A stretch of DNA of 64,000 bases, taken from assembly GCF_900112415.1 (NCBI RefSeq), contig NZ_FOLV01000007.1, positions 105,931-169,930 on the forward strand, given 5' to 3'. The stretch is from Bacillus sp. 491mf (GTDB lineage: Bacteria; Bacillota; Bacilli; Bacillales; Bacillaceae_G). The notes below the pieces were generated by a model, which worked only from the letters and a program-made list of their open reading frames with translations, was not told where the DNA came from and made no database searches. Of this stretch, positions 1 to 64,000 are shown piece after piece. The translations under genes were made by a program, and so were the position numbers. Each line of letters starts with the position of its first letter. Within the stretch, counting starts at the first letter, position 1.

Positions 1-61
1 TTTTTGTAATAAGCCCTTCATCACCAGGTCCTGCACCAACTAAATATACGTATCCGTTCAT
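1..61 (-). CDS. nasF: uroporphyrinogen-III C-methyltransferase, N-terminus only (partial)
   Basis: Only the first 20 codons are in the window; the gene runs off the left edge. The translation starts MNGYVYLVGAGPGDEGLITK, and the VGAGPGD glycine-rich turn is the SAM-binding signature of the CobA/SumT methyltransferases that turn uroporphyrinogen III into precorrin-2, the precursor of sirohaem. A ribosome site (GAGGTG) lies just upstream on the minus strand. It is the third gene of the leftward nitrite reductase operon, which fits a role in making the sirohaem that NasD needs. The symbol follows B. subtilis nasF; sumT or cobA would be equally valid. Confidence 0.85.
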   Translation of the reverse strand, partial: MNGYVYLVGAGPGDEGLITK

Positions 62-87
62 CTCCACACCTCATCTGTTTTTACTGG

Positions 88-114
88 AAAGGAAGCCGAG
101 AAGAGGCTTCCTTG
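88..114 (-). promoter_or_regulatory. intercistronic hairpin between nasE and nasF
   Basis: A perfect 9-bp inverted repeat (AAGGAAGCC at 89-97 and GGCTTCCTT at 105-113) with a 7-nt loop sits in the 59-nt gap between the two genes. No U-run follows directly on the minus strand, so it looks more like an RNA-stabilising or attenuating hairpin than a full terminator. Function is inferred. Confidence 0.4.
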
Positions 115-120
115 TATAAG

Positions 121-438
121 TTACATGTATATATAAATATCGCCATCAATAATTTGTACTTCGTACGTTTGAATACAACCGTCATCAGGTTTTTGTACTT
201 CACCTGTTCGTAATGAAATTTTCCAATCATGCAGCGGACAAAAGACAAATTCGCCTGAAACAATTCCTTCCGCTAGTGGTCCGTTTTTATGAGGACACCG
301 ATTTTCTACAGCGCGAATGTCGCCGTTTGCAAGGCGAAATAAGGCAATAGACAGATCCTTGATGCGTACTTCTTTACCGATTTGTACGGGAAGATCTACG
401 GCAGACATAATTTTTATTTTTTCTTTCGTTTGTAACAT
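121..438 (-). CDS. nasE: nitrite reductase (NADH) small subunit, Rieske-type
   Basis: A 105-residue NirD/NasE protein. The Rieske-like ligands are visible as CPHKNG and, further on, CPLHDW, the two Cys-X-His pairs that bind a [2Fe-2S] cluster. The length is typical of the small subunit of assimilatory/ammonifying NADH-nitrite reductase, which partners the sirohaem subunit in the cytoplasm. It starts 12 nt after the nasD stop codon, so the two are translated from one message and probably form one enzyme. Some NirD proteins in other bacteria lack the cluster ligands, but this one retains them. Confidence 0.92.
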   Translation of the reverse strand: MLQTKEKIKIMSAVDLPVQIGKEVRIKDLSIALFRLANGDIRAVENRCPHKNGPLAEGIVSGEFVFCPLHDWKISLRTGEVQKPDDGCIQTYEVQIIDGDIYIYM

Positions 439-450
439 ATTAATCGCTCC

Positions 451-2856
451 TTACTTTACAATCTCTACTTCATACATCGTTTTTAATGATTGTGTTTCTA
501 GTGCTTGTCCCCAAGCTTCTTCATAGGTATTCCGTGCTGCCTGGAAGCGTTCATTTAATATAGCGACCATGCTTTCATCTTGTAGTACTGCTTTTATTTG
601 ATCTAGGCCTATTCGTTCTACCCAAGGAGCTGTACGTTCGCCGTAAATACCAGTTTCACGGTAGTATTGTACGTACGCTGTGGCGATGCGAAGTACATCT
701 TCTTCTGAAGGGACAATCATTACAAAGTCAGCTTCACGTACTTCTGTACCTCCGTTACCTCCAATATAAAGCTGGAAGCCATTTTCAACACAAACGACGC
801 CGAAGTCTTTCGTTAATGCCTCTGCACAGTTACGCGGACAACCTGTTACACCCATTTTCATTTTATGCGGTGTATCTACCATTTCTAATGACTGCTCAAG
901 CAACATGCCGAGTCCTAATGAATCCTTTGTACCGAAGCGGCAGAAGCGGGATCCGACGCATGATTTTACATTGCGAAGAGACTTCGAATAGGCGTAGCCA
1001 GAACTCATATCAAGATCAGCCCACACTTTTGGTAAATCTTCTTTTTTCACACCATATAAACCGATGCGGCTTGCGCCTGTTATTTTCACGAGCGGGACGT
1101 CGTATTTCTTCGCAACTTCTGCAATTTTCATTAAATCATCAGCTGTTGTAACGCCGCCGTACATACGTGGAATCACAGAAAATGTACCGTCATGTTGAAT
1201 GTTTCCATTCATTCTTTCGTTAACGAAGCGGGATGCTTTATCATCAGCATACTCTTCTGGACAAATCATACGTAGATAGTAATTTAATGCAGGGCGACAT
1301 TTTGAACAGCCTTCTTCGTGTGCGAAGCCAAGGACGTTTCGCACTTCTTTCGGAGACTTTAACCCTTTCTCATGAATTGCAGCTACTACTTCATCGCGAG
1401 ATAATGTTGTGCACCCGCACATGCCTGTAATTTGGACGGAAGCATCGAAGTTATCTCCAAGTGTATGAGATAAAATTTGTTCCACAACTGGGCGACATTT
1501 CCCGCAAGACCCTGCTGCTTTTGTACATCCTTTTACTTCTTCGAATGTTGTTAAGTCTTGTTCTAAAATAGCGTGAACAATCGCTCCTTTTGTGACGCCG
1601 TTACATCCGCAAACAGTTTCATCAGCACTCATACTTGCAACGTCAAGTCCGCTATCTTCACCAGCTTTATGAAGAAGAGAAGCTGCTGTGTATTCTTGTA
1701 TATCTTCTTCTTTTTTTAATATGTTAAAGAGACGTGTACCGTCAGTTGCATCGCCGTATAAAACAACACCAACGACCTTGTTGTCCTGGATGAGAACTTT
1801 TTTATAGGAACGTGTACATTCGTCAAAAATAGAGATTGCTTTTGCCTTATCATCTTCATAAATTTGACCAGCAGAGAACAAATCGCATCCTGCCACTTTC
1901 AATTGTGTACCGACGATGCTGCCGGTATATCCGTTTGTTTGTGTATTTGTAATGTGTTTTGCTAATACAGCACCTTGCTCATAGAGCGGTGCAACAAGGC
2001 CGTAAGCAATCCCGTCGTGCTCGGCACATTCACCAACTGCATAGATCGAAGGATCATTTGTCAGCATATAGTCATTAATGACAATCCCGCGGTTTACAAT
2101 TAAACCAGCGTCTTTTGCTAATTGTGTATTTGGGCGTATTCCAACAGCCATGACGATTAAATCGCATTCTACAATATCGCCATCTGCAAATTGAATGCCT
2201 TCAACGTGGTTTGTGCCAAGAATTTTTACTGTTTTCTTTTCCATAAGGAACTTCATACCTTGTGATTCTAAATCTTCGCGTAGTAGTGAAGCTGCTTTCG
2301 TATCGAGTTGTTGCTCCATTAAGTGTGAGGTTAAATGAACAACGTGTACATCCATTCCTAAATCAATAAGTCCTCGAGCGGCTTCTAAACCAAGTAATCC
2401 ACCGCCGATGACGACTGCTTTTTTATATTGCTTAGCCGTATCGATCATAAATTGTGTATCTTCAATTGTGCGAAAACCTGTTACACCAGGAAGATTTGCA
2501 CCTTCTACAGGTAAAATAAATGCGCTGGATCCTGTTGCGATAATAAGTTTATCGTACGTAACAAGACGATTATTGTCTGTAACAATGACTTGTTCTTCCC
2601 GATCAATTTTCAGCACTTTTTCATTTGTATACAATGTAATATCATTTTCTTCGTACCAACTATATTCGTTCATAACGATATCTTGCATGTTTGTCTTTCC
2701 TTGTAGGACGTGGGAGAGCATAATGCGATTGTAGTTTGGATGCGGCTCATCTCCAAAAATGGTAATTTCATATAAGGTATCGTTTTGTTTTAAAATTTCC
2801 TCAATGCAGCGTATCCCGGCCATACCATTCCCGATCATGACTAAACGTGTTTTCAT
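451..2856 (-). CDS. nasD: nitrite reductase (NADH) large subunit
   Basis: An ~801-residue sirohaem nitrite reductase that reduces nitrite to ammonium with NADH. In order: an FAD/NAD(P) pyridine-nucleotide oxidoreductase half (GNGMAGIRC near the start, GGGLLGLEAARG near residue 150), two BFD-like [2Fe-2S] modules (CGCNGVTKG...CGKCRP, then CGCTTLS...CSKCRP), then the nitrite/sulfite reductase core. That core has the 4Fe-4S/sirohaem cysteines CVGSRFC and GCPRNC. An ATG at 2862 is in frame, but the AGAAGGG ribosome site is only 2 nt from it and 8 nt from the ATG at 2856, so MKTRLVMIGNG is the better start. A weaker in-frame start lies at 2892. It is the first gene of the operon and has an Fnr-type box upstream. 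Confidence 0.95.
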   Translation of the reverse strand: MKTRLVMIGNGMAGIRCIEEILKQNDTLYEITIFGDEPHPNYNRIMLSHVLQGKTNMQDIVMNEYSWYEENDITLYTNEKVLKIDREEQVIVTDNNRLVTYDKLIIATGSSAFILPVEGANLPGVTGFRTIEDTQFMIDTAKQYKKAVVIGGGLLGLEAARGLIDLGMDVHVVHLTSHLMEQQLDTKAASLLREDLESQGMKFLMEKKTVKILGTNHVEGIQFADGDIVECDLIVMAVGIRPNTQLAKDAGLIVNRGIVINDYMLTNDPSIYAVGECAEHDGIAYGLVAPLYEQGAVLAKHITNTQTNGYTGSIVGTQLKVAGCDLFSAGQIYEDDKAKAISIFDECTRSYKKVLIQDNKVVGVVLYGDATDGTRLFNILKKEEDIQEYTAASLLHKAGEDSGLDVASMSADETVCGCNGVTKGAIVHAILEQDLTTFEEVKGCTKAAGSCGKCRPVVEQILSHTLGDNFDASVQITGMCGCTTLSRDEVVAAIHEKGLKSPKEVRNVLGFAHEEGCSKCRPALNYYLRMICPEEYADDKASRFVNERMNGNIQHDGTFSVIPRMYGGVTTADDLMKIAEVAKKYDVPLVKITGASRIGLYGVKKEDLPKVWADLDMSSGYAYSKSLRNVKSCVGSRFCRFGTKDSLGLGMLLEQSLEMVDTPHKMKMGVTGCPRNCAEALTKDFGVVCVENGFQLYIGGNGGTEVREADFVMIVPSEEDVLRIATAYVQYYRETGIYGERTAPWVERIGLDQIKAVLQDESMVAILNERFQAARNTYEEAWGQALETQSLKTMYEVEIVK

Positions 2857-2899
2857 ATTCATTTCCCTTCTTTTGTGTGAAATGTTTAACAAACTTTTA

Positions 2900-2950
2900 T
2901 ACTTGTATTATAAAAGTTTTGGAAAATAAGGAGATGTGATATTTATCACA
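2900..2950 (-). promoter_or_regulatory. nasDE promoter with Fnr-type box
   Basis: TGTGA-N6-TCACA at 2935-2950 is a perfect palindrome of the CRP/Fnr type and matches the Bacillus Fnr consensus. On the minus strand a TATAAT -10 lies at 2912-2907, giving a start near 2900. The box centre is then about 42 nt upstream, the position used by a class II activator. Anaerobic activation by Fnr is inferred from the motif and spacing together with the operon's function. Confidence 0.7.
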
Positions 2951-3082
2951 TCTTTGAAGGATTCATAAATTATTCAAATTTGTACAGATCTTTTTGAAGA
3001 TAAGTTGTCATTGCTTGTTCTAAAGTAAGATAGAGGCTCGTATATATATAGTACAAACTTAGATTTTTTAGGAGGAAAGCGT

Positions 3083-4123
3083 ATGCCTAAATCGACTTTC
3101 AAATGGATTGTTTGTGCTACATTAAGTACAGTTTTATTAACAGGGTGCGGTTTGTTTAATAAGGAAAAAGCAACAGAGCAAATTGATCCGCCTAAGAAAG
3201 TAACATATACGGATGGTGAGAAGAAGGAAACTGCAAAACAAGGGGAAACAAAAAAATTAGATCTATATCTTGTAGATAAAAATGGTTATGTTGTGCCGCA
3301 AACGGTGCAGTTACCTGTTCCGAAAGATAACGCGGTGATTAAGCAGTCATTACAATATTTAGTGAAAGAAGGACCAGTAACGAATGTATTGCCAAATGGA
3401 TTTCAAGCTGTGCTCCCAGCGGATACAGAAGTGAAAATTGATTTGCAAAAGGATGGAACTGCAGTTGTTGATTTTTCAAAAGAACTGAAAAACTATAAAA
3501 AAGAAGAAGAGCGTCGTATTGTAGAAGCGGTTACTTGGACATTAACACAGTTTAAAGAAGTAAAGAATGTGAAGTTCAGCATGAATGGGCAAGATTTAAC
3601 GAAAATGCCTGTTGCTGGAACACCGATTGGTAATGGGTTCAGCCGAGCGAATGGTATTAACTTTGATGATGAACAAGTTGCGGATCTTGCAAATACAAAA
3701 CCAATTACGCTGTATTTCTTAGCGCAAAATAATAAGCAAACGTATTATGTGCCAGTAACACGCCGCGTTGCTGAAGGGAAAGAAAATGAAACTGCGACAA
3801 TTGTGAAAGAGCTTGTGAAAGGACCGTCGCAAAAGTCGGCGTTAACATATGACTTTAATCCAGATGTGAGGCTGATCAATGAGCCAAAACTTGAAAAAGG
3901 GACAGTGACATTGAACTTTAATGAAAATATTTATGCGGATAAAAATAAAAGTAAGATTTCTAACTATGTATTGCAGTCGCTTGTGTTATCTTTAACTGAA
4001 AAACAAGACGTGAAAAATGTGTCCATTCAAGTGAATGGAAAGGCAAATCTTGTTACAGAAAAAGGCGATAAATTAATAAAACCGATTGATCGTCCACAAA
4101 ACGTGAATACAGGTAGTTTTTAA
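3083..4123 (+). CDS. gerM: GerM spore germination/sporulation lipoprotein
   Basis: A 346-residue protein with an N-terminal lipoprotein signal (hydrophobic stretch then LLTGC, so Cys22 is the predicted lipidated residue). Two GerMN domains follow, roughly residues 75-170 and 215-315, recognisable by their repeated layout (LYLVDKNGYVVPQ / LYFLAQNNKQTYYVP, and VKEGP / VKGPSQKSA). In B. subtilis GerM sits in the outer forespore or mother-cell membrane and is needed for normal engulfment and germination. A strong GGAGG ribosome site precedes the ATG. A terminator follows, so it is probably a single transcription unit, and it is divergent from the nitrite reductase operon. Confidence 0.93.
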   Translation: MPKSTFKWIVCATLSTVLLTGCGLFNKEKATEQIDPPKKVTYTDGEKKETAKQGETKKLDLYLVDKNGYVVPQTVQLPVPKDNAVIKQSLQYLVKEGPVTNVLPNGFQAVLPADTEVKIDLQKDGTAVVDFSKELKNYKKEEERRIVEAVTWTLTQFKEVKNVKFSMNGQDLTKMPVAGTPIGNGFSRANGINFDDEQVADLANTKPITLYFLAQNNKQTYYVPVTRRVAEGKENETATIVKELVKGPSQKSALTYDFNPDVRLINEPKLEKGTVTLNFNENIYADKNKSKISNYVLQSLVLSLTEKQDVKNVSIQVNGKANLVTEKGDKLIKPIDRPQNVNTGSF

Positions 4124-4157
4124 ACAGAAATAATTTGATATACTGAATAGAGGAAGA

Positions 4158-4188
4158 GAAGGGGAATACAATTAATTCCCCTTCTTTT
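4158..4188 (+). terminator. Rho-independent terminator of gerM
   Basis: GAAGGGGAAT (4158-4167) pairs with ATTCCCCTTC (4175-4184) over a 7-nt loop, and a short T-run follows. Confidence 0.8.
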
Positions 4189-4257
4189 AATGCGATACAT
4201 AACATGAATTTTTAATGGGCTATACTAACAAGTAGTAGTTACAAGGGGGTTATTTTT

Positions 4258-4995
4258 ATGCGAGTAGATGGTAGACAAGCATCAGAGCTGCGCCGTATAC
4301 ATATTCATACGAATTATTTGAAACATCCAGAAGGATCGGTACTAATTGAAGTTGGTGATACAAAGGTGATTTGTACAGCGACGATTGAAGATCGAGTTCC
4401 TCCATTTATGAGAGGGGAAGGAAAAGGATGGGTTACCGCAGAGTATTCCATGATTCCTCGTGCAACAGAACAACGTACGATCCGTGAATCAAGTAAAGGA
4501 AAAGTAACAGGGCGTACAATGGAAATTCAACGTTTAATTGGACGAGCATTACGTGCTGTTGTTGACTTAGAAGCACTTGGTGAAAAAACAATTTGGATTG
4601 ACTGTGATGTTATTCAAGCTGATGGTGGAACGAGAACAGCTTCGATTACCGGTGCGTATGTAGCGATGGTGTTAGCATTTGAGAAGCTTGTGGAAGCAGG
4701 AAAAGTATCGAAAATTCCAGTGAAAGATTTCTTGGCGGCAACGTCTGTTGGAGTCGTTGATGAGCATGGTATTGTATTAGATTTAAATTATGCAGAAGAT
4801 TCTAAGGCGAATGTTGACATGAATGTCATTATGACAGGAAAAGGACACTTTGTTGAAGTGCAAGGCACAGGAGAAGAAGCGACATTTAGCCGCGGCGAAT
4901 TGAACGAGTTACTTGATGTAGCGGAACATGGGATTCTGCAGCTTGTTGAAATCCAAAAAGAAGCATTAGGTGATATTGTAACTCATATGGAATAG
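4258..4995 (+). CDS. rph: ribonuclease PH
   Basis: A 245-residue phosphorolytic 3'-5' exoribonuclease that trims tRNA precursors after the CCA. Family signatures include MRVDGR at the start, the phosphate-binding [10 protein letters not shown] stretch near residue 123, and the LDLNYAEDS motif. Length is typical. It starts the rph-ysnA-ysnB cluster: the next gene begins 10 nt after its stop. It lies upstream of the tRNA pair at 6239, one member of which lacks an encoded CCA. Confidence 0.96.
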
Positions 4996-5005
4996 AGGTG
5001 GAAAT

Positions 5006-5617
5006 ATGAAACAAGTTGTCGTAGCAACAAAGAATGCTGGCAAAGTACGTGAATTTGCGGAGCTATTTGAAAAGTTTGATTTAGAAGTAAAGTCACTTTA
5101 TGATTTTCCTCATATTGAAGAAGTAGAGGAAACGGGTGAAACGTTTGAAGAAAACGCCATTTTAAAAGCGGAACATCTATGTAAACAGCTAGGTGAAATT
5201 GTAATTGCTGATGATTCTGGTTTAATTGTAGATGCATTGCAGGGGAAACCAGGAGTACACTCTGCTCGTTATGCAGGTGAACAAAAGGACGACCAAGCTA
5301 ACATTCAAAAAGTGTTAGACGGACTAGAGAATATTTCGATGGAGAAACGTACAGCACGTTTTTACTGCGCATTAGCCGTTGCTTTCCCGCAAGAAGATAA
5401 AGAACCATTGCTTGTAAATGGTACGTGTGAAGGAAAGATTTTGCAGCAGCAGCGCGGGGAAAATGGATTTGGATACGACCCTATTTTTTATGTAGAAGAA
5501 TACAAAAGCGCAATGGCGGAATTGTCATCGGATGAGAAAAATAAAATTAGTCACCGCGGACGTGCGCTTCGTAAATTAGAAGAAAAAATTCCAGTCTGGT
5601 TTTTAGGAGAAGAATAA
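5006..5617 (+). CDS. rdgB: XTP/dITP diphosphatase (RdgB/HAM1 family)
   Basis: A 203-residue nucleotide-sanitising pyrophosphatase that hydrolyses dITP, ITP and XTP to the monophosphates and keeps deaminated purines out of DNA. The family marks are [10 protein letters not shown] at the N-terminus, [10 protein letters not shown], the metal-binding DDSGL near residue 70, and FGYDPIF. It is equivalent to B. subtilis ysnA. A GAGGTGG ribosome site overlaps the end of rph, so the two are translationally close; the next gene starts 13 nt downstream. Confidence 0.94.
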
Positions 5618-5630
5618 GGGAGCGAAACCG

Positions 5631-6137
5631 ATGAAGGCGTTAATTGTGAGCGACAGTCACAGTTCTGTGAAAGAGCTAAAGCAATTAAAGGAGCAGTACG
5701 AGGGAAACGTAGATGTGATGATTCATTGCGGTGACTCGGAATTAACATCTCAGCATTCTGAACTAGAAGGGTTTCATGTAGTGAAAGGAAACTGTGATTT
5801 TACGGGATCCTTTCCAAATGATATCATCACAGAAGTGCAAAATACACGTTTTCTCGTCACACATGGACATTTATACAATATTAAAATGACGCTGCAAACA
5901 CTTTTATATCGCGCGAAAGAAGCTGAGGCTAATGTCGTATGCTTCGGTCATTCGCATATATTAGGAGCAGAAATCTTAGACGATATTTTGTTTATCAATC
6001 CAGGAAGCATTCTCTTGCCGCGCTCGCGCAGAGAAAAAACATTTGCCTTACTTGAAATAGAAGAGGGTATCATGGACGTTCGTTTTCTTACTTTAGAAGG
6101 AACAATCGTAGCACAAAAAACATTTAAAATAGGGTGA
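5631..6137 (+). CDS. ysnB: YfcE/MJ0936-family metallophosphodiesterase
   Basis: A 168-residue single-domain calcineurin-like phosphoesterase. The metal-ligand motifs appear in order: DSHS near residue 8, HCGD near 33, GNCD near 53, THGH near 78, GHSH near 105 and NPGS near 122. Members hydrolyse phosphodiester substrates in vitro, but the in vivo substrate is not known. It is the last gene of the rph operon, and its stop codon lies inside the downstream terminator stem. Confidence 0.9.
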   Translation: MKALIVSDSHSSVKELKQLKEQYEGNVDVMIHCGDSELTSQHSELEGFHVVKGNCDFTGSFPNDIITEVQNTRFLVTHGHLYNIKMTLQTLLYRAKEAEANVVCFGHSHILGAEILDDILFINPGSILLPRSRREKTFALLEIEEGIMDVRFLTLEGTIVAQKTFKIG

Positions 6138-6159
6138 AAAATTCTTCACCCTATTTTTT
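6126..6159 (+). terminator. terminator of the rph-rdgB-ysnB operon
   Basis: A 13-bp perfect stem (6126-6138 with 6145-6157) has a 6-nt loop and ends in a T-run. The stem includes the ysnB stop codon. Confidence 0.9.
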
Positions 6160-6170
6160 AAAAAATGGTG

Positions 6171-6199
6171 TTGACTTTCGTTGGTATCGATAATATAAT
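6171..6199 (+). promoter_or_regulatory. sigma-A promoter of the tRNA-Gly/tRNA-Arg unit
   Basis: TTGACT (6171-6176) and TATAAT (6194-6199) are separated by exactly 17 nt. Transcription would begin about 30 nt before tRNA-Gly. Confidence 0.85.
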
Positions 6200-6238
6200 G
6201 AATAATGTCGATGAGGCAATTAGAAAAAATCATATGAC

Positions 6239-6312
6239 GCGGGTGTAGTTTAGTGGTAAAACAAGAGCCTTCCAAGCTCTGGTCGAGAGTTCGATTCTCT
6301 TCACCCGCTCCA
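6239..6312 (+). tRNA. tRNA-Gly(TCC)
   Basis: A complete 74-nt cloverleaf. The 7-bp acceptor stem is GCGGGTG/CACCCGC, the anticodon stem AGAGC/GCTCT encloses the loop CTTCCAA (anticodon TCC), and the T-arm is GAGAG-TTCGATT-CTCTT. The discriminator is T and the CCA is encoded. A single base separates it from the following tRNA. Confidence 0.97.
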
Positions 6313-6313
6313 T

Positions 6314-6675
6314 GTCCCAGTAGCTCAGCAGGATAGAGCAACGGCCTTCAAGAATAGGAGCCTTTATAGGGAAACAAGAACCTATAAAGTGGACGACACT
6401 ATATCGGTGAAGCCTTAACAGTACGGCTGATGGTAATACCGAGGAAACTTACGATCTTCTAAAGAAGATTGAGGAGTCTTGAATGATCAAGGAATCACCT
6501 TGATGGTAAAAACTCTAAAGTATGATGAAAATCATCGTGAGGTTCCGTAGAGACTACACGTGTCGCACCTGAAATGGTGAAGATATAGTCCAGACTACAA
6601 ACAGTATTTGCTGGTAGCGAAAGCTATAGTGGTAAGCTAAGCCGTCGGTCGGGAGTTCGAATCTCTCCTGGGACG
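6314..6675 (+). tRNA. tRNA-Arg(TCT), interrupted in the anticodon by a group I intron
   Basis: The exons are 6314-6348 and 6637-6675. Joined, they give a 74-nt cloverleaf: acceptor GTCCCAG/CTGGGAC, D-arm GCTC/GAGC, anticodon stem ACGGC/GCCGT, loop CTTCTAA (anticodon TCT), a 5-nt variable loop, and a T-arm with TTCGAAT. The cut falls between U34 and C35 of the anticodon, so no usable tRNA-Arg exists without splicing. The 3' end reads G then CTA, so unlike its neighbour it does not encode CCA and needs the CCA-adding enzyme. It shares a promoter with tRNA-Gly and is followed by a terminator. Confidence 0.93.
6349..6636 (+). ncRNA. group I self-splicing intron in tRNA-Arg(TCT)
   Basis: 288 nt with no ORF. 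The 5' exon ends in T (6348) and the intron ends in G (6636), as group I introns require. P1: exon CTT (6346-6348) pairs with GAG (6358-6360), putting a U-G wobble at the splice site. P10: the 3' exon start CTA (6637-6639) pairs with TAG (6355-6357), directly next to that guide. P2 is a perfect 9-bp hairpin (6362-6370/6381-6389). P4/P5-like pairs are GCC 6412-6414 with GGC 6425-6427 and TCGGT 6404-6408 with ACCGA 6438-6442. P7 is GACTA (6552-6556) with TAGTC (6586-6590), within the classic AAGATATAGTCC core. P8 is CACC/GGTG (6566-6569/6576-6579) and P9 a GAAA tetraloop hairpin (6615-6626). The subgroup was not assigned with certainty. Confidence 0.93.
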
Positions 6676-6681
6676 CTACAG

Positions 6682-6711
6682 AGAAGTGCATGAGTGCACT
6701 TCTTTTTTTTT
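6682..6711 (+). terminator. terminator of the tRNA unit
   Basis: AGAAGTGCA (6682-6690) and TGCACTTCT (6695-6703) flank a TGAG loop, followed by a run of T. Confidence 0.9.
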
Positions 6712-6712
6712 A

Positions 6713-6751
6713 CCCCTTACATCGTTTAGATAAATGGTGTAAGGGGTTTTT
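6713..6751 (+). terminator. second terminator-like hairpin after the tRNA unit
   Basis: CCCCTTACA (6713-6721) pairs with TGTAAGGGG (6738-6746) and is followed by TTTTTG. It may serve as a back-up terminator. Confidence 0.65.
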
Positions 6752-6790
6752 GTTTTGCTCAAAAGAAATACAGGAACATATAATCTGTAA

Positions 6791-6823
6791 CCTGCTTTAA
6801 CTTTTGACTAATGTTAAAGCAGG
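6791..6823. repeat. perfect 11-bp inverted repeat
   Basis: CCTGCTTTAAC (6791-6801) and GTTAAAGCAGG (6813-6823) are separated by 11 nt. It lies upstream of the zinc-ribbon ORF and has no T-run after it, so it could be an operator, an RNA hairpin, or a remnant of a mobile unit. Function is unknown. Confidence 0.5.
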
Positions 6824-6886
6824 ATATTTGAAAAAGGGATAGAATATTTAAATGAAAAATTTTGTGGTTTACAAGGTAATCATTTT

Positions 6887-7417
6887 TTGTTAGAAAATCT
6901 AAATAGTCAAAGAGAGCGGTGGAATAAAAATATGCTAGGCAACTACGGTGGAATGTTAATAGAGCATACAGATTTATTCTTAGTATATTGTCCTAGATGT
7001 AATGGTTGTGGGAGGGTTTTTACTCCTGATAACGCAAAGGGAAAAGGTGAGCCTAGATATATAGGTCATGAATTGAAACGGTTTTTATGTAGTAAATGTG
7101 GATTAACAAAAGACATTCATCCTAAAAGAAGATGGGATAATTCATGGGCATTTAATCATGAATTATTTAATGCCAAACATGGTGTTGATTGGTACTTTGG
7201 TTTACCTTTATATTTGCAAAAGGAATGTTGTGGTCATAAGCTTTGGTTCTTTAATCTTGAACATCTTCATCGTGTAGAAGATTATGTTCAGCAACGCTTA
7301 AGGCCATTTAGACCATATTATTTAAGTGTCGAAAGTAGACTTCCAAAATGGATAAAACTTTCAAAGAATAGAAATGAAATTCTTAAGACAATAGAAAAGT
7401 TGAAGTGTACGATTTAA
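6887..7417 (+). CDS. uncharacterised protein with TFIIB-like zinc ribbon
   Basis: Up to 176 residues. Two CXXC pairs near residues 35-40 (CPRCNGCG) and 70-73 (CSKCG) form a probable zinc ribbon; CC-GHKLWFF and an aromatic, basic C-terminus follow. I do not recognise a function. The start is unclear: TTG at 6887 has no good ribosome site, and the in-frame ATG at 6932 has GGTGG about 8 nt upstream. The same frame stays open back to 6818 with protein-like sequence but no start codon, so the gene could be 5'-truncated. It sits alone between the tRNA unit and a convergent gene, in a stretch that looks accessory. Confidence 0.6.
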   Translation: MLENLNSQRERWNKNMLGNYGGMLIEHTDLFLVYCPRCNGCGRVFTPDNAKGKGEPRYIGHELKRFLCSKCGLTKDIHPKRRWDNSWAFNHELFNAKHGVDWYFGLPLYLQKECCGHKLWFFNLEHLHRVEDYVQQRLRPFRPYYLSVESRLPKWIKLSKNRNEILKTIEKLKCTI

Positions 7418-7514
7418 TTTGGATTGTGAGGAGAGGTTTAAAGATCTTGTTATACAACTCGGAGCTTGGGGGTATGAAAAAGACACGAGTTATAAAACTT
7501 TCTAGGTTCAGAAT

Positions 7515-7553
7515 GAAAAAAGGAAAGCGTCGAAAAGACTGCTTTCCTTTTTT
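7515..7553. terminator. bidirectional terminator between zinc-ribbon gene and yvbH-like gene
   Basis: An A-rich arm plus GGAAAGC (7515-7528) pairs with GCTTTCC plus a T-run (7541-7553) around a 12-nt loop. It can serve both converging genes. The 100 nt before it hold no convincing ORF. Confidence 0.8.
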
Positions 7554-7564
7554 GTAGTTCTACA

Positions 7565-8179
7565 TTAATTGTTAATAAACTTCTCAAACGCAAATCCAAA
7601 ATCTTTTACATTGTATTGTTTCTTCGTATCAACAAGCCAGTTGAATGCAATTTGATTAATTTCTTTAAACTGTGCTGCAAGATCTACTTCGGCATTTCTT
7701 ACATTACCTAATGTAGAAGATGCCATTTCTAGGCTTTTATGTGCGTATTGCGTTGCGATGTCGTTTTCATGAGTAATTTCAGCAATTTTTAGAAGGGCTT
7801 TATATAAATCTTTCACTTCTTCAATATGTTTTTTATGTATATCAATGGAGTAATGTTCTCCGCCCATAGTAAATTTAATTTCAATATCTAAATCGACAGT
7901 TCCAGCCGTTTCAAGCAGGACGTTAGAGATTTTATGAGTGTTGTAATTGTAGCGGCGAAGTGTACGTTTCTTGCTTACCGCACTCGTGCCGTCAACGTGA
8001 ATAAGAGCAGTATTTGTAAAGCAATACTCGTCTGTTTTCGATTTGATTAAAAAATAAATTTTTTCATTTTCTTCATGCATGACATAATCATCAGCATCTA
8101 CTTTATCGTAATCAGCAGGGGTAATAACGGATCCAATATCACTTAAGCCAAGCATATCAGCTGCGACTTTTTTGAACAT
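7565..8179 (-). CDS. yvbH: bacterial PH-domain protein, YvbH family
   Basis: A 204-residue cytoplasmic-looking protein with no signal or membrane segment. Residues about 10-125 resemble the bacterial pleckstrin-homology-like domain (IYFLIKSKTDEYCFTNTALIHVDG, then the SKKRTLRRYNYNTHKISNV strand pattern). Residues 130-204 are helical and fit the YvbH-type oligomerisation region. The role is not known. The ribosome site (GAAAGGATG on the minus strand) supports the start. Assignment to YvbH is from memory of the family's layout, so the symbol is tentative. Confidence 0.65.
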   Translation of the reverse strand: MFKKVAADMLGLSDIGSVITPADYDKVDADDYVMHEENEKIYFLIKSKTDEYCFTNTALIHVDGTSAVSKKRTLRRYNYNTHKISNVLLETAGTVDLDIEIKFTMGGEHYSIDIHKKHIEEVKDLYKALLKIAEITHENDIATQYAHKSLEMASSTLGNVRNAEVDLAAQFKEINQIAFNWLVDTKKQYNVKDFGFAFEKFINN

Positions 8180-8338
8180 AGTGAATCATCCTTTCGTTAT
8201 TGTTTTCAGAATCATCGCAATAATATTATATCACTTGTGCAGAAAGAAATGTTAAGTATAAGCAGGAAGAAACGAACAGAGGAATGAAATTTTATAGTGG
8301 TAATTCCATTTGAGAAAATCTATATAGGTGGTGTAATT

Positions 8339-8752
8339 GTGTATCATCATACAAAAACAAAAGGAGATTTAGGAGTTTTAAAAGCACAGGTTGATTTATG
8401 CGAAAAAGGTTATATGATACTTGTTCCTCATACAGAGCATGCTCCTTTTGACCTTGTAGCTTATAAAGATGGTGGTTTTAAACGGATTCAAGTGAAATAT
8501 AGAGAATTGAATGATAAAGGAATTCTTGAAATAAGGTTTCGTTCTAGTTATTCAACTGGGAAAGGGACAACTATGAAAAATATAGATAAAGAAGAAATTG
8601 ATGTTTATTGTGTGTATTGTCCTCAAACTGATTTATGTTATTACTTTGATCCTAAAGTCTTTCGTAAATCGATTAGCTTAAGAGTTAAAGATCCGAAAAA
8701 TTATCAAGAAAAGAATATAAATTTTGCAGATGAATATAGAGAAATTCCATAA
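8339..8752 (+). CDS. stand-alone PD-(D/E)XK nuclease-like protein (group I intron endonuclease-type)
   Basis: About 137 residues, starting at GTG 8339 behind AGGTGGTG; an in-frame GTG at 8297 would add 14 residues but has a poorer ribosome site. The fold signature is GDLGVLKAQVDLCEKGY (first helix), APFDLVAY (acidic residue on the central strand) and FKRIQVKYR (the Q-X-K replacing E-X-K). This arrangement is shared with the family that includes I-Ssp6803I, the endonuclease of a cyanobacterial tRNA group I intron. The first-helix acidic residue is not obvious here. It lies 1.7 kb downstream of the intron-containing tRNA and is not inside any intron. Its target is unknown; it might be a homing nuclease, a restriction remnant or something else. 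Confidence 0.65.
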   Translation: MYHHTKTKGDLGVLKAQVDLCEKGYMILVPHTEHAPFDLVAYKDGGFKRIQVKYRELNDKGILEIRFRSSYSTGKGTTMKNIDKEEIDVYCVYCPQTDLCYYFDPKVFRKSISLRVKDPKNYQEKNINFADEYREIP

Positions 8753-8791
8753 AACTACCCCAGTGTATGCACAAGGAGGTAGTTTTTATTT
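8751..8791 (+). terminator. terminator after the PD-(D/E)XK gene
   Basis: AAAACTACC (8751-8759) pairs with GGTAGTTTT (8778-8786) over an 18-nt loop and continues into T-rich sequence. Confidence 0.65.
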
Positions 8792-8857
8792 TGAGAAATC
8801 TTACAATTCTGTAAGGTACATGTAAGGTAGTTCGATGGTAACTATTTTTAAACATTT

Positions 8858-8863
8858 TATAAT
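8858..8863 (+). promoter_or_regulatory. candidate -10 box for the 33-residue ORF
   Basis: TATAAT at 8858-8863 lies 34 nt before the small ORF. The matching -35 (ATGGTA at 8835-8840, 17-nt spacing) is weak. Confidence 0.4.
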
Positions 8864-8897
8864 AAAGGTAACAAAGACGAAGCGAGGAGGAAAAATA

Positions 8898-8999
8898 ATG
8901 AAAGGATTAGCGGTAACAGCTTTAACAATTGCTTTTGGGGTTGTTGCATATGACAAACTAGCTGACATGATCGAAGTTGTAAAACAGTTAATGGCATAA
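8898..8999 (+). CDS. 33-residue small protein
   Basis: A short ORF with a very strong ribosome site (GAGGAGG, 7 nt before the ATG). It encodes a hydrophobic N-terminal segment (MKGLAVTALTIAFGVVAYD) followed by an amphipathic tail (KLADMIEVVKQLMA). The segment could anchor in the membrane or be a short signal. The strong translation start, a plausible -10 upstream and the uninterrupted frame argue it is real. I do not recognise a family. It is followed 23 nt later by another small membrane-protein ORF, so the two may be co-transcribed. Confidence 0.6.
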   Translation: MKGLAVTALTIAFGVVAYDKLADMIEVVKQLMA

Positions 9000-9022
9000 A
9001 TAAAGATTTAAGGGGAAAGAGA

Positions 9023-9271
9023 ATGGAATGGCTATTAGGAATGATTGGAGTTTGTAGTGTAATCTTATTATTCATGCTTCCAGGCGGATTGTTAAGTTCA
9101 AGTGTAACTATACTTTTCGTCTGTTCAATAATCTGCACAATTATCATTATTATGTTGTTGATAAAGCGCAGTAAGGTTATGCTCTTTTTTGGAGTCATTG
9201 TGATGACGTTTATTGTTATTCAAATTATAACCCTCTTTATATATCCTACTATTATAGAAGCTTTCCAGTAG
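9023..9271 (+). CDS. small integral membrane protein (82 aa)
   Basis: 82 residues that are almost entirely hydrophobic, with three likely membrane segments (about residues 3-23, 27-47 and 53-77) separated by short loops, one carrying the basic KRSK. An AGGGGAAAGAGA ribosome site precedes the ATG. No catalytic motif is visible and no function is assigned. A weak hairpin (ACTCT...AGAGG) with a T-run lies right after the stop. About 200 nt of AT-rich sequence without a further gene follow before the TPR gene. Confidence 0.6.
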   Translation: MEWLLGMIGVCSVILLFMLPGGLLSSSVTILFVCSIICTIIIIMLLIKRSKVMLFFGVIVMTFIVIQIITLFIYPTIIEAFQ

Positions 9272-9476
9272 ACTCTCCGCATCGGTAGCAGAGGGTTTTT
9301 GTTTTATATATAAAATTTCTACTTTCGTATTTTCCCCCTGATATATTCGATTTTTATATAGAAGAAATTGATGTTTTCTCAATAAAAACGAACAGATTCC
9401 AATTATTGTGTTCGGAACTGTCATTTGTTATATTAACTTTAAAGTGTATTGAAAATCTAAAAAAAGAGGCGAGCGT

Positions 9477-10484
9477 ATGGATAAAAAAGAAAGTACGGTC
9501 GTATTGTTTCCGCAATTGTCAGCGCGATATACCGATGAAGGATTTATTGCATTGCGTGAGCGTCGGTTTGAAGATGCGTTAAAAAACTTCGAAATGTTGC
9601 GCCAATACGGAGCACAGACAGAACAATCAGAATTAGCTTCAGTTATTTGCTTGCTAGAATTAAAGGAAATGGAAGAAGCGAAAGAACGATGTGAGAAATT
9701 ACTTGAAACAGGGGAGTTCTTATTTCAAGATATTCTCGAAACGTACATTACGATTTTAGTGCAGACAAATGATTACGAAGGTATTATTGAAACGGTGCAG
9801 TCTGTTTTACAAACGAAAGAAGTAACAGTAGAGCAAAAGGAAAAGTTAGCACAACTTGCCTTGTTTGCAAAGAGTATGCTTGAGAGTGAAGAAGCAGTAG
9901 TAGAAATAGATGGCGGTTTATCTTTTGATGAACCTGCGTTTGCGGATGCTTTACTGACGGGTGACTACGGGGAGCAACTGCGCGCGGTGAATCGTCTTGC
10001 GACTAAACATGTCGAAAAGGCGCTGCCGACGTTACGTACATTTTTATTAGATGAAACGAAACACCCGTATATTAAAACTTCTATCTTATATGTATTAATG
10101 GATTTCGGAATACAAGAAAAGGTAGATATAGAAAAGTTTGGTGAGACAATAACGGTTATACCGGCTAATTTGGCTTATAATCAATACGATACAGAAAAAG
10201 TGTTACATATATTGTCTGAACGATTAGAGCATGATAATCCGTCGATGTATGGGGCAATTATTACATATTGGAAAGAAATGCAGACAAGTCTCTTCCCGTT
10301 TCCTCTATTAACAGATAAAGATGAATTATGGGCAGCTGTTTTAGAGAGAGTTGGAAGGAAACGTTTTGGAATGCCAATCGATGAAGAGAAGCTTCTTCAG
10401 GAGTATGGTATTACACTGGAAGAATATCATATTGCATATCAGTGGTTTTTACGTATTGAGAAAGAAGGGTTTATGCCAGTATAA
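9477..10484 (+). CDS. ysoA: TPR-repeat protein YsoA
   Basis: 335 residues, mostly helical. Residues about 20-130 have tetratricopeptide-like helical pairs (RRFEDALKNFEMLRQYGAQT, LELKEMEEAKERCEKLL). The C-terminal part (about 155-335) resembles a HEAT-like helical array (LRAVNRLATKHVEKALPTLRTFLLDE, YIKTSILYVLMDFG). No catalytic motif is present, so a scaffold or chaperone-adaptor role is possible. Its position directly upstream of tig is conserved in Bacillus. The start is an ATG with a GAGGCGAG ribosome site. Confidence 0.85.
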   Translation: MDKKESTVVLFPQLSARYTDEGFIALRERRFEDALKNFEMLRQYGAQTEQSELASVICLLELKEMEEAKERCEKLLETGEFLFQDILETYITILVQTNDYEGIIETVQSVLQTKEVTVEQKEKLAQLALFAKSMLESEEAVVEIDGGLSFDEPAFADALLTGDYGEQLRAVNRLATKHVEKALPTLRTFLLDETKHPYIKTSILYVLMDFGIQEKVDIEKFGETITVIPANLAYNQYDTEKVLHILSERLEHDNPSMYGAIITYWKEMQTSLFPFPLLTDKDELWAAVLERVGRKRFGMPIDEEKLLQEYGITLEEYHIAYQWFLRIEKEGFMPV

Positions 10485-10806
10485 TGAAAAAGAATGTTTC
10501 AGTTATTGAAACGAGAGTATTCTATGTTATAATGTAAGGGTTGCAAAAGGCTTAAGTCTGCCTTTTTATAAGAGAACCGAAACACATATTCTCTTACTTA
10601 TATGTTTCATACTATTCTCGAACAAAATATACCGTATTTGTCTTTTCGACAAATAGTAGATTGAGAAGTATATGTCCAAAGCTTTTCGTGATGGATAGAA
10701 GGCTGAATTTATCAGTTTGCGTTTGTTGTTTCTTTATAAGGAATGATAAAGGCCTCGATCTCTAGAGGTATGTGCATACATTATTATAGTTGGAGGGAAA
10801 GAATAA
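10485..10806 (+). promoter_or_regulatory. tig promoter and long structured leader
   Basis: This 322-nt gap has no ORF. A sigma-A promoter is clear: TTGAAA (10506-10511), 16 nt, TATAAT (10528-10533). This gives tig a leader of about 265 nt, much longer than needed for translation. The leader contains a perfect 8-bp hairpin (TATTTGTC 10635-10642/GACAAATA 10648-10655), an imperfect hairpin (10579-10588 with about 10599-10608), and a strong GGAGG site. I recognise no known riboswitch. Confidence 0.6.
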
Positions 10807-12090
10807 ATGGCTGCAAAATGGGAAAAATTAGAAGGAAACGTTGGCGTTTTAACAATCGAAGTTGATGCGAAAGAAGTAAACAACTCTTTAGACGCTGCGT
10901 TCAAGAAAGTAGTAAAAACAATTAACGTACCGGGCTTCCGTAAAGGAAAAATGCCTCGTCCTCTATTCGAACAACGTTTCGGTGTAGAGTCTTTATACCA
11001 AGATGCTTTAGATATCATCTTACCAAAAGCATACGGAGAAGCAATCGATGAAACTGGTATCTTCCCAGTTGCTCATCCTGAAATCGACATCGAGAAATTC
11101 GAAAAAAGCCAAAACTTAATTTTCACTGCAAAAGTTACTGTAAAACCTGAAGTGAAATTAGGCGAATACAAAGGCTTAACAGTAGAGAAAACAGATGCTA
11201 CTGTAACTGACGAAGATGTTGAGAACGAATTAAAATCTTTACAAGAGCGTCAAGCTGAGCTTGTAGTAAAAGAAGATGGCACTGTAGAAGACGGTGATAC
11301 AGCTGTAATCGACTTCGAAGGTTTCGTTGATGGCGAAGCATTCGAAGGTGGAAAAGGCGAAAACTACTCTTTAGCAATCGGTTCTGGCACATTCATCCCA
11401 GGCTTTGAAGAGCAATTAGTTGGTCTAAAAGCTGGCGAACAAAAAGAAGTAGAAGTATCATTCCCAGAAGAATACCATGCAGCTGAACTAGCTGGTAAGC
11501 CAGCGACATTTAAAGTAACAGTTCATGAAATTAAAGTGAAAGAACTTCCTGCTTTAGATGATGAGTTCGCAAAAGATGCAAACGAAGAAGTTGCAACTCT
11601 TGATGAGTTAAAAGCAAAAATTCGTGAAAACTTAGAAGCGAGCAAAAAGCAAGAAGCTGAGCACAAAGTTCGTGACGAAGTAGTAGAAAAAGCTTCTGCA
11701 AATGCAGAAATCGATATTCCAGAAGCTATGATCGAAACTGAGTTAGATCGTATGGTTCGTGAATTCGAGCAACGCTTAAGCTACCAAGGTATGAACTTAG
11801 AGCTTTACTACCAATTCACAGGTACTGATGAAGAGAAATTAAAAGGACAAATGAAGGAAGACGCTGCAAAACGCGTAACAACTAACCTTGTTCTTGAAGA
11901 AATCATCAAAGCTGAAAACATCGAAGCAACAGAAGAAGAAGTAAATGCAGAAGTTGAAAAGATGGCTGAAATGTACAGCATGCCAGTAGACGCTGTGAAA
12001 CAAGCTCTTGGTAACGTTGAAGGTGTAAAAGAAGAACTTCAAGTTCGTAAAGCAGTAGATTTCTTAGTAGAAAACAGCAAGACTGCATAA
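10807..12090 (+). CDS. tig: trigger factor (ribosome-associated chaperone, PPIase)
   Basis: 427 residues. The N-terminal ribosome-binding domain carries the signature [17 protein letters not shown] near residue 40, which docks on L23 at the exit tunnel. The FKBP-type prolyl isomerase domain spans roughly residues 155-245 ([24 protein letters not shown] is its start, given in full only because the family is recognised by it), and a helical chaperone domain follows. Codon usage is richer in C-ending codons than in the neighbours (ttc, aac), as expected for a highly expressed gene. It has its own promoter and terminator. Confidence 0.97.
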
Positions 12091-12096
12091 TAAAAT

Positions 12097-12130
12097 AACA
12101 AGGCGCGACATTGCTCGTGCCTTGTTTTAT
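12097..12130 (+). terminator. tig terminator
   Basis: AACAAGGC (12097-12104) pairs with GCCTTGTT (12119-12126), followed by a short T-run. Confidence 0.8.
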
Positions 12131-12350
12131 AAATATAAATATATTTGTAAAACATTTTGTTATGAAGAAGGAAATGATTCTTTAAGAGTCGAATATACAT
12201 ATTTCAAAAGTTTTAAAAATTATTTGTACATAACTAACCATATTATTTGTATTTCTCGCCACGTAGTGACATAATATGTATTTACATACGATACATTTAT
12301 CGTGTACATACGAAGGCAAGGTTTTAGCACTTTGTAAGGGGTGTGAAAAT

Positions 12351-13616
12351 ATGTTTAAATTTAATGATGAAAAAGGACAATTAAAATGTTCCTTCTGTGG
12401 TAAAACACAAACGCAAGTTCGAAAACTTGTGGCAGGTCCTGGGGTTTACATTTGTGATGAATGTATTGAGCTTTGCACAGAAATCGTGCAAGAGGAGCTT
12501 GCAAAAGACGAAGAAGTAGAATTCAAAGATGTACCGAAGCCGGTAGAAATTCGTGAAATTTTGGATGAATATGTAATCGGACAAGATCAAGCGAAGAAAG
12601 CATTAGCGGTAGCGGTATATAATCATTACAAGCGCATTAATTCTAGCAGCAAAATTGATGATGTAGAATTAGCGAAAAGTAATATTTCTTTAATTGGGCC
12701 AACTGGTAGTGGTAAAACATTATTGGCTCAAACGTTAGCACGTATTTTAAATGTTCCATTTGCAATTGCTGATGCAACATCTTTAACGGAAGCTGGATAT
12801 GTAGGGGAAGATGTAGAAAACATCTTATTAAAACTTATTCAAGCGGCTGATTATGATGTAGAGAAAGCAGAAAAAGGAATCATTTATATTGACGAGATTG
12901 ATAAAGTGGCTCGTAAGTCAGAAAATCCGTCAATTACGCGTGACGTATCTGGTGAGGGTGTGCAACAGGCGCTTCTTAAAATTTTAGAAGGAACTGTAGC
13001 GAGCGTTCCGCCTCAAGGTGGTCGTAAGCATCCGCATCAAGAGTTTATTCAAATTGATACAACAAACATTTTATTCATTTGCGGCGGTGCATTTGATGGT
13101 ATTGAACCAATCATTAAACGCCGTCTTGGTGAAAAAGTGATTGGCTTCGGTTCTGAGAAGAAAAATGCTGATGTAACAGAAAAGCATGTTTTATCGCATG
13201 TATTGCCAGAAGATTTATTAAAATTTGGATTAATTCCAGAATTTATTGGTCGTCTTCCAGTTATTGCGAACTTAGAACCGCTTGATGAAGGTGCTCTTGT
13301 TGACATCTTAACAAAGCCGAAGAATGCACTTGTGAAGCAGTTCCAAAAATTATTGGAGCTTGATGATGTTGAATTAGAGTTTGAAGAAGATGCTCTTGTT
13401 GAAATTGCTAAAAAAGCAATTGAACGTAAAACAGGTGCACGTGGACTTCGTTCTATCATTGAAGGTTTAATGCTAGATGTGATGTTCGAACTTCCATCTC
13501 GTAAAGACATTGAAAAATGTGTAATTTCAAAAGAAACAGTAACAGAAAATGCAACGCCAAAATTAGTGTTGCAAGATGGTACTGTGCTTGAGCAAGATAC
13601 AAAAACATCTGCATAA
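12351..13616 (+). CDS. clpX: ClpX, ATPase subunit of ClpXP protease
   Basis: 421 residues from the ATG at 12351; an upstream in-frame ATG at 12276 would add 25 residues with no family precedent. Visible in order: the zinc-binding domain CSFCGK...CDECIELC, Walker A GPTGSGKT, the pore loop GYVGED, Walker B IIYIDEID, the ClpP-contacting IGF loop (VIGFGSE), and the sensor-2 GARGLR. ClpX unfolds substrates such as ssrA-tagged proteins and feeds them to ClpP. Ribosome site: AAGGGGTG. A strong terminator follows, so it is a separate unit from lonB. Confidence 0.97.
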
Positions 13617-13625
13617 AGTGTTTTG

Positions 13626-13656
13626 AATAATGGGGGGCTTTGGCCCCCATTATTTA
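13626..13656 (+). terminator. clpX terminator
   Basis: An 11-bp perfect stem (AATAATGGGGG 13626-13636, CCCCCATTATT 13644-13654) with a 7-nt loop. Confidence 0.85.
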
Positions 13657-13677
13657 TGAAGTGGAATATAAACGATA

Positions 13678-13707
13678 GAAACAGCAATTATATAATTGCT
13701 GTTTCTT
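13678..13707. repeat. 28-nt perfect palindrome between clpX and lonB
   Basis: The arms GAAACAGCAATTAT (13678-13691) and its exact complement (13692-13705) meet without a spacer. It could act as a second terminator (TTCTT follows) or as a protein-binding site for the lonB promoter. The sequence alone does not decide. Confidence 0.55.
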
Positions 13708-13772
13708 CTTATGTTTAGCGTGTTTCCTCCCAGGGGATACTGAAGAGTAAAACATAGCGGGAGGAAATGAAT

Positions 13773-15443
13773 ATGAGCTGGACAAATATTTTTTTAATCG
13801 TTCAACTAGTCTTTGGTGTAATTGTCGGATTATATTTTTGGCATTTACTTCGAAACCAGCGTACGCAAAAAGTTTCAATCGATAGAGAATCAAAGAAAGA
13901 GCTGGAGCAACTTCGGAAAATGCGGGAAATTTCTTTAACAGAACCGCTTGCTGAAAAGGTTCGTCCGGCGTCATTTGCCGATATTGTTGGACAAGAAGAT
14001 GGTATTAAATCATTAAAGGCAGCTTTATGCGGACCAAATCCACAGCATGTCATCATATATGGACCGCCAGGAGTTGGGAAAACAGCAGCGGCTCGTCTCG
14101 TACTAGAAGAAGCAAAGAGAAATACGAAATCTCCGTTTCGCCTGAATGCAACATTTATTGAACTTGATGCTACAACAGCTCGGTTTGATGAACGGGGGAT
14201 TGCTGATCCGTTAATTGGTTCTGTTCATGACCCAATTTATCAAGGGGCCGGTGCGATGGGACAAGCGGGTATTCCTCAACCGAAAAAAGGAGCGGTCACA
14301 GATGCGCATGGAGGTATTTTATTTATTGATGAGATTGGAGAACTTCATCCAATTCAAATGAATAAAATGTTAAAAGTGCTGGAGGATCGCAAAGTGTTTT
14401 TGGAAAGTGCCTATTATAGTGAGGAAAATTCTTTTATTCCAACGTATATACACGATATTTTCCAAAAGGGATTACCGGCTGATTTTCGTCTTGTTGGCGC
14501 AACAACACGTTCACCGGAGGAAATTCCTCCAGCGATTCGCTCACGTTGTTTAGAAGTCTTCTTTCGTGAATTAGATACAGAAGAGATTGAAGAGGTAGCT
14601 AGAAATGCTGCTGAAAAAGTAGGCATGGAGATAGGGAAACAGGGCGTAGAAATGATTGGCATGTACGCACGAAATGGAAGAGAATCCATTAACCTTGTAC
14701 AAATCTCTGCTGGAATGGCAATTAACGAAGGACGCTCTTCCATAAAGGATGAAGATATTGAATGGGTGATTCATTCAAGTCAATTGACGCCTAAATACGA
14801 AAAACATATATATCCAATTCCGAGAATTGGTCTTGTAAATGGTTTGGCTGTATATGGGCCGAATACAGGAGCGTTGCTCGAAATTGAAGTAACAGCAATT
14901 CCAGCAAAAGAAAAAGGGTCTGTAGTGGTAACAGGGATTGTTGAAGAGGAAAGTATCGGTAATCAATCAAAATCGATTCGTCGTAAAAGTATGGCGAAAG
15001 GTTCTGTTGATAATGTTGTAACTGTCCTTCGTTCCCTTGATTTATTACCAGAAGGATATGATATACATATTAACTTTCCTGGTGGTGTTCCAATTGACGG
15101 TCCATCTGCCGGCATTGCGATTGCAACAGGTGTGTATTCTGCAGTTCATCGCATGTATGTCAATAATGAAGTAGCGATGACCGGTGAAATTAGTATTCAC
15201 GGGGAAGTAAAACCAGTCGGCGGCGTTTATGCGAAAATAAAAGCAGCAAAAAAGGCTGGGGCAAAGAAAGTGCTCATTCCCGCAGAAAATATGCAGCCTA
15301 TTCTTTATACAATTAAAGGTATTGAAATTGTACCTGTACGAAAATTAAAAGAAGTATTTGCATTAGCATGTATACAAGAGAAAATAGAGCGAACAGGCGA
15401 TACGTTACTCTCTTTCGAGGAAGACGATGCACAATCGATTTGA
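13773..15443 (+). CDS. lonB: LonB, forespore-type Lon protease
   Basis: About 556 residues. The in-frame ATG at 13767 is only 2 nt from GGAGG whereas the ATG at 13773 is 8 nt away, so the latter is preferred. An N-terminal membrane segment (residues about 4-22) replaces the LonA substrate domain. Then Walker A GPPGVGKT, Walker B GGILFIDEIGELH, and a C-terminal Lon protease domain with the catalytic Ser in DGPSAGIAIATG and the partner Lys in GGVYAKIKAAKKAG. In B. subtilis LonB is made in the forespore under sigma-F. A terminator follows. Confidence 0.94.
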   Translation: MSWTNIFLIVQLVFGVIVGLYFWHLLRNQRTQKVSIDRESKKELEQLRKMREISLTEPLAEKVRPASFADIVGQEDGIKSLKAALCGPNPQHVIIYGPPGVGKTAAARLVLEEAKRNTKSPFRLNATFIELDATTARFDERGIADPLIGSVHDPIYQGAGAMGQAGIPQPKKGAVTDAHGGILFIDEIGELHPIQMNKMLKVLEDRKVFLESAYYSEENSFIPTYIHDIFQKGLPADFRLVGATTRSPEEIPPAIRSRCLEVFFRELDTEEIEEVARNAAEKVGMEIGKQGVEMIGMYARNGRESINLVQISAGMAINEGRSSIKDEDIEWVIHSSQLTPKYEKHIYPIPRIGLVNGLAVYGPNTGALLEIEVTAIPAKEKGSVVVTGIVEEESIGNQSKSIRRKSMAKGSVDNVVTVLRSLDLLPEGYDIHINFPGGVPIDGPSAGIAIATGVYSAVHRMYVNNEVAMTGEISIHGEVKPVGGVYAKIKAAKKAGAKKVLIPAENMQPILYTIKGIEIVPVRKLKEVFALACIQEKIERTGDTLLSFEEDDAQSI

Positions 15444-15512
15444 AGAAAAGTGTTAGCAAATCAACCGGGGCAGTTCTCGTTAAAAAGAAAGTTAAATTAC
15501 TTGAATATGTTA

Positions 15513-15556
15513 GACTTCGCTAAAGTCATTATATGCTTAAGCGAAGTCCTTTTTCT
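15513..15556 (+). terminator. lonB terminator
   Basis: GACTTCGCT...AAG (15513-15525) pairs with CTT...AGCGAAGTC (15536-15548) with one mismatch, followed by TTTTT. Confidence 0.8.
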
Positions 15557-15645
15557 TGAACAGAAGTAGCGTATTGAGTCTCAGCGATTGCATAAGGCTT
15601 TATTGTAATATAAAATAGGGAAACAAAGATATTTATGGAGGTGCT

Positions 15646-17976
15646 ATGTCTAATATGAATGCGAACGAAAGAATTGTGCCCCTCCTACCATTAAGAGGCG
15701 TTCTCGTATATCCGACGATGGTTCTGCATCTTGATGTAGGACGTGATAAATCGATCAAAGCGCTTGAGCAGGCGGCTATGGATGAAAATATGATTTTTTT
15801 AGCGATGCAAAAAGACGTGAATATCGATGATCCGAAAGAAGATGATGTTTATAAAGTAGGTACGTTAGCAAAAGTGAAGCAAATGCTTAAATTGCCAAAT
15901 GGGACGATGCGTATCCTTGTTGAAGGTTTACATAGAGTAGAGATGACAGAGTTCATTGAAGAAAATGATGTAATTACAGCTAATGTCCACATGTTAATTG
16001 AAGAAGAAGACGGCGATTTAGAAGAAAAAGCGCTTATGCGTACATTAATTGAGTATTTTGAGCAATATATTAAGCTGTCCAAAAAAATTTCAGGTGAAAC
16101 ATTTGCGACAGTTGTTGATATTGAGGAACCAGGTCGATTAGCTGATCTCGTATCATCTCATTTGCCGCTCAAAACGAAGCAAAAGCAACAAATTTTAGAA
16201 ATCACTGCAGCGAAAGAACGATTACATACACTTATTTCTTTTATTCAAGATGAAAAAGAGTTGTTAAACTTAGAAAAGAAAATTGGTCAACAAGTGAAAC
16301 GTTCTATGGAGCGTACACAAAAAGAGTACTTCTTACGTGAACAAATGAAAGCTATTCAAAAAGAGCTTGGTGATAAAGAAGGAAAAGGCGGCGAAGTAGA
16401 AGAGCTTCGCGAAAAGATTGAAGAATCAGGAATGCCAGAAGAAACGATGAAGGCGGCATTAAAAGAGCTGGATCGTTATGAGAAATTGCCGGCAAGTTCA
16501 GCGGAGAGCGGTGTTATTCGCAATTATATTGATTGGTTATTATCTCTTCCTTGGACGGAGGCAACGGAAGATCGTATCGATCTTGCGCGTGCTGAACATA
16601 TTTTAAATGAAGATCATTATGGGCTTGAAAAAGTGAAAGAACGTGTGCTTGAATATTTAGCAGTGCAAAAGCTTACTAATTCGTTAAAAGGACCTATTCT
16701 TTGTTTAGTTGGTCCTCCTGGGGTTGGGAAAACATCGTTAGCTCGTTCAATTGCGACATCAGTGAATCGTAATTTTGTTCGTGTATCGCTTGGCGGTGTA
16801 CGTGATGAATCGGAAATTCGTGGTCATCGTCGTACGTATGTCGGTGCGATGCCAGGTCGTATTATTCAAGGGATGAAAAAGGCAAAAACAATTAATCCTG
16901 TCTTTTTATTAGATGAGATTGATAAAATGTCCAATGATTTCCGCGGTGATCCTTCAGCGGCATTGTTAGAGGTATTAGATCCAGAACAAAATCATAATTT
17001 TAGTGATCATTACATTGAAGAGCCGTATGATTTATCAAAAGTGATGTTTGTTGCAACTGCTAATACGCTTGCAAGCATTCCAGGTCCGCTTCTTGACCGC
17101 ATGGAAGTTATTTCTATTGCTGGTTATACAGAACTTGAAAAAGTACATATTGCCCGTGAACATTTATTGTCGAAGCAACTGAAGGAACATGGGTTGAAAA
17201 AAGGGAATTTACAAGTGCGCGATGAAGCGCTTCTTGAAATCATCCGTTACTATACGCGTGAAGCGGGTGTTCGTACGTTAGAACGTCAGCTTGCGAAGCT
17301 TTGCCGAAAAGCGGCGAAAATTATTGTAACAGAAGAACGTAAGCGCGTCGTTGTAACGGAGAAGAATATTACTGAATTACTTGGAAAACGTATATTCCGT
17401 TATGGTCAAGCAGAAACGAAAGATCAAGTAGGGATGGCAACAGGTTTAGCGTATACAGCAGCTGGTGGAGATACGCTGGCGATTGAAGTATCTGTATCCC
17501 CGGGTAAAGGGAAATTGATTTTAACGGGAAAACTTGGTGATGTAATGAAAGAATCTGCACAAGCGGCATTTAGTTACATTCGTTCTCGTGCGGAAGAATT
17601 ACATATTGATCCTGACTTCCATGAAAAACATGATATTCATATTCATGTTCCTGAAGGGGCTGTGCCAAAAGACGGACCTTCAGCTGGGATTACGATGGCA
17701 ACGGCTCTTATTTCAGCATTAACAGGTATTCCTGTTAGTAAAGAAGTGGGAATGACAGGTGAAATTACACTTCGTGGCCGCGTGTTACCGATTGGTGGAT
17801 TGAAAGAAAAAACGTTGAGTGCACATCGTGCAGGTTTAAAGAAAATTATTTTACCGGCAGAAAATGAAAGAGATTTAGAAGATATTCCAGAAAGCGTAAA
17901 GGAAAACCTTACGTTTGTGCCAGTCTCTCATTTAGATGAGGTACTAGAGCATGCATTAGTAGGAGTGAAAAAATGA
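15646..17976 (+). CDS. lon: ATP-dependent protease LonA
   Basis: 776 residues, the normal LonA length. The N-terminal substrate-recognition domain begins [13 protein letters not shown], and a helical linker follows (residues about 185-300). The AAA+ module has Walker [10 protein letters not shown] near residue 357 and [10 protein letters not shown]. The protease domain has the catalytic Ser in [12 protein letters not shown] and the Lys in [14 protein letters not shown]. It degrades misfolded and regulatory proteins in the cytoplasm. Its last codons overlap the start of ysxC by 4 nt, so the two are co-translated. Confidence 0.97.
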
Positions 17977-18569
17977 AAGTAACAAAAGCTGACATTGTCA
18001 TTAGCGCAGTCAAACCAGAACAATATCCTGAGAGCGATTTACCAGAAATCGCATTAGCGGGTCGTTCAAATGTAGGAAAATCATCCTTTATTAATAAAAT
18101 TTTAAATCGAAAAAAATTAGTGCGTATTTCTTCTAAACCAGGAAAAACGCAAACGCTAAACTTCTTCATCATTAATGATATGATGCATTTTGTGGATGTA
18201 CCAGGTTATGGTTACGCGAAAGTATCAAAATCAGAACGAGCAGCATGGGGCAAAATGATTGAAACGTATTTCACAACGAGAGAGCAGCTAAACGCAGCTG
18301 TGCTTGTTATTGATTTACGTCATAAGCCGACGAACGACGATGTGATGATGTATGATTTCTTAAAACATTATGAAATTCCAACAATCATTATTGCAACAAA
18401 AGCTGATAAAATTCCAAAAGGAAAATGGCAAAAGCATTTAAAAGTTGTGAAAGAAACGCTTGATGTAGAACCAGGAGATGAAGTTGTACTATTCTCTTCA
18501 GAAACAGGTCTTGGGAAAGAAGAAGCGTGGAAAGCGATTCATAAGTTTACAAAGACAAAAAACGTGTGA
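17973..18569 (+). CDS. ysxC: ribosome biogenesis GTPase YsxC/EngB
   Basis: A 198-residue Era/Obg-superfamily GTPase needed for late 50S subunit assembly. The G motifs are GRSNVGKSS (G1), a switch-region T, DVPGYGYA (G3), TKADK (G4) and SSE (G5). The ATG overlaps the lon stop (ATGA), a coupling conserved in Bacillus. A strong terminator overlaps the stop codon. Confidence 0.95.
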
Positions 18570-18589
18570 CGATTGTCACACGTTTTTTT
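18555..18589 (+). terminator. terminator of lon-ysxC
   Basis: AACGTGTGAC (18561-18570) pairs with GTCACACGTT (18575-18584) over GATT, with flanking A and T runs. Confidence 0.92.
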
Positions 18590-18700
18590 ATGATCATTTG
18601 GTATAATCATACATATTTTTCTCCGATTGAAAGAAGCTAATGAAAGATTGTTTTTAGCATAGATGGAATAGTTTCCATCACTTGATTCCGATAATTTTTT

Positions 18701-18743
18701 TTGGTAACGTACAGATAGAGTTGTTATATTATAATTATTATAA
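18701..18743 (+). promoter_or_regulatory. PerR box and candidate promoter of the hem operon
   Basis: TTATAATTATTATAA at 18729-18743 matches the Per box consensus (TTATAAT-N-ATTATAA) at every position. It overlaps or directly follows a possible -10 (TATATT 18725-18730) with TTGGTA 18 nt upstream, a position suited to repression. hemAXCDBL is a known PerR target in B. subtilis, so peroxide-inducible haem synthesis is a well-supported inference. Confidence 0.75.
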
Positions 18744-18969
18744 AGTGGTTTTTTTTGGAAGAGGTTAGTTAAGCGTGGAAACGAAAATCAGTTTCCTTTA
18801 TGAAAACTTTTCCTCACTTTTCATTCTTTACTTATCGCGGGAGATGGCTTATTGTCAGATAAGTAAGGAAAAAAAGCAACGGTGTTCACATGATTGTCAG
18901 ATTTATAAGAAGAAAGTTGTATTATGATAGTAGATAAGATGAAAAAACGGTTGAAGGGGGACATGCTGC
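18744..18969 (+). promoter_or_regulatory. hemA leader region
   Basis: The non-coding part between the Per box and hemA is about 225 nt and holds no ORF. It contains two TTGTCAGAT direct copies (18852-18860, and 18894-18899 followed by GATTT) and the sequence TTGTAT-TATGAT near 18917-18928, which might be a second -10. Nothing decisive is seen. Confidence 0.35.
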
Positions 18970-20307
18970 GTGCATATTCTTGTTGTTGGTGTTAACTATC
19001 GAACAGCCCCTGTAGAAATTCGTGAGAAACTAACGTTCCAGGCAGCAGAATTAGAGGAAGCAATGACAACGTTGCAAAAGCAAAAAAGTGTATTAGAAAA
19101 TGTCATTGTATCAACGTGCAATCGAACGGAAATCTATGCTGTAGTAGACCAGTTACACACAGGACGCTATTATATTAAGAAATTTATGGCTGATTGGTTT
19201 CAGCTTGAAATAGACGAAATTGCACCGTATCTATCTCTATATGAACAGGATGGTGCTACAGATCATTTATTCCGCGTAACATGTGGATTAGATTCAATGG
19301 TAGTTGGAGAAACGCAAATTTTAGGTCAAATTCGGAATAGCTTCTTACTTGCACAAGAAATAAAAACGACAGGAACGATCTTTAATGAATTGTTTAAACA
19401 AGTCGTTACATTAGCGAAACGTGCGCATTCAGAAACGACAATTGGTGGCAATGCAATGTCGGTAAGTTATGCAGCTGTTGAACTTGGAAAGAAGATTTTT
19501 GGTGATTTGAAAGATTGCCATGTTCTTATTCTTGGTGCGGGAAAAATGGGCGAATTAGCACTACAGAATTTGTACGGGAGCGGTGCTCATAAAGTAACTG
19601 TTATGAATCGTACGTTTGCAAAAGCAGAAACGATGGCAGAAAAATATATGGGGCTTGCAATGCCGGTGAATCAGTTGCAATGCGCACTGTTAGAAGCTGA
19701 TATTGTCATTAGCTCAACGGGGTCGACTGAATATGTGATTACGAAAGAAATGATGTCCAAAGTAGAACGCATGCGTTCTGGTCGTCCGCTCTTTATGGTA
19801 GATATTGCAGTGCCTCGTGATATTGATCCAGCAATTGATAGGTTAGAAAGTGTTTTCTTATATGATATTGATGATTTACAAGGTGTTGTGGAAGCGAATC
19901 GTGCTGAGCGATTAAAAGAAGCTGAGAAAATTCAAATTATGATTGAAGAAGAAATGAGTCTATTTAAATCATGGTTGAATACGCTTGGTGTTGTCCCGTT
20001 AATTTCGGAGCTTCGTGATAAAGCGTTAGCGATTCAAAGTGAAACAATGCAGAGTATTGAACGGAAAATTCCAACGTTAACAGAGCGTGAACGGAAAGTG
20101 ATTAGTAAGCATACGAAAAGTATTATTAATCAATTATTAAAAGATCCGATTTTAATTGCGAAAGAGTTAGCGGCTGAAGAAAATGCGAAGGAAAAACTTG
20201 CTCTATTTGCGAAAATTTTCGATTTAAATACGAAAGAAGTAGTGGAAGAGAGCGAAGTAGAATGGAAACAAACAGAGAAGTGGACAGTATCCGCTCCATC
20301 TTTGTAA
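18970..20307 (+). CDS. hemA: glutamyl-tRNA reductase
   Basis: 445 residues, starting at GTG behind AAGGGGG. It reduces Glu-tRNA(Glu) to glutamate-1-semialdehyde, the committed step of the C5 haem pathway. Visible: the catalytic Cys in STCNRTEIY near residue 50, the NADPH-binding GAGKMGELA near residue 192, and the C-terminal helical dimerisation domain. It is the first gene of hemAXCDBL and lies downstream of a perfect Per box. Haem-responsive regulation through HemX is known in B. subtilis. Confidence 0.96.
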
Positions 20308-20323
20308 TGGAAAGGATAAATGG

Positions 20324-21157
20324 ATGGGTGTTTTAAACAATAGCATTATTTATCATATTGCCATTATTTTATATGCTTGTAGCGTTAGTTTGTATTTCAT
20401 AGATTATTTTCAAAGTAACCGAAGGGCGAACAAGATTGCCTTTTGGTTACTTTCTGTTGTATGGGTACTCTATTCAATATTTATGTTACTTCGGGCAACA
20501 GAAGCGGAAATTAATCCAATTTTAACGTTATTATCGGGTATTTATTTTTATGTATGGCTATTAATTACATTATCATTAATGATTAACCGATTCATGCGCA
20601 TTGACTTTTTAGTCTTTTTCACAAATATGATTGCGTTTGGTGTAAGCGCTTTTTCTATTTTTACGCCGCTTGGAAAAATGTCGCCGGTATTAGCAAATCA
20701 ATTAGTATCGGAGCTTGTTTATGTACATATTGGTATGGCGATTATTTCCTATGCAACATTTACAGTTTCTTTTATTTTTTCCATTATGTATTTAATTCAA
20801 TATCGTTTATTAAAGCAAAAAAAATGGAATGCAAGGTTAAGGCGTTTAGGAAATTTACCGAAGCTGGACTCTATGTCATATGGTTTAAATTTATTTTCTG
20901 TACCTTTCTTTTTATTAGCCATTTTGCTTGGGTGTCTATGGGGATATACAAAGTTAGATAATTTCCATTGGTATGACGCGAAGGTAATCGGATCTTTCAT
21001 CGTCTTATTTGTATACTGTTCAGGTATTTATTTACGCGGATCAGATACATTACAGGGAAAGAGAATTGCGAGCTGGAATATTGGAGCATTTCTTATTATG
21101 TTAATTAATATTTTCTTATTTAGTAGTTTATCGAACTTCCATTTTTGGTACTTATAA
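20324..21157 (+). CDS. hemX: HemX, membrane regulator of HemA level (CcsA-like)
   Basis: 277 residues with about eight hydrophobic membrane segments, of the cytochrome c assembly (CcsA/ResC) type. In B. subtilis HemX lowers the amount of HemA protein. The start is an ATG 16 nt after the hemA stop with GGAAAGGAT as ribosome site. It belongs to the hem operon, and hemC follows 14 nt later. Confidence 0.9.
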
Positions 21158-21171
21158 GAGGAGAGAAAAAT

Positions 21172-22101
21172 ATGCGCAAAATTATTGTAGGATCGAGAAA
21201 AAGTAAATTGGCATTAACGCAAACAAATTGGTTTATCGATCAATTAAAAGCACTTGGATTGCCATATGAATTTGAAGTGAAAGAAATTGTAACGAAAGGT
21301 GACGTTATTTTAGACGTGACACTTTCGAAAGTAGGCGGAAAAGGCTTGTTCGTAAAAGAGATTGAACATGCGCTATTAACAAAGGAAATTGATATGGCTG
21401 TTCATAGCATGAAGGATATGCCGGCAGTACTTCCTGAAGGGTTAACAATTGGATGTATTCCAAAACGTGTTGATCCGCGTGATGCGTTTATTTCTAAAAA
21501 TGGAGAATCGTTTGAGGAGTTACCAGAAGGAGCGGTGATTGGTACAAGCAGTTTACGCCGTAGTGCACAGTTGTTAGCTACACGTCCCGATTTACAAGTG
21601 AAATGGATCCGCGGAAATATTGATACGAGACTCCGTAAGTTAAAAGAAGAAGATTACGATGCAATCATTTTAGCGGCTGCAGGACTAAAACGAATGGGCT
21701 GGGCCGGTGATGTGATTACAGGGTATTTAGCAGAAGAAGTGTGTGTACCAGCTGTCGGTCAAGGTGCGCTGTCTATTGAATGCCGCGAGGATGACGCGGA
21801 TTTATTACAATTATTAAGTCATTTAAATGATCATGTAACAGCGAGAACTGTAGAAGCAGAACGTGTATTTCTTCATAAATTAGAAGGCGGTTGCCAAGTT
21901 CCGATTGCTGGATATGCAACGCTCAAAGAAGATGACCAAATTGAATTAACAGCTCTTGTTGGGTCGAAAGATGGCACAGTTTTATTAAAAGAAGTTGTTG
22001 TTGGTGAAGATGCAGGAGAAGTTGGAGAACGAGCGGCAGACTTGTTAATCGAGCAAGGAGCGAAAGAATTGATTGCCGCTGCGAATCAGGAGCAAAACTA
22101 G
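21172..22101 (+). CDS. hemC: hydroxymethylbilane synthase (porphobilinogen deaminase)
   Basis: 309 residues from the ATG at 21172 (GGAGAG ribosome site). It polymerises four porphobilinogens. The dipyrromethane cofactor is carried by the Cys in [13 protein letters not shown] near residue 242, and the active-site motifs [16 protein letters not shown] and [11 protein letters not shown] are present. hemD starts 4 nt after its stop. Confidence 0.96.
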
Positions 22102-22105
22102 CGAT

Positions 22106-22861
22106 ATGACTTCTCTTTGCGGAAAAACAGTGCTAATTACAAGGGCCCAGCAACAAGCGAAGCAAATGAGTGCAGCAGTGCAAAAACAGGGCGGAATTCC
22201 AGTGGAAATTCCGCTTTTACATATAACAGCAGCCCCGCATAATCAATTTCAACAAGTACGTGAGGAACTGGATACGTATAATTGGATTATTTTCACAAGT
22301 AAAAATGGTGTGAATTTCTTTTTAGATGGTTTACAGCAGCCCTTGCCAAAGACGATGAAAATTGCCGCAGTCGGCGTGAAGACAAAGCAAGAATTAGAAT
22401 ATCGCGGCTACAATGTTCATTTTGTACCAACTGCATTTGTGGCAGAAGTATTTGCGAAGGAATTTGTGAACCATATTGAAAGTGGGATACGTATATTATT
22501 GCCAAAAGGAAATCTTGCGAGAGATGTCATACGAGAGGCGCTAAGAAATCATGGGGCGATTGTCCGTGAACTCGTTGTATATGAAACGGCAGTCCATTTG
22601 CAAATGCGTGAACAACTTATTGATGCACTGCAATCAAGAGAAATTGATGTGATTACGTTTACAAGCCCGTCTACTGTCCAAAGTTTCCTTACATTGCTTG
22701 AAGGTGAAAACTGGAGAGAATGGGTAAAAGGATGTACAATTGCTTGTATAGGTCCTATTACAGAACGAGAAGCACGTCAATATTTTCAAACCCTACTTGT
22801 TCCAAAAGAATACACAATTGAATCTATGTTACAATGTATTTCAGAATATATAATAAAGTGA
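22106..22861 (+). CDS. hemD: uroporphyrinogen-III synthase
   Basis: 251 residues. This family has low sequence conservation but shows [11 protein letters not shown] at the start, [13 protein letters not shown] near residue 60, and [12 protein letters not shown] near residue 180. It closes and inverts ring D of hydroxymethylbilane. The chosen ATG at 22106 gives the usual N-terminus; its ribosome site lies inside the end of hemC. The product feeds both haem and the sirohaem branch used by nitrite reductase at the left end of the window. Confidence 0.9.
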
Positions 22862-22889
22862 AACTTTAAGAATTGGAGATGGAAAAGTT

Positions 22890-23879
22890 ATGAATCCTTT
22901 ACAATTTAATCGTCATCGTCGTTTACGACAAAGTGCAAATATGCGTGCTCTTGTGCGTGAAACACATTTACATACAGAAGATTTCATTTATCCGATTTTT
23001 GTTTTAGAAGGAGAAAATAAGCGTAATGAAGTTCCTTCTATGCCAGGTGTATATCAAATTTCTTTAGACCATCTGCAAGCAGAAATGCAAGAAGTTGTTG
23101 ATTTAGGTATTCGTTCCGTTATCGTATTTGGTTTACCTGCTGAAAAAGATGAAGTAGGCTCTTCTGCGTATTGTGAGCACGGTATTGTGCAGCGAGCAAT
23201 TTCGCAAATTAAAGAGAGTTTTCCAAAATTAGTTGTAATCGCAGATACATGTTTATGTCAGTATACGAGTCATGGTCATTGCGGTGTAATTGAAGATGGA
23301 ATTATTTTAAATGATGAATCATTAGAGGTTCTTGCAAAAACAGCAGTAAGTCAAGCAAAAGCAGGTGCGGATATTATTGCGCCATCTAATATGATGGATG
23401 GATTTGTAGCGTATATTCGTCATGCGTTAGATGAAAATGGCTTTATGCATGTCCCAGTTATGTCATATGCAGTGAAATATGCGTCGGCTTTTTACGGACC
23501 GTTCCGTGATGCTGCGCATGGTGCACCTCAATTTGGTGATCGTAAAACATATCAAATGGATCCAGCAAATCGTCAAGAAGCATTCCGCGAAGCTGAGTCA
23601 GATGTGATGGAAGGAGCGGACTTCTTAATTGTGAAGCCAGCACTTTCTTATTTAGATATTATTCGTGATGTGAAAAATAACTTCAATCTTCCGGTTGTTG
23701 CGTATAATGTGAGTGGTGAATACTCAATGATTAAAGCGGCAGCACAAAATGGCTGGATTAATGAAAAAGATATTGTTCTTGAAAAATTATTAAGCATGAA
23801 GCGTGCAGGAGCAGATTTAATACTTACATATCATGCGAAAGATGCAGCGAGATGGTTACAAGAAGGGAGCGCACGATAA
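22890..23879 (+). CDS. hemB: delta-aminolevulinic acid dehydratase (porphobilinogen synthase)
   Basis: 329 residues. It condenses two 5-aminolevulinates. The zinc-site cysteines are in [15 protein letters not shown], and the two catalytic lysines are in [18 protein letters not shown] and IVKPALSY. The presence of Cys ligands places it in the Zn-dependent class. The stop overlaps the hemL start (TAATG). Confidence 0.96.
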
Positions 23880-25168
23880 TGAAAAGTTTTGAGAAATCGA
23901 TTGAAGCGTTTGAAACAGCAAAGGATTTAATGCCAGGCGGTGTAAATAGCCCAGTGCGTGCTTTTAAATCTGTCGGTATGAATCCATTATTTATGGAGCG
24001 CGGAAAAGGCTCTAAAGTTTATGATATTGATGGAAATGAATACATTGATTATGTATTGTCATGGGGTCCGCTTATTCATGGTCATTCCAACGACCAAGTT
24101 GTGGAAGCGTTAAAAGCGGTAGTTGAAAAAGGAACAAGCTTCGGAGCGCCGACAGAAATTGAAAATAAATTAGCACAGCTTGTTATCGACCGCGTTCCGT
24201 CCATTGAAATTGTACGCATGGTGAACTCTGGAACAGAGGCGACAATGAGTGCACTTCGCTTAGCACGTGGTTATACAGGCCGTAATAAAATTTTAAAATT
24301 TGAGGGCTGCTATCACGGACATGGTGATTCTCTTTTAATTAAAGCTGGTTCTGGTGTTGCTACGCTTGGGTTACCAGATAGCCCTGGCGTACCAGAAGGC
24401 GTTGCGAAAAATACGATTACGGTTGCGTATAACGATTTAGAAAGCGTGAAATATGCATTTGAACAGTTCGGTGATGATATTGCATGTATCATTGTAGAAC
24501 CAGTAGCTGGAAATATGGGTGTTGTACCACCGCTTCCAGAATTTTTACAAGGTCTTCGTGATGTGACAACAGAATACGGGGCACTTCTTATTTTTGATGA
24601 AGTAATGACGGGCTTCCGCGTAGCTTATAATTGCGGACAAGGATATTTTGGGGTAACACCTGATTTAACATGTTTAGGGAAAGTAATTGGTGGCGGACTT
24701 CCAGTCGGAGCATATGGTGGTAAAGCTGAAATTATGAAGCAAGTAGCACCAAGTGGCCCAATTTATCAAGCTGGTACATTATCTGGTAATCCATTAGCAA
24801 TGACAGCAGGATATGAGACTCTTGTCCAGTTAACACCAGAAAGCTACAAAGAATTTGAACGTAAAGCGGAGATGCTTGAAAAAGGCTTACATGAAGTAGC
24901 TGTAAAATATGGTATTCCGCATTGTATTAATCGTGCTGGTTCTATGGTCGGTATTTTCTTTACAGATGAAAAAGTTATCAATTATGAAACAGCAAAAACG
25001 TCCAATTTAGAATATTTTGCAGCGTATTACCGTGAAATGGTAGAACAAGGTGTATTCTTACCACCTTCTCAATTTGAAGGCTTGTTCTTATCAACGGCGC
25101 ATAGTGATGCTGATATTGAAGCAACGATTGCTGCTGCAGAGATTGCGATGTCTAAATTAAAAGGGTAA
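23879..25168 (+). CDS. hemL: glutamate-1-semialdehyde 2,1-aminomutase
   Basis: 429 residues from the ATG overlapping the hemB stop. A PLP enzyme that makes 5-aminolevulinate from glutamate-1-semialdehyde. Family motifs are [27 protein letters not shown] and the PLP-lysine motif [16 protein letters not shown]. It is the last gene of the hem operon, followed by two terminator-like repeats. Confidence 0.96.
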
Positions 25169-25176
25169 AAAAGCCT

Positions 25177-25239
25177 TTTCTTTAGGGGGGCGAGAGGGCC
25201 TGACCGTGCGTAGAAGCGGTCAGGTCCTTTTTTTGCTAC
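25177..25239 (+). repeat. terminator-like repeat, copy A
   Basis: CTTTAGG, GCGAGAGG, then an 11-bp stem (25196-25206/25217-25227, one G-T pair), then T7 and GCTAC. It acts as a likely hemL terminator. It shares its layout and much of its sequence with copies at 25337-25399 and 33482-33540. Confidence 0.75.
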
Positions 25240-25336
25240 GTCCGGTGTGGGTTACGTTTTATTTTGGGTGGCAGTGGTTTGTATGCTGAACAAACAAAAT
25301 TTGTATATAAATAGCAGTTGAAATTCTAGCTTATCC

Positions 25337-25399
25337 CCTTTTCTTTAGGGGAGGCGAGAGGACCTGGCCGTACATAGACGCGGTCAGGTTCTTTTTTGT
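25337..25399 (+). repeat. terminator-like repeat, copy B
   Basis: Same plan as copy A: CTTTAGGGG, GCGAGAGGACCTG, an 11-bp stem (25360-25370/25381-25391) with a 10-nt loop, and a T-run. It is 160 nt from copy A, within the 313-nt hemL-spoVID gap. The sequence between the copies has no ORF. Confidence 0.75.
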
Positions 25400-25481
25400 C
25401 CACAGCAATTTTTTTATTCATAAAGTCTCTGTTCCTCACATAAACCTGTAATGACATAGAGTTTGAGAGGGGGAACACGAA

Positions 25482-26447
25482 GTGGCAGCAGAGCAACAAA
25501 CTGCATTGCGGTTTTCTTTAAAAGAATCTGTATGGTTTCAAAAAGGACAGGAAGTCAATGAACTACTTTCGATTTCATTAGATCCTGATGTTGCTATAGA
25601 AGAACGTGAATATGAAATTGTTGTATACGGGCAACTTGATTTAACAGGGGAATATATCCCGAAGGAAGAAACGGAGACGTTCTCATTACGAGAGTTATCT
25701 CCGGTACGTACGATAGATTATGTGGAGACGCGCGATGATGGGATAAATGAATTGGTGCATTCGTTTCCGCTGGAAATTTCGATTCCACGTGGCCGCGTGA
25801 AGCGAGTCGAAGATTTGTATGTGGATATTGAAGAGTTTGATTATGAATTATTAGAAAATGGTTGTTTGCAGCTTTTGGCGGATGTTTCAATTCATGGATT
25901 GTGTGACGAAGAACGTGAAGTAGAAGAACTAGTTGATGAAGAGCGTGAAGTCGAAGAAACAGTAAAAGAAGAGGTACTAGATGAAGAAGTGGTAGAGACT
26001 GACGAATGGGAAGATTATGCTTTTGAGCCATTTCAGTTAGAAGCTCGTCAAGAACCAGAGCCCGAACTAGATGAGGAAGAAGAAAACGAAGAAGAGGAAC
26101 AAAGGCAAGAAGAACAAGTACGTGAAGAAGTTGTCACGCCGCAGCTGGTCTTCGGACATAAAGAAGCGAAGAAACAAATTATTGATGAGGAAGAGCAAGA
26201 AGAAGTTTTATATTCACAGCGGGACGAAAACGCACTATATTTAACAAAATTATTTTCAAAACAGCCGGAAGATGAATTTACAAAGCTGAGACTATATTTT
26301 GTGCAAGAAGGTGACACGATTGAATCTGTTGCTGAGCGTTATGATACTTCCGTACAACATTTACATCGTGTAAATCAAAACGATGATTTGTATTTAACAG
26401 CAGGACAAATTATATATATACCAGTGCCAAAGGTGAAAGTAAAGTGA
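25482..26447 (+). CDS. spoVID: stage VI sporulation protein D (coat morphogenetic protein)
   Basis: 321 residues starting at GTG behind GAGAGGGGG. The N-terminal domain (about 1-130) resembles SpoVID (ALRFSLKESVWFQKGQEVNELLSISLDP pattern). A very acidic Glu-rich middle (about 140-240) follows, and a C-terminal LysM domain (about 275-320: VQEGDTIESVAERYDTSVQHLHRVN) binds glycan. SpoVID lets the coat encase the forespore and recruits SafA and SpoIVA-linked layers. It is much shorter than B. subtilis SpoVID (575), mainly through a shorter acidic linker. Its partner SafA/ExsA starts at the end of this window. Confidence 0.9.
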   Translation: MAAEQQTALRFSLKESVWFQKGQEVNELLSISLDPDVAIEEREYEIVVYGQLDLTGEYIPKEETETFSLRELSPVRTIDYVETRDDGINELVHSFPLEISIPRGRVKRVEDLYVDIEEFDYELLENGCLQLLADVSIHGLCDEEREVEELVDEEREVEETVKEEVLDEEVVETDEWEDYAFEPFQLEARQEPEPELDEEEENEEEEQRQEEQVREEVVTPQLVFGHKEAKKQIIDEEEQEEVLYSQRDENALYLTKLFSKQPEDEFTKLRLYFVQEGDTIESVAERYDTSVQHLHRVNQNDDLYLTAGQIIYIPVPKVKVK

Positions 26448-26511
26448 GTGAAGAGAAATCTTCCTCACCTCTTTTCTGTTTCACGCTCCTGTAGAAAGGG
26501 TCGTTGTTCAT

Positions 26512-27546
26512 ATGGACATGGAATTACGAGAGCGTTATGCTTCTGTTTTACAGCTATATCAATTAGCTCCTGAGCATATTGAGGAATATGGGAATGTAAT
26601 AAAAATTTATACGAGCCAAGGTCCATATGCGTTAAAAAAATTGCCACCACAAAAATTAGAACGAAGTAATCTTATGTATTATGTTCAATTTTTACGAGAA
26701 AAAGGATTTACAAATTTTGCCCCTATTTATCATGCGAGAGATGGAACGCACATTTTAAGTGATGGTGAGCATAGTTATTATTTAATGCCTTGGTTAGGAA
26801 ACGCAGAGAGTCAAGGAGAAGAGAACGATCAGTATCATAAAATGTTTCAAACACTTGCTATGATGCATAAAAAAACGGTGCGAGAAGAAGACGTGACAGA
26901 AGAGGCGATTCAAGGACATTTTGATACGATTTCAAATCGCTGGGAACAAGATGGCACGTTATTAGAGGAGTTCTTAGTTGAATCGGAAGCGAAATGGTAT
27001 ATGTCTCCGTTTGAATTGCAATATTGTACGTACTTTCATCAAGTGATGCGTGCTCATGAATTTGCGAAGAAACAATTTACAGAATGGCATGAAGCGATGA
27101 AAGACAAAGAAAAAACACGTATTTCATTTATTCACGGTAATGTTTCCATGAATCACTTTTTGTTCGATTATCAGCGAAATGGTTATTTTATTAGTTTAGA
27201 AGATGCAGGGTTTGCTACCCCAGTTCAAGATATTGTTCAATTTTATTCGCGCTCCTTTAACACGTATCCAATTGTAAGAAATGATCGGTATGAATGGTAC
27301 CAAATATATCAAAAGAATTTTGCGTTTACGAAAGAGGAAAAGCTGCTTATGCTTGCATATTTAGCGTATCCAAAACCATTTATTAAACAAGTGAATGCCT
27401 ATGCAAATGCTCGAAATACTCGAAATACTCGTAATAAAACAAAGGAGTTACATGATGTAAAAATGCTCCAGCAAGCACATTGGCTTATAAGTAATATTGA
27501 ATATTTCGTGGCACAGCTTCAAGCTGCTGAGCATCAATCACAGTAA
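26512..27546 (+). CDS. ysxE: spore coat protein YsxE (CotS-like kinase fold)
   Basis: 344 residues of the CotS/HSK-like family, related to aminoglycoside phosphotransferases. Visible are YALKKLPPQK (lysine of the nucleotide site), SFIHGNVSMNHFLFD (the catalytic-loop equivalent, with N-x-S in place of the usual D-x-x-x-x-N start) and ISLEDAGFATPVQDI. The expected H-G-D is H-G-N, which suggests reduced or lost phosphotransferase activity. It lies next to spoVID, as in B. subtilis. A 9-nt unit encoding RNT is present three times in tandem near the C-terminus (27412-27437). Confidence 0.87.
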   Translation: MDMELRERYASVLQLYQLAPEHIEEYGNVIKIYTSQGPYALKKLPPQKLERSNLMYYVQFLREKGFTNFAPIYHARDGTHILSDGEHSYYLMPWLGNAESQGEENDQYHKMFQTLAMMHKKTVREEDVTEEAIQGHFDTISNRWEQDGTLLEEFLVESEAKWYMSPFELQYCTYFHQVMRAHEFAKKQFTEWHEAMKDKEKTRISFIHGNVSMNHFLFDYQRNGYFISLEDAGFATPVQDIVQFYSRSFNTYPIVRNDRYEWYQIYQKNFAFTKEEKLLMLAYLAYPKPFIKQVNAYANARNTRNTRNKTKELHDVKMLQQAHWLISNIEYFVAQLQAAEHQSQ

Positions 27547-27551
27547 AAAAT

Positions 27552-27587
27552 AGCCGTAGCCTAAATAAAGAGGTTACGGCTTATAAT
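27552..27587. terminator. bidirectional terminator between ysxE and the convergent small gene
   Basis: GCCGTAGCC and GGTTACGGC (27558-27566/27577-27585) form a hairpin with one mismatch. A/T-rich flanks lie on both sides, and the stem overlaps the end of the minus-strand gene. Confidence 0.6.
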
Positions 27588-27768
27588 GTAAGCGAATCGT
27601 TGCTGCAATAAAAATGGCAAGAATAACAAAATCTAAAAACGTAGGAAGTAGCAAAGTACGAATGCCTTGGAAAATTGTAAGTGGAATTGCAAAATCAGAA
27701 AATATCGTTTGTAAATTTCTTAACCATGAGGGGGATGAAAAGTTGTACGTGCGTCGATAGCGTCGCAT
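27574..27768 (-). CDS. small membrane protein (64 aa), unknown
   Basis: 64 residues from the ATG at 27768, chosen because a near-perfect ribosome site (CGGAGGACA) lies 4-5 nt upstream on the minus strand; the longer frame back to 27852 lacks one. The N-terminus is basic and aromatic (MRRYRRTYNFSSPSWLRN). One or two hydrophobic segments follow (about residues 18-60, including LLLPTFLDFVILAIFIAATI). No family is recognised. It converges on ysxE, so its expression may be tied to sporulation, but nothing in the sequence proves that. Confidence 0.65.
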   Translation of the reverse strand: MRRYRRTYNFSSPSWLRNLQTIFSDFAIPLTIFQGIRTLLLPTFLDFVILAIFIAATIRLHYKP

Positions 27769-28017
27769 AATTGTCCTCCGTATTACAACCTTCTCTAGAA
27801 TGGAATTATAAGAGAAGTGAAAATATGATATTACAATATGCAGGATAGGCATCTAATGTGCTTGTGCTGCACTTTTTTCATTTTATTTGCATATGTTATA
27901 AAAAACTTGGTTAAGCTGATTGAAAATAAAATGTAATGATGATAGATGTAAGTCGAAAAATATTTTTATCTTGACGAATGTAGTTTCGTTTTTTACACTA
28001 TTGTATATAATAAATAA

Positions 28018-28276
28018 CAATTATATAAATGCATTGAAGGGGAAGAGTATAACATTAAACGTCTGCAGAGAGGAGAATTATTAGCTGTGAGATTCTCTAG
28101 ATAGTCATGTTAGAAGGTAGCCCTGGAGCATCTTTTCTGAACGGAGTCATTCTCATTAGGAAAAGACGGGTCTGTCCGTTATCAAATCAAGAGTATAAGC
28201 AAATTTTGAATTTGTTTGTAAATAAAGGTGGTACCACGATGTCCCTCGTCCTTTTTGGATGAGGGACATTTTTTAA
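28018..28276 (+). promoter_or_regulatory. T-box leader controlling valS
   Basis: The T-box sequence AAGGTGGTACCACG is at 28225-28238. It is directly followed by a terminator: TGTCCCTCGTCC pairs with GGATGAGGGACA (28240-28270), with a T-run. Upstream GCAGAGAGGAGAA and the structured 28060-28160 region fit Stem I. A TATAAT at 28006-28011 would start the transcript near 28018. Uncharged tRNA-Val would stabilise the antiterminator and switch valS on. I could not fix the specifier codon with confidence. The stretch 27769-28005 holds nothing else I can name. Confidence 0.9.
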
Positions 28277-28294
28277 TTTTAAGGAGGGAAAAAT

Positions 28295-30940
28295 ATGTCA
28301 AACACGGAAAAGAATTTACCAACAAAATACGATCATATATCCGTAGAAGAAGGCCGTTATAAATGGTGGCTTGAAGGCAAATATTTCGAAGCAAAAGGAG
28401 ACGCAGAGAAACAACCATACACGATTGTAATTCCGCCTCCGAACGTAACTGGTAAGCTGCACTTAGGTCATGCTTGGGATACGACGCTTCAAGATATTTT
28501 AACGCGTACAAAGCGTATGCAAGGCTATGATGTATTATGGCTTCCTGGTATGGACCATGCAGGTATTGCAACGCAAGCGAAAGTAGAAGGGAAACTTCGT
28601 GAAGAAGGTATTTCTCGTTATGACCTTGGTCGTGAAAAATTCCTTGAAAAAGCGTGGGAATGGAAAGAAGAATACGCGAATCACATTCGTCAGCAATGGG
28701 GGAAAGTTGGTTTAGGACTAGATTACTCTCGTGAGCGCTTTACATTAGATGAAGGTTTATCTGATGCAGTTAATAAAGTATTCGTTCAATTATATGAAAA
28801 AGGTTTAATTTATCGCGGAGAATACATTATTAACTGGGATCCAGCAGCGCGCACTGCCCTTTCTGATATTGAAGTAATTCATAAAGATGTTCAAGGGGCA
28901 TTCTACCATATGAACTATCCATTAACAGACGGTTCTGGTCACATTCGCCTTGCAACGACTCGCCCGGAAACAATGCTTGGTGATACAGCAGTAGCAGTTC
29001 ATCCAGAAGATGATCGTTACAAACATTTAATCGGAAAAACAGTTACACTTCCAATCGTTGGCCGTGAAATTCCAATTATCGCAGACGACTATGTAGATCC
29101 AGAGTTTGGAACAGGGGTTGTAAAAATTACACCAGCTCATGATCCGAACGACTTTGAAGTAGGTAACCGCCACGACTTACCACGCGTTCTAGTAATGAAC
29201 GAAAATGGAACAATGAATGAAAAAGCTGGTAAGTATAACGGTATGGATCGCTTTGAATGCCGTAAGCAATTAGTAAAAGACTTGCAAGAAGCAGGTGTAT
29301 TAGTAGAAATCGAACCGCATATGCATTCTGTTGGTCATAGTGAGCGCAGCGGAGCAGTTGTTGAGCCATATTTATCAACGCAATGGTTCGTAAAAATGGC
29401 ACCACTTGCAGAAAAGGCAATTGAACTTCAACAAAAAGAAGAAGAAAAAGTAACGTTCGTACCTGATCGTTTCGAGAACACATATTTACGCTGGATGGAA
29501 AATATTCATGACTGGTGTATTTCTCGTCAATTATGGTGGGGACATCGCATCCCGGCTTGGTATCATAAAGAAACTGGTGAAGTATACGTAGGTGAAGAAG
29601 CGCCAGCGGATATTGAAAACTGGAACCAAGATAATGACGTACTTGATACATGGTTTAGTTCAGCATTATGGCCATTCTCTACACTAGGCTGGCCAAACGA
29701 AGATGCAGCGGACTTCAAGCGTTATTATTCAACAGACGCTCTTGTAACTGGTTATGACATCATCTTCTTCTGGGTATCTCGTATGATTTTCCAAGGTTTA
29801 GAGTTTACAGGAGAGCGTCCATTTAAAGACGTATTAATTCACGGCCTTGTTCGCGATGAGCAAGGACGTAAAATGAGTAAATCTCTTGGTAATGGTATCG
29901 ACCCAATGGAAGTTATTGAGAAGTACGGTGCAGACGCAATGCGCTTCTTCTTATCAACAGGAAGTGCGCCTGGTCAAGATTTACGTTTTAGCATGGAGAA
30001 AGTAGAATCTACTTGGAACTTCATCAATAAAATTTGGAACGCATCTCGTTTCGTATTAATGAACATGGATGACATGAAATATGAAGATATCGACTTAACT
30101 GGTGAAAAATCAGTTGCAGATAAATGGATTTTAACTCGTTTAAACGAAACGATTGAAAGTGTAACACGTAACATGGATAAATATGAACTAGGTGAAGTTG
30201 GCCGTGCATTATATAACTTCATTTGGGATGATTTCTGTGACTGGTACATTGAGATGGCGAAAATTCCATTATACGGAGAAGATGAAGCAGCGAAGAAAAC
30301 AACTCGTTCTGTTTTAGCATACGTACTAGATCAAACAATGCGCCTGTTACACCCATTCATGCCATTTGTAACAGAGAAAATTTGGCAACATTTACCTCAT
30401 GAAGGTGAATCTATCACAGTAGCGGCTTGGCCAACAGTTCGCGAAGATTTACAAGATAAAGAAGCAGCAGCAGAAATGCATCTTCTAGTTGATATTATCC
30501 GCTCTGTTCGTAACATTCGTGCGGAAGTAAATACGCCAATGAGCAAAAAAGTTCAACTACAAATTAAAGCAAAAGACGAAGCAGTACTAGCGCAGCTTAC
30601 GAAAAATAGCTCTTACATTGAGCGATTCTGTAATCCAAGTGAATTAACAATTCAAACGGATCTACAAGCGCCAGAAAAAGCGATGACGGCAATTGTATCA
30701 GGTGCAGAGCTATTCTTACCACTAGCTGATCTGATCAACCTTGATGAAGAAAGAGCACGTCTTGAAAAAGAACTTGAAAAGTTCGATAAAGAAGTAGAAC
30801 GTGTACAGAAAAAGCTTGCAAACCAAGGCTTTGTAGCAAAAGCTCCAGCAGCAGTTATTGACGGAGAACGCGCGAAAGAGCAAGATTATTTAGAAAAACG
30901 CGAAGCAGTTCGCCAGCGTTTAGCTGATCTTCAAAAATAA
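28295..30940 (+). CDS. valS: valyl-tRNA synthetase
   Basis: 881 residues, a class I synthetase. The HIGH motif appears as HLGHAWDTT near residue 49, KMSKS near residue 528, and the Val-specific editing domain lies between them ([19 protein letters not shown]). The C-terminus is the usual coiled-coil arm that binds tRNA (residues about 810-881, [15 protein letters not shown]). It is controlled by the T-box leader. folC follows after about 100 nt. Confidence 0.97.
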
Positions 30941-31043
30941 AGTTGTTCGAAAGAGGCTCGCCGTATTGGTGGGTCTCTTTTGTTTGCGTATAATAGAGCT
31001 GAGACAAGATCTTTTTTGCTGATTGGAAAGGGGAACGGTACAC

Positions 31044-32354
31044 GTGATACATACATATGAAGAAGCAATCGGCTGGATTCATAGCCGTTTAAAATTCGGT
31101 ATAAAACCAGGGTTAGAACGTATGAAATGGATGCTAGGGGAACTCGGAAATCCCGAGCGTCACATAAAATGTGTTCATCTAGCAGGAACAAATGGAAAAG
31201 GTTCAACTCTTACATATATGCGTTATATGTTACAGGCGGCAGAGTATAAAGTAGGAACGTTTACTTCACCTTATATTGAAACGTTTAATGAACGGATTAG
31301 TATTGATGGTGCACCAATTACAGATCAAGAAATTACCGATCTCGTAAATAGAGTTAAACCTATTGTGGAGAAGTTAGATAAAACAGATTTAGGCGAAACG
31401 ACAGAATTTGAAATCATTACCGTTATGGCTCTTTATTATTTTGGAAAGACAAATCCGTGTGATGTCGTGTTATTTGAAACAGGTCTTGGAGGGCGCTTTG
31501 ATTCAACAAATGTCATTCATCCTGTACTGACAATTATTACAAATATCGGCCGTGATCACATGCATATTTTAGGAGATACGCTAGAAGCAATTGCATTTGA
31601 AAAGGCGGGAATTATAAAATCAGGTGTTCCTGTTATAACTGGGGTACAGCAAAACGGAGCGTTAGAAGTCATCCGTACGACTGCTAACGAAAAACGTTCT
31701 AACTTATATGAACTAGGAAATCAAATTCAAGTAGAACATCTTTCTTCAGAGAAAGAAGGGGAAAGGTTTACATTCTCGTCTCCATTCCGTACGTATGAAG
31801 ATCTTTTCATTTCCATGAAAGGTCAGCATCAAGTGCAAAATGCTGCGCTGGCACTTATGGCAATGTCATACTTAAACGTATATCAAGCATTTTTAATTGA
31901 TGAAGAGCATGTTCGAAAAGGATTAGCGGAAGCATATTGGATTGGACGTTTTGAACAACTTTCTACTCACCCCCATGTCATTATTGATGGGGCACACAAT
32001 CCAGAAGGTATACATAGCCTTGTAGAAACTGTTCGTGCACATTACAGTGAAAAACGAATTATTATTTTATTTACAGCACTTGGGGACAAGCAACTGGATG
32101 AAATGGTTGAACAATTAGAAACAATTGCGGATGAAATGATTTTTACAACGTTTAAGTTTGATCGTGCTATCTCTGCTGAAGCTCTTGCTGCTCATTCAAA
32201 GCGAGAATCGAAACATATTTTTGAAAATTGGCAGGAAGCGATTAGTAGGGCAATGGATTCTTTACAAGAAGATGATATTTTCCTATTAACAGGTTCTCTT
32301 TATTTTATATCAGAAGCTCGTAAATATGTGGTTCAAAAAACTAGACAGAAATAA
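31044..32354 (+). CDS. folC: folylpolyglutamate synthase / dihydrofolate synthase
   Basis: 436 residues starting at GTG 31044 behind AAAGGGG; a TTG 21 nt upstream is in frame but less likely. Mur-ligase-type ATP enzyme with the P-loop AGTNGKGST near residue 50, SPYIETFNERI, and ETGLGGRFDSTN. It adds glutamates to folates and can couple dihydropteroate with glutamate. Located after valS as in B. subtilis. A strong terminator ends the unit. Confidence 0.95.
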   Translation: MIHTYEEAIGWIHSRLKFGIKPGLERMKWMLGELGNPERHIKCVHLAGTNGKGSTLTYMRYMLQAAEYKVGTFTSPYIETFNERISIDGAPITDQEITDLVNRVKPIVEKLDKTDLGETTEFEIITVMALYYFGKTNPCDVVLFETGLGGRFDSTNVIHPVLTIITNIGRDHMHILGDTLEAIAFEKAGIIKSGVPVITGVQQNGALEVIRTTANEKRSNLYELGNQIQVEHLSSEKEGERFTFSSPFRTYEDLFISMKGQHQVQNAALALMAMSYLNVYQAFLIDEEHVRKGLAEAYWIGRFEQLSTHPHVIIDGAHNPEGIHSLVETVRAHYSEKRIIILFTALGDKQLDEMVEQLETIADEMIFTTFKFDRAISAEALAAHSKRESKHIFENWQEAISRAMDSLQEDDIFLLTGSLYFISEARKYVVQKTRQK

Positions 32355-32371
32355 GCTGTCTAGTTTTTTTG
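32335..32371 (+). terminator. folC terminator
   Basis: CTAGACAG (32341-32348) pairs with CTGTCTAG (32356-32363). An A-run and a T7 run extend the stem. Confidence 0.9.
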
Positions 32372-32510
32372 TTCTACAAATAAAGACGTAAGCATACATA
32401 TAAGATAACAATATAGGATAATTTGGCGAACCGCTTTGACAAGTATCTCGTTTTTTTTTGAAACGAGTATGATACGATGCTGGCAATGATAAGAAGTAAG
32501 GAGTGGGGGT

Positions 32511-33455
32511 ATGGACAAACAGTCGCGACCAATTTCAGTTAAAGTGAATGGAACGGAAGCAAATTATATAGAGAAGAAAGAAGAGGAAACAAAAAAAGAA
32601 GAATTTGATTGGGTGCTCCCAGAGAATACGGTGACAAATAATGTTGTGTCGTTTCAAAAACATGCAGCATCAATACGTAAAGGAAAAAAAGGATGGAGTA
32701 ATAAGTTTATTCTCACGGTATCTACAGCGATTGTAATTGGGACAGGGTTTGGAATGGGAATGTTGCACTTACTAACAGGGAAAGAAACTGTTCATGAAAC
32801 GACAGCCCCAGCAGCAACTGTTACAGAGAAAAATGAAACAAAAAAAGCGACAAATGAGAAAACAGCACCAACTGCTTTAGCACCGCTGACGATTTATTTT
32901 GTACAGGGCGGAGTCTTTTCTTCGAAAGAAAAGGGACAGGCATCATTAAAGGAGTTACAAGAAAATGGAGTACCTGGCGCAGTTATGCAGTCAGGTGATA
33001 AACATTTACTCGTTCTTGGAATGGCGCATGATGAACAATCTGTTATGCAGCTAATTACGCAATATAAACAAAAAGATATATCAGTTGTGAAAAAGAAATG
33101 GGAGATTACAGATCAAGCACTTTTAAAGCAGAATCAAGAATATGGGGCGTTTTTGGAAAAGTTACAATCATTATATGGAAAGTTATTGAACCAAGCAGCT
33201 GTGATGCAATCTGGGAACAAAATAAGTAAAACAGATATAGAACAGATTGAAAATGAATGGAAAGTAATAAAAAAGGAAGAGGCAGCACTAAAGCAGGATG
33301 ACCTAAAAAAGTTGTTTACATATGCATCAGTAGCTGTGCAAACAATACAAGAGGGAAAACAGGATATGGAAACGATGATGAAATTACAGCAAGTGTTAGT
33401 AGATAGCCTTCTTTCTTATGAAAAAATAGTTTCACAAAAAAACAAAAACGTATAA
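32511..33455 (+). CDS. spoIIB: stage II sporulation protein B (SPOR-domain protein)
   Basis: 314 residues. A charged cytoplasmic N-terminus is followed by one membrane segment (about residues 64-88), a Thr/Ala/Lys linker, and a SPOR-like domain (about 125-195: LTIYFVQGGVFSSKEKGQASLKEL) that would bind denuded septal peptidoglycan. In B. subtilis SpoIIB brings SpoIIDMP to the engulfing septum. Identification rests on topology and its place between folC and maf. The comC gene found in this neighbourhood in B. subtilis is absent here. Confidence 0.82.
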   Translation: MDKQSRPISVKVNGTEANYIEKKEEETKKEEFDWVLPENTVTNNVVSFQKHAASIRKGKKGWSNKFILTVSTAIVIGTGFGMGMLHLLTGKETVHETTAPAATVTEKNETKKATNEKTAPTALAPLTIYFVQGGVFSSKEKGQASLKELQENGVPGAVMQSGDKHLLVLGMAHDEQSVMQLITQYKQKDISVVKKKWEITDQALLKQNQEYGAFLEKLQSLYGKLLNQAAVMQSGNKISKTDIEQIENEWKVIKKEEAALKQDDLKKLFTYASVAVQTIQEGKQDMETMMKLQQVLVDSLLSYEKIVSQKNKNV

Positions 33456-33481
33456 TAATTATATAAATGCAAATGCCCTCT

Positions 33482-33540
33482 TTCTTTTTCGGCGGAGCAT
33501 CTGGCCGTGCAGAGAAGCGGTCAGAGCCTTTTTTTGCTAC
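33482..33540 (+). repeat. terminator-like repeat, copy C
   Basis: CTGGCCG and CGGTCAG form the core of a hairpin (33500-33507/33518-33525), followed by T7 and GCTAC. It shares GAAGCGGTCAG and the T7-GCTAC end with copy A, 8.3 kb away. It probably terminates spoIIB. Confidence 0.65.
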
Positions 33541-33840
33541 ATGCAAGGTTTAAAACAAAAGGAAAAAGCAAGTAGCGATCACATGGTGTATTTGACATAG
33601 TAGTGATTTATATGTCGAAAAATTAAAATGAATAAATGATAGATGAGATTTACTTCACTATCAACATGTGGGTGCTTTTTTCGATTTGTTATTCGTACTG
33701 AAGAAAGGGAAAGTAAGGTTTTCCTTTCTTTTGTATTTTTTTAAAGGAAAAATGATATTTTTAAAATTTGAGGAGAATCTATACATTTAGTATGGTTATG
33801 CTGTATCTTCCTGCTAATTTTAATAATGAAAGGAGAACGT
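33541..33840. other. non-coding gap spoIIB-maf
   Basis: About 300 nt of AT-rich sequence with no supported ORF. It holds a small hairpin near 33703-33735 (GAAAGGGAAAG with CTTTC) that may terminate or stabilise RNA. No clear promoter was identified. Confidence 0.4.
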
Positions 33841-34401
33841 ATGAAAAAACTTATATTAGCGTCTGGTTCACCAAGACGTAAAGAATTACTTGAGCTTGTG
33901 GATATACCATTTGAGGTTGTAGTTAGCGATGTAGAAGAAACGATTGGAGCATATTCATCACCGCATGATATCGTAATGTCACTTGCGTTGCAAAAAGCAT
34001 CTGCTGTAGCAAAGGATTACGAAGATTGCGTTGTACTTGGTGCTGACACAATTGTTACTTTTGAGTCGCGTATTCTAGGAAAACCAGAGGACGAAAGAGA
34101 AGCGAAAGAAATGCTGAAGTTCTTATCAGGAAAAACTCATGAGGTGTTTACAGGAGTTGCTCTTATTTCAAAAGAGAAAACAGTGACATTCTATGAGCGT
34201 GCAGAAGTAACGTTTTGGGAATTAACCGAAGAAGAAATTCATGCATATGTGCAAACGAAAGAACCGCTTGATAAAGCAGGTAGTTATGGAATACAGGGAA
34301 AAGGTGCAATTTTTGTTCAGCATATACAAGGTGATTATTATGCGATTGTTGGCTTGCCGATTGCACGCGTTGTGCGCGAGTTGAAACAATTTAATATGTA
34401 A
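33841..34401 (+). CDS. maf: Maf nucleotide pyrophosphatase
   Basis: 186 residues from the ATG at 33841, with AAAGGAG ideally spaced. Family motifs: [12 protein letters not shown] at the start, GADTIV near residue 64, and GKPEDEREA. Maf proteins hydrolyse dTTP/UTP and modified nucleotides, and overproduction affects septation. It sits at the head of the maf-radC-mre-min cluster, 13 nt before radC. Confidence 0.93.
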
Positions 34402-34414
34402 AGGAGGCTCGAAT

Positions 34415-37400
34415 ATGAGCTGCATTCGTGATGTTGTGAAAGAAGATCAACCACGGGAACGTTTATTGCTAGAAGGAGCAAGCAGCTTATCGAATACAGA
34501 ACTTCTCGCTATATTACTTCGAACAGGTTCAAAAGAGGAGTCGGTCTTAACATTAGCAAATCGAATTTTGCATTACTTTGACGGATTACGAATGTTAAAA
34601 GATGCAACAATTGAAGAGATGACAAGTATTCATGGCGTTGGGGTGGCAAAAGCATCCCAACTTATTGCTGCTTTTGAACTTGGACGAAGAATGGTGCGTT
34701 TAGAGTATCAAAATCGATACAGCATTCGTAATCCAGAAGATTGCGCACGTTACATGATGGAAGAGATGCGCTTTTTACAACAGGAACATTTTGTATGCTT
34801 ATATTTAAATACGAAAAATCAAGTGATACATCGCCAGACGGTGTTTATTGGAAGTTTGAATGCCTCGATTGTGCATCCGCGCGAGATCTTCAAGGAAGCT
34901 TTTCGCCGCGCTGCTGCTTCTATTATCTGCCTTCATAATCATCCTTCCGGCGTGCGCCTGCAAGGTGTGTAATTTTAGCGGTTACTTAGTAACCTAGAAC
35001 TCCTTACAACGTTCTATGGTCAGCATCTTACCTTAAGGGGAAACCCATAGAGGGAACAGAGCATGATGTGAAAAGGAGAAAATACGACAAAGCTATCTAA
35101 CGTCGAGTCAGTTCTTCAGACCAAGTGATGTATGGTAAAAGCTACACTGCTTGAATCCTAGACGAATGAGCGATGGGTGCGCCGTTGTCTACGATAGTTA
35201 ACAGGCAATGAGGACAAAATGGGGGATGTATTTTCACTATGTCTGCTGGGTATCGCCAGAGCCCTGTCCATAGTAAGGTTTGTCCTTCAATCCTCCACTA
35301 GAGGAAACCGTCGAAAGGGATGCCTAACCATCACGTAACTAAAATTATGTCATAATGCAGGGATTACCTAAGTGCGAGCGCCAGTTGGCTATTAGACATA
35401 GGTCTATGAAAATTGCATACGGTAACGGAGTCCTCGTAGTACCCAACGTTTGCTTGTAATGAGTTTAGCAGGGGGAAGGGGGACAGGTTGATGTTAACGT
35501 CAATGAGAAAGGAGTCATGAATATGGCAACAAATCCATTTCATCAGTTGGACGTTATAAGGAAAGCTTCTCAAAATGGTAAAACAATAACGGATTGTTAC
35601 CGTCTCATGTATAAAAGAGAACTATGGATTAAAGCATACGCAAAGCTATATCCGAATGCTGGGAATTTAACAAAAGGAACGTCTGAAGAAACAATCGATG
35701 GTTTTAGCTTACAAAAGATTGATGAAATCATTGGCCAACTCAAGAATGGGATGTTTCGTTTTGCACCTGTAAGAAGAGTTTATATTCCAAAAGCAAATGG
35801 TAAAAAGAGACCTTTAGGAGTTCCTAACTTTAAAGATAAGTTGGTACAGGAAGTAATGAGAATGATTTTAGAAAATGTTTATGAACCAACATTCTCAGAT
35901 AACTCTCACGGATTTAGAGAAGGGAGAAGCTGTCACACAGCATTATCTCAAATCAAGAATACGTGGAAAGGGTTAACGTGGTGCATTGAAGGAGATATTA
36001 AAGGTTTTTTTGACCATATTGACCATACTGTACTAGTAAAGCTTATCTCAAAGAAAATAAATGACCGACGTTTCCTTCTCCTTGTTCATAATGCAATTAC
36101 TTGTGGTGTAATGGAAAATTGGATTTACCATAAGACATACAGCGGTACACCACAAGGCGGTATTATTTCTCCCTTATTAGCTAACATTTATCTTCATGAG
36201 TTTGATTTGTTCATGGAAAAACAAATGAAGAATTTTGAAAAAGGAAATATTAGGGCGAGAAATAAAGAATACGTTGCGATTCGTTCGGATATCAGAACCC
36301 TTTCACGAAAGGTTAAGAAACTTGATGAAAGAAACGGACATGAATTGTGGGCAGGGCGAGTAGACCTTGTAAACAACATTCAAGAACTTAAATCGAAGCA
36401 AATAAAAATTTCATCAATAGACCCTATGGACAAGGATTATCAAAGAATGAAATATGTTCGTTACGCTGATGACTTCGTAATTGGGATAGCTGGTACTAAA
36501 CAAAGTGCATGGAATGTTAGGGAAAGGATTAAACATTTTCTTAAAGAGGAACTCCGTCTTGACCTTAGTGAAGAAAAAACGCTCATAACACATCTTGAAA
36601 ATTCGATATCTTTCTTAGGTTACGAATTTCGCAGGTGGAGTGAAGTAAAGGTCAAAAGGATTGCGTATAAGAATCAAAAACACCCATTGAAGAAAAGAAC
36701 ACTCTCAGGTGCAATAAAGTTAGAGATCCCAGAGAAGAAAATCAATGAATTTGCAGTCAAAAACGGATATGGAAACCTAGATAACTTCAAAATTGTACAT
36801 CGGACAAAATTAATAAACAATTCGGAATTAGAAATTTTGCACACGTATAACGCTGAACTACGAGGAATTGCAAACTACTACAAGCTAGCAAATAATTACC
36901 ATCATTTAGATAGGTTGTTTTATTTAGCAGAGAGTAGTTTTATTAAAGCCATAGCTAATAAACGTAGAAGCACCTCGATGAAAGTGGCTACAAGCATGAG
37001 AACACACAAACAAGGAGTACTTTGCCTAGCAAGAAAAGATAAACATGGCAATGAAAAACTTCATCAGTTTGTGAAATTAAAAGACCTGCCTAAACATAAA
37101 GGTGCGATTAAAGCTGATACACCAGAAATAGACTCATACGTGAATACAATGAAATATTCTGGGCGAACAGAATTTGAAAAGCGTTTGTTAGCTAATAAAT
37201 GTGAAGCGTGCGGTGCAACAGAAGGTCAGATGGAAGTTCATCACGTTCGAAAATTAAAGGACTTGAAAAAGAAACGAAATTTAAAGTATTTGGATAAGGT
37301 TATGATTGAACGACAAAGGAAAACAATCGTCCTATGCTTTAAATGCCATCATGACCATCATGAGAAGCAAATTCCGATTAGTCAACTGGCGAGCCGTATA

Positions 37401-39107
37401 CAGTGAAAGCTGTACGTACGGTTCTGAGGGGGGGACTGTGAGACCTATTTGGGTAACTAAATAAGGCGCACGCTCCCTACCCTACGACCCCGCGCCAAGC
37501 CGAGAAGATATTGAAGTCACGAAAAGGCTTGTAGAATGCGGGAAGATTATTGGCATTGAAATTCTCGATCATAGTGTGCGTTGTTCCTAGACAATCTGCG
37601 TAGAAATAGGCAATAAAACTAGGCAAAGGTACTTACCTTTGAACTTTACGCTTGAATAGGTTGGTGAAATCCCAACTCATCGTTAAATGTTGGTAACGAT
37701 GCTCTGAAACTCCGACGTGCATAAATGGTTAACTACATTTGTGTACGAAGCTCGGTAAAGGCGTTGAAAAACAGACCTGAGAAGAGGTTAGTGAAGTAAG
37801 CGGGAGGCTATAAGACCGTCATGCTGACTCACCAGGAATCCTCGTATGTACGGCTCGTAAAGGTAAAGGGAAACGAAATGAAGTTTCTCGCTTCTGTCAA
37901 AGAAGTTTAATCGTGGGTTTTGTATTTGTGGTTGCAAAATCTATACTACTCCAATAATGGAATAGTGTCTTGCGTCCTACCAACAGCGGACAAAAAGATG
38001 GTTAACGGGTCAAAGAGGACAGCTAAAACGGTAATGGAAAGCTAAAGCGTAAGGAACAGCGGAACCATAGAAGATGATGACAAGAGGAGTTAAATTCAAT
38101 GCATCTAAATTGGAGGAAATGACAATTGAATCTATGGGACAGCAGCCCGTAGTAGTGTCGAAGTTTCTGTAATGGGAATGGAGCGAAGGGGCATAGTCAG
38201 TTCAATTAATAAGTTAAATCAATTTGTTAGGGAAGCCGTTTGAGCATACCTGATTAAAACCTTGCATTCTCCCAATAAGGAGGAATCGCAATGGAACAAG
38301 AATCTAACTATCTAAAATCAGAACAAGAGTTAAGAGATAAACAGGACGAGTTATATAATAAAACTATCGAAGGCATGGCGGTTATAAAGTATCCGCAAAA
38401 CAAGTAAACAATTTACGGTCAGTCCATGAAACGTACGAAACCAAAATACCAATGATTGAATATAACGAATTGAAAATAGGTGTTACAAGGCTAGATTTTT
38501 GTAGGTGGAAAAAACCTAAAAATAAAAGTCCTACCGAAACACCATACACCGGACTGGGTAGACAAATTTATATGAATCGAACCAGCAAAAAGCCTGTTAA
38601 AGTAAGAGCGGATGAACTTCTCAGCTTGAATTGGTCTAAGATTATCAAAATTGGACATAAGGAAAAACTGTACAACTTTGAATATTTTATGAATCGAGCC
38701 TATGCTTTTAACCGTGATAAAGGAAGATGTCGAGTATGTAAAGAGATACTTCAAGGGGACGATATACACATACACCATATCAACTCCAAACTTCCTATAG
38801 AAGAAGTAAATCGAGTCCCTAACCTTGCATCCATGCACGAACATTGCCATCGAATGATTCACAGTCCAAAAGATTATTCCATGGTCGGAAAAGCTACTTG
38901 GGAAAAAGTTCTAGGTTTTAGAGAAAAATTGAGCTTAACTTAAATAATTGAATTGATGGAACGCCGTATGAGGTGAAAATCTCACGTACGGTGTGAAGTG
39001 GGGGAAAAGAACTCCTAACGAGTAATGTTGAGGTTGTTTCTTACCTATCACTATTTATTATAGGTGACCATAAATTCATTAGTTTAAAAGATAAAGGTCA
39101 TATTTAA
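34415..39107 (+). CDS. radC: RadC (JAMM/MPN+ domain), split into three exons by two group II introns
   Basis: Inferred exons are 34415-34951 (537 nt), 37486-37573 (88 nt) and 39055-39107 (53 nt). Joined they give 678 nt, a 225-residue protein with a continuous frame and the length I expect for Bacillus RadC. The N-terminus has a helix-hairpin-helix ([21 protein letters not shown]). The C-terminal JAMM motif H-x-H-x7-S-x-x-D is His174, His176, Ser184, Asp187. Intron 1 falls right after HNHPSG (residue 179), separating the His pair from Ser/Asp. Intron 2 falls inside codon 209, after ILDH. Without splicing of intron 1, translation stops six codons into it (34972). The biochemical role of RadC is unsettled. 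Context upstream of mreB is conserved. Confidence 0.9.
35523..37406 (+). CDS. ltrA: group II intron reverse transcriptase/maturase with HNH endonuclease
   Basis: About 627 residues. GGAG is 8 nt from the ATG at 35523 and 2 nt from the in-frame ATG at 35517, so the former is preferred. RT motifs in order: [29 protein letters not shown], the catalytic [11 protein letters not shown], and the LGYEF motif. A maturase domain X follows, then a C-terminal HNH zinc endonuclease (CEACGATEG...VHHVRKL...CFKCHHDHH, residues about 560-620). All core motifs are intact, so it is probably active in splicing and retrohoming. Its last codons and stop lie inside intron domain V. The symbol is a family name only. 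Confidence 0.93.
   Translation: MATNPFHQLDVIRKASQNGKTITDCYRLMYKRELWIKAYAKLYPNAGNLTKGTSEETIDGFSLQKIDEIIGQLKNGMFRFAPVRRVYIPKANGKKRPLGVPNFKDKLVQEVMRMILENVYEPTFSDNSHGFREGRSCHTALSQIKNTWKGLTWCIEGDIKGFFDHIDHTVLVKLISKKINDRRFLLLVHNAITCGVMENWIYHKTYSGTPQGGIISPLLANIYLHEFDLFMEKQMKNFEKGNIRARNKEYVAIRSDIRTLSRKVKKLDERNGHELWAGRVDLVNNIQELKSKQIKISSIDPMDKDYQRMKYVRYADDFVIGIAGTKQSAWNVRERIKHFLKEELRLDLSEEKTLITHLENSISFLGYEFRRWSEVKVKRIAYKNQKHPLKKRTLSGAIKLEIPEKKINEFAVKNGYGNLDNFKIVHRTKLINNSELEILHTYNAELRGIANYYKLANNYHHLDRLFYLAESSFIKAIANKRRSTSMKVATSMRTHKQGVLCLARKDKHGNEKLHQFVKLKDLPKHKGAIKADTPEIDSYVNTMKYSGRTEFEKRLLANKCEACGATEGQMEVHHVRKLKDLKKKRNLKYLDKVMIERQRKTIVLCFKCHHDHHEKQIPISQLASRIQ
37391..37424 (+). ncRNA. domain V of group II intron 1
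   Basis: 34-nt hairpin with GAGCCGTATACAG / CTGTACGTACGGTTC arms and a GAAA loop. The AGC catalytic triad is at 37392-37394. It overlaps the 3' end of the RT gene (stop at 37404-37406). Confidence 0.9.
38291..38407 (+). pseudogene. N-terminal remnant of the intron 2 maturase
   Basis: 38 codons with a good ribosome site (AAGGAGG). They encode [21 protein letters not shown] and a short tail, like the start of a bacterial intron maturase, then a stop. The RT domains that should follow are missing, and the downstream endonuclease fragment is in another frame. This is best explained by an internal deletion of well over 1 kb. Confidence 0.7.
38452..38943 (+). CDS. HNH endonuclease fragment of the intron 2 maturase
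   Basis: 163 residues from the first ATG; the frame is open further upstream through sequence such as [14 protein letters not shown]. It matches the C-terminal part of group II intron proteins, with the En domain CRVCKEIL...[11 protein letters not shown]...[13 protein letters not shown]. No RT motifs (such as YADD) occur in intron 2. Whether this piece is translated is uncertain: no good ribosome site precedes 38452. It might supply only DNA cutting, or be a decaying remnant. Confidence 0.75.
   Translation: MIEYNELKIGVTRLDFCRWKKPKNKSPTETPYTGLGRQIYMNRTSKKPVKVRADELLSLNWSKIIKIGHKEKLYNFEYFMNRAYAFNRDKGRCRVCKEILQGDDIHIHHINSKLPIEEVNRVPNLASMHEHCHRMIHSPKDYSMVGKATWEKVLGFREKLSLT
38961..38994 (+). ncRNA. 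domain V of group II intron 2
   Basis: 34-nt hairpin ACGCCGTATGAG / CTCACGTACGGTGT with a GAAA-like loop. The triad is CGC (38962-38964) rather than AGC, unlike intron 1. This indicates the two introns belong to different lineages and did not arise by local duplication. Confidence 0.85.
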
Positions 39108-39276
39108 GACTATTTTTTTTCTTTGTTTTGTTTTATAATGTGAGTTATGAGTTTTTTGTAGGCTTTCGTCTACACTATAACAAATAACATGTAAAAACGT
39201 TATGTTTTATATAAATATAATAATGTTGACAGAAAAAAGAGCAATTTTGTTAAAATTAGAAAGGAAGATATAGAAT

Positions 39277-40293
39277 ATGTTTGGATTTGGTGGTTTTACT
39301 CGTGACCTTGGAATAGACTTAGGAACAGCGAATACGCTTGTATACGTGAAAGGGAAAGGTGTTGTTGTACGCGAGCCATCTGTTGTGGCATTGCAAACAG
39401 ACACAAAGCAAATTGTTGCAGTTGGTAACGATGCAAAACAAATGATTGGTCGTACACCTGGAAATGTTGTGGCACTTCGTCCGATGAAAGACGGTGTTAT
39501 CGCAGATTATGAAACAACAGCAACGATGATGAAATATTATATTCAACAAGCGCAGAAATCAAATGGCTTCTTCTCTCGTAAGCCTTACGTAATGGTATGT
39601 GTGCCATCTGGTATTACAGCAGTTGAAAAACGTGCAGTAATCGATGCAACTCGTCAAGCAGGTGCACGCGATGCGTACCCAATTGAAGAACCATTTGCAG
39701 CTGCAATTGGTGCGGACTTACCTGTTTGGGAACCAACAGGAAGTATGGTTGTAGATATCGGTGGTGGTACAACAGAAGTTGCTATTATCTCTCTTGGTGG
39801 TATTGTAACAAGTCAATCTGTTCGTGTTGCTGGTGATGAAATGGATGATGCAATTATTCAATACATTAAGAAGAACTACAATTTAATGATCGGGGAACGA
39901 ACTGCAGAAGCATTAAAATTAGAAATCGGCTCTGCTGGCGAATCAGAAGGTGTCGAGCCAATGGATATTCGTGGTCGTGATTTAGTGACTGGATTGCCAA
40001 AAACGGTATCGATTCGTCCAGAGGAAATTGCATCAGCGTTAAAAGATACTGTAGATGCAATTGTTGAGTCTGTAAAAAATACATTAGAAAAAACTCCGCC
40101 AGAATTAGCAGCGGATATTATGGATCGCGGAATTGTTTTAACAGGCGGCGGTGCGTTGCTTCGTAATTTAGATAAAGTAATTAGTGCAGAAACAAATATG
40201 CCAGTGCTTGTTGCAGAAAATCCATTAGATTGCGTAGCGATTGGAACAGGTAAAGCATTAGACAATATCGACCTTTTCAAAAATGCTCGATAA
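39277..40293 (+). CDS. mreB: rod-shape determining protein MreB
   Basis: 338 residues of the actin fold. Phosphate-1 motif is [13 protein letters not shown], phosphate-2 is [13 protein letters not shown], and the adenosine motif is [14 protein letters not shown]. It forms membrane-associated filaments that guide lateral wall synthesis. The promoter may be TTGACA at 39226-39231 with TAAAAT at 39251-39256 (19-nt spacing), or a TATAAT at 39134-39139. An own promoter would insulate it from radC. First gene of mreBCD-minCD. Confidence 0.97.
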
Positions 40294-40342
40294 AATCCAT
40301 TATTTCAGCATAAAAATTTAGTGAATTTAAGAGGGTGTGAAC

Positions 40343-41197
40343 GTGCCACAGTTTTTCTTAAACAAAAGATTAATTGTTTTATTAGTTAGTATTATTCTTC
40401 TCGTAGCATTGATCGGAATCTCATTGAAAGAACGGAAAAATCTAACGTGGCCAGAGCAGTTTGTAAAGGATACCGTAGGAGTTGTAGAACGTGTATTTCA
40501 AAAGCCAGCGAATTATGTTGCCGGATTCTTTGAGAACGTAGAAGATGTAAAGCGCACGTATGAAGAAAATAAAGAATTAAAGTCCAAATTGGACAAGTAT
40601 GCAGAGCTGTCTGTAAAAGTAAAAGAATTAGAAAAAACAAATGAAGAACTTCGTGATATTCTTGGGAAAAAAGATACACTTAGTGATTTTAAACCGATTC
40701 AAGCAACTGTTATTGCGCGCAATCCAGATAAATGGAATGACCTAATCGGTATTGATAAAGGTGCACAACAAGGTATTCAAAAGGATGCGGCCGTTATTAC
40801 ATCAAAAGGTTTAATTGGAAAAGTAAAAAGCGTTTCACAATTTACTTCAACGGTTGAGCTAATCAGCTCATTAAACCGAACAAATCGTATTTCAGCTGTT
40901 GTCCGAGGAGATAGTAATGTTTTCGGATTAATCGAAGGGTACGATAAAGAGAAGCAGCAACTTGTTTTCACAAAAATCCCATCTGGTGTGAAAGTAGAGA
41001 AGGATCAAACAGTTGTAACTTCTGGTCTTGGCGGTGTGTTCCCAGATGGATTGGTTATTGGACAAATCGTAGAGGTAACAGCGGATGAGTATGGATTAAC
41101 ACAAACAGCTTATATTAAGCCAGCGGCAGATTTAAGTGATGTTAGCAATGTTATGGTTGCTAAACGGAATATGTCGACAGTAGATTTAGGGAAATAG
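40343..41197 (+). CDS. mreC: rod-shape determining protein MreC
   Basis: 284 residues from the GTG at 40343, 7 nt after GAGGG; an in-frame GTG at 40337 is too close to the ribosome site. One membrane segment (about residues 8-28), an extracytoplasmic coiled coil (about 68-108), then the two-barrel MreC core (IATVIARNPDKWND-type sequence, GVFPDGLVIG). It links MreB to the cell-wall enzymes outside the membrane. Confidence 0.95.
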   Translation: MPQFFLNKRLIVLLVSIILLVALIGISLKERKNLTWPEQFVKDTVGVVERVFQKPANYVAGFFENVEDVKRTYEENKELKSKLDKYAELSVKVKELEKTNEELRDILGKKDTLSDFKPIQATVIARNPDKWNDLIGIDKGAQQGIQKDAAVITSKGLIGKVKSVSQFTSTVELISSLNRTNRISAVVRGDSNVFGLIEGYDKEKQQLVFTKIPSGVKVEKDQTVVTSGLGGVFPDGLVIGQIVEVTADEYGLTQTAYIKPAADLSDVSNVMVAKRNMSTVDLGK

Positions 41198-41209
41198 GAG
41201 GGGGAAGAG

Positions 41210-41752
41210 ATGGAGATTTTAAAAAAAGCAATTCTTCCTCTTCTACTTCTTTTCGTATTTGTACTCGAGAATATGTTTTCTACTATTGTTCCAACGAGTC
41301 TTTTCTGGAAGAATACAATTGTAGCACCGCATTTTTTAATGATTGTTTTATGCTTTATTGCAATTTACTTTAATTCTGTACATGGTATATACTATGGGCT
41401 ATTATTTGGATTTTTGTTTGATATTGTACATACAGAATTAGTTGGTGTGTATATATTTGCTTATCCAATTTTAGTGTATCTTGTCTATCAGGCAATGCGC
41501 ATTTTACAAGTGAACCTTTTTATCGTGTTCTTTATTGTATTGGCGAGCATTGCTGCGCTAGAGTATTATGTGTATGGATTTTTGACGTTAATTGGTCGTG
41601 TTCATATGCCACCGCATATCTTTTTCACGGATCGTCTTCTTCCAACGCTGTTGTTGAACGGAATTTTTTTACTACTGTTTTGCTTCCCACTGCAACGATA
41701 TCTTTTACGTCTTTCAGACGCTATGGAAGAAAAGGAAAAAAGGATTTTCTGA
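41210..41752 (+). CDS. mreD: rod-shape determining protein MreD
   Basis: 180 residues with five or six membrane segments and little else, as usual for MreD. A GGAGGGGG ribosome site precedes the ATG, 12 nt after mreC. It completes the MreBCD elongation complex. Confidence 0.93.
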   Translation: MEILKKAILPLLLLFVFVLENMFSTIVPTSLFWKNTIVAPHFLMIVLCFIAIYFNSVHGIYYGLLFGFLFDIVHTELVGVYIFAYPILVYLVYQAMRILQVNLFIVFFIVLASIAALEYYVYGFLTLIGRVHMPPHIFFTDRLLPTLLLNGIFLLLFCFPLQRYLLRLSDAMEEKEKRIF

Positions 41753-41788
41753 TTTTATGTCGAATTAAATTCGGTGGGGTGAGCATTG

Positions 41789-42475
41789 GTGACAGAAAAA
41801 AAGCAACAAAATGTGACTATAAAAGGAACGAAGGATGGCTTAGCGTTACATCTGGATGATTCCTGTTCATTTCGTGAATTGCTGCAAGAACTTGACGAAA
41901 AGCTTTCAACCCATTACTACGAGGGTGATGGACGCTCTGTAATTGAAGTACAGGTCAAAGTTGGGAATCGTTATGTAACAGAAGTGCAACAAGAAGAGTT
42001 GCGCACGCTAATTCGTAATAAAAAGAATTTAGTTGTAGATTCTATTGAAAGTGATGTTGTAACGAAAGAGCAAGCGTTAACATGGAAAGAAGAAACAGAA
42101 ATTGTTTCTGTTTCAAAAATTGTTCGCTCAGGTCAAATATTGCATGTAAAAGGCGATTTATTATTGATTGGAGATGTGAATCCAGGCGGTACAGTTATCG
42201 CCGGAGGAAATATTTTTATTATTGGAACATTACGAGGAATTGCACATGCTGGATATTATGGGGATACAGAAGCTGTTGTTGCAGCCTCTGTAATGAATCC
42301 AATGCAGCTTCGGATTAGCGACGTGGCAACGCGCGCTCCTGAGGAGAAAGAAGACGGGGCGGAAGGGGCAGAATGTGCCTACATTAATGAGAACAATCAC
42401 ATTGTTGTCGATCGCATTCAACTTCTCACTCATCTTAGACCTAATTTAACAAGGTTAGAAAGGGGAATTGTATAG
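41789..42475 (+). CDS. minC: septum-site determining protein MinC
   Basis: 228 residues from the GTG at 41789; a TTG directly before it is also in frame. The N-terminal half is the FtsZ-antagonising domain, and the C-terminal half is the right-handed beta helix that binds MinD ([27 protein letters not shown] pattern, repeated GG turns). It blocks Z-ring assembly at poles with MinD. minD starts 2 nt after its stop. Confidence 0.95.
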
Positions 42476-42477
42476 CT

Positions 42478-43275
42478 GTGGGAGAGGCAATAGTTATTAC
42501 ATCTGGAAAAGGCGGAGTAGGTAAGACTACAACGTCTGCAAATATTGGTACATCCTTGGCGTTATCCGGGAAAAAAATATGTTTGATTGATACAGATATC
42601 GGTTTGAGAAATTTAGACGTAGTAATGGGGCTGGAAAACCGTATTGTATATGATCTCGTTGATGTTGTTGAAGGGCGTTGTCGTTTACCTCAAGCTCTTA
42701 TTAGAGATAAGCGCTTTGATGAACTCTATTTATTACCTGCAGCACAAACGAGTGATAAATCAGCAGTAACACCTGAACAAATGGAAGAATTGATACAGCA
42801 ACTACGTCAAGACTATGATTACATATTAATTGATTGCCCAGCTGGTATTGAACAGGGTTTTAAAAACGCTGTGGCAGGTGCTGATAAAGCGATCGTTGTG
42901 ACAACACCAGAAGTATCTTCAATGCGTGACGCTGATCGGATTATCGGATTATTGGAAAAAGAAGATATCGAGCCACCGAAGTTAATTATCAATCGCGTGC
43001 GTAGTCATATGCTACATGAACAGGATATGTTGGATGTAGATGAAATTGTACGTACCTTGTCAATTGAACTGCTTGGGGTCGTAGAAGATGATGATGCGGT
43101 GATTCGAGCAACAAATACAGGAGAGCCTGTAGCGTTGCAACCGAGTGGAAAAGCATCGATTGCTTATCGAAATATTGCAAGACGTTTGCTTGGTGAAAAT
43201 GTGCCATTGCAACAGTTTGAGAACGGAAAAGAATCAGTATTAACGAAAATGAAAAAATTCTTCGGAATACGTTAA
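42478..43275 (+). CDS. minD: septum-site determining ATPase MinD
   Basis: 265 residues, GTG start, with the ribosome site inside the end of minC. Deviant Walker A GKGGVGKTT at residue ~10, LIDTDIGLRNLD, LIDCPAGIE. The C-terminus (SVLTKMKKFFGIR) is the amphipathic helix that binds the membrane. It recruits MinC. A terminator follows directly. Confidence 0.97.
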   Translation: MGEAIVITSGKGGVGKTTTSANIGTSLALSGKKICLIDTDIGLRNLDVVMGLENRIVYDLVDVVEGRCRLPQALIRDKRFDELYLLPAAQTSDKSAVTPEQMEELIQQLRQDYDYILIDCPAGIEQGFKNAVAGADKAIVVTTPEVSSMRDADRIIGLLEKEDIEPPKLIINRVRSHMLHEQDMLDVDEIVRTLSIELLGVVEDDDAVIRATNTGEPVALQPSGKASIAYRNIARRLLGENVPLQQFENGKESVLTKMKKFFGIR

Positions 43276-43276
43276 G

Positions 43277-43309
43277 AGCGCTTCGCAAATATGCGGAGTG
43301 CTTTTTTGT
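43277..43309 (+). terminator. terminator of mreBCD-minCD
   Basis: AGCGCTTCGC (43277-43286) pairs with GCGGAGTGCT (43293-43302) with two G-T pairs, followed by T-run. Confidence 0.85.
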
Positions 43310-43426
43310 TTAGGCGATAGCTACTAGTATGCTCCATGACCTTCTAGAAGAAAAGTATTCCCATGAATATCTTTCTAGGACAACTCATACATATGTACAA
43401 ACTGATGGAAAGAGGAAGGGGTCAGG

Positions 43427-44143
43427 ATGAGAAATAAACGAGTAGAAGAAATTAAAAAAAGGATTGCTAAGAGAAAAGCGCAGCAAGATAGAGAAGATGA
43501 ATTGTTTTCGTTTGAAGAACAAGAATATACACAGCTTCTTGTTGAAGAAGGAGAAGAAATACATCCTCTCTTCCGAAAGGAAATATTTCTTTTTAAGTTG
43601 TTACTATCCGCTATTCTTGTTCTTGTTGTGGCTATCCTATTTAAAAACTCAACAAATTCTTTTGAGGAACCACGTACAGTTGTGAAACAAGTGATGAAAG
43701 AAGAATTTCAATTTGCAACTGTTTCGAAATGGTATGAATCAAAGTTTGGAAAACCATTATCTTTTTTACCTTCTAGTGAAAAGAAAATTGCGCAGAAAGA
43801 AAAGGATTACGCTGTTCCTGCCTCGGGAAAAATAATGCAAAATTTTCAAGCAAACGGACAAGGTGTATTTGTACAAACAGCCGCAAATGCCGTTGTGGAA
43901 TCAGTTAATGAGGGCATTGTTGTCTCGATTGGTCAAAAAGAGGAGTTTGGAAATATAGTTGAAATCCAGCATGCAGATGGTACGGAATCTTGGTATGGAA
44001 ATTTAGGAGAAACATCAGTTAAGTTATATGATTATGTAGCGAAAAAGCAAAAAGTTGGAACTGTCGCAAATGGAAAATTTTATTTTGCGTTTAAAAAGAA
44101 TGAAAAATTTATTGATCCAATTCAGGTGATTTCATTTGACTAA
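43427..44143 (+). CDS. spoIVFA: stage IV sporulation protein FA
   Basis: 238 residues. A charged N-terminus, one membrane segment (about residues 55-75), and a degenerate LytM/M23 peptidase-like domain at the C-terminus (GQGVFVQTAANAVVESVNEGIVVSIG, GTESWYGNLGE). It holds SpoIVFB and BofA together in the outer forespore membrane and keeps the protease off until the SpoIVB signal arrives. Its end overlaps the spoIVFB start by 8 nt. Confidence 0.9.
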   Translation: MRNKRVEEIKKRIAKRKAQQDREDELFSFEEQEYTQLLVEEGEEIHPLFRKEIFLFKLLLSAILVLVVAILFKNSTNSFEEPRTVVKQVMKEEFQFATVSKWYESKFGKPLSFLPSSEKKIAQKEKDYAVPASGKIMQNFQANGQGVFVQTAANAVVESVNEGIVVSIGQKEEFGNIVEIQHADGTESWYGNLGETSVKLYDYVAKKQKVGTVANGKFYFAFKKNEKFIDPIQVISFD

Positions 44144-44996
44144 ATATAGTGAGGTTTTTTCAAAGATTACGATTCATCCGTTATTTTGGGGAGTTATAGC
44201 AATTGCGGTCTTTACAGCTCGTTTTACAGAGGTTTTTATTTTATTTTTCATTGTCTTTATTCATGAATTAGGTCATGCGATAGCAGCCGCTCATTTTAAA
44301 TGGCGAATTAAACGAATTCAGCTCTTGCCATTTGGCGGGGTAGCTGAGCTTGATGAGCACGGGAATAAGCCGTTAAAAGAAGAAACGATTGTCATTATAG
44401 CAGGCCCTGCTCAACATATATGGATGATAGCAGCCGCTTATGTATTGTACATGGCAGGCTGGATGGGAGAAAACTTTTACAATTTTTTTCTGTGGAACAA
44501 TATGATGATTCTATTTTTTAACTTATTACCAATTTGGCCTCTCGATGGAGGGAAACTTGTACTAAACATATTATCGCATCGTTTTCCATTTCTACAAGCG
44601 CACAATATGATGATGAGAATTTCAATTGTTTGTCTTAGCGTTGTATTAGGGCTACAATTCTTTTGGAATGGAAAGAATGCAATGATGTGGGCGTTACTTC
44701 TTTTTTTAGCATTTTCTTTATTTCAAGAGTGGAAACAACGTCGCTATGCATTTATGCGTTTTTTGCTCGAGCGATATTACGGAAAAAAACGAGAAATTGC
44801 CAAGGTTAAAGCAATTACAGTTCAAAAGGAAACGAGTTTGTATCACATTTTCACACAATTTCGAAGGGGATATAAGCATTCAATTATCATATATGGAGAT
44901 CATAAAAATCAATACACGCTAGATGAAAATGAATTGCTTTACGCATATTTTACAGAAAAAAGAACAACATCATCTGTAGAAGAGTTAATTGGTTAG
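44136..44996 (+). CDS. spoIVFB: site-2 intramembrane metalloprotease SpoIVFB
   Basis: 286 residues, starting at TTG within the end of spoIVFA, so translation is coupled. The zinc motif HELGH is in FIHELGHAIAAAHF near residue 43, and the third ligand is in LLPIWPLDGGK near residue 137. Five or six membrane segments and a C-terminal CBS-like domain (about 225-285) that senses ATP in B. subtilis. It cleaves pro-sigma-K. The rare start codon and overlap may keep output low. Confidence 0.93.
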   Translation: MTKYSEVFSKITIHPLFWGVIAIAVFTARFTEVFILFFIVFIHELGHAIAAAHFKWRIKRIQLLPFGGVAELDEHGNKPLKEETIVIIAGPAQHIWMIAAAYVLYMAGWMGENFYNFFLWNNMMILFFNLLPIWPLDGGKLVLNILSHRFPFLQAHNMMMRISIVCLSVVLGLQFFWNGKNAMMWALLLFLAFSLFQEWKQRRYAFMRFLLERYYGKKREIAKVKAITVQKETSLYHIFTQFRRGYKHSIIIYGDHKNQYTLDENELLYAYFTEKRTTSSVEELIG

Positions 44997-45059
44997 TGTT
45001 GACGGTAACACTAACCTTTTATATTGTATAAAAAAAGGATAAAAGAGAGGAAAAAGACT

Positions 45060-46442
45060 TTGAAGACGTTATACATAAATTACACCGGTTCGGAAAAACG
45101 AGTTGCTGTTGAAGAAGAGAAAGAAATTGTAGAACTGTTATGGCAACGAAATGAACAAGCACAAATTGTTGGAAATATATATATTGGTCGCGTCATGCGA
45201 ACAATCGCAGGGATGAACGCTGCTTTTGTCAATATTGGTTTGGAAAAGCATGCTTATTTGTCCTATGAAAACGTGCCATCATCTATGCGATTACACGAAG
45301 GGCAAGCGCTTCTCGTACAAGTTATGAAAGAGGCGATTGATACGAAAGGGCCAAAAATAACAGCAAATATAGAATTCACCGGGAAATATGTTGTATATAT
45401 GCCTTATGACACGGTTTTTGCCGTTTCCCGGAAAATAAAAGATGAGAAAAAAAGAGAACAGCTTTTGGCACTAGAAAAAACAGGAGGATTTATTTTCCGT
45501 TCTGCGTGTGAAAAAGTACAAACACAAGAAGTACAAGCGGAGATGCACCGTCTCCAATCTCAATTTGAACTTGTAAAAAAACAAGAACAACGAGGAAAGG
45601 TTCCGCTTCTCGTTTATTCTCCTTCTAGCTTTTTAGATCGAATTCTTCAAGAAATACCAGTAGAGACGATTTCACAAGTAATTGTAGATCAGCGCAGTAT
45701 GATACAAGAATTAGAAGAAAAAATAGGTGCAGAAAAAGTTACGTTCTTTCATGAAAAGACGCCGTTATTTGCTCGCTATGGAATTGATCGTGAAATTGAA
45801 AAAGCACTGAAAAAAGTAGTGTGGCTTCCAAACGGAGCGTATTTACTCATTGAACAAATGGAAACGATGACGGTAATTGATGTAAACACTGGTAAATTTA
45901 CCGGGAAACAAAATTTACAAGATACAGTACTGCGCACAAATGAAATGGCGGCAAAAGAAATTGCACGGCAGTTGCGACTTCGTGACATTGGCGGGATGAT
46001 TTTAATTGATTTTATAAATATGAAGCGCCGCGAGGAAAAAGAAAAAATAAGAGAAATTGTAAAGCTACACTTAGAAAAAGACCATACTTATACGAGAGTA
46101 TTAGGATTTACAGAGCTTGGTATTTTAGAAATAACAAGAAAGCGAAAAAAACAATCGCTCCGTGATATGTTGTTAACGGATTGCAAAATTTGCCTTGGCA
46201 CGGGTTATGTATTATCGCATGAAACGGCAGCATATGAGCTAGAGAGAGAATTAATTGCTTATAATGGAACAGATGACGAAGCTGTTTTAATCGCTGCTCA
46301 TCCGAATGTGCAGCAAATCTTTTTTGAGAAAGAACTGCAGCGTAATATATCTTTTCAAGTTTATTTTATTGATGATGAAGCAGCACGTTATACGATTCAA
46401 CGCTTTGGAACGAATGAAGAGATAGGCGCGCGAAAAAAATAG
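45060..46442 (+). CDS. rng: ribonuclease E/G family protein
   Basis: 460 residues from a TTG at 45060 with AGAGAGGAA as ribosome site; the longer in-frame ATG at 45024 lacks one. Domains: an S1-type RNA-binding region (about 35-125: GNIYIGRVMRTIAGMNAAFVNIG), the RNase H-like/DNase-like catalytic core with the metal-binding TVIDVNTGKF and MILIDFINM, and the zinc-link CKICLGTGYV. It would cleave single-stranded AU-rich RNA, for example in rRNA maturation. B. subtilis has no RNase E/G, so this gene between spoIVFB and rplU is a notable difference. Confidence 0.9.
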   Translation: MKTLYINYTGSEKRVAVEEEKEIVELLWQRNEQAQIVGNIYIGRVMRTIAGMNAAFVNIGLEKHAYLSYENVPSSMRLHEGQALLVQVMKEAIDTKGPKITANIEFTGKYVVYMPYDTVFAVSRKIKDEKKREQLLALEKTGGFIFRSACEKVQTQEVQAEMHRLQSQFELVKKQEQRGKVPLLVYSPSSFLDRILQEIPVETISQVIVDQRSMIQELEEKIGAEKVTFFHEKTPLFARYGIDREIEKALKKVVWLPNGAYLLIEQMETMTVIDVNTGKFTGKQNLQDTVLRTNEMAAKEIARQLRLRDIGGMILIDFINMKRREEKEKIREIVKLHLEKDHTYTRVLGFTELGILEITRKRKKQSLRDMLLTDCKICLGTGYVLSHETAAYELERELIAYNGTDDEAVLIAAHPNVQQIFFEKELQRNISFQVYFIDDEAARYTIQRFGTNEEIGARKK

Positions 46443-46499
46443 TTAGTAGAAGATTCATTGACAATAGGCTATGTTTCATGATAACATCTCTATGTTATA

Positions 46500-46600
46500 G
46501 TTTATAGCACCTAAATGGCTATATGCTACAACCGCGCAGGACAGGTTCCTAAAAGACATTGTATGTCTACCTCGTTTTGGCGAGTCTTAGTAATTATGAG
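46500..46600 (+). promoter_or_regulatory. L21 leader (candidate ribosomal-protein leader)
   Basis: The 46443-46611 interval has no ORF. From about 46528 it reads CCGCGCAGGACAGG...TTCCT, then a short hairpin, then TACCTCG...CGAG before GAGGAGG. This resembles the L21 leader RNA found upstream of rplU in Bacillus, proposed to bind L21 for feedback. Boundaries are approximate. Confidence 0.55.
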
Positions 46601-46611
46601 GAGGTGCAATT

Positions 46612-46920
46612 ATGTACGCAATTATCGAAACAGGTGGAAAACAAATTAAAGTTGAAGCTGGTCAAGAGATCTACGTTGAAAAATTAGATGTAGAAGCTGG
46701 TGAAACTGTTACTTTTGACAAAGTTCTTTTCGTTGGTGGCGAAAACGTGAAAGTTGGTAGCCCAGTTGTAGAAGGTGCAACAGTTACTGCGAAAGTTGAA
46801 AAACAAGGTCGCGCTAAGAAAATCATCGTTTTCAAATACAAAGCGAAAAAGAACAATCGTAAAAAACAAGGTCACCGTCAACCATACACAAAATTAGTGA
46901 TTGAAGCAATCAACGCTTAA
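46612..46920 (+). CDS. rplU: 50S ribosomal protein L21
   Basis: 102 residues, typical length. The N-terminus [18 protein letters not shown] and the C-terminal [21 protein letters not shown] are diagnostic. Codon use is biased to C-ending codons as for other ribosomal genes. GAGGAGG ribosome site. It heads rplU-prp-rpmA. Confidence 0.98.
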
Positions 46921-46931
46921 TTTGGGTTGTC

Positions 46932-47276
46932 ATGATTAAAATTACGATTAACCGCACGAAATTAGGAAGTATCCAATCATTTAAAATGACCGGGCATGCG
47001 AACTTCGCTCCGCATGGACAAGATCTTGTCTGCGCTGGAACGACAGCGGTTGTGTTTGGTGCTATAAATGCAGTGGAATCACTTTGTAATGTGCAAGCAA
47101 CCATTGAACTTGGAACAGATGGTGGATTCTTAATGTATGAATTGCCTAGTGATCTAGATAATTCTACAAAGGAAAAAGCATGTTTCCTATTAGAGGGCAT
47201 GGTTGTTTCGCTTAAAACGATCGAACTTGATTACGGAAAGTATATCCGTTTAATAGAAAAAGTGCAGGAGGTGTAA
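46932..47276 (+). CDS. prp: Prp, cysteine protease that matures L27
   Basis: 114 residues (YsxB family). The catalytic pair is visible: His in MTGHANFAP (residue ~19) and Cys in GQDLVCAGTTAV (residue ~34). It removes the N-terminal extension of ribosomal protein L27 in Firmicutes. It is placed between rplU and rpmA, 3 nt before rpmA, as in other Firmicutes with an extended L27. Confidence 0.93.
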   Translation: MIKITINRTKLGSIQSFKMTGHANFAPHGQDLVCAGTTAVVFGAINAVESLCNVQATIELGTDGGFLMYELPSDLDNSTKEKACFLLEGMVVSLKTIELDYGKYIRLIEKVQEV

Positions 47277-47279
47277 CGT

Positions 47280-47570
47280 ATGTTAAGATTAGATCTTCAG
47301 TTTTTCGCATCTAAGAAAGGTGTGGGTAGTACAAAGAACGGTCGTGACTCTCAGTCAAAACGTCTTGGTGCTAAACGCGCAGATGGTCAAATGGTTTCAG
47401 GTGGTTCAATTCTTTACCGTCAACGCGGTACAAAAATTTATCCAGGTGTTAACGTTGGTCGTGGTGGCGATGACACATTATACGCGAAAGTTGACGGCGT
47501 AGTACGCTTCGAGCGTCTTGGCCGTGACCGCAAACAAGTGAGCGTATATCCTGTTGCTCAAGAAGCATAA
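47280..47570 (+). CDS. rpmA: 50S ribosomal protein L27 (with cleavable N-terminal extension)
   Basis: 96 residues. The start [20 protein letters not shown] contains the Prp recognition sequence (L[10 protein letters not shown]). Cleavage after FF exposes the Ala-Ser-Lys tail that reaches the peptidyl-transferase centre. GGAGGTG ribosome site. Terminator downstream. Confidence 0.97.
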
Positions 47571-47584
47571 GAAACTCACGGAAA

Positions 47585-47616
47585 ACTCTAACCTGAGTGC
47601 AGGTTAGGGTTTTTCT
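47585..47616 (+). terminator. terminator of rplU-prp-rpmA
   Basis: CTAACCTG (47588-47595) pairs with CAGGTTAG (47600-47607) over AGTG, followed by a T-run. Confidence 0.85.
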
Positions 47617-47635
47617 ATATTAAAGGGGTATATGG

Positions 47636-48178
47636 ATGGAAGAAAAATGGACAATTATAGATGCGTTGCGTCATTCAAGACATGATTGGCTTAATCGTAT
47701 GCAAATGATTAAAGGAAATCTTTCACTTGGAAGAGTGGAAGAGATTCATGGACTCATCGATCGTTTTGTCCAAGAAGCGAGACAAGAATCAAATCTGATT
47801 GGGCTTTCTATGCCTAAGTTTTCAGAATGGATTTTAACATATAATTGGAAACAGCATCCGTGCTTATTGGAGTATGAAGTATTAGGAGAAGTACATAACT
47901 TATCGCATCTAGATGAAAGAGTATCTGTATGGACGGCTCAATTTTTCCAAATGCTTGAGCATAGTTTAGACGTTTATGTTGAAAATTATGTTTGTATCAC
48001 AGTTGAATGTGAAGATGCTCGTTTCTTTTTTGATTTTCGTGGCAAGCTAACAAATGTACAAGAGATACAAGAGTGGCTTGCTTATCAACACAATAAATGG
48101 TTTTCCATTTCTTATACAGTGCGAGATGAAGAAATCTCGGTTATATTACAACTACTAGAAAAAAGTGTGGTGAGATAA
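47636..48178 (+). CDS. spo0B: Spo0B sporulation phosphotransferase
   Basis: 180 residues. The phosphorylated histidine is in [10 protein letters not shown] (His16 by this start). The helical hairpin dimerisation part (1-60) and the degenerate ATPase-like C-terminal domain are of normal size. It moves phosphate from Spo0F to Spo0A. It overlaps obg by one base (TAATG), the classical spo0B-obg arrangement. AAAGGGG ribosome site. Confidence 0.93.
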
Positions 48179-49464
48179 TGTTTGTAGATCAGGTCAAGAT
48201 ATATGTAAAAGGCGGCGATGGCGGTAACGGAATGGTTGCGTATCGTCGTGAGAAATATGTTCCAAAAGGTGGCCCAGCAGGCGGTGACGGTGGTAAAGGT
48301 GCCGATGTTGTTTTCGTAGTAGACGAAGGATTACGTACATTAATGGATTTCCGCTATCAGCGTCATTTTAAAGCGGATCGCGGTCAACATGGAATGAGTA
48401 AAAACCAACATGGCCGTAAAGCGGATGATTTAATTGTAAAGGTTCCACCGGGAACAGTTGTAAAAGATGTAGCTACTGGTCAAATTCTTGCGGATTTAGT
48501 AACGCATGAGCAATCAGCAGTTATCGCAAAAGGTGGCCGTGGTGGTCGTGGTAACTCACGTTTTGCGACGCCAACGAATCCAGCTCCAGAAATTGCTGAG
48601 AACGGTGAACCAGGTCAAGAACGTGAAGTTGTACTAGAATTGAAAGTGTTAGCTGATGTAGGTCTTGTTGGATTCCCAAGTGTCGGTAAATCAACATTAT
48701 TATCTGTTGTATCATCAGCACGTCCAAAAATTGCTGAATATCACTTCACAACAATTGTTCCAAACCTTGGAGTAGTTGAAACAGGTGATGGTCGCAGCTT
48801 TGTTATGGCAGACCTTCCAGGATTGATTGAAGGGGCACATGCAGGTGTTGGGCTTGGACATCAATTTTTACGCCATATTGAGCGTACACGCGTTATCATT
48901 CATGTGATTGATATGTCTGGTTTAGAAGGACGCGATCCATATGAGGATTATGTAACAATCAATAATGAATTAACAGAATATAATCTGCGTTTAACAGAGC
49001 GTCCACAAGTTGTTGTTGCAAACAAAATGGATATGCCAGACGCAGAAGAAAATTTACAAGCGTTCAAAGAAAAAGTGGGCGATGAAGTGAAAATCTTCCC
49101 AATTTCTGCAGTAACGCGTCAAGGTGTTCGTGATTTACTATTTGAAGTAGCAAATCTTATCGAAACAACACCAGAATTCCCAATACACGAAGTTGTAGAT
49201 GAATCTGAAGCAAGTGTAATGTACAAATTTGAGGGTGAAGGCTCTAAATTTGAAATTACACGTGAAAGCGATGGTACATTTGCCATTACTGGTTATGATA
49301 TTGAGAAAACATTCAAGATGACGGACTTCAGTCGTGATGAGTCTGTTCGCAGATTCGCTCGTCAAATGCGCGGTATGGGCATTGATGAAGCACTACGTGC
49401 GCGCGGTGCAAAAGACGGCGATATTGTAAAAATTCTTGAATATGAATTTGAATTTATCGATTAA
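48178..49464 (+). CDS. obg: GTPase Obg
   Basis: 428 residues. The N-terminal Obg fold is glycine-rich ([22 protein letters not shown] type). The G domain has [19 protein letters not shown] and NKMD, and the OCT domain is C-terminal (about 350-428). It acts in 50S assembly and in the stress/sporulation response. A terminator follows. Confidence 0.97.
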
Positions 49465-49465
49465 G

Positions 49466-49494
49466 GACTGCCGAATTTCGGCAGTCTTTTTTTG
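49466..49494 (+). terminator. terminator of spo0B-obg
   Basis: GACTGCCGAA (49466-49475) pairs with TTCGGCAGTC (49477-49486), tight loop, then T7. Confidence 0.9.
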
Positions 49495-49610
49495 TACGTA
49501 AATAAAAAAATCTCCTCAAATTGGAATTTGCCATTATAATGGAAAAGGGTAGATGTAGGACAGATAGAAACGGCATTTACATGCACTTTTTAAAAGGGAG
49601 TGAGAATGAT

Positions 49611-50318
49611 ATGTATAAAATAATGATTGTAGAAGACGACTTGAAAATTGGTGATATTTTAGAAGGGCACCTTGACAAATACGGTTATCAATCATTTCGT
49701 GTACAAGATTTTCAGCATATAAAAGATGAATTTGCAAAAGTGAGCCCGCATTTAGTTTTACTTGATATTAATCTACCATATTTTGATGGGTTCTATTGGT
49801 GCCGTCAAATTCGTACTGTTTCCAATGCGCCGATTATTTTTGTATCTGCACGTACAGGAGAGATGGATCAAGTAATGGCGATTGAAAATGGTGGTGATGA
49901 TTACATTACAAAGCCGTTTCATTTAGATATTGTTATGGCAAAAGTGAAAAGTGCATTGCGCCGCGTGTATGGTGAATATGCATCAGCGGCAGAAAGTGAC
50001 TACTTTGGTGTGAATGGGTTGCTTTTATTTCCAGCGCAGCATATGGCAGAATGGCGAGGGAAGCAGGTGGAGCTTACAAAAAATGAATACTATTTATTAG
50101 AATGCTTAATGAAGCAAGCGGATCAATATGTAACGAGAGAAGAGTTGTTAGAAGCATTATGGGATGAGATTGCTTTTGTTGATGATAATACATTAACTGT
50201 AAATGTAAAGCGTGTCCGTAAAAAGTTAGAAGATATAGGAATTAAAGATGCCATTGTTACGAAGCGGAGCTATGGATATGCGCTCTTAACGAATTGGGTG
50301 AACGAACATGAATCTTAA
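49611..50318 (+). CDS. OmpR-family response regulator, BceR-like
   Basis: 235 residues from the ATG at 49611 (GGGAG ribosome site); a longer in-frame ATG at 49521 has no family support. Receiver domain with acidic pocket VEDD and phospho-acceptor Asp52 in LLDINLP, then a winged-helix DNA-binding domain (about 135-230, with LTVNVKRVRKKLEDIG and YGYALL). It overlaps the kinase by 11 nt. The neighbourhood (kinase, ATPase, two FtsX-like permeases) is the layout of antimicrobial-peptide detoxification modules such as BceRS-BceAB. Confidence 0.92.
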   Translation: MYKIMIVEDDLKIGDILEGHLDKYGYQSFRVQDFQHIKDEFAKVSPHLVLLDINLPYFDGFYWCRQIRTVSNAPIIFVSARTGEMDQVMAIENGGDDYITKPFHLDIVMAKVKSALRRVYGEYASAAESDYFGVNGLLLFPAQHMAEWRGKQVELTKNEYYLLECLMKQADQYVTREELLEALWDEIAFVDDNTLTVNVKRVRKKLEDIGIKDAIVTKRSYGYALLTNWVNEHES

Positions 50319-51390
50319 AAAATATGTGATGGACCGCATCGCCTTACTTATTTCTTACATAATGAGTATGATCCTATTCGGTCTTGTCTTACAGCTGCAA
50401 GCTTTTTTACAGAAACAATCTATAAATTGGAGTACATGGCTATATGGATTTTTATTATCAGTCGTCGTGTTTGCTATTTTTCTGATGCATGATTACCAGA
50501 AACGACGAGCTTTTTTACAAAAGGTAGAACATTATATTGCAGAGGGACAGGAGTTACATCATTCTTTATCTGTCAGTTCGTCCTATTCATACGAACAAGA
50601 AGTAATTGTGGAAGCTTTTTCGCTCTTAAGGCAACAATATATGAATGAAATGCATGAACAACAGGCGAAAGGAGAACAACAAACGATCTTTATGAACCAA
50701 TGGATTCACCAAATGAAAACGCCTGTATCTGTCATTGAACTATTGCTGCAAAAACTTGGACAAACGCACCGCGAAGCAAGAGATACGATTGAAAGTATTC
50801 GTGAAGAAAATAATCGTATATTACAGGGATTAGATTTAGCGCTTCATATGGCACGACTCGAACAGTTCGGAAAAGATTATAAAATAGAAGAAGTCAATGT
50901 GGTAGATATTGTTCGTGACAGTATTAATCAACATAAAAAAACATTCATTCAGTATGCTGTATATCCGAAGGTTCTATTTGAGAAAGAACAGTACATGGTA
51001 GCTTCGGATCAAAAATGGCTTAGTATTGCAATGAATCAAATTGTGATGAATGCCTTGAAGTATACAAGGATTACAGAGAAAGAGAAAAAAGAAATTATAT
51101 TTCAAATAGAAGAAACAGAGAATGTTATTACATTACATATTCGTGATAATGGAATAGGGATTCCGAAGCAAGATATAAAGCGAATTTTTGAACCGTTTTT
51201 TACAGGTGTCAATGGACGGAAAACGAGAGAAGCAACAGGGATGGGGTTATACATTACAAAGCAAATTTGTGATCATCTTAGCCATGGGATTTCTGTACAA
51301 TCAATAGAGACGGAAGGAACAACATTTACGTTCCAATTTTCAAAAGATAAAGGATATCATCAAATGATGCGGAAAATGACAAAATTGTAA
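50308..51390 (+). CDS. intramembrane-sensing histidine kinase, BceS-like
   Basis: 360 residues. Two close membrane segments (about 12-33 and 42-61) with almost no extracellular loop, so it cannot bind a ligand outside alone; kinases of this type read the state of the ABC transporter. Phospho-acceptor His134 is in WIHQMKTPVS, the N box is NALKYT, and G boxes are DNGIGIP and GMGLYI. Coupled translationally to the regulator. Confidence 0.92.
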   Translation: MNLKKYVMDRIALLISYIMSMILFGLVLQLQAFLQKQSINWSTWLYGFLLSVVVFAIFLMHDYQKRRAFLQKVEHYIAEGQELHHSLSVSSSYSYEQEVIVEAFSLLRQQYMNEMHEQQAKGEQQTIFMNQWIHQMKTPVSVIELLLQKLGQTHREARDTIESIREENNRILQGLDLALHMARLEQFGKDYKIEEVNVVDIVRDSINQHKKTFIQYAVYPKVLFEKEQYMVASDQKWLSIAMNQIVMNALKYTRITEKEKKEIIFQIEETENVITLHIRDNGIGIPKQDIKRIFEPFFTGVNGRKTREATGMGLYITKQICDHLSHGISVQSIETEGTTFTFQFSKDKGYHQMMRKMTKL

Positions 51391-51483
51391 GATAACAAAC
51401 CGTTTTGTAAGGGAAATCACTCGTTACTTTCCCTCGTTTTTTCTATAGTAAGAGTAAGAAGAAAACATATAGGGGGATTCGAA

Positions 51484-52260
51484 ATGAGCGTTCTTGAAGT
51501 AAAAGGTTTGACAAAGGTGTATCAATCAAAAGGATCGGTAACAACGACAGCGTTGAATAATATTAACTTTAAAATTGAAGAGGGTGAATTTGTCGGCATT
51601 ATGGGGCCATCAGGAAGCGGAAAAACAACGCTTCTCAATTTATTAGCAACCATTGATAAGCCGACATCAGGTCACGTTTATATGAACGGTGAAGAGATTA
51701 GTCAAATGCGTGCTGCTAAACTTGCGGCGTTTCGTCGTACACATTTAGGATTTATTTTCCAAGATTTCAACTTGCTTGATACGTTATCCATTAAGGAAAA
51801 TATCATATTGCCACTAGTAATGGCAAATCGTCCTGTGAAAGAAATTGATGCGAAAGTATTAGAAATTGCAAAGTTTCTAAACATAGAAGAAATTTTACAT
51901 AAAAAAGTGTACGAAGTATCGGGTGGTCAGCAGCAGCGTGCAGCAGCAGCGCGGGCGATTATTCATCAGCCGACTTTAATTTTAGCTGATGAACCGACAG
52001 GAAACTTAGACTCTAAATCAGCAAAATCATTAATGGGTGCTCTGCAGGAACTTCATGAAAAGAAGAAAGTGACGATTGCTATGGTAACGCATGATCCTGT
52101 TGCGGCAAGCTATTGTGAACGTATTTTATTTATTCGTGATGGGGAAATTTTTTCAGAGATCCATAAAGGAGAAACAAAGCAAGCCTTCTTCCAAGAAATA
52201 TTAGACGTACTTGCGATGTTAGGGGGAGAGTACCATGAACTTTCGCCAGCTCGCGTTTAA
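51484..52260 (+). CDS. ABC transporter ATP-binding protein, BceA-like
   Basis: 258 residues. Walker A GPSGSGKTT near residue 42, Q-loop FQDFNLLD, signature VSGGQQQRAA, Walker B LILADEPTGNLDSK, and H-loop MVTHD. MacB/BceA-type ATPase that powers FtsX-like permeases for peptide-antibiotic resistance. The 93-nt gap after the kinase holds a probable separate promoter that the regulator could control. It overlaps the first permease by 26 nt. Confidence 0.93.
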   Translation: MSVLEVKGLTKVYQSKGSVTTTALNNINFKIEEGEFVGIMGPSGSGKTTLLNLLATIDKPTSGHVYMNGEEISQMRAAKLAAFRRTHLGFIFQDFNLLDTLSIKENIILPLVMANRPVKEIDAKVLEIAKFLNIEEILHKKVYEVSGGQQQRAAAARAIIHQPTLILADEPTGNLDSKSAKSLMGALQELHEKKKVTIAMVTHDPVAASYCERILFIRDGEIFSEIHKGETKQAFFQEILDVLAMLGGEYHELSPARV

Positions 52261-54148
52261 TAATGTCAAAGGAAATTGGCGTAATTATAAAGCGTTTTTA
52301 ATTAGTAGCTGTTTATCGATTTTTGTGTTCTTTATGTATGCTTCGTTTATTTATCATCCAGATGTCGTTGGTGGTAACATTAGTCAGAAAATGCGCGTTG
52401 AAAAAGGGTTAGAGACATGTAATTATATTGTCGTTTTATTTTCTGCGTTATTTATTTTATATTCGAACTCCATCTTTTTACGGGCTCGTAAAAAAGAACT
52501 AGGACTATTCACTTTAATTGGTGCGACAAAAGGACAGTTAGGAAGAATGATCATGCTAGAGCAAATGATTCTTGGCTGTATTTCAATTGTCATTGGAATT
52601 GCTTTCGGTATGCTTGGTTTACCACTCTTTTTTAAAGCAGTCAGTGCTGTATTAGGAATTGAAAAAGCATTGCCATTTGTATGGAATGGAAAAGCAATCG
52701 CAATTACTGCCGGTGTATATTTGATTCTCTTTTTCGTCTTATCATTATTTGGATTATGGACGATATGGCGGCTGCAAATTATTGATTTACTTCGCGATGC
52801 AAGAAAACAAAGAGTCGAGCCGTTTTCGTTTACATGGTTATTTTTAGTCGGATTACTAAGTATTATCGTTGCTTACGTTCTTTGCTTCCGAGTAACGTTT
52901 ATGAACCTTACGGTGTACTTCCTTCCAATCGTTGGTTTAACGATTATCGGAACCTATTTTTTATTCACGCAAGGAAGTGTTGTCTTATTAAAAGCATTAC
53001 AAAAGAGAAAGTCGCTTTTTTATAAGCAACCGAATTTGTTCGTTATTAGTAATCTCGTTTATAAGATGAAAGATAACGCACGTTTTCTATTTGTTGTTTC
53101 GATCATCACAGCAATTGTTGCATCGGCAATGGGGACGTTATACGTCTTCTTTGAGGATATGAGTGGGAAAGTAGTTGATCATACTCCGCATGCTATTTCC
53201 ATTCAAGAAAAAGGGGTAAACTCTCATGAAGTGGTGAAAGAAGAAACATTGCAATCACTACTTAAAAAACATAATTTTGAACAGGCACGAAAAGTAACCT
53301 TAAAAGAAATACCAGGAACGTTTCATATAAAATGGATGAATGAAGACCGAGAGTTTGATATAAGAATTATCTCTGAGCAAGAATTTAATGCAGAAGCACG
53401 AAAGCAACAGGAACAGGAGATTCATAATAAACCGGGAACTGGCACAATGGTTGTGTTGGATATGATGAATGAACTCATGAAATTTGATGCAGCGAAGCCT
53501 TTTACATTTAAAGTACAAAATCAATCGTATGAGCTGAAGTTAAATAAGCCGTATACAAAAGCGTTATTTAATACTGGTAATTTATTTGTTGTAAATGAAC
53601 AAGACTACGCCAAGTATGCAGCTGCCGTCCCAGATGCAGAAAAGATGATGTATTACGGCTATTATATTCAGAACTGGAAAGATACGGAGGCTCTCGTGAA
53701 GGAATTAAAAGGTCACATCGCCGATGATAAAAAAGAAAATTTTGATAATGCAATTCTTGTTTATCAAAATGTGAAAGAAAATGGTGCGATTACGATGTTT
53801 ATTGGTTTCTTCATAACAATATTGTTCTTCTTCTTCGCTTGCAGCATGACATACTTTAAGTGGTTTAATGATAAAGAACAAGACCGTATTCAATTTCATT
53901 CTTTAAAACGAATTGGTATGACCGATCAAGAGATTCGTAAAATTGCAGTTCGGCAAATGGGAGCTATTTTCTTTATTCCGATTTTGATAGGTGTTTTGCA
54001 TAGTGGATTTGCATTATATACACTAGGAAACATGTTGTATCTAGACTTATGGAAATCAGGAGCGGTTATTATTACAGCATACGTATTAGCATCCGCATTA
54101 TATTTTGCGATTGCACAAAGAGGATATTTAAAGCACGTAAAAAGCTAG
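52235..54148 (+). CDS. FtsX-like ABC permease, BceB-like (first of two)
   Basis: 637 residues. About ten membrane segments, with a large extracellular domain of about 200 residues (about 310-520) between segments 7 and 8. This is the BceB hallmark that contacts lipid-II-binding peptides and the kinase. N-terminus MNFRQLAFNNVKGNWRNYKAFL is typical. It overlaps the ATPase gene, so coupling is tight. Substrate unknown. Confidence 0.9.
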   Translation: MNFRQLAFNNVKGNWRNYKAFLISSCLSIFVFFMYASFIYHPDVVGGNISQKMRVEKGLETCNYIVVLFSALFILYSNSIFLRARKKELGLFTLIGATKGQLGRMIMLEQMILGCISIVIGIAFGMLGLPLFFKAVSAVLGIEKALPFVWNGKAIAITAGVYLILFFVLSLFGLWTIWRLQIIDLLRDARKQRVEPFSFTWLFLVGLLSIIVAYVLCFRVTFMNLTVYFLPIVGLTIIGTYFLFTQGSVVLLKALQKRKSLFYKQPNLFVISNLVYKMKDNARFLFVVSIITAIVASAMGTLYVFFEDMSGKVVDHTPHAISIQEKGVNSHEVVKEETLQSLLKKHNFEQARKVTLKEIPGTFHIKWMNEDREFDIRIISEQEFNAEARKQQEQEIHNKPGTGTMVVLDMMNELMKFDAAKPFTFKVQNQSYELKLNKPYTKALFNTGNLFVVNEQDYAKYAAAVPDAEKMMYYGYYIQNWKDTEALVKELKGHIADDKKENFDNAILVYQNVKENGAITMFIGFFITILFFFFACSMTYFKWFNDKEQDRIQFHSLKRIGMTDQEIRKIAVRQMGAIFFIPILIGVLHSGFALYTLGNMLYLDLWKSGAVIITAYVLASALYFAIAQRGYLKHVKS

Positions 54149-54164
54149 GACTTCCTAGCTTTTT
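54139..54164 (+). terminator. hairpin between the two permease genes
   Basis: AAAAAGCTAGGA (54139-54150) pairs with TCCTAGCTTTTT (54153-54164). It may partly terminate or protect RNA, lowering expression of the second permease. Confidence 0.7.
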
Positions 54165-54195
54165 ACATATGTAACGGGTTTTAGGGGGGAGAAAG

Positions 54196-56106
54196 GTGAA
54201 GTTTTATCAACTTACTTTTCAAAATGTTAGAGGGAATTGGCACAACTACAAAATATTTTTCTTAAGTAGCTGTTTCTCAGTTTTTGCTTTTTTTATGTAT
54301 ACATCTATTATTTTGCATCCTCAGTTGAAAGTGAGTGAGCTGTATAAAGGTTTACAAGGGGGCCTAATTACGTGTGATGTAATTGTAATTGCGTTTTCGA
54401 TTTTATTTATTCTGTATTCTAGTTCGATCTTTATACAGTCTCGAAAAAAAGAATTGGGGCTATTCATATTAATGGGAGCTACGAAAGTAAATCTCATTTG
54501 GATGATGATCATGGAGCAAATGGTAGTGGGGCTCCTTGCGAGCTTTTTCGGAATTGGGATTGGGACGTTATTTTTAAAGCTATTTTTTATGATTTTTAGT
54601 TTATTGCTTAATATGCAGACTGCATTGCCGTTTGTGCTCAGCTCGAAGGTTATTGTGATAACGATTATGACATATGGTGCTGTATTTATTCTTTTAGCCA
54701 TTTTTAGTGCGCTGCGCATATGGAAAATAGAAGTTATTCATCTATTAAAAGAAATGCAAGAAGGAAAAAAAGAAACAAGAAGTAAGAAGTGGCTTTGTTG
54801 GCTCGGTTTCATCTGTATAAGTATCGGTTATGGGTTAACAACAAAAGTGACGATGATGAACATTGCTCTTTATTTTATACCTGTTTCTATTTTAACGACA
54901 GTTGGTACGTATTTTGTATGTACACATGGCCTAATTCAAGTATTACAAGGAATTAAAAATAGAAAGGGTTTCATGTATCGTTATCCGCATTTATTCGTTA
55001 TTAATCAGTTGTTACATACAGTGAAAGATAATCGGCGCTTTTTCTTTATTTTATCTATGCTAACAACGATAGTAGTAACGGCGACAGGCTCTGTTTATTT
55101 GTTTTTTTCAAACATGAGAGAACTATTTCGGTATGAACAGCCGCATGCTTTTTCCTATGTTGAAAAAGGGATTGACTCTAGGGAAATAATGGAGAAAGAA
55201 ACGGTTGAAAAGATATTGCGTAAGCACGGTGTCAATGATTTTCGTTATGCAACATTTGTCGGTCTCCCAGCAATATTTCAATTAGATTCTGGTAAAGAAT
55301 CTTATGCAACTGTGATTGGAGAAGATGAATATAATAGAGAAGCGAAAAGACAGTCGAAGCAGCAGATTCATCCGAAAGAGGGGACAGTGACATTTATTTA
55401 TTATAGTGAGTATGATCTTCTCCCTAAAGATCCTAAGAAGTATATAAATTTTAAAGTACTCGAAGAAACATATCGCTTTACATATAACGGAGCATATGAA
55501 GGGAATGCATTTAATAGCGATACAAGTCAGCGGAGCGGAAGATTCTTCGTTATGCACAATCAAGATTTTCAGAAGCTTTCTCGTCAAGTTCCGAATCATG
55601 AAAAATATGTATACAATGGGTATGAAGTAAGAGATTGGGACAATACAGGAAGATTAGGTGAGGAATTACAATCTCGCATTTTAAAAGGGAAAGAGTCAGT
55701 AACTCGTAATAATGTGTACAATTATAAGATGATGAAAGACGGAGGGAATCTAGTATTATTTGTCGGTTCGTTCATTAGTGTCCTCTTTTTTCTAGCGTCT
55801 TGTAGTACAGTTTATTTTAAGTGGTTTCATAATATTGAATATGACCGCTTGCAATATCAAACTCTTTTGAAACTCGGAATGACAAAGCAAGAAATAAATA
55901 AGATTTCACGTTGGCAATTAGGGATTCTATTCTTTTTTCCGGTTCTATTAGGAAGTGTACATAGTGCAGTTGCTTTACATACGTGCCAAAAGGCCTTTTC
56001 TATGAAAGCACCTTGGGGCGTTTTAGAAGTAATTGCTATTTATCTTATCGCATGTGCGCTCTATTTCTTCTTTGCACAAAAAGAATACATGAAACAGATC
56101 GGCTAG
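54196..56106 (+). CDS. FtsX-like ABC permease, BceB-like paralogue (second)
   Basis: 636 residues, GTG start behind GGGGGGAGAAAG. The same topology as the preceding gene and clear paralogy throughout (N-terminal Q-L-x-F-x-N-V-x-G-N-W-x-N-Y, and a C-terminal KWF-x-x-x-E/Q-x-D-R segment). The extracellular domain has diverged most. No second ATPase gene accompanies it, so it probably shares the upstream ATPase, either in a mixed complex or as an alternative partner. Confidence 0.88.
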   Translation: MKFYQLTFQNVRGNWHNYKIFFLSSCFSVFAFFMYTSIILHPQLKVSELYKGLQGGLITCDVIVIAFSILFILYSSSIFIQSRKKELGLFILMGATKVNLIWMMIMEQMVVGLLASFFGIGIGTLFLKLFFMIFSLLLNMQTALPFVLSSKVIVITIMTYGAVFILLAIFSALRIWKIEVIHLLKEMQEGKKETRSKKWLCWLGFICISIGYGLTTKVTMMNIALYFIPVSILTTVGTYFVCTHGLIQVLQGIKNRKGFMYRYPHLFVINQLLHTVKDNRRFFFILSMLTTIVVTATGSVYLFFSNMRELFRYEQPHAFSYVEKGIDSREIMEKETVEKILRKHGVNDFRYATFVGLPAIFQLDSGKESYATVIGEDEYNREAKRQSKQQIHPKEGTVTFIYYSEYDLLPKDPKKYINFKVLEETYRFTYNGAYEGNAFNSDTSQRSGRFFVMHNQDFQKLSRQVPNHEKYVYNGYEVRDWDNTGRLGEELQSRILKGKESVTRNNVYNYKMMKDGGNLVLFVGSFISVLFFLASCSTVYFKWFHNIEYDRLQYQTLLKLGMTKQEINKISRWQLGILFFFPVLLGSVHSAVALHTCQKAFSMKAPWGVLEVIAIYLIACALYFFFAQKEYMKQIG

Positions 56107-56125
56107 CTTTTGCTAGTCTTTTTTG
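56101..56125 (+). terminator. terminator of the Bce-like module
   Basis: GGCTAGC and GCTAGTC flank TTTT, then a T-run. Overlaps the end of the second permease gene. Confidence 0.8.
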
Positions 56126-56203
56126 TTGTAATTTTCGAAAAACAAGTAGAAGAATAGAAGTGTTTATGATATAACAGTAAGAAAACGAAAAAGAGGGGAC
56201 GAT

Positions 56204-57058
56204 ATGACGATTCGAGTTGGCTATTTAGGACCAGAAGCAACATTTACAAATATGGCGGTGAGTCGCTTCTTTCCTGAGGCTGAACATGTACCGTACCGAA
56301 CCATTCCAGATTGTATAGATGCAGCAGCAAATGGTGTTGTCGATTTTGCAGTTGTCCCGCTTGAAAATGCGATTGAAGGCTCGGTAAATATTACGATTGA
56401 TTATCTTGTACATGAGCAAATGCTGCCGATTGTTGGTGAAATTACAGTACCTGTCCAGCAACATTTGCTCGTTCATCCGCAGCACGCACAAAATTGGCAA
56501 GATGTATATGCGGTGCATTCTCATCCACATGCGATTGCGCAGTGCCATAAATTTTTAAACCAGGAATTAAAAGGTGTGACCGTTCGGGATATGACATCAA
56601 CGAGTGCCGCTGCACAGTTTGTGATGGAACACCCAAAAGAAAAAATTGCGGCAATTGCTAATGAGGCTGCGGCAGAAAAGTATGGATTATCGATTGTTCA
56701 GCGTGATATTCATACGCATAAAAATAATCATACACGTTTTCTCGTGTTACATAAGAGCGATCGTGTGGAATTACCGAAAAATGGAGAGAAGCACAAGGCG
56801 AAAACAACGCTTATGATAACGTTACCTTCAGACTATGCAGGGGCATTATATCAAGTGTTATCCGCATTTGCATGGAGGAAATTAAACCTTTCTAAAATTG
56901 AGTCTCGTCCAATGAAAACAGGGCTTGGTAATTATTTTTTCTTAATTGATGTCGAAAAAGAGTATGATGATGTTCTGCTTCCGGGAGTGAAAATGGAATT
57001 AGAAGCACTTGGTTTTTCGGTTACATTACTCGGGAGTTATTCTTCTTATTGGGTATAA
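56204..57058 (+). CDS. pheA: prephenate dehydratase
   Basis: 284 residues. Catalytic domain with YLGPEATFTNMA at the N-terminus, TSTSAAAQFV, and NHTRFLVL (the T-R-F motif). A regulatory ACT domain (about 200-284) contains the ESRPMK phenylalanine-binding motif. It converts prephenate to phenylpyruvate and is feedback-inhibited by Phe. In B. subtilis it follows obg closely; here the Bce-like module separates them. Confidence 0.95.
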   Translation: MTIRVGYLGPEATFTNMAVSRFFPEAEHVPYRTIPDCIDAAANGVVDFAVVPLENAIEGSVNITIDYLVHEQMLPIVGEITVPVQQHLLVHPQHAQNWQDVYAVHSHPHAIAQCHKFLNQELKGVTVRDMTSTSAAAQFVMEHPKEKIAAIANEAAAEKYGLSIVQRDIHTHKNNHTRFLVLHKSDRVELPKNGEKHKAKTTLMITLPSDYAGALYQVLSAFAWRKLNLSKIESRPMKTGLGNYFFLIDVEKEYDDVLLPGVKMELEALGFSVTLLGSYSSYWV

Positions 57059-57059
57059 A

Positions 57060-57096
57060 AAAGAATCCCAAGTAGCGTATGCATTGGGATTCTTTA
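57060..57096. terminator. bidirectional terminator between pheA and MOSC gene
   Basis: AAGAATCCCAA (57061-57071) pairs with TTGGGATTCTT (57084-57094) around a 12-nt loop, with A and T runs for both directions. Confidence 0.88.
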
Positions 57097-57741
57097 TGTT
57101 AATTTTTCAATTCGTGTCATTAATGATTTTCGCCACTCTTCGGCGAGTTCAGGAACGGCAATAATCTTTTCCATGCCCTCTACATCTTTTTGACCTCGGA
57201 AATAGATCTCGTTCGCAAATAGAATGGAAACTTGGTGCGGATGACGTTCGAGTAACGTAATTTGTGAGTCTTTACGAACCATCCCTTCTTGTAGAACGCG
57301 GCATAAATATCCTGTAAAGCCAGTTTCAACAATACGAGGTAAAATGCCAGAAATACCGAGTCGTTTCGAAATTGTACTGCACGGTATTCTTCCTTGCGTC
57401 ACTTGAACAATTGCATCGCCGAGCTGATAAATGTCGCCAATACAAACATCTTGTTCTAGCATATGTGTAACTGTTACATTCTCTCCGAATGCAGATGAAG
57501 GAAGTGATATATGAAACTCGTTTTCCCACAAATCATAATGTTCATAAGGATAAACACAAACGGCACGATCAGGCCCGCCGTGAAAGCGTAAGTCAGCAAC
57601 ACCGTCTCCTCGAAATCCATCTGTTGATAAAAAAGCATCTTCCACAAGCTGTTTACATATGCCGCTTGTCATTTCTTTATTCTCTGCATATTGCATTGTT
57701 TTTGGTTTCCCAATGCTAAAGTGAATGAGTTCAATCCCCAT
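57094..57741 (-). CDS. MOSC-domain protein (YiiM family)
   Basis: 215 residues. MOSC core features: GVADLRFHGGPDRAVCVYPYEHY, FGENVTV, and the conserved Cys in GRIPCSTISKRLG, which can accept sulfur. Related enzymes (YiiM, mARC) reduce N-hydroxylated compounds with molybdenum cofactor; this protein's substrate is unknown. Single gene, minus strand, with GGAGATAATAT upstream. Confidence 0.85.
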   Translation of the reverse strand: MGIELIHFSIGKPKTMQYAENKEMTSGICKQLVEDAFLSTDGFRGDGVADLRFHGGPDRAVCVYPYEHYDLWENEFHISLPSSAFGENVTVTHMLEQDVCIGDIYQLGDAIVQVTQGRIPCSTISKRLGISGILPRIVETGFTGYLCRVLQEGMVRKDSQITLLERHPHQVSILFANEIYFRGQKDVEGMEKIIAVPELAEEWRKSLMTRIEKLT

Positions 57742-57790
57742 ATATTATCTCCTTTCCCATCATTTTCTCCATTGTAGCATGATAAAAATA

Positions 57791-57830
57791 AAAAACGCAC
57801 AGAGAAAGTAAAATTCTCTGTGCGTTTTTT
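57791..57830 (-). terminator. terminator of the nifS-niaR operon
   Basis: AAAACGCACAGAGAA and its complement (57792-57806/57814-57828) form a near-perfect stem with 7-nt loop. On the minus strand it ends in T6. Confidence 0.92.
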
Positions 57831-58374
57831 AATGAACAAGAAACCCAGCTCGGTCCAATGCCGCGCAGGCAGCATTTAACTTTTCAAGCGAATCTGCTTC
57901 GATTGTATGTAAATGAATCCCATCTGTAAGCTGAGATAAATAAGCCGCTTTTGTTTCTTCAATCTTTTTTAAATACTGTTCAAGTTCAAATCGGTTACTT
58001 ACTAGAATTAAAGCAGTTAAATCTCCGTACACTGGATGTTCTACTTTTACATCTTTAATGGTAACTCCATGGTCAACAAGTATTGTAAGTTCTTGGCGTA
58101 CTTGTGATGGCTGATGATTGGAAACGATAATACGCTCGAATGTAGTATGTTGTTTTTCTGCCCTTTTTAAATATAAATATCCTTGTGCCGTTGCAATAAT
58201 CGGTTCGTTTCGTGCTTTTAATAAAGAAATATCTTGTACGATAACTTGACGACTTACGTTTGTTTTCTTTGCTAATTCACTGCCGGATAATGGTTTATTT
58301 GCAGCGAGGAGCCATTCTAAAATGAGCTGTCTTCTTTCCTCACCTAAAATTTTTTTTTGGTCATTTTGATTCAT
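57829..58374 (-). CDS. niaR: NiaR, niacin-responsive repressor of NAD synthesis
   Basis: 181 residues (YrxA family). N-terminal helix-turn-helix (QLILEWLLAANKPLSGSELAKKTNVSRQVI pattern, about 12-55), then a 3H domain (about 75-175) with the conserved histidines in VDHGV, VEHPVYGDL and GIHLHTIEA that bind nickel and nicotinic acid. It represses nadBCA and its own operon when niacin is present. It overlaps the nifS gene by 4 nt. Confidence 0.93.
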   Translation of the reverse strand: MNQNDQKKILGEERRQLILEWLLAANKPLSGSELAKKTNVSRQVIVQDISLLKARNEPIIATAQGYLYLKRAEKQHTTFERIIVSNHQPSQVRQELTILVDHGVTIKDVKVEHPVYGDLTALILVSNRFELEQYLKKIEETKAAYLSQLTDGIHLHTIEADSLEKLNAACAALDRAGFLVH

Positions 58375-59513
58375 TTTCTATTAACACCTCTATTGAATTG
58401 ATTTCTAACTTCTGCAATTGCATGAACAGCTGCATCGATGTGTTCTGCTTTTGTTTGCTGTCCGAATGAAAAACGGACATATTGTTTCGCTTCATCATGT
58501 TCTTTGCCAATCGCAAGCATCGTTTTAGAAGGCTCTTGTTTTCCGATTTGACAAGCACTTCCTGTTGAAATCGCAATGCCATGGCGATTGCATTCTAGCA
58601 TCGTATACTGACCTTCTATTCCTTTTATTGTAACCCCAATGATGTGCGGTAAACAAGAAGTAGAATGACCTTCAATTTGTATTTCAGGTGAAAGAGCTTG
58701 CAATTGCTTCATGAAGTATGTTCGTAATTTTTGTAAACGTCCTATTTCCTCTTGTTGGTTCTGTAGCATGTGCTGCGCTGCCGTAATAAACGAAGCAATG
58801 CCTGGGACATTTACGGTGCCAGGGCGAAATCCTCTTTCATGAGTGGTTCCTGGAAATACTTCTCCAAAGCGTACTTGCGGGTTAATATAGCATGCGCCGA
58901 CTCCTTTTGGCCCGTAAATTTTATGCGCTGAAACAGAAAGGCTATCAATATTCATTTCTTCTACATGAATCGGTATTTTTCCAAATGTTTGTACGCAATC
59001 GGTATGAAATAAGACGTTATGTTTTTTGAGAATGGCTCCAATTTCAGCAATTGGTTGCAGTGTGCCGATTTCAGAGTTTCCGTGTTGAATGCTTGCAAGA
59101 ACGGTTTGCGCCGTAATCGCACGCTCGAGTTCGTCAAGTTGAATCATGCCAAAGCAATCCACTGGAATTTCAGTAATTTCATAGCCTTGCTTTTGAAGTA
59201 GACGAAAATAATTTCGGATTGATGCATGTTCCATAGGTGTTGTAATAATATGCTTGCCGCTCTGGGTATTTAATAATGATTGAATGGCAAGATAGTTCGA
59301 TTCAGATCCGCCGCTTGTAAAAAAAATGCCTCGTTCTTTCCCGCCGATCATCGCAGCCAATGTTTGGCGGCAAGATTGTAACAAAGAGGCGGAGGACCCG
59401 CCAATATCATGTAAGCTTTGCTCATTTCCAAAATAACGTTCAGCGGCTTTTGTGTATGTCTCTAGCGCTTCTTTACTCATAGGTGTTGTTGCAGCATAGT
59501 CCATGTATATCAT
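58371..59513 (-). CDS. nifS: NifS-type cysteine desulfurase for NadA maturation
   Basis: 380 residues, PLP-dependent. The PLP lysine is in SVSAHKIYGPKG near residue 199, the start is MIYMDYAATTPMS, and the catalytic Cys lies in GSACQIGKQEPS near residue 324. It delivers sulfur for iron-sulfur clusters. Its location in the NAD cluster, divergent from nadBCA, matches B. subtilis nifS, which supports cluster assembly on quinolinate synthase NadA. Confidence 0.93.
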   Translation of the reverse strand: MIYMDYAATTPMSKEALETYTKAAERYFGNEQSLHDIGGSSASLLQSCRQTLAAMIGGKERGIFFTSGGSESNYLAIQSLLNTQSGKHIITTPMEHASIRNYFRLLQKQGYEITEIPVDCFGMIQLDELERAITAQTVLASIQHGNSEIGTLQPIAEIGAILKKHNVLFHTDCVQTFGKIPIHVEEMNIDSLSVSAHKIYGPKGVGACYINPQVRFGEVFPGTTHERGFRPGTVNVPGIASFITAAQHMLQNQQEEIGRLQKLRTYFMKQLQALSPEIQIEGHSTSCLPHIIGVTIKGIEGQYTMLECNRHGIAISTGSACQIGKQEPSKTMLAIGKEHDEAKQYVRFSFGQQTKAEHIDAAVHAIAEVRNQFNRGVNRK

Positions 59514-59580
59514 AGAGCATAGCCCTTTCTGTATAAGATTTTCATATCGTTTTCTAAAAAGTTCTTGTTATTATTTTAAT

Positions 59581-59612
59581 TATATGTAAATATAGGTGTC
59601 AAGACAATTGAA
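59581..59612. promoter_or_regulatory. candidate NiaR operator between nifS-niaR and nadBCA
   Basis: TGTC-AA-GACA (59597-59606) is an inverted repeat inside TAGGTGTCAAGACAATTG, in the 118-nt divergent intergenic region. This resembles the TGTC/GACA half-sites I associate with NiaR. Its place suits control of both operons. Not confirmed by any search. Confidence 0.5.
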
Positions 59613-59637
59613 AAGTGTAAAGTAGGGGGCAATGAAA

Positions 59638-61164
59638 ATGCCAAATGCAGATGTCTTAATTATCGGGAGCGGGGTTGCGGCGCTGCGCGTTGCACAAACC
59701 ATTTGCCACGAAAAGAATGTGATAATTATCACAAAAAAAACAAGGCGAAACAACAATACAAATTTAGCACAAGGCGGGATTGCAGCAGCAGTATCTTCAT
59801 CTGATCATCCAGATAACCACTATGAAGATACACTTGCAGCGGGCTGCCATTATAACAATACGGAAGCGGTTCGCTATTTAGTAGAGCATGGACCGCGAGA
59901 AATGCAAACATTATTAGATAATGGGATGTACTTTGACGGCGATGAACGAGGGCTTCACCTTGGAAAAGAAGGGGCGCATCGAAAAAGACGTATTTTACAT
60001 ACGGGCGGGGATGCAACTGGAAAAAACTTATTAGCGCATCTTGCAGAGCAAGTACTTCCATACGTGACGGTTGTTGAACAAGAAATGGTCCTGGATTTGA
60101 TAATAGAAAATCAAACTTGTCACGGCGCTGTAGCACGTGATAGTGAAGGGAATATACAAAAGTATTACGCGCAGAGTGTCGTATTGGCAACAGGTGGTAT
60201 TGGAGGACTGTATGCATTTACTTCTAATGATTGTACTGTTACAGGCGATGGTTTAGCGATGGTGTACCGAGCCGGGGGAGAGCTTGTCGATTTAGAATTT
60301 GTACAGTTCCATCCAACAATGTTGTACGTAAATGGTGCTGGCTGCGGCCTTGTCTCAGAAGCGGTGCGCGGAGAAGGAGCGATTCTTCGGAATGGAAAAG
60401 GAGAGCGCTTTATGACAAATGTTCATGAACAACAAGACCTTGCACCTCGTGATGTGGTGGCGCGTGCCATTCATGAACAAATGTTAGCAGGTGAAACGGT
60501 GCATTTAGATATATCATCTATTGCAAATTTTGAAAAGCGATTTCCAACGGTCGCTTCTTTATGTGAAAAACATGGCGTAGCTATTCAGGATCAATATATT
60601 CCAGTTGTACCAGGCGCTCATTTTCATATGGGCGGTGTAAAAACAAATTGTGATGGGGAAACGTCAATTAAACGTTTATATGCAGTTGGCGAAGTTGCAT
60701 GTAATGGTGTACATGGTGCGAATCGCCTTGCGAGTAATTCATTATTAGAAGGTCTTGTTTTTGGGGAACGTGTCGGAGAACACATTTTAGAAAATAGTAG
60801 ACCGCGAATCGTGGGTACTAATGAAATAGTGAAGGGTAATTTACAACAAATACAATTACCAAACAAAGAAGAAATACAAGAGATGATGATGAAATACGTT
60901 GGAATTGTCCGCACAGAAGAAGGCTTATTGTATGCGAAGCAATGGTTAGAGCGGTATGGGACATATAACAAACTGTTTCCATATGGAAATCTCACAAATG
61001 AAGATATAACAATTATCAATATGTTAACAGTTTGTCAGTTACTAACAAAAGCTGCACGGCAAAGAAAAGAGAGTATCGGCGGTCATTATCGCAGTGATTT
61101 CCCAAATCGTAGTAATAAGATGCATGAAATTGTGATGAGAAAGAATATATTGCAATTCGCATAA
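59638..61164 (+). CDS. nadB: L-aspartate oxidase
   Basis: About 508 residues. The ATG at 59632 is 2 nt from GGGGG, the one at 59638 is 8 nt away, so MPNADVLIIGSG is preferred. FAD-binding GSGVAALR, the substrate-site NNTNLAQGGIA, and the HxxGG-type HMGGVKTN motif. It oxidises aspartate to iminoaspartate, which NadA uses. First gene of nadBCA; nadC begins 15 nt later. Confidence 0.95.
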   Translation: MPNADVLIIGSGVAALRVAQTICHEKNVIIITKKTRRNNNTNLAQGGIAAAVSSSDHPDNHYEDTLAAGCHYNNTEAVRYLVEHGPREMQTLLDNGMYFDGDERGLHLGKEGAHRKRRILHTGGDATGKNLLAHLAEQVLPYVTVVEQEMVLDLIIENQTCHGAVARDSEGNIQKYYAQSVVLATGGIGGLYAFTSNDCTVTGDGLAMVYRAGGELVDLEFVQFHPTMLYVNGAGCGLVSEAVRGEGAILRNGKGERFMTNVHEQQDLAPRDVVARAIHEQMLAGETVHLDISSIANFEKRFPTVASLCEKHGVAIQDQYIPVVPGAHFHMGGVKTNCDGETSIKRLYAVGEVACNGVHGANRLASNSLLEGLVFGERVGEHILENSRPRIVGTNEIVKGNLQQIQLPNKEEIQEMMMKYVGIVRTEEGLLYAKQWLERYGTYNKLFPYGNLTNEDITIINMLTVCQLLTKAARQRKESIGGHYRSDFPNRSNKMHEIVMRKNILQFA

Positions 61165-61179
61165 GAAAAGAGGGGTACT

Positions 61180-62013
61180 ATGAATGCGTTAAAAGTAAAA
61201 GAGGCATTGAAACAATTTTTTCTAGAAGATATTGGGGAGCGAGACGTAACGTCGCAGCTTATTTTTCCAAACGATCTGCAAGCAAAGGGAACATTGCTTG
61301 TTAAAGATACAGGTGTGTTTGCAGGAGCTGATGTAATTAAGGAAGGTTTTTTGTTATTAGATCATCGAATTGAAGTAACACTTCATAAAAAAGACGGGGA
61401 CATGGTAACAAACGGAGATATCCTTGCTACTGTACAAGGGCCGATAGCTTCTTTATTAACAGCTGAGCGTGTTGTGTTAAATGTTATTCAGCGTATGAGC
61501 GGCGTAGCGACGATGACAAGAAAAGCAGTTACTGCACTAGGGAGCAGTCATACACGCATTTGTGATACGAGAAAAACGATGCCAGGGCTTCGTATGTTTG
61601 ATAAATATGCCGTTGTATGCGGCGACGGTTATAATCATCGTTTTGGATTATACGACGGTGTCATGATTAAAGATAATCATATTGCATTTGCTGGGTCGAT
61701 TACAAAGGCGGTAACAGCGGTGAAAGAGCAGCTAGGACATATGGTGAAAGTAGAAGTAGAAACAGAGACGGAAGAACAAGTATTAGAAGCAGTTTCTGCC
61801 AAAGCAGACATTATTATGTTTGATAACCGTACACCAGAAGAAGTACGTGAATATTGTAAGCTCGTTCCAAGTGCAATTGTTACAGAGGCTTCGGGCGGAA
61901 TTACGATGGAAAATGTAGCGGATTATGGCCAAACGGGTGTGGATTACATTTCGTTAGGATTGTTAACGCATTCTGTAAAAGCGTTGGATATTAGTTTCAA
62001 TATTGAAGTGTGA
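61180..62013 (+). CDS. nadC: nicotinate-nucleotide pyrophosphorylase (quinolinate phosphoribosyltransferase)
   Basis: 277 residues. Motifs: [51 protein letters not shown], and [11 protein letters not shown]. It converts quinolinate and PRPP to nicotinate mononucleotide. GAGGGG ribosome site. Middle gene of nadBCA; its end overlaps the ribosome-site region of nadA. Confidence 0.96.
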
Positions 62014-62038
62014 TTGGGAGAAGAGGGGGACTTCATTG

Positions 62039-63145
62039 ATGAATATTTTAGAAACAGTAAAGCCGATTGAAACGATGCTACCAGAGCGTTATGGAACAAT
62101 GTCAATCGAAGAGATGGAAGAGCGTGTGCGTGAAATTAAAAAAAAGTTAGGGGGAAAGCTTTTCATTCCAGGGCATCATTACCAAAAAGATGAGGTCGTT
62201 CAATTTTCAGACTGGGCAGGAGATTCTTTGCAGCTTGCACAAGTGGCAGCGCGTAATAAAGAGGCAAAGTATATTGTATTTTGCGGTGTTCATTTTATGG
62301 CAGAAACAGCTGATATGCTAACAACAGATGAACAAATTGTTATTCTTCCTGATATGCGAGCTGGTTGTTCGATGGCTGATATGGCCGATATTGAACAAAC
62401 AGAGCGAGCTTGGAAAGAATTGCAGCAACTATTTGGAGATACAATACTTCCATTAACTTATGTAAATTCAACTGCTGCAATTAAAGCATTTTGCGGCCGA
62501 AATGACGGCGCGACAGTTACATCTTCTAATGCGAAAGAGATGGTAAAATGGGCATTTACACAAAAAGAGCGGATTTTATTTTTACCAGATCAGCATTTAG
62601 GGCGTAATACAGCATATGATCTTGGTATACCATTAGAAAACATGGCAATTTGGGATCCGCACACAGATTCATTAGAATATGACGGGAATATGGAAGATGT
62701 GCAAGTTATTTTATGGAAAGGACATTGTTCGGTCCATCAAAATTTTACTGTGAAAAATATTGAAAGTGTAAGGAGAAATCATCCGGATATGAATATTATT
62801 GTTCATCCGGAATGTTGCTATGAAGTTGTTGCTGCTTCTGACTATGCAGGCTCAACAAAATATATTATTGATATGATTGAAAAGGCTCCGTCTGGAAGCA
62901 AGTGGGCAATCGGTACAGAAATGAACTTAGTTAATCGGATTATTCAGCAGCACCCAGATAAAGAAATTATTTCACTCAATCCATTTATGTGTCCATGCTT
63001 AACGATGAATCGTATCGATTTACCACATTTATTATGGGCACTAGAAACAATCTTAAACGGAGAACGTGTAAATGTAATTGAGGTAGATAAAAAGGTAACG
63101 GAATTCGCGATACTTGCATTAAACAGAATGTTAGAGCGCGTATAA
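62039..63145 (+). CDS. nadA: quinolinate synthase
   Basis: 368 residues from the ATG at 62039; an in-frame ATG at 62003 inside nadC would add 12 residues and lacks a good ribosome site. A [4Fe-4S] enzyme with the likely ligand cysteines in [22 protein letters not shown] and [12 protein letters not shown]. It condenses iminoaspartate with DHAP. Oxygen-sensitive cluster, served by the NifS encoded on the other strand. A terminator follows. Confidence 0.96.
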
Positions 63146-63174
63146 AAGCAACGGATTTCCGTTGCTTTTTCTTT
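63144..63174 (+). terminator. terminator of nadBCA
   Basis: AAAAGCAACGGA (63144-63155) pairs with TCCGTTGCTTTT (63158-63169), followed by T-rich sequence. The next 200 nt hold no ORF; safA's promoter should lie there but was not identified. Confidence 0.88.
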
Positions 63175-63374
63175 TGTACATAATTTTACTTTTATGAGCA
63201 TACATTGTGGTGAAGAAATCATTGTGTTTATATTCGTTTTTATCCCGCTAGTCATGGACAGTAAGACCACACCTAAAGATTCCGAGAAAAGCGAATAAGA
63301 CAGGTGGGGGAAGAAAACCTCCACTGATGGAAGTTTCACTTTATTATAGATAAGTTATACAGGAGGGGGAAAAA

Positions 63375-64000
63375 TTGAAAATTCATATCGTACAAAAAGG
63401 GGATACCCTTTGGAAAATTGCAAAAAAGTACGAGGTAGATTTTGAAGCGTTAAAAAAAGTGAATACACAGCTCAGTAATCCAGACTTAATTATGCCTGGC
63501 ATGAAAATTAAAGTACCAACTAACAGTATTCCAATTAAAAAAAATCCAGGTGCTGGTTCAGTCCCTCCAAAAGAATATGTAAAAGAAGTGCAGCAAAAGG
63601 AATTTCCAGTAGCGCCGAAACCTCTTGGTATAGAAGAAGAGGAAGAAATGGCTCAGCAAGCTGGGCCAATTACAGAACAGCCAGCAGCGCAAATGCCCCA
63701 GAAGGAAATGCAAGTAAAACCGCAAAAGGAAGTGCAAAAAGAGCAGCCTATACAAAAAGAAGTGCAAAAGGAGCAACCGATACAAAAAGAGAAGCCGGTG
63801 GAAAAACAACCTATTATTGAAAAGAAACCAATTGTCGAAAAGCAACCGACTGTTAGCAAAGTGGAAAAACAAAAAGAGAGTACGAAATTTTCCGTAAACA
63901 TTTTACCACAGCCGCCGCAACCACCAGTCAAACCAGCGAAGGAATATAAAATTGCAGATATCATAAAAAAGGGGAGTAATTTAATTGCTCCGCAAGTGAA
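63375..64000 (+). CDS. safA: SafA/ExsA spore coat assembly protein (partial, N-terminus)
   Basis: Starts at TTG 63375 behind GGAGGGGG; 208 codons are in the window and the gene runs off the right edge. An N-terminal LysM domain (residues about 2-48: IHIVQKGDTLWKIAKKY) binds spore peptidoglycan. A Gln/Lys/Glu/Pro-rich low-complexity region follows, with imperfect repeats around residues 120-160 (KEVQKEQPIQ twice, then KPIVEKQP types). SafA is recruited by SpoVID in B. subtilis; the cereus-group version, ExsA, is a longer repeat-rich protein needed for coat and exosporium attachment. Which form this is depends on the missing C-terminus. Confidence 0.88.
   Translation, partial: MKIHIVQKGDTLWKIAKKYEVDFEALKKVNTQLSNPDLIMPGMKIKVPTNSIPIKKNPGAGSVPPKEYVKEVQQKEFPVAPKPLGIEEEEEMAQQAGPITEQPAAQMPQKEMQVKPQKEVQKEQPIQKEVQKEQPIQKEKPVEKQPIIEKKPIVEKQPTVSKVEKQKESTKFSVNILPQPPQPPVKPAKEYKIADIIKKGSNLIAPQV

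Follow-up and report, generated by a model that had tools for sequence, protein, structure and literature searches.

We found that radC in the window, that is, the whole 64,000-nt stretch of Bacillus sp. 491mf that was analysed, is split into three exons by two different group II introns in the sense orientation. Very probably this gene of an Ectobacillus-like chromosome hosts two independent introns, whose lineages target codons of the conserved JAB domain for homing, and only the doubly spliced mRNA would yield complete RadC. It is one case among many, since radC has been colonised repeatedly and at several sites. Its parts are as follows:

34415-39107, + strand: radC, three exons, split by two group II introns
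34415..34951, + strand: radC exon 1, 537 nt, 179 codons, through HNHPSG (Pfam RadC 97.6 bits, TIGR00608)
34952..37485, + strand: group II intron 1 (site A), 2534 nt, GTGCG...CCCTAC, mobile-type
37486..37573, + strand: radC exon 2, 88 nt, DPAPSRED...LDH plus one base (Pfam RadC 1.1e-8)
37574..39054, + strand: group II intron 2 (site C), 1481 nt, GTGTG...ACTAT, RT deleted
39055..39107, + strand: radC exon 3, 53 nt with the stop, its 16 whole codons corresponding to the C-terminus of uninterrupted RadC

A three-exon bacterial radC had been proposed from the sequence alone (hereafter the sequence-only reading), and it is borne out by intronless relatives without gaps at the junctions and by domains V and VI at the 3' ends of both introns. 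We searched the exon peptides one by one against 80 radC loci from other species. In uninterrupted radC (Ectobacillus funiculus L001, Gottfriedia L003 and E. antri L008), the exon 2 peptide follows directly after that of exon 1, and the exon 3 peptide begins one (split) codon after that of exon 2, so that these genes are continuous at both insertion points; because the peptides adjoin there without gaps, both exon boundaries are exact to the codon, the second lying inside one. The exons total 678 nt (537 + 88 + 53), which is the 226-codon frame proposed earlier (225 residues and a stop) and the length of uninterrupted E. antri radC. Exon 1 is 86-87% identical to Ectobacillus radC at the amino acid level and covers positions 1-76 of the Pfam RadC model, exon 2 covering positions 77-105. 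In a radC tree, the window groups with E. antri and E. panaciterrae (96/82), and this group with E. funiculus (100/99). The neighbours of the gene are presumably a Maf-like ORF upstream and mreB-like ORFs downstream. All three exons are under constraint: pN/pS against E. antri is 0.14, 0.18 and 0.14 for exons 1, 2 and 3, and ranges over five relatives from 0.11 to 0.23, 0.11 to 0.18 and 0.14 to 0.27, respectively, with synonymous sites near saturation and exon 3, at 16 whole codons only, being a weak test. Intron 1 sits between HNHPSG and the D of the JAB motif, residues that we take to have a role in metal binding, and translation of the unspliced intron ends six codons inside it, before this D is reached.

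Intron 1 carries the following elements:

35245..35260, + strand: candidate EBS1 region from a complement scan (35245-35250 or the loop 35255-35260)
35517..37406, + strand: IEP1, 629 aa, with RT (YADD), maturase domain X and HNH endonuclease
37389..37485, + strand: domains V and VI (RF00029, 67 bits), ending exactly at 37485

Domains V and VI at the 3' end (the gathering score of RF00029 is 40), the GUGYG start and the AY end identify it as a group II intron, and its IEP combines RT, domain X and endonuclease. Preceded by an AAAGGAG stretch, IEP1 matches RVT_1 (2.1e-34), Intron_maturas2 (9.9e-12) and an AI2M-like HNH (2.2e-16) in Pfam; its best solved-structure match is LtrA (E 2.2e-133), the protein of Ll.LtrB, with which it aligns over residues 15-613 (RT, X, HNH), the target of Ll.LtrB presumably differing from the radC site of intron 1. 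IEP1 is under purifying selection (pN/pS 0.13-0.14 against L134, L018 and L128, and 0.19 against L137). The intron is present at full length at the same site in seven other genomes (L131, L138, L134, L018, L128, L136, L137; 75-85% nucleotide identity), with 82.4% identity to that of L018 over its whole length. A Tn554-like transposon at radC was considered and rejected: the inserts contain no tyrosine recombinase, and intron 1 encodes an RT-type protein, of which intron 2 holds remnants. We propose that radC is transcribed with both introns and that IEP1 is translated from the precursor; it would then aid splicing of intron 1, which is very likely to occur, and could retrohome the intron into empty radC copies of relatives.

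Intron 2 is a deletion copy, with the following elements:

37927..37932, + strand: candidate EBS1 (TGTGGT), pairing 6/6 (two G-U) with the exon 2 end ATCATA
38291..38407, + strand: N-terminal remnant of IEP2, 38 aa, residues 1-29 being 90% identical to the IEPs of L140 and L141 before it runs off frame
38359..38376, + strand: deletion junction (intron positions 786-803), an 18-nt overlap of two blastn blocks to L140
38452..38943, + strand: C-terminal remnant of IEP2 with HNH, 163 aa, 88% identical in amino acids to the C-terminus of the complete L140 IEP
38959..39054, + strand: domains V and VI (RF00029, 56.6 bits), ending exactly at 39054

It too has domains V-VI at its 3' end, a GUGYG start and an AY end, as well as an RF02004 match at 37671-37814. 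That the two introns are separate insertions, as suggested earlier from their domain V triads, is supported: the triads are AGC in intron 1 and CGC in intron 2, sites and lineages differ as well, and IEP1 stands far apart in the protein tree from the L140 IEP, which serves as stand-in for the broken IEP2. The first 803 nt of intron 2 are 93.5% identical to the same-site intron of L140 (G390) and 92.2% to that of L141 (G402), the last about 700 nt 84% to both. The L140 intron is 1225 nt longer, and the overlap of the two blocks is of the kind that a deletion between short repeats would leave. Judged by position, the missing part corresponds to about residues 29-429 of the 623-aa L140 IEP, that is, the RT (107-344) and the stretch where X lies; Pfam itself names no domain X in the L140 IEP. 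Profile searches of the remnants, which lie in different frames, found neither RT nor domain X, the X profile being from another lineage and hardly seeing the L140 IEP, and the HNH of the 163-aa remnant scores just under Pfam's cut-off (E 9.8e-4). Intron 2 has no IEP with an RT or a recognisable maturase, which bears on its mobility and not on its status as an intron, reduced and ORF-less introns being accepted members of the class. The pN/pS of the 163-aa remnant is 0.16 against L140 and 0.14 against L141, compared with 0.12 between the latter two, so either the remnant is still constrained or the loss is young. This loss of the RT had been left out of the sequence-only reading, as had the recurrent role of radC as an intron host.

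As we interpret it, the 1.2-kb deletion removed the RT and, judging by position, the maturase domain of intron 2, which would have kept its ribozyme ends and exon pairing and become a splicing-only passenger that may self-splice or borrow a maturase in trans. An unlikely alternative is that only intron 1 splices and that intron 2 has been dead since the deletion. Translation of unspliced intron 2 would end five codons past the last whole codon of exon 2 and give a RadC without its last 17 residues. The lack of an RT in its protein fits such a loss, as do the 163-aa remnant without an evident ribosome-binding site (by eye) and the site-C intron of L141, whose IEP is split by a stop and whose radC is a fragment preceded by a large element. 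Against it, the ribozyme part is 93.5% conserved with L140, its domain V-VI score is near the 59.1 bits of L140, the candidate EBS1 pairs and exon 3 is open. We regard splicing of intron 2 as likely, complete RadC being in this case predicted only from the doubly spliced mRNA.

Between the window and L140, intron 2 (93.5% over 803 nt) is far closer than the radC exons (61% for exon 1 and 80% for exon 2), so it has probably moved between hosts. When five related genomes were searched for P0004, the complete relatives that turned up were all distant (43% and 40%) and came from E. panaciterrae. The Metabacillus plasmid pB218 (L081, L082) has a RadC-like JAB gene with a site-B intron; next to a DUF6094 gene, it also encodes a complete protein that is the best plasmid match of the intron 2 remnant. 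This plasmid is a possible vehicle.

We surveyed 397 genomes drawn from the same order for the exon codons followed by GTGYG, exact patterns that miss radC introns at variant codons or other sites. Site A (HNHPSG|D, the site of intron 1) is occupied in 16/397 genomes, site B (HPRE[IV]|F) in 11/397 and site C (LDHx|, the site of intron 2) in 2/397, while reversed-pattern controls gave 0/397 for sites A and C and 2/397 for site B (G162, G218). In total, 25/397 genomes have a radC with at least one group II intron and 5/397 one with two. Sites A and B are occupied together in G144, G207 and G368, three genomes against 0.44 expected by chance (p 0.007); the other double carriers are G390, with B and C, and G279, with B and a fourth site, D. 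The site-D intron is listed here:

L189 3837-5117: site-D intron of RF02004 type without long ORF, 8 nt upstream of site A and beside the site-B intron

The downstream part of radC is present behind the insert in 29/29 survey cases. RF00029, run on the loci of 10/16 site-A, 11/11 site-B and 2/2 site-C cases, identified the 3' end of every intron; for L128, L130, L131, L132 and L134, all at site A, the assignment is based on sequence likeness and exons, the G041 case came up in an RF00029 search of 61 genomes, and the L127 intron ends in CTC, not TAC. That search matched 34 of the 61 genomes, with some 150 matches in all, and of the 30 loci examined (the best match of each of 30 genomes) 4 lie in radC. 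Among the 80 radC loci of other species, introns are found in L002 (B), L018 (A; same genome as G004) and L051 (B). With the same junctions in so many other genomes, the notion of an assembly or chance artefact whose boundaries are merely intron-like is refuted; nothing was found in its favour, and we give it practically no credence. In a phylum-wide sample, some of it shared with the order set, site A was occupied in 0/398 genomes, which suggests that such introns are a feature wholly or almost wholly limited to Bacillales. One pattern match in a viral contig was taken as chance, there being no RadC match there.

The sequence-only reading had stressed that bacterial introns usually avoid conserved genes. 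This stands as a general statement (PMC4424553, as far as the source was available), to which radC, with introns in 25 of the 397 genomes, is an exception. Two introns in one radC had likewise been called striking, which is tempered by the recurrence of radC as a host in the order and by a radC intron, O.i.I2, that was already known from the same source.

In the IEP tree, site-A proteins (16 rows) form one clade and site-B proteins (12 rows) another (100/100 each), which points to dedicated lineages and not random insertion. The sole complete site-C IEP (L140) pairs in the tree with that of an intron lying in a DUF6094 gene of a Metabacillus plasmid, and this pair was used as root. Intron hosts are scattered on the radC tree, as would be expected of horizontal homing.

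Pairing between EBS1 and IBS1 offers a further view of these introns. In intron 1, the candidate at 35245-35250 would form 6/6 pairs, including G-U, but may lie in a stem arm, whereas the loop at 35255-35260, read by eye, would form 5/6 with a mismatch at the third base of the Ser codon. In intron 2, the first base of EBS1 covaries with the exon base across the window, L140 and L141 (three sequences only). For every host, we scored the six bases of the EBS1 region that best complement its IBS1, and shuffled hosts 1000 times, a permutation that does not allow for relatedness: pairing with the own host scored 181 against 146 shuffled for 17 site-A introns (0/1000 as high), 103 against 86 for nine degenerate or ORF-less introns (1/1000) and 78 against 72 for eight RT-complete introns (96/1000, not significant). 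The signal at site B was weak (47/1000 as high). Examples are ACCCGAT opposite ATCGGGT in L139 and ACCGGA opposite TCCGGT in L135. Settled introns thus appear tuned to the synonymous codons of their own host, recent arrivals less so. A codon-matched EBS1 is the best indirect sign of selection on radC splicing, the sign being weakest for intron 1 of the window. As a sub-hypothesis, full-length site-A introns could have two neighbouring EBS1-like hairpins, those of L131, L134 and L138 suiting the two serine codon families of HNHPSG. This reading rests on inspection by eye, because the structures obtained when the EBS1 region of each sequence was folded did not agree with one another.

The 17 site-A introns, window included, form a decay series. 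In six (window, L018, L128, L134, L137, L138), the IEP is uninterrupted and 625-629 aa long, two retain the RT with a broken HNH end (L131, L136), and the 450-aa ORF of L132 keeps VDD without HNH. Neither YADD nor HNH is left in seven (L125, L126, L127, L129, L130, L133, L139; 262-440 aa), and the 877-nt intron of L135 has no ORF of at least 80 aa. A profile built from intact domain X detects X in 6/7 degenerate ORFs, with E values from 9e-45 to 8e-13; the X of L133 lies in a short frame of its own (E 1.5e-9), and no reversed sequence scores. Pfam alone sees the maturase in L126, L129, L130 and L132 and not in L125, L127, L133 and L139. The RT profile matches L125, L126, L127 and L130, with no match in L129, L139 or L133 (the last at 0.15), and the HNH profile matches 0/7. 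On the host tree, five changes are needed for the six rows labelled degenerate (L126 is not in that tree, and L129 and L135 have labels of their own), but eight degenerate IEPs group together in the protein tree (88/98, with long branches), and on the ribozyme tree a single origin of RT loss could not be rejected (p-AU 0.33). The predicted structure of the 262-aa IEP of L139 is confident over about residues 155-250 only. Its closest match in the PDB, to the group II intron RT complex 8h2h (E 0.028, prob 1.00), is weak, and none reaches E <=0.001.

These data bear on whether radC could be a pseudogene, its introns stranded in a non-essential gene and its exons intact only because the insertions are recent, which we consider quite improbable. 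The gene is reported to be non-essential in B. subtilis and S. pneumoniae (PMC3788773, from the part available), so loss of splicing could be tolerated, and recombinase and large elements interrupt the radC of relatives. On the other hand, the downstream exon is open in frame in 16/16 site-A cases, also behind degenerate introns (in L137 the last RadC residues differ from the usual end, and in G068 the parts are separated by a large element), domain X is retained while the RT decays, and EBS1 tracks the synonymous codons of the host.

It is a long-standing question how group II introns turned from selfish elements into obedient introns that only splice; such descendants include organellar introns and, by the usual theory, spliceosomal introns. 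On balance, we lean towards seeing Bacillales radC as a nursery, in which at least two mobile group II lineages, each specific to a codon stretch of the RadC catalytic domain, invade horizontally, stack, lose HNH and RT, keep domain X and adapt their exon-binding loop to the synonymous codons of the host. Stacking is seen as two introns per gene, and four sites have been seen. If this holds, radC would offer a natural series of grades between retroelement and splicing-only intron, a bacterial parallel to how MatK arose, and the window would display both ends of the series in one gene, intact intron 1 and gutted intron 2. With intermediates in series at one radC site, splicing, maturase dependence and mobility could be compared along the series.

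A 2015 review describes intermediates in bacteria as rare and, in the part available, names a single one with a degenerate IEP as the only known case, itself in radC: O.i.I2 of Oceanobacillus iheyensis, an ML-class group II intron (PMC4424553). Like the degenerate radC introns here, O.i.I2 has an IEP without YADD that is still open and is thought to keep maturase activity; it is described there as one intron, whereas the window has two, one of fully mobile type. L125, of the same family as Tenuibacillus, may be O.i.I2 or a relative. The MatK protein of the chloroplast trnK intron is likewise a maturase without RT function in a housekeeping setting, but is organellar and is described in the same source as serving several introns (PMC4424553). 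In Trichodesmium erythraeum, protein genes contain one or multiple group II introns, many of them ORF-less (PMC4649490); these are cyanobacterial and in other genes, and the text covered ties no lineage to one gene. The literature covered, which took in few subscription papers, yielded no report of a radC with more than one intron, of radC lineages tied to a site or of a decay series.

A conserved active-site motif can be the target of unrelated mobile elements. The Tn554 family (Tn554, Tn558, Tn6188) also inserts in this stretch of radC, Tn6188 between bp 540 and 541 of its host gene, compared with after bp 537 for intron 1; unlike the introns, these are DNA transposons with tyrosine recombinases that interrupt radC without splicing (PMC3788773, from the part available).

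Tyrosine-recombinase inserts are found at or within a few codons of site A in Planococcus and Planomicrobium radC (L031, L037, L038; about 7500-11000). Those of L031 and L038 have two recombinases and a small third gene, a layout that we take to be Tn554-like, and Enterococcus faecium plasmids carry copies with 98% identity to one of the L038 recombinases. In G068 (contig C10, 119606-165116) and G402 (contig C1, 3224542-3284650), some 43 kb and 59 kb, respectively, separate the 5' part of radC from its 3' part on the same strand, so large elements have also entered the gene; in both, the 3' part contains a group II intron. Siminovitchia fordii has a second RadC-like fragment just downstream of radC (L016, 8134-8283). 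Elsewhere in the window, we observed a T-box leader (28025-28256) and an L21 leader (46520-46597), both ordinary for Bacillota.
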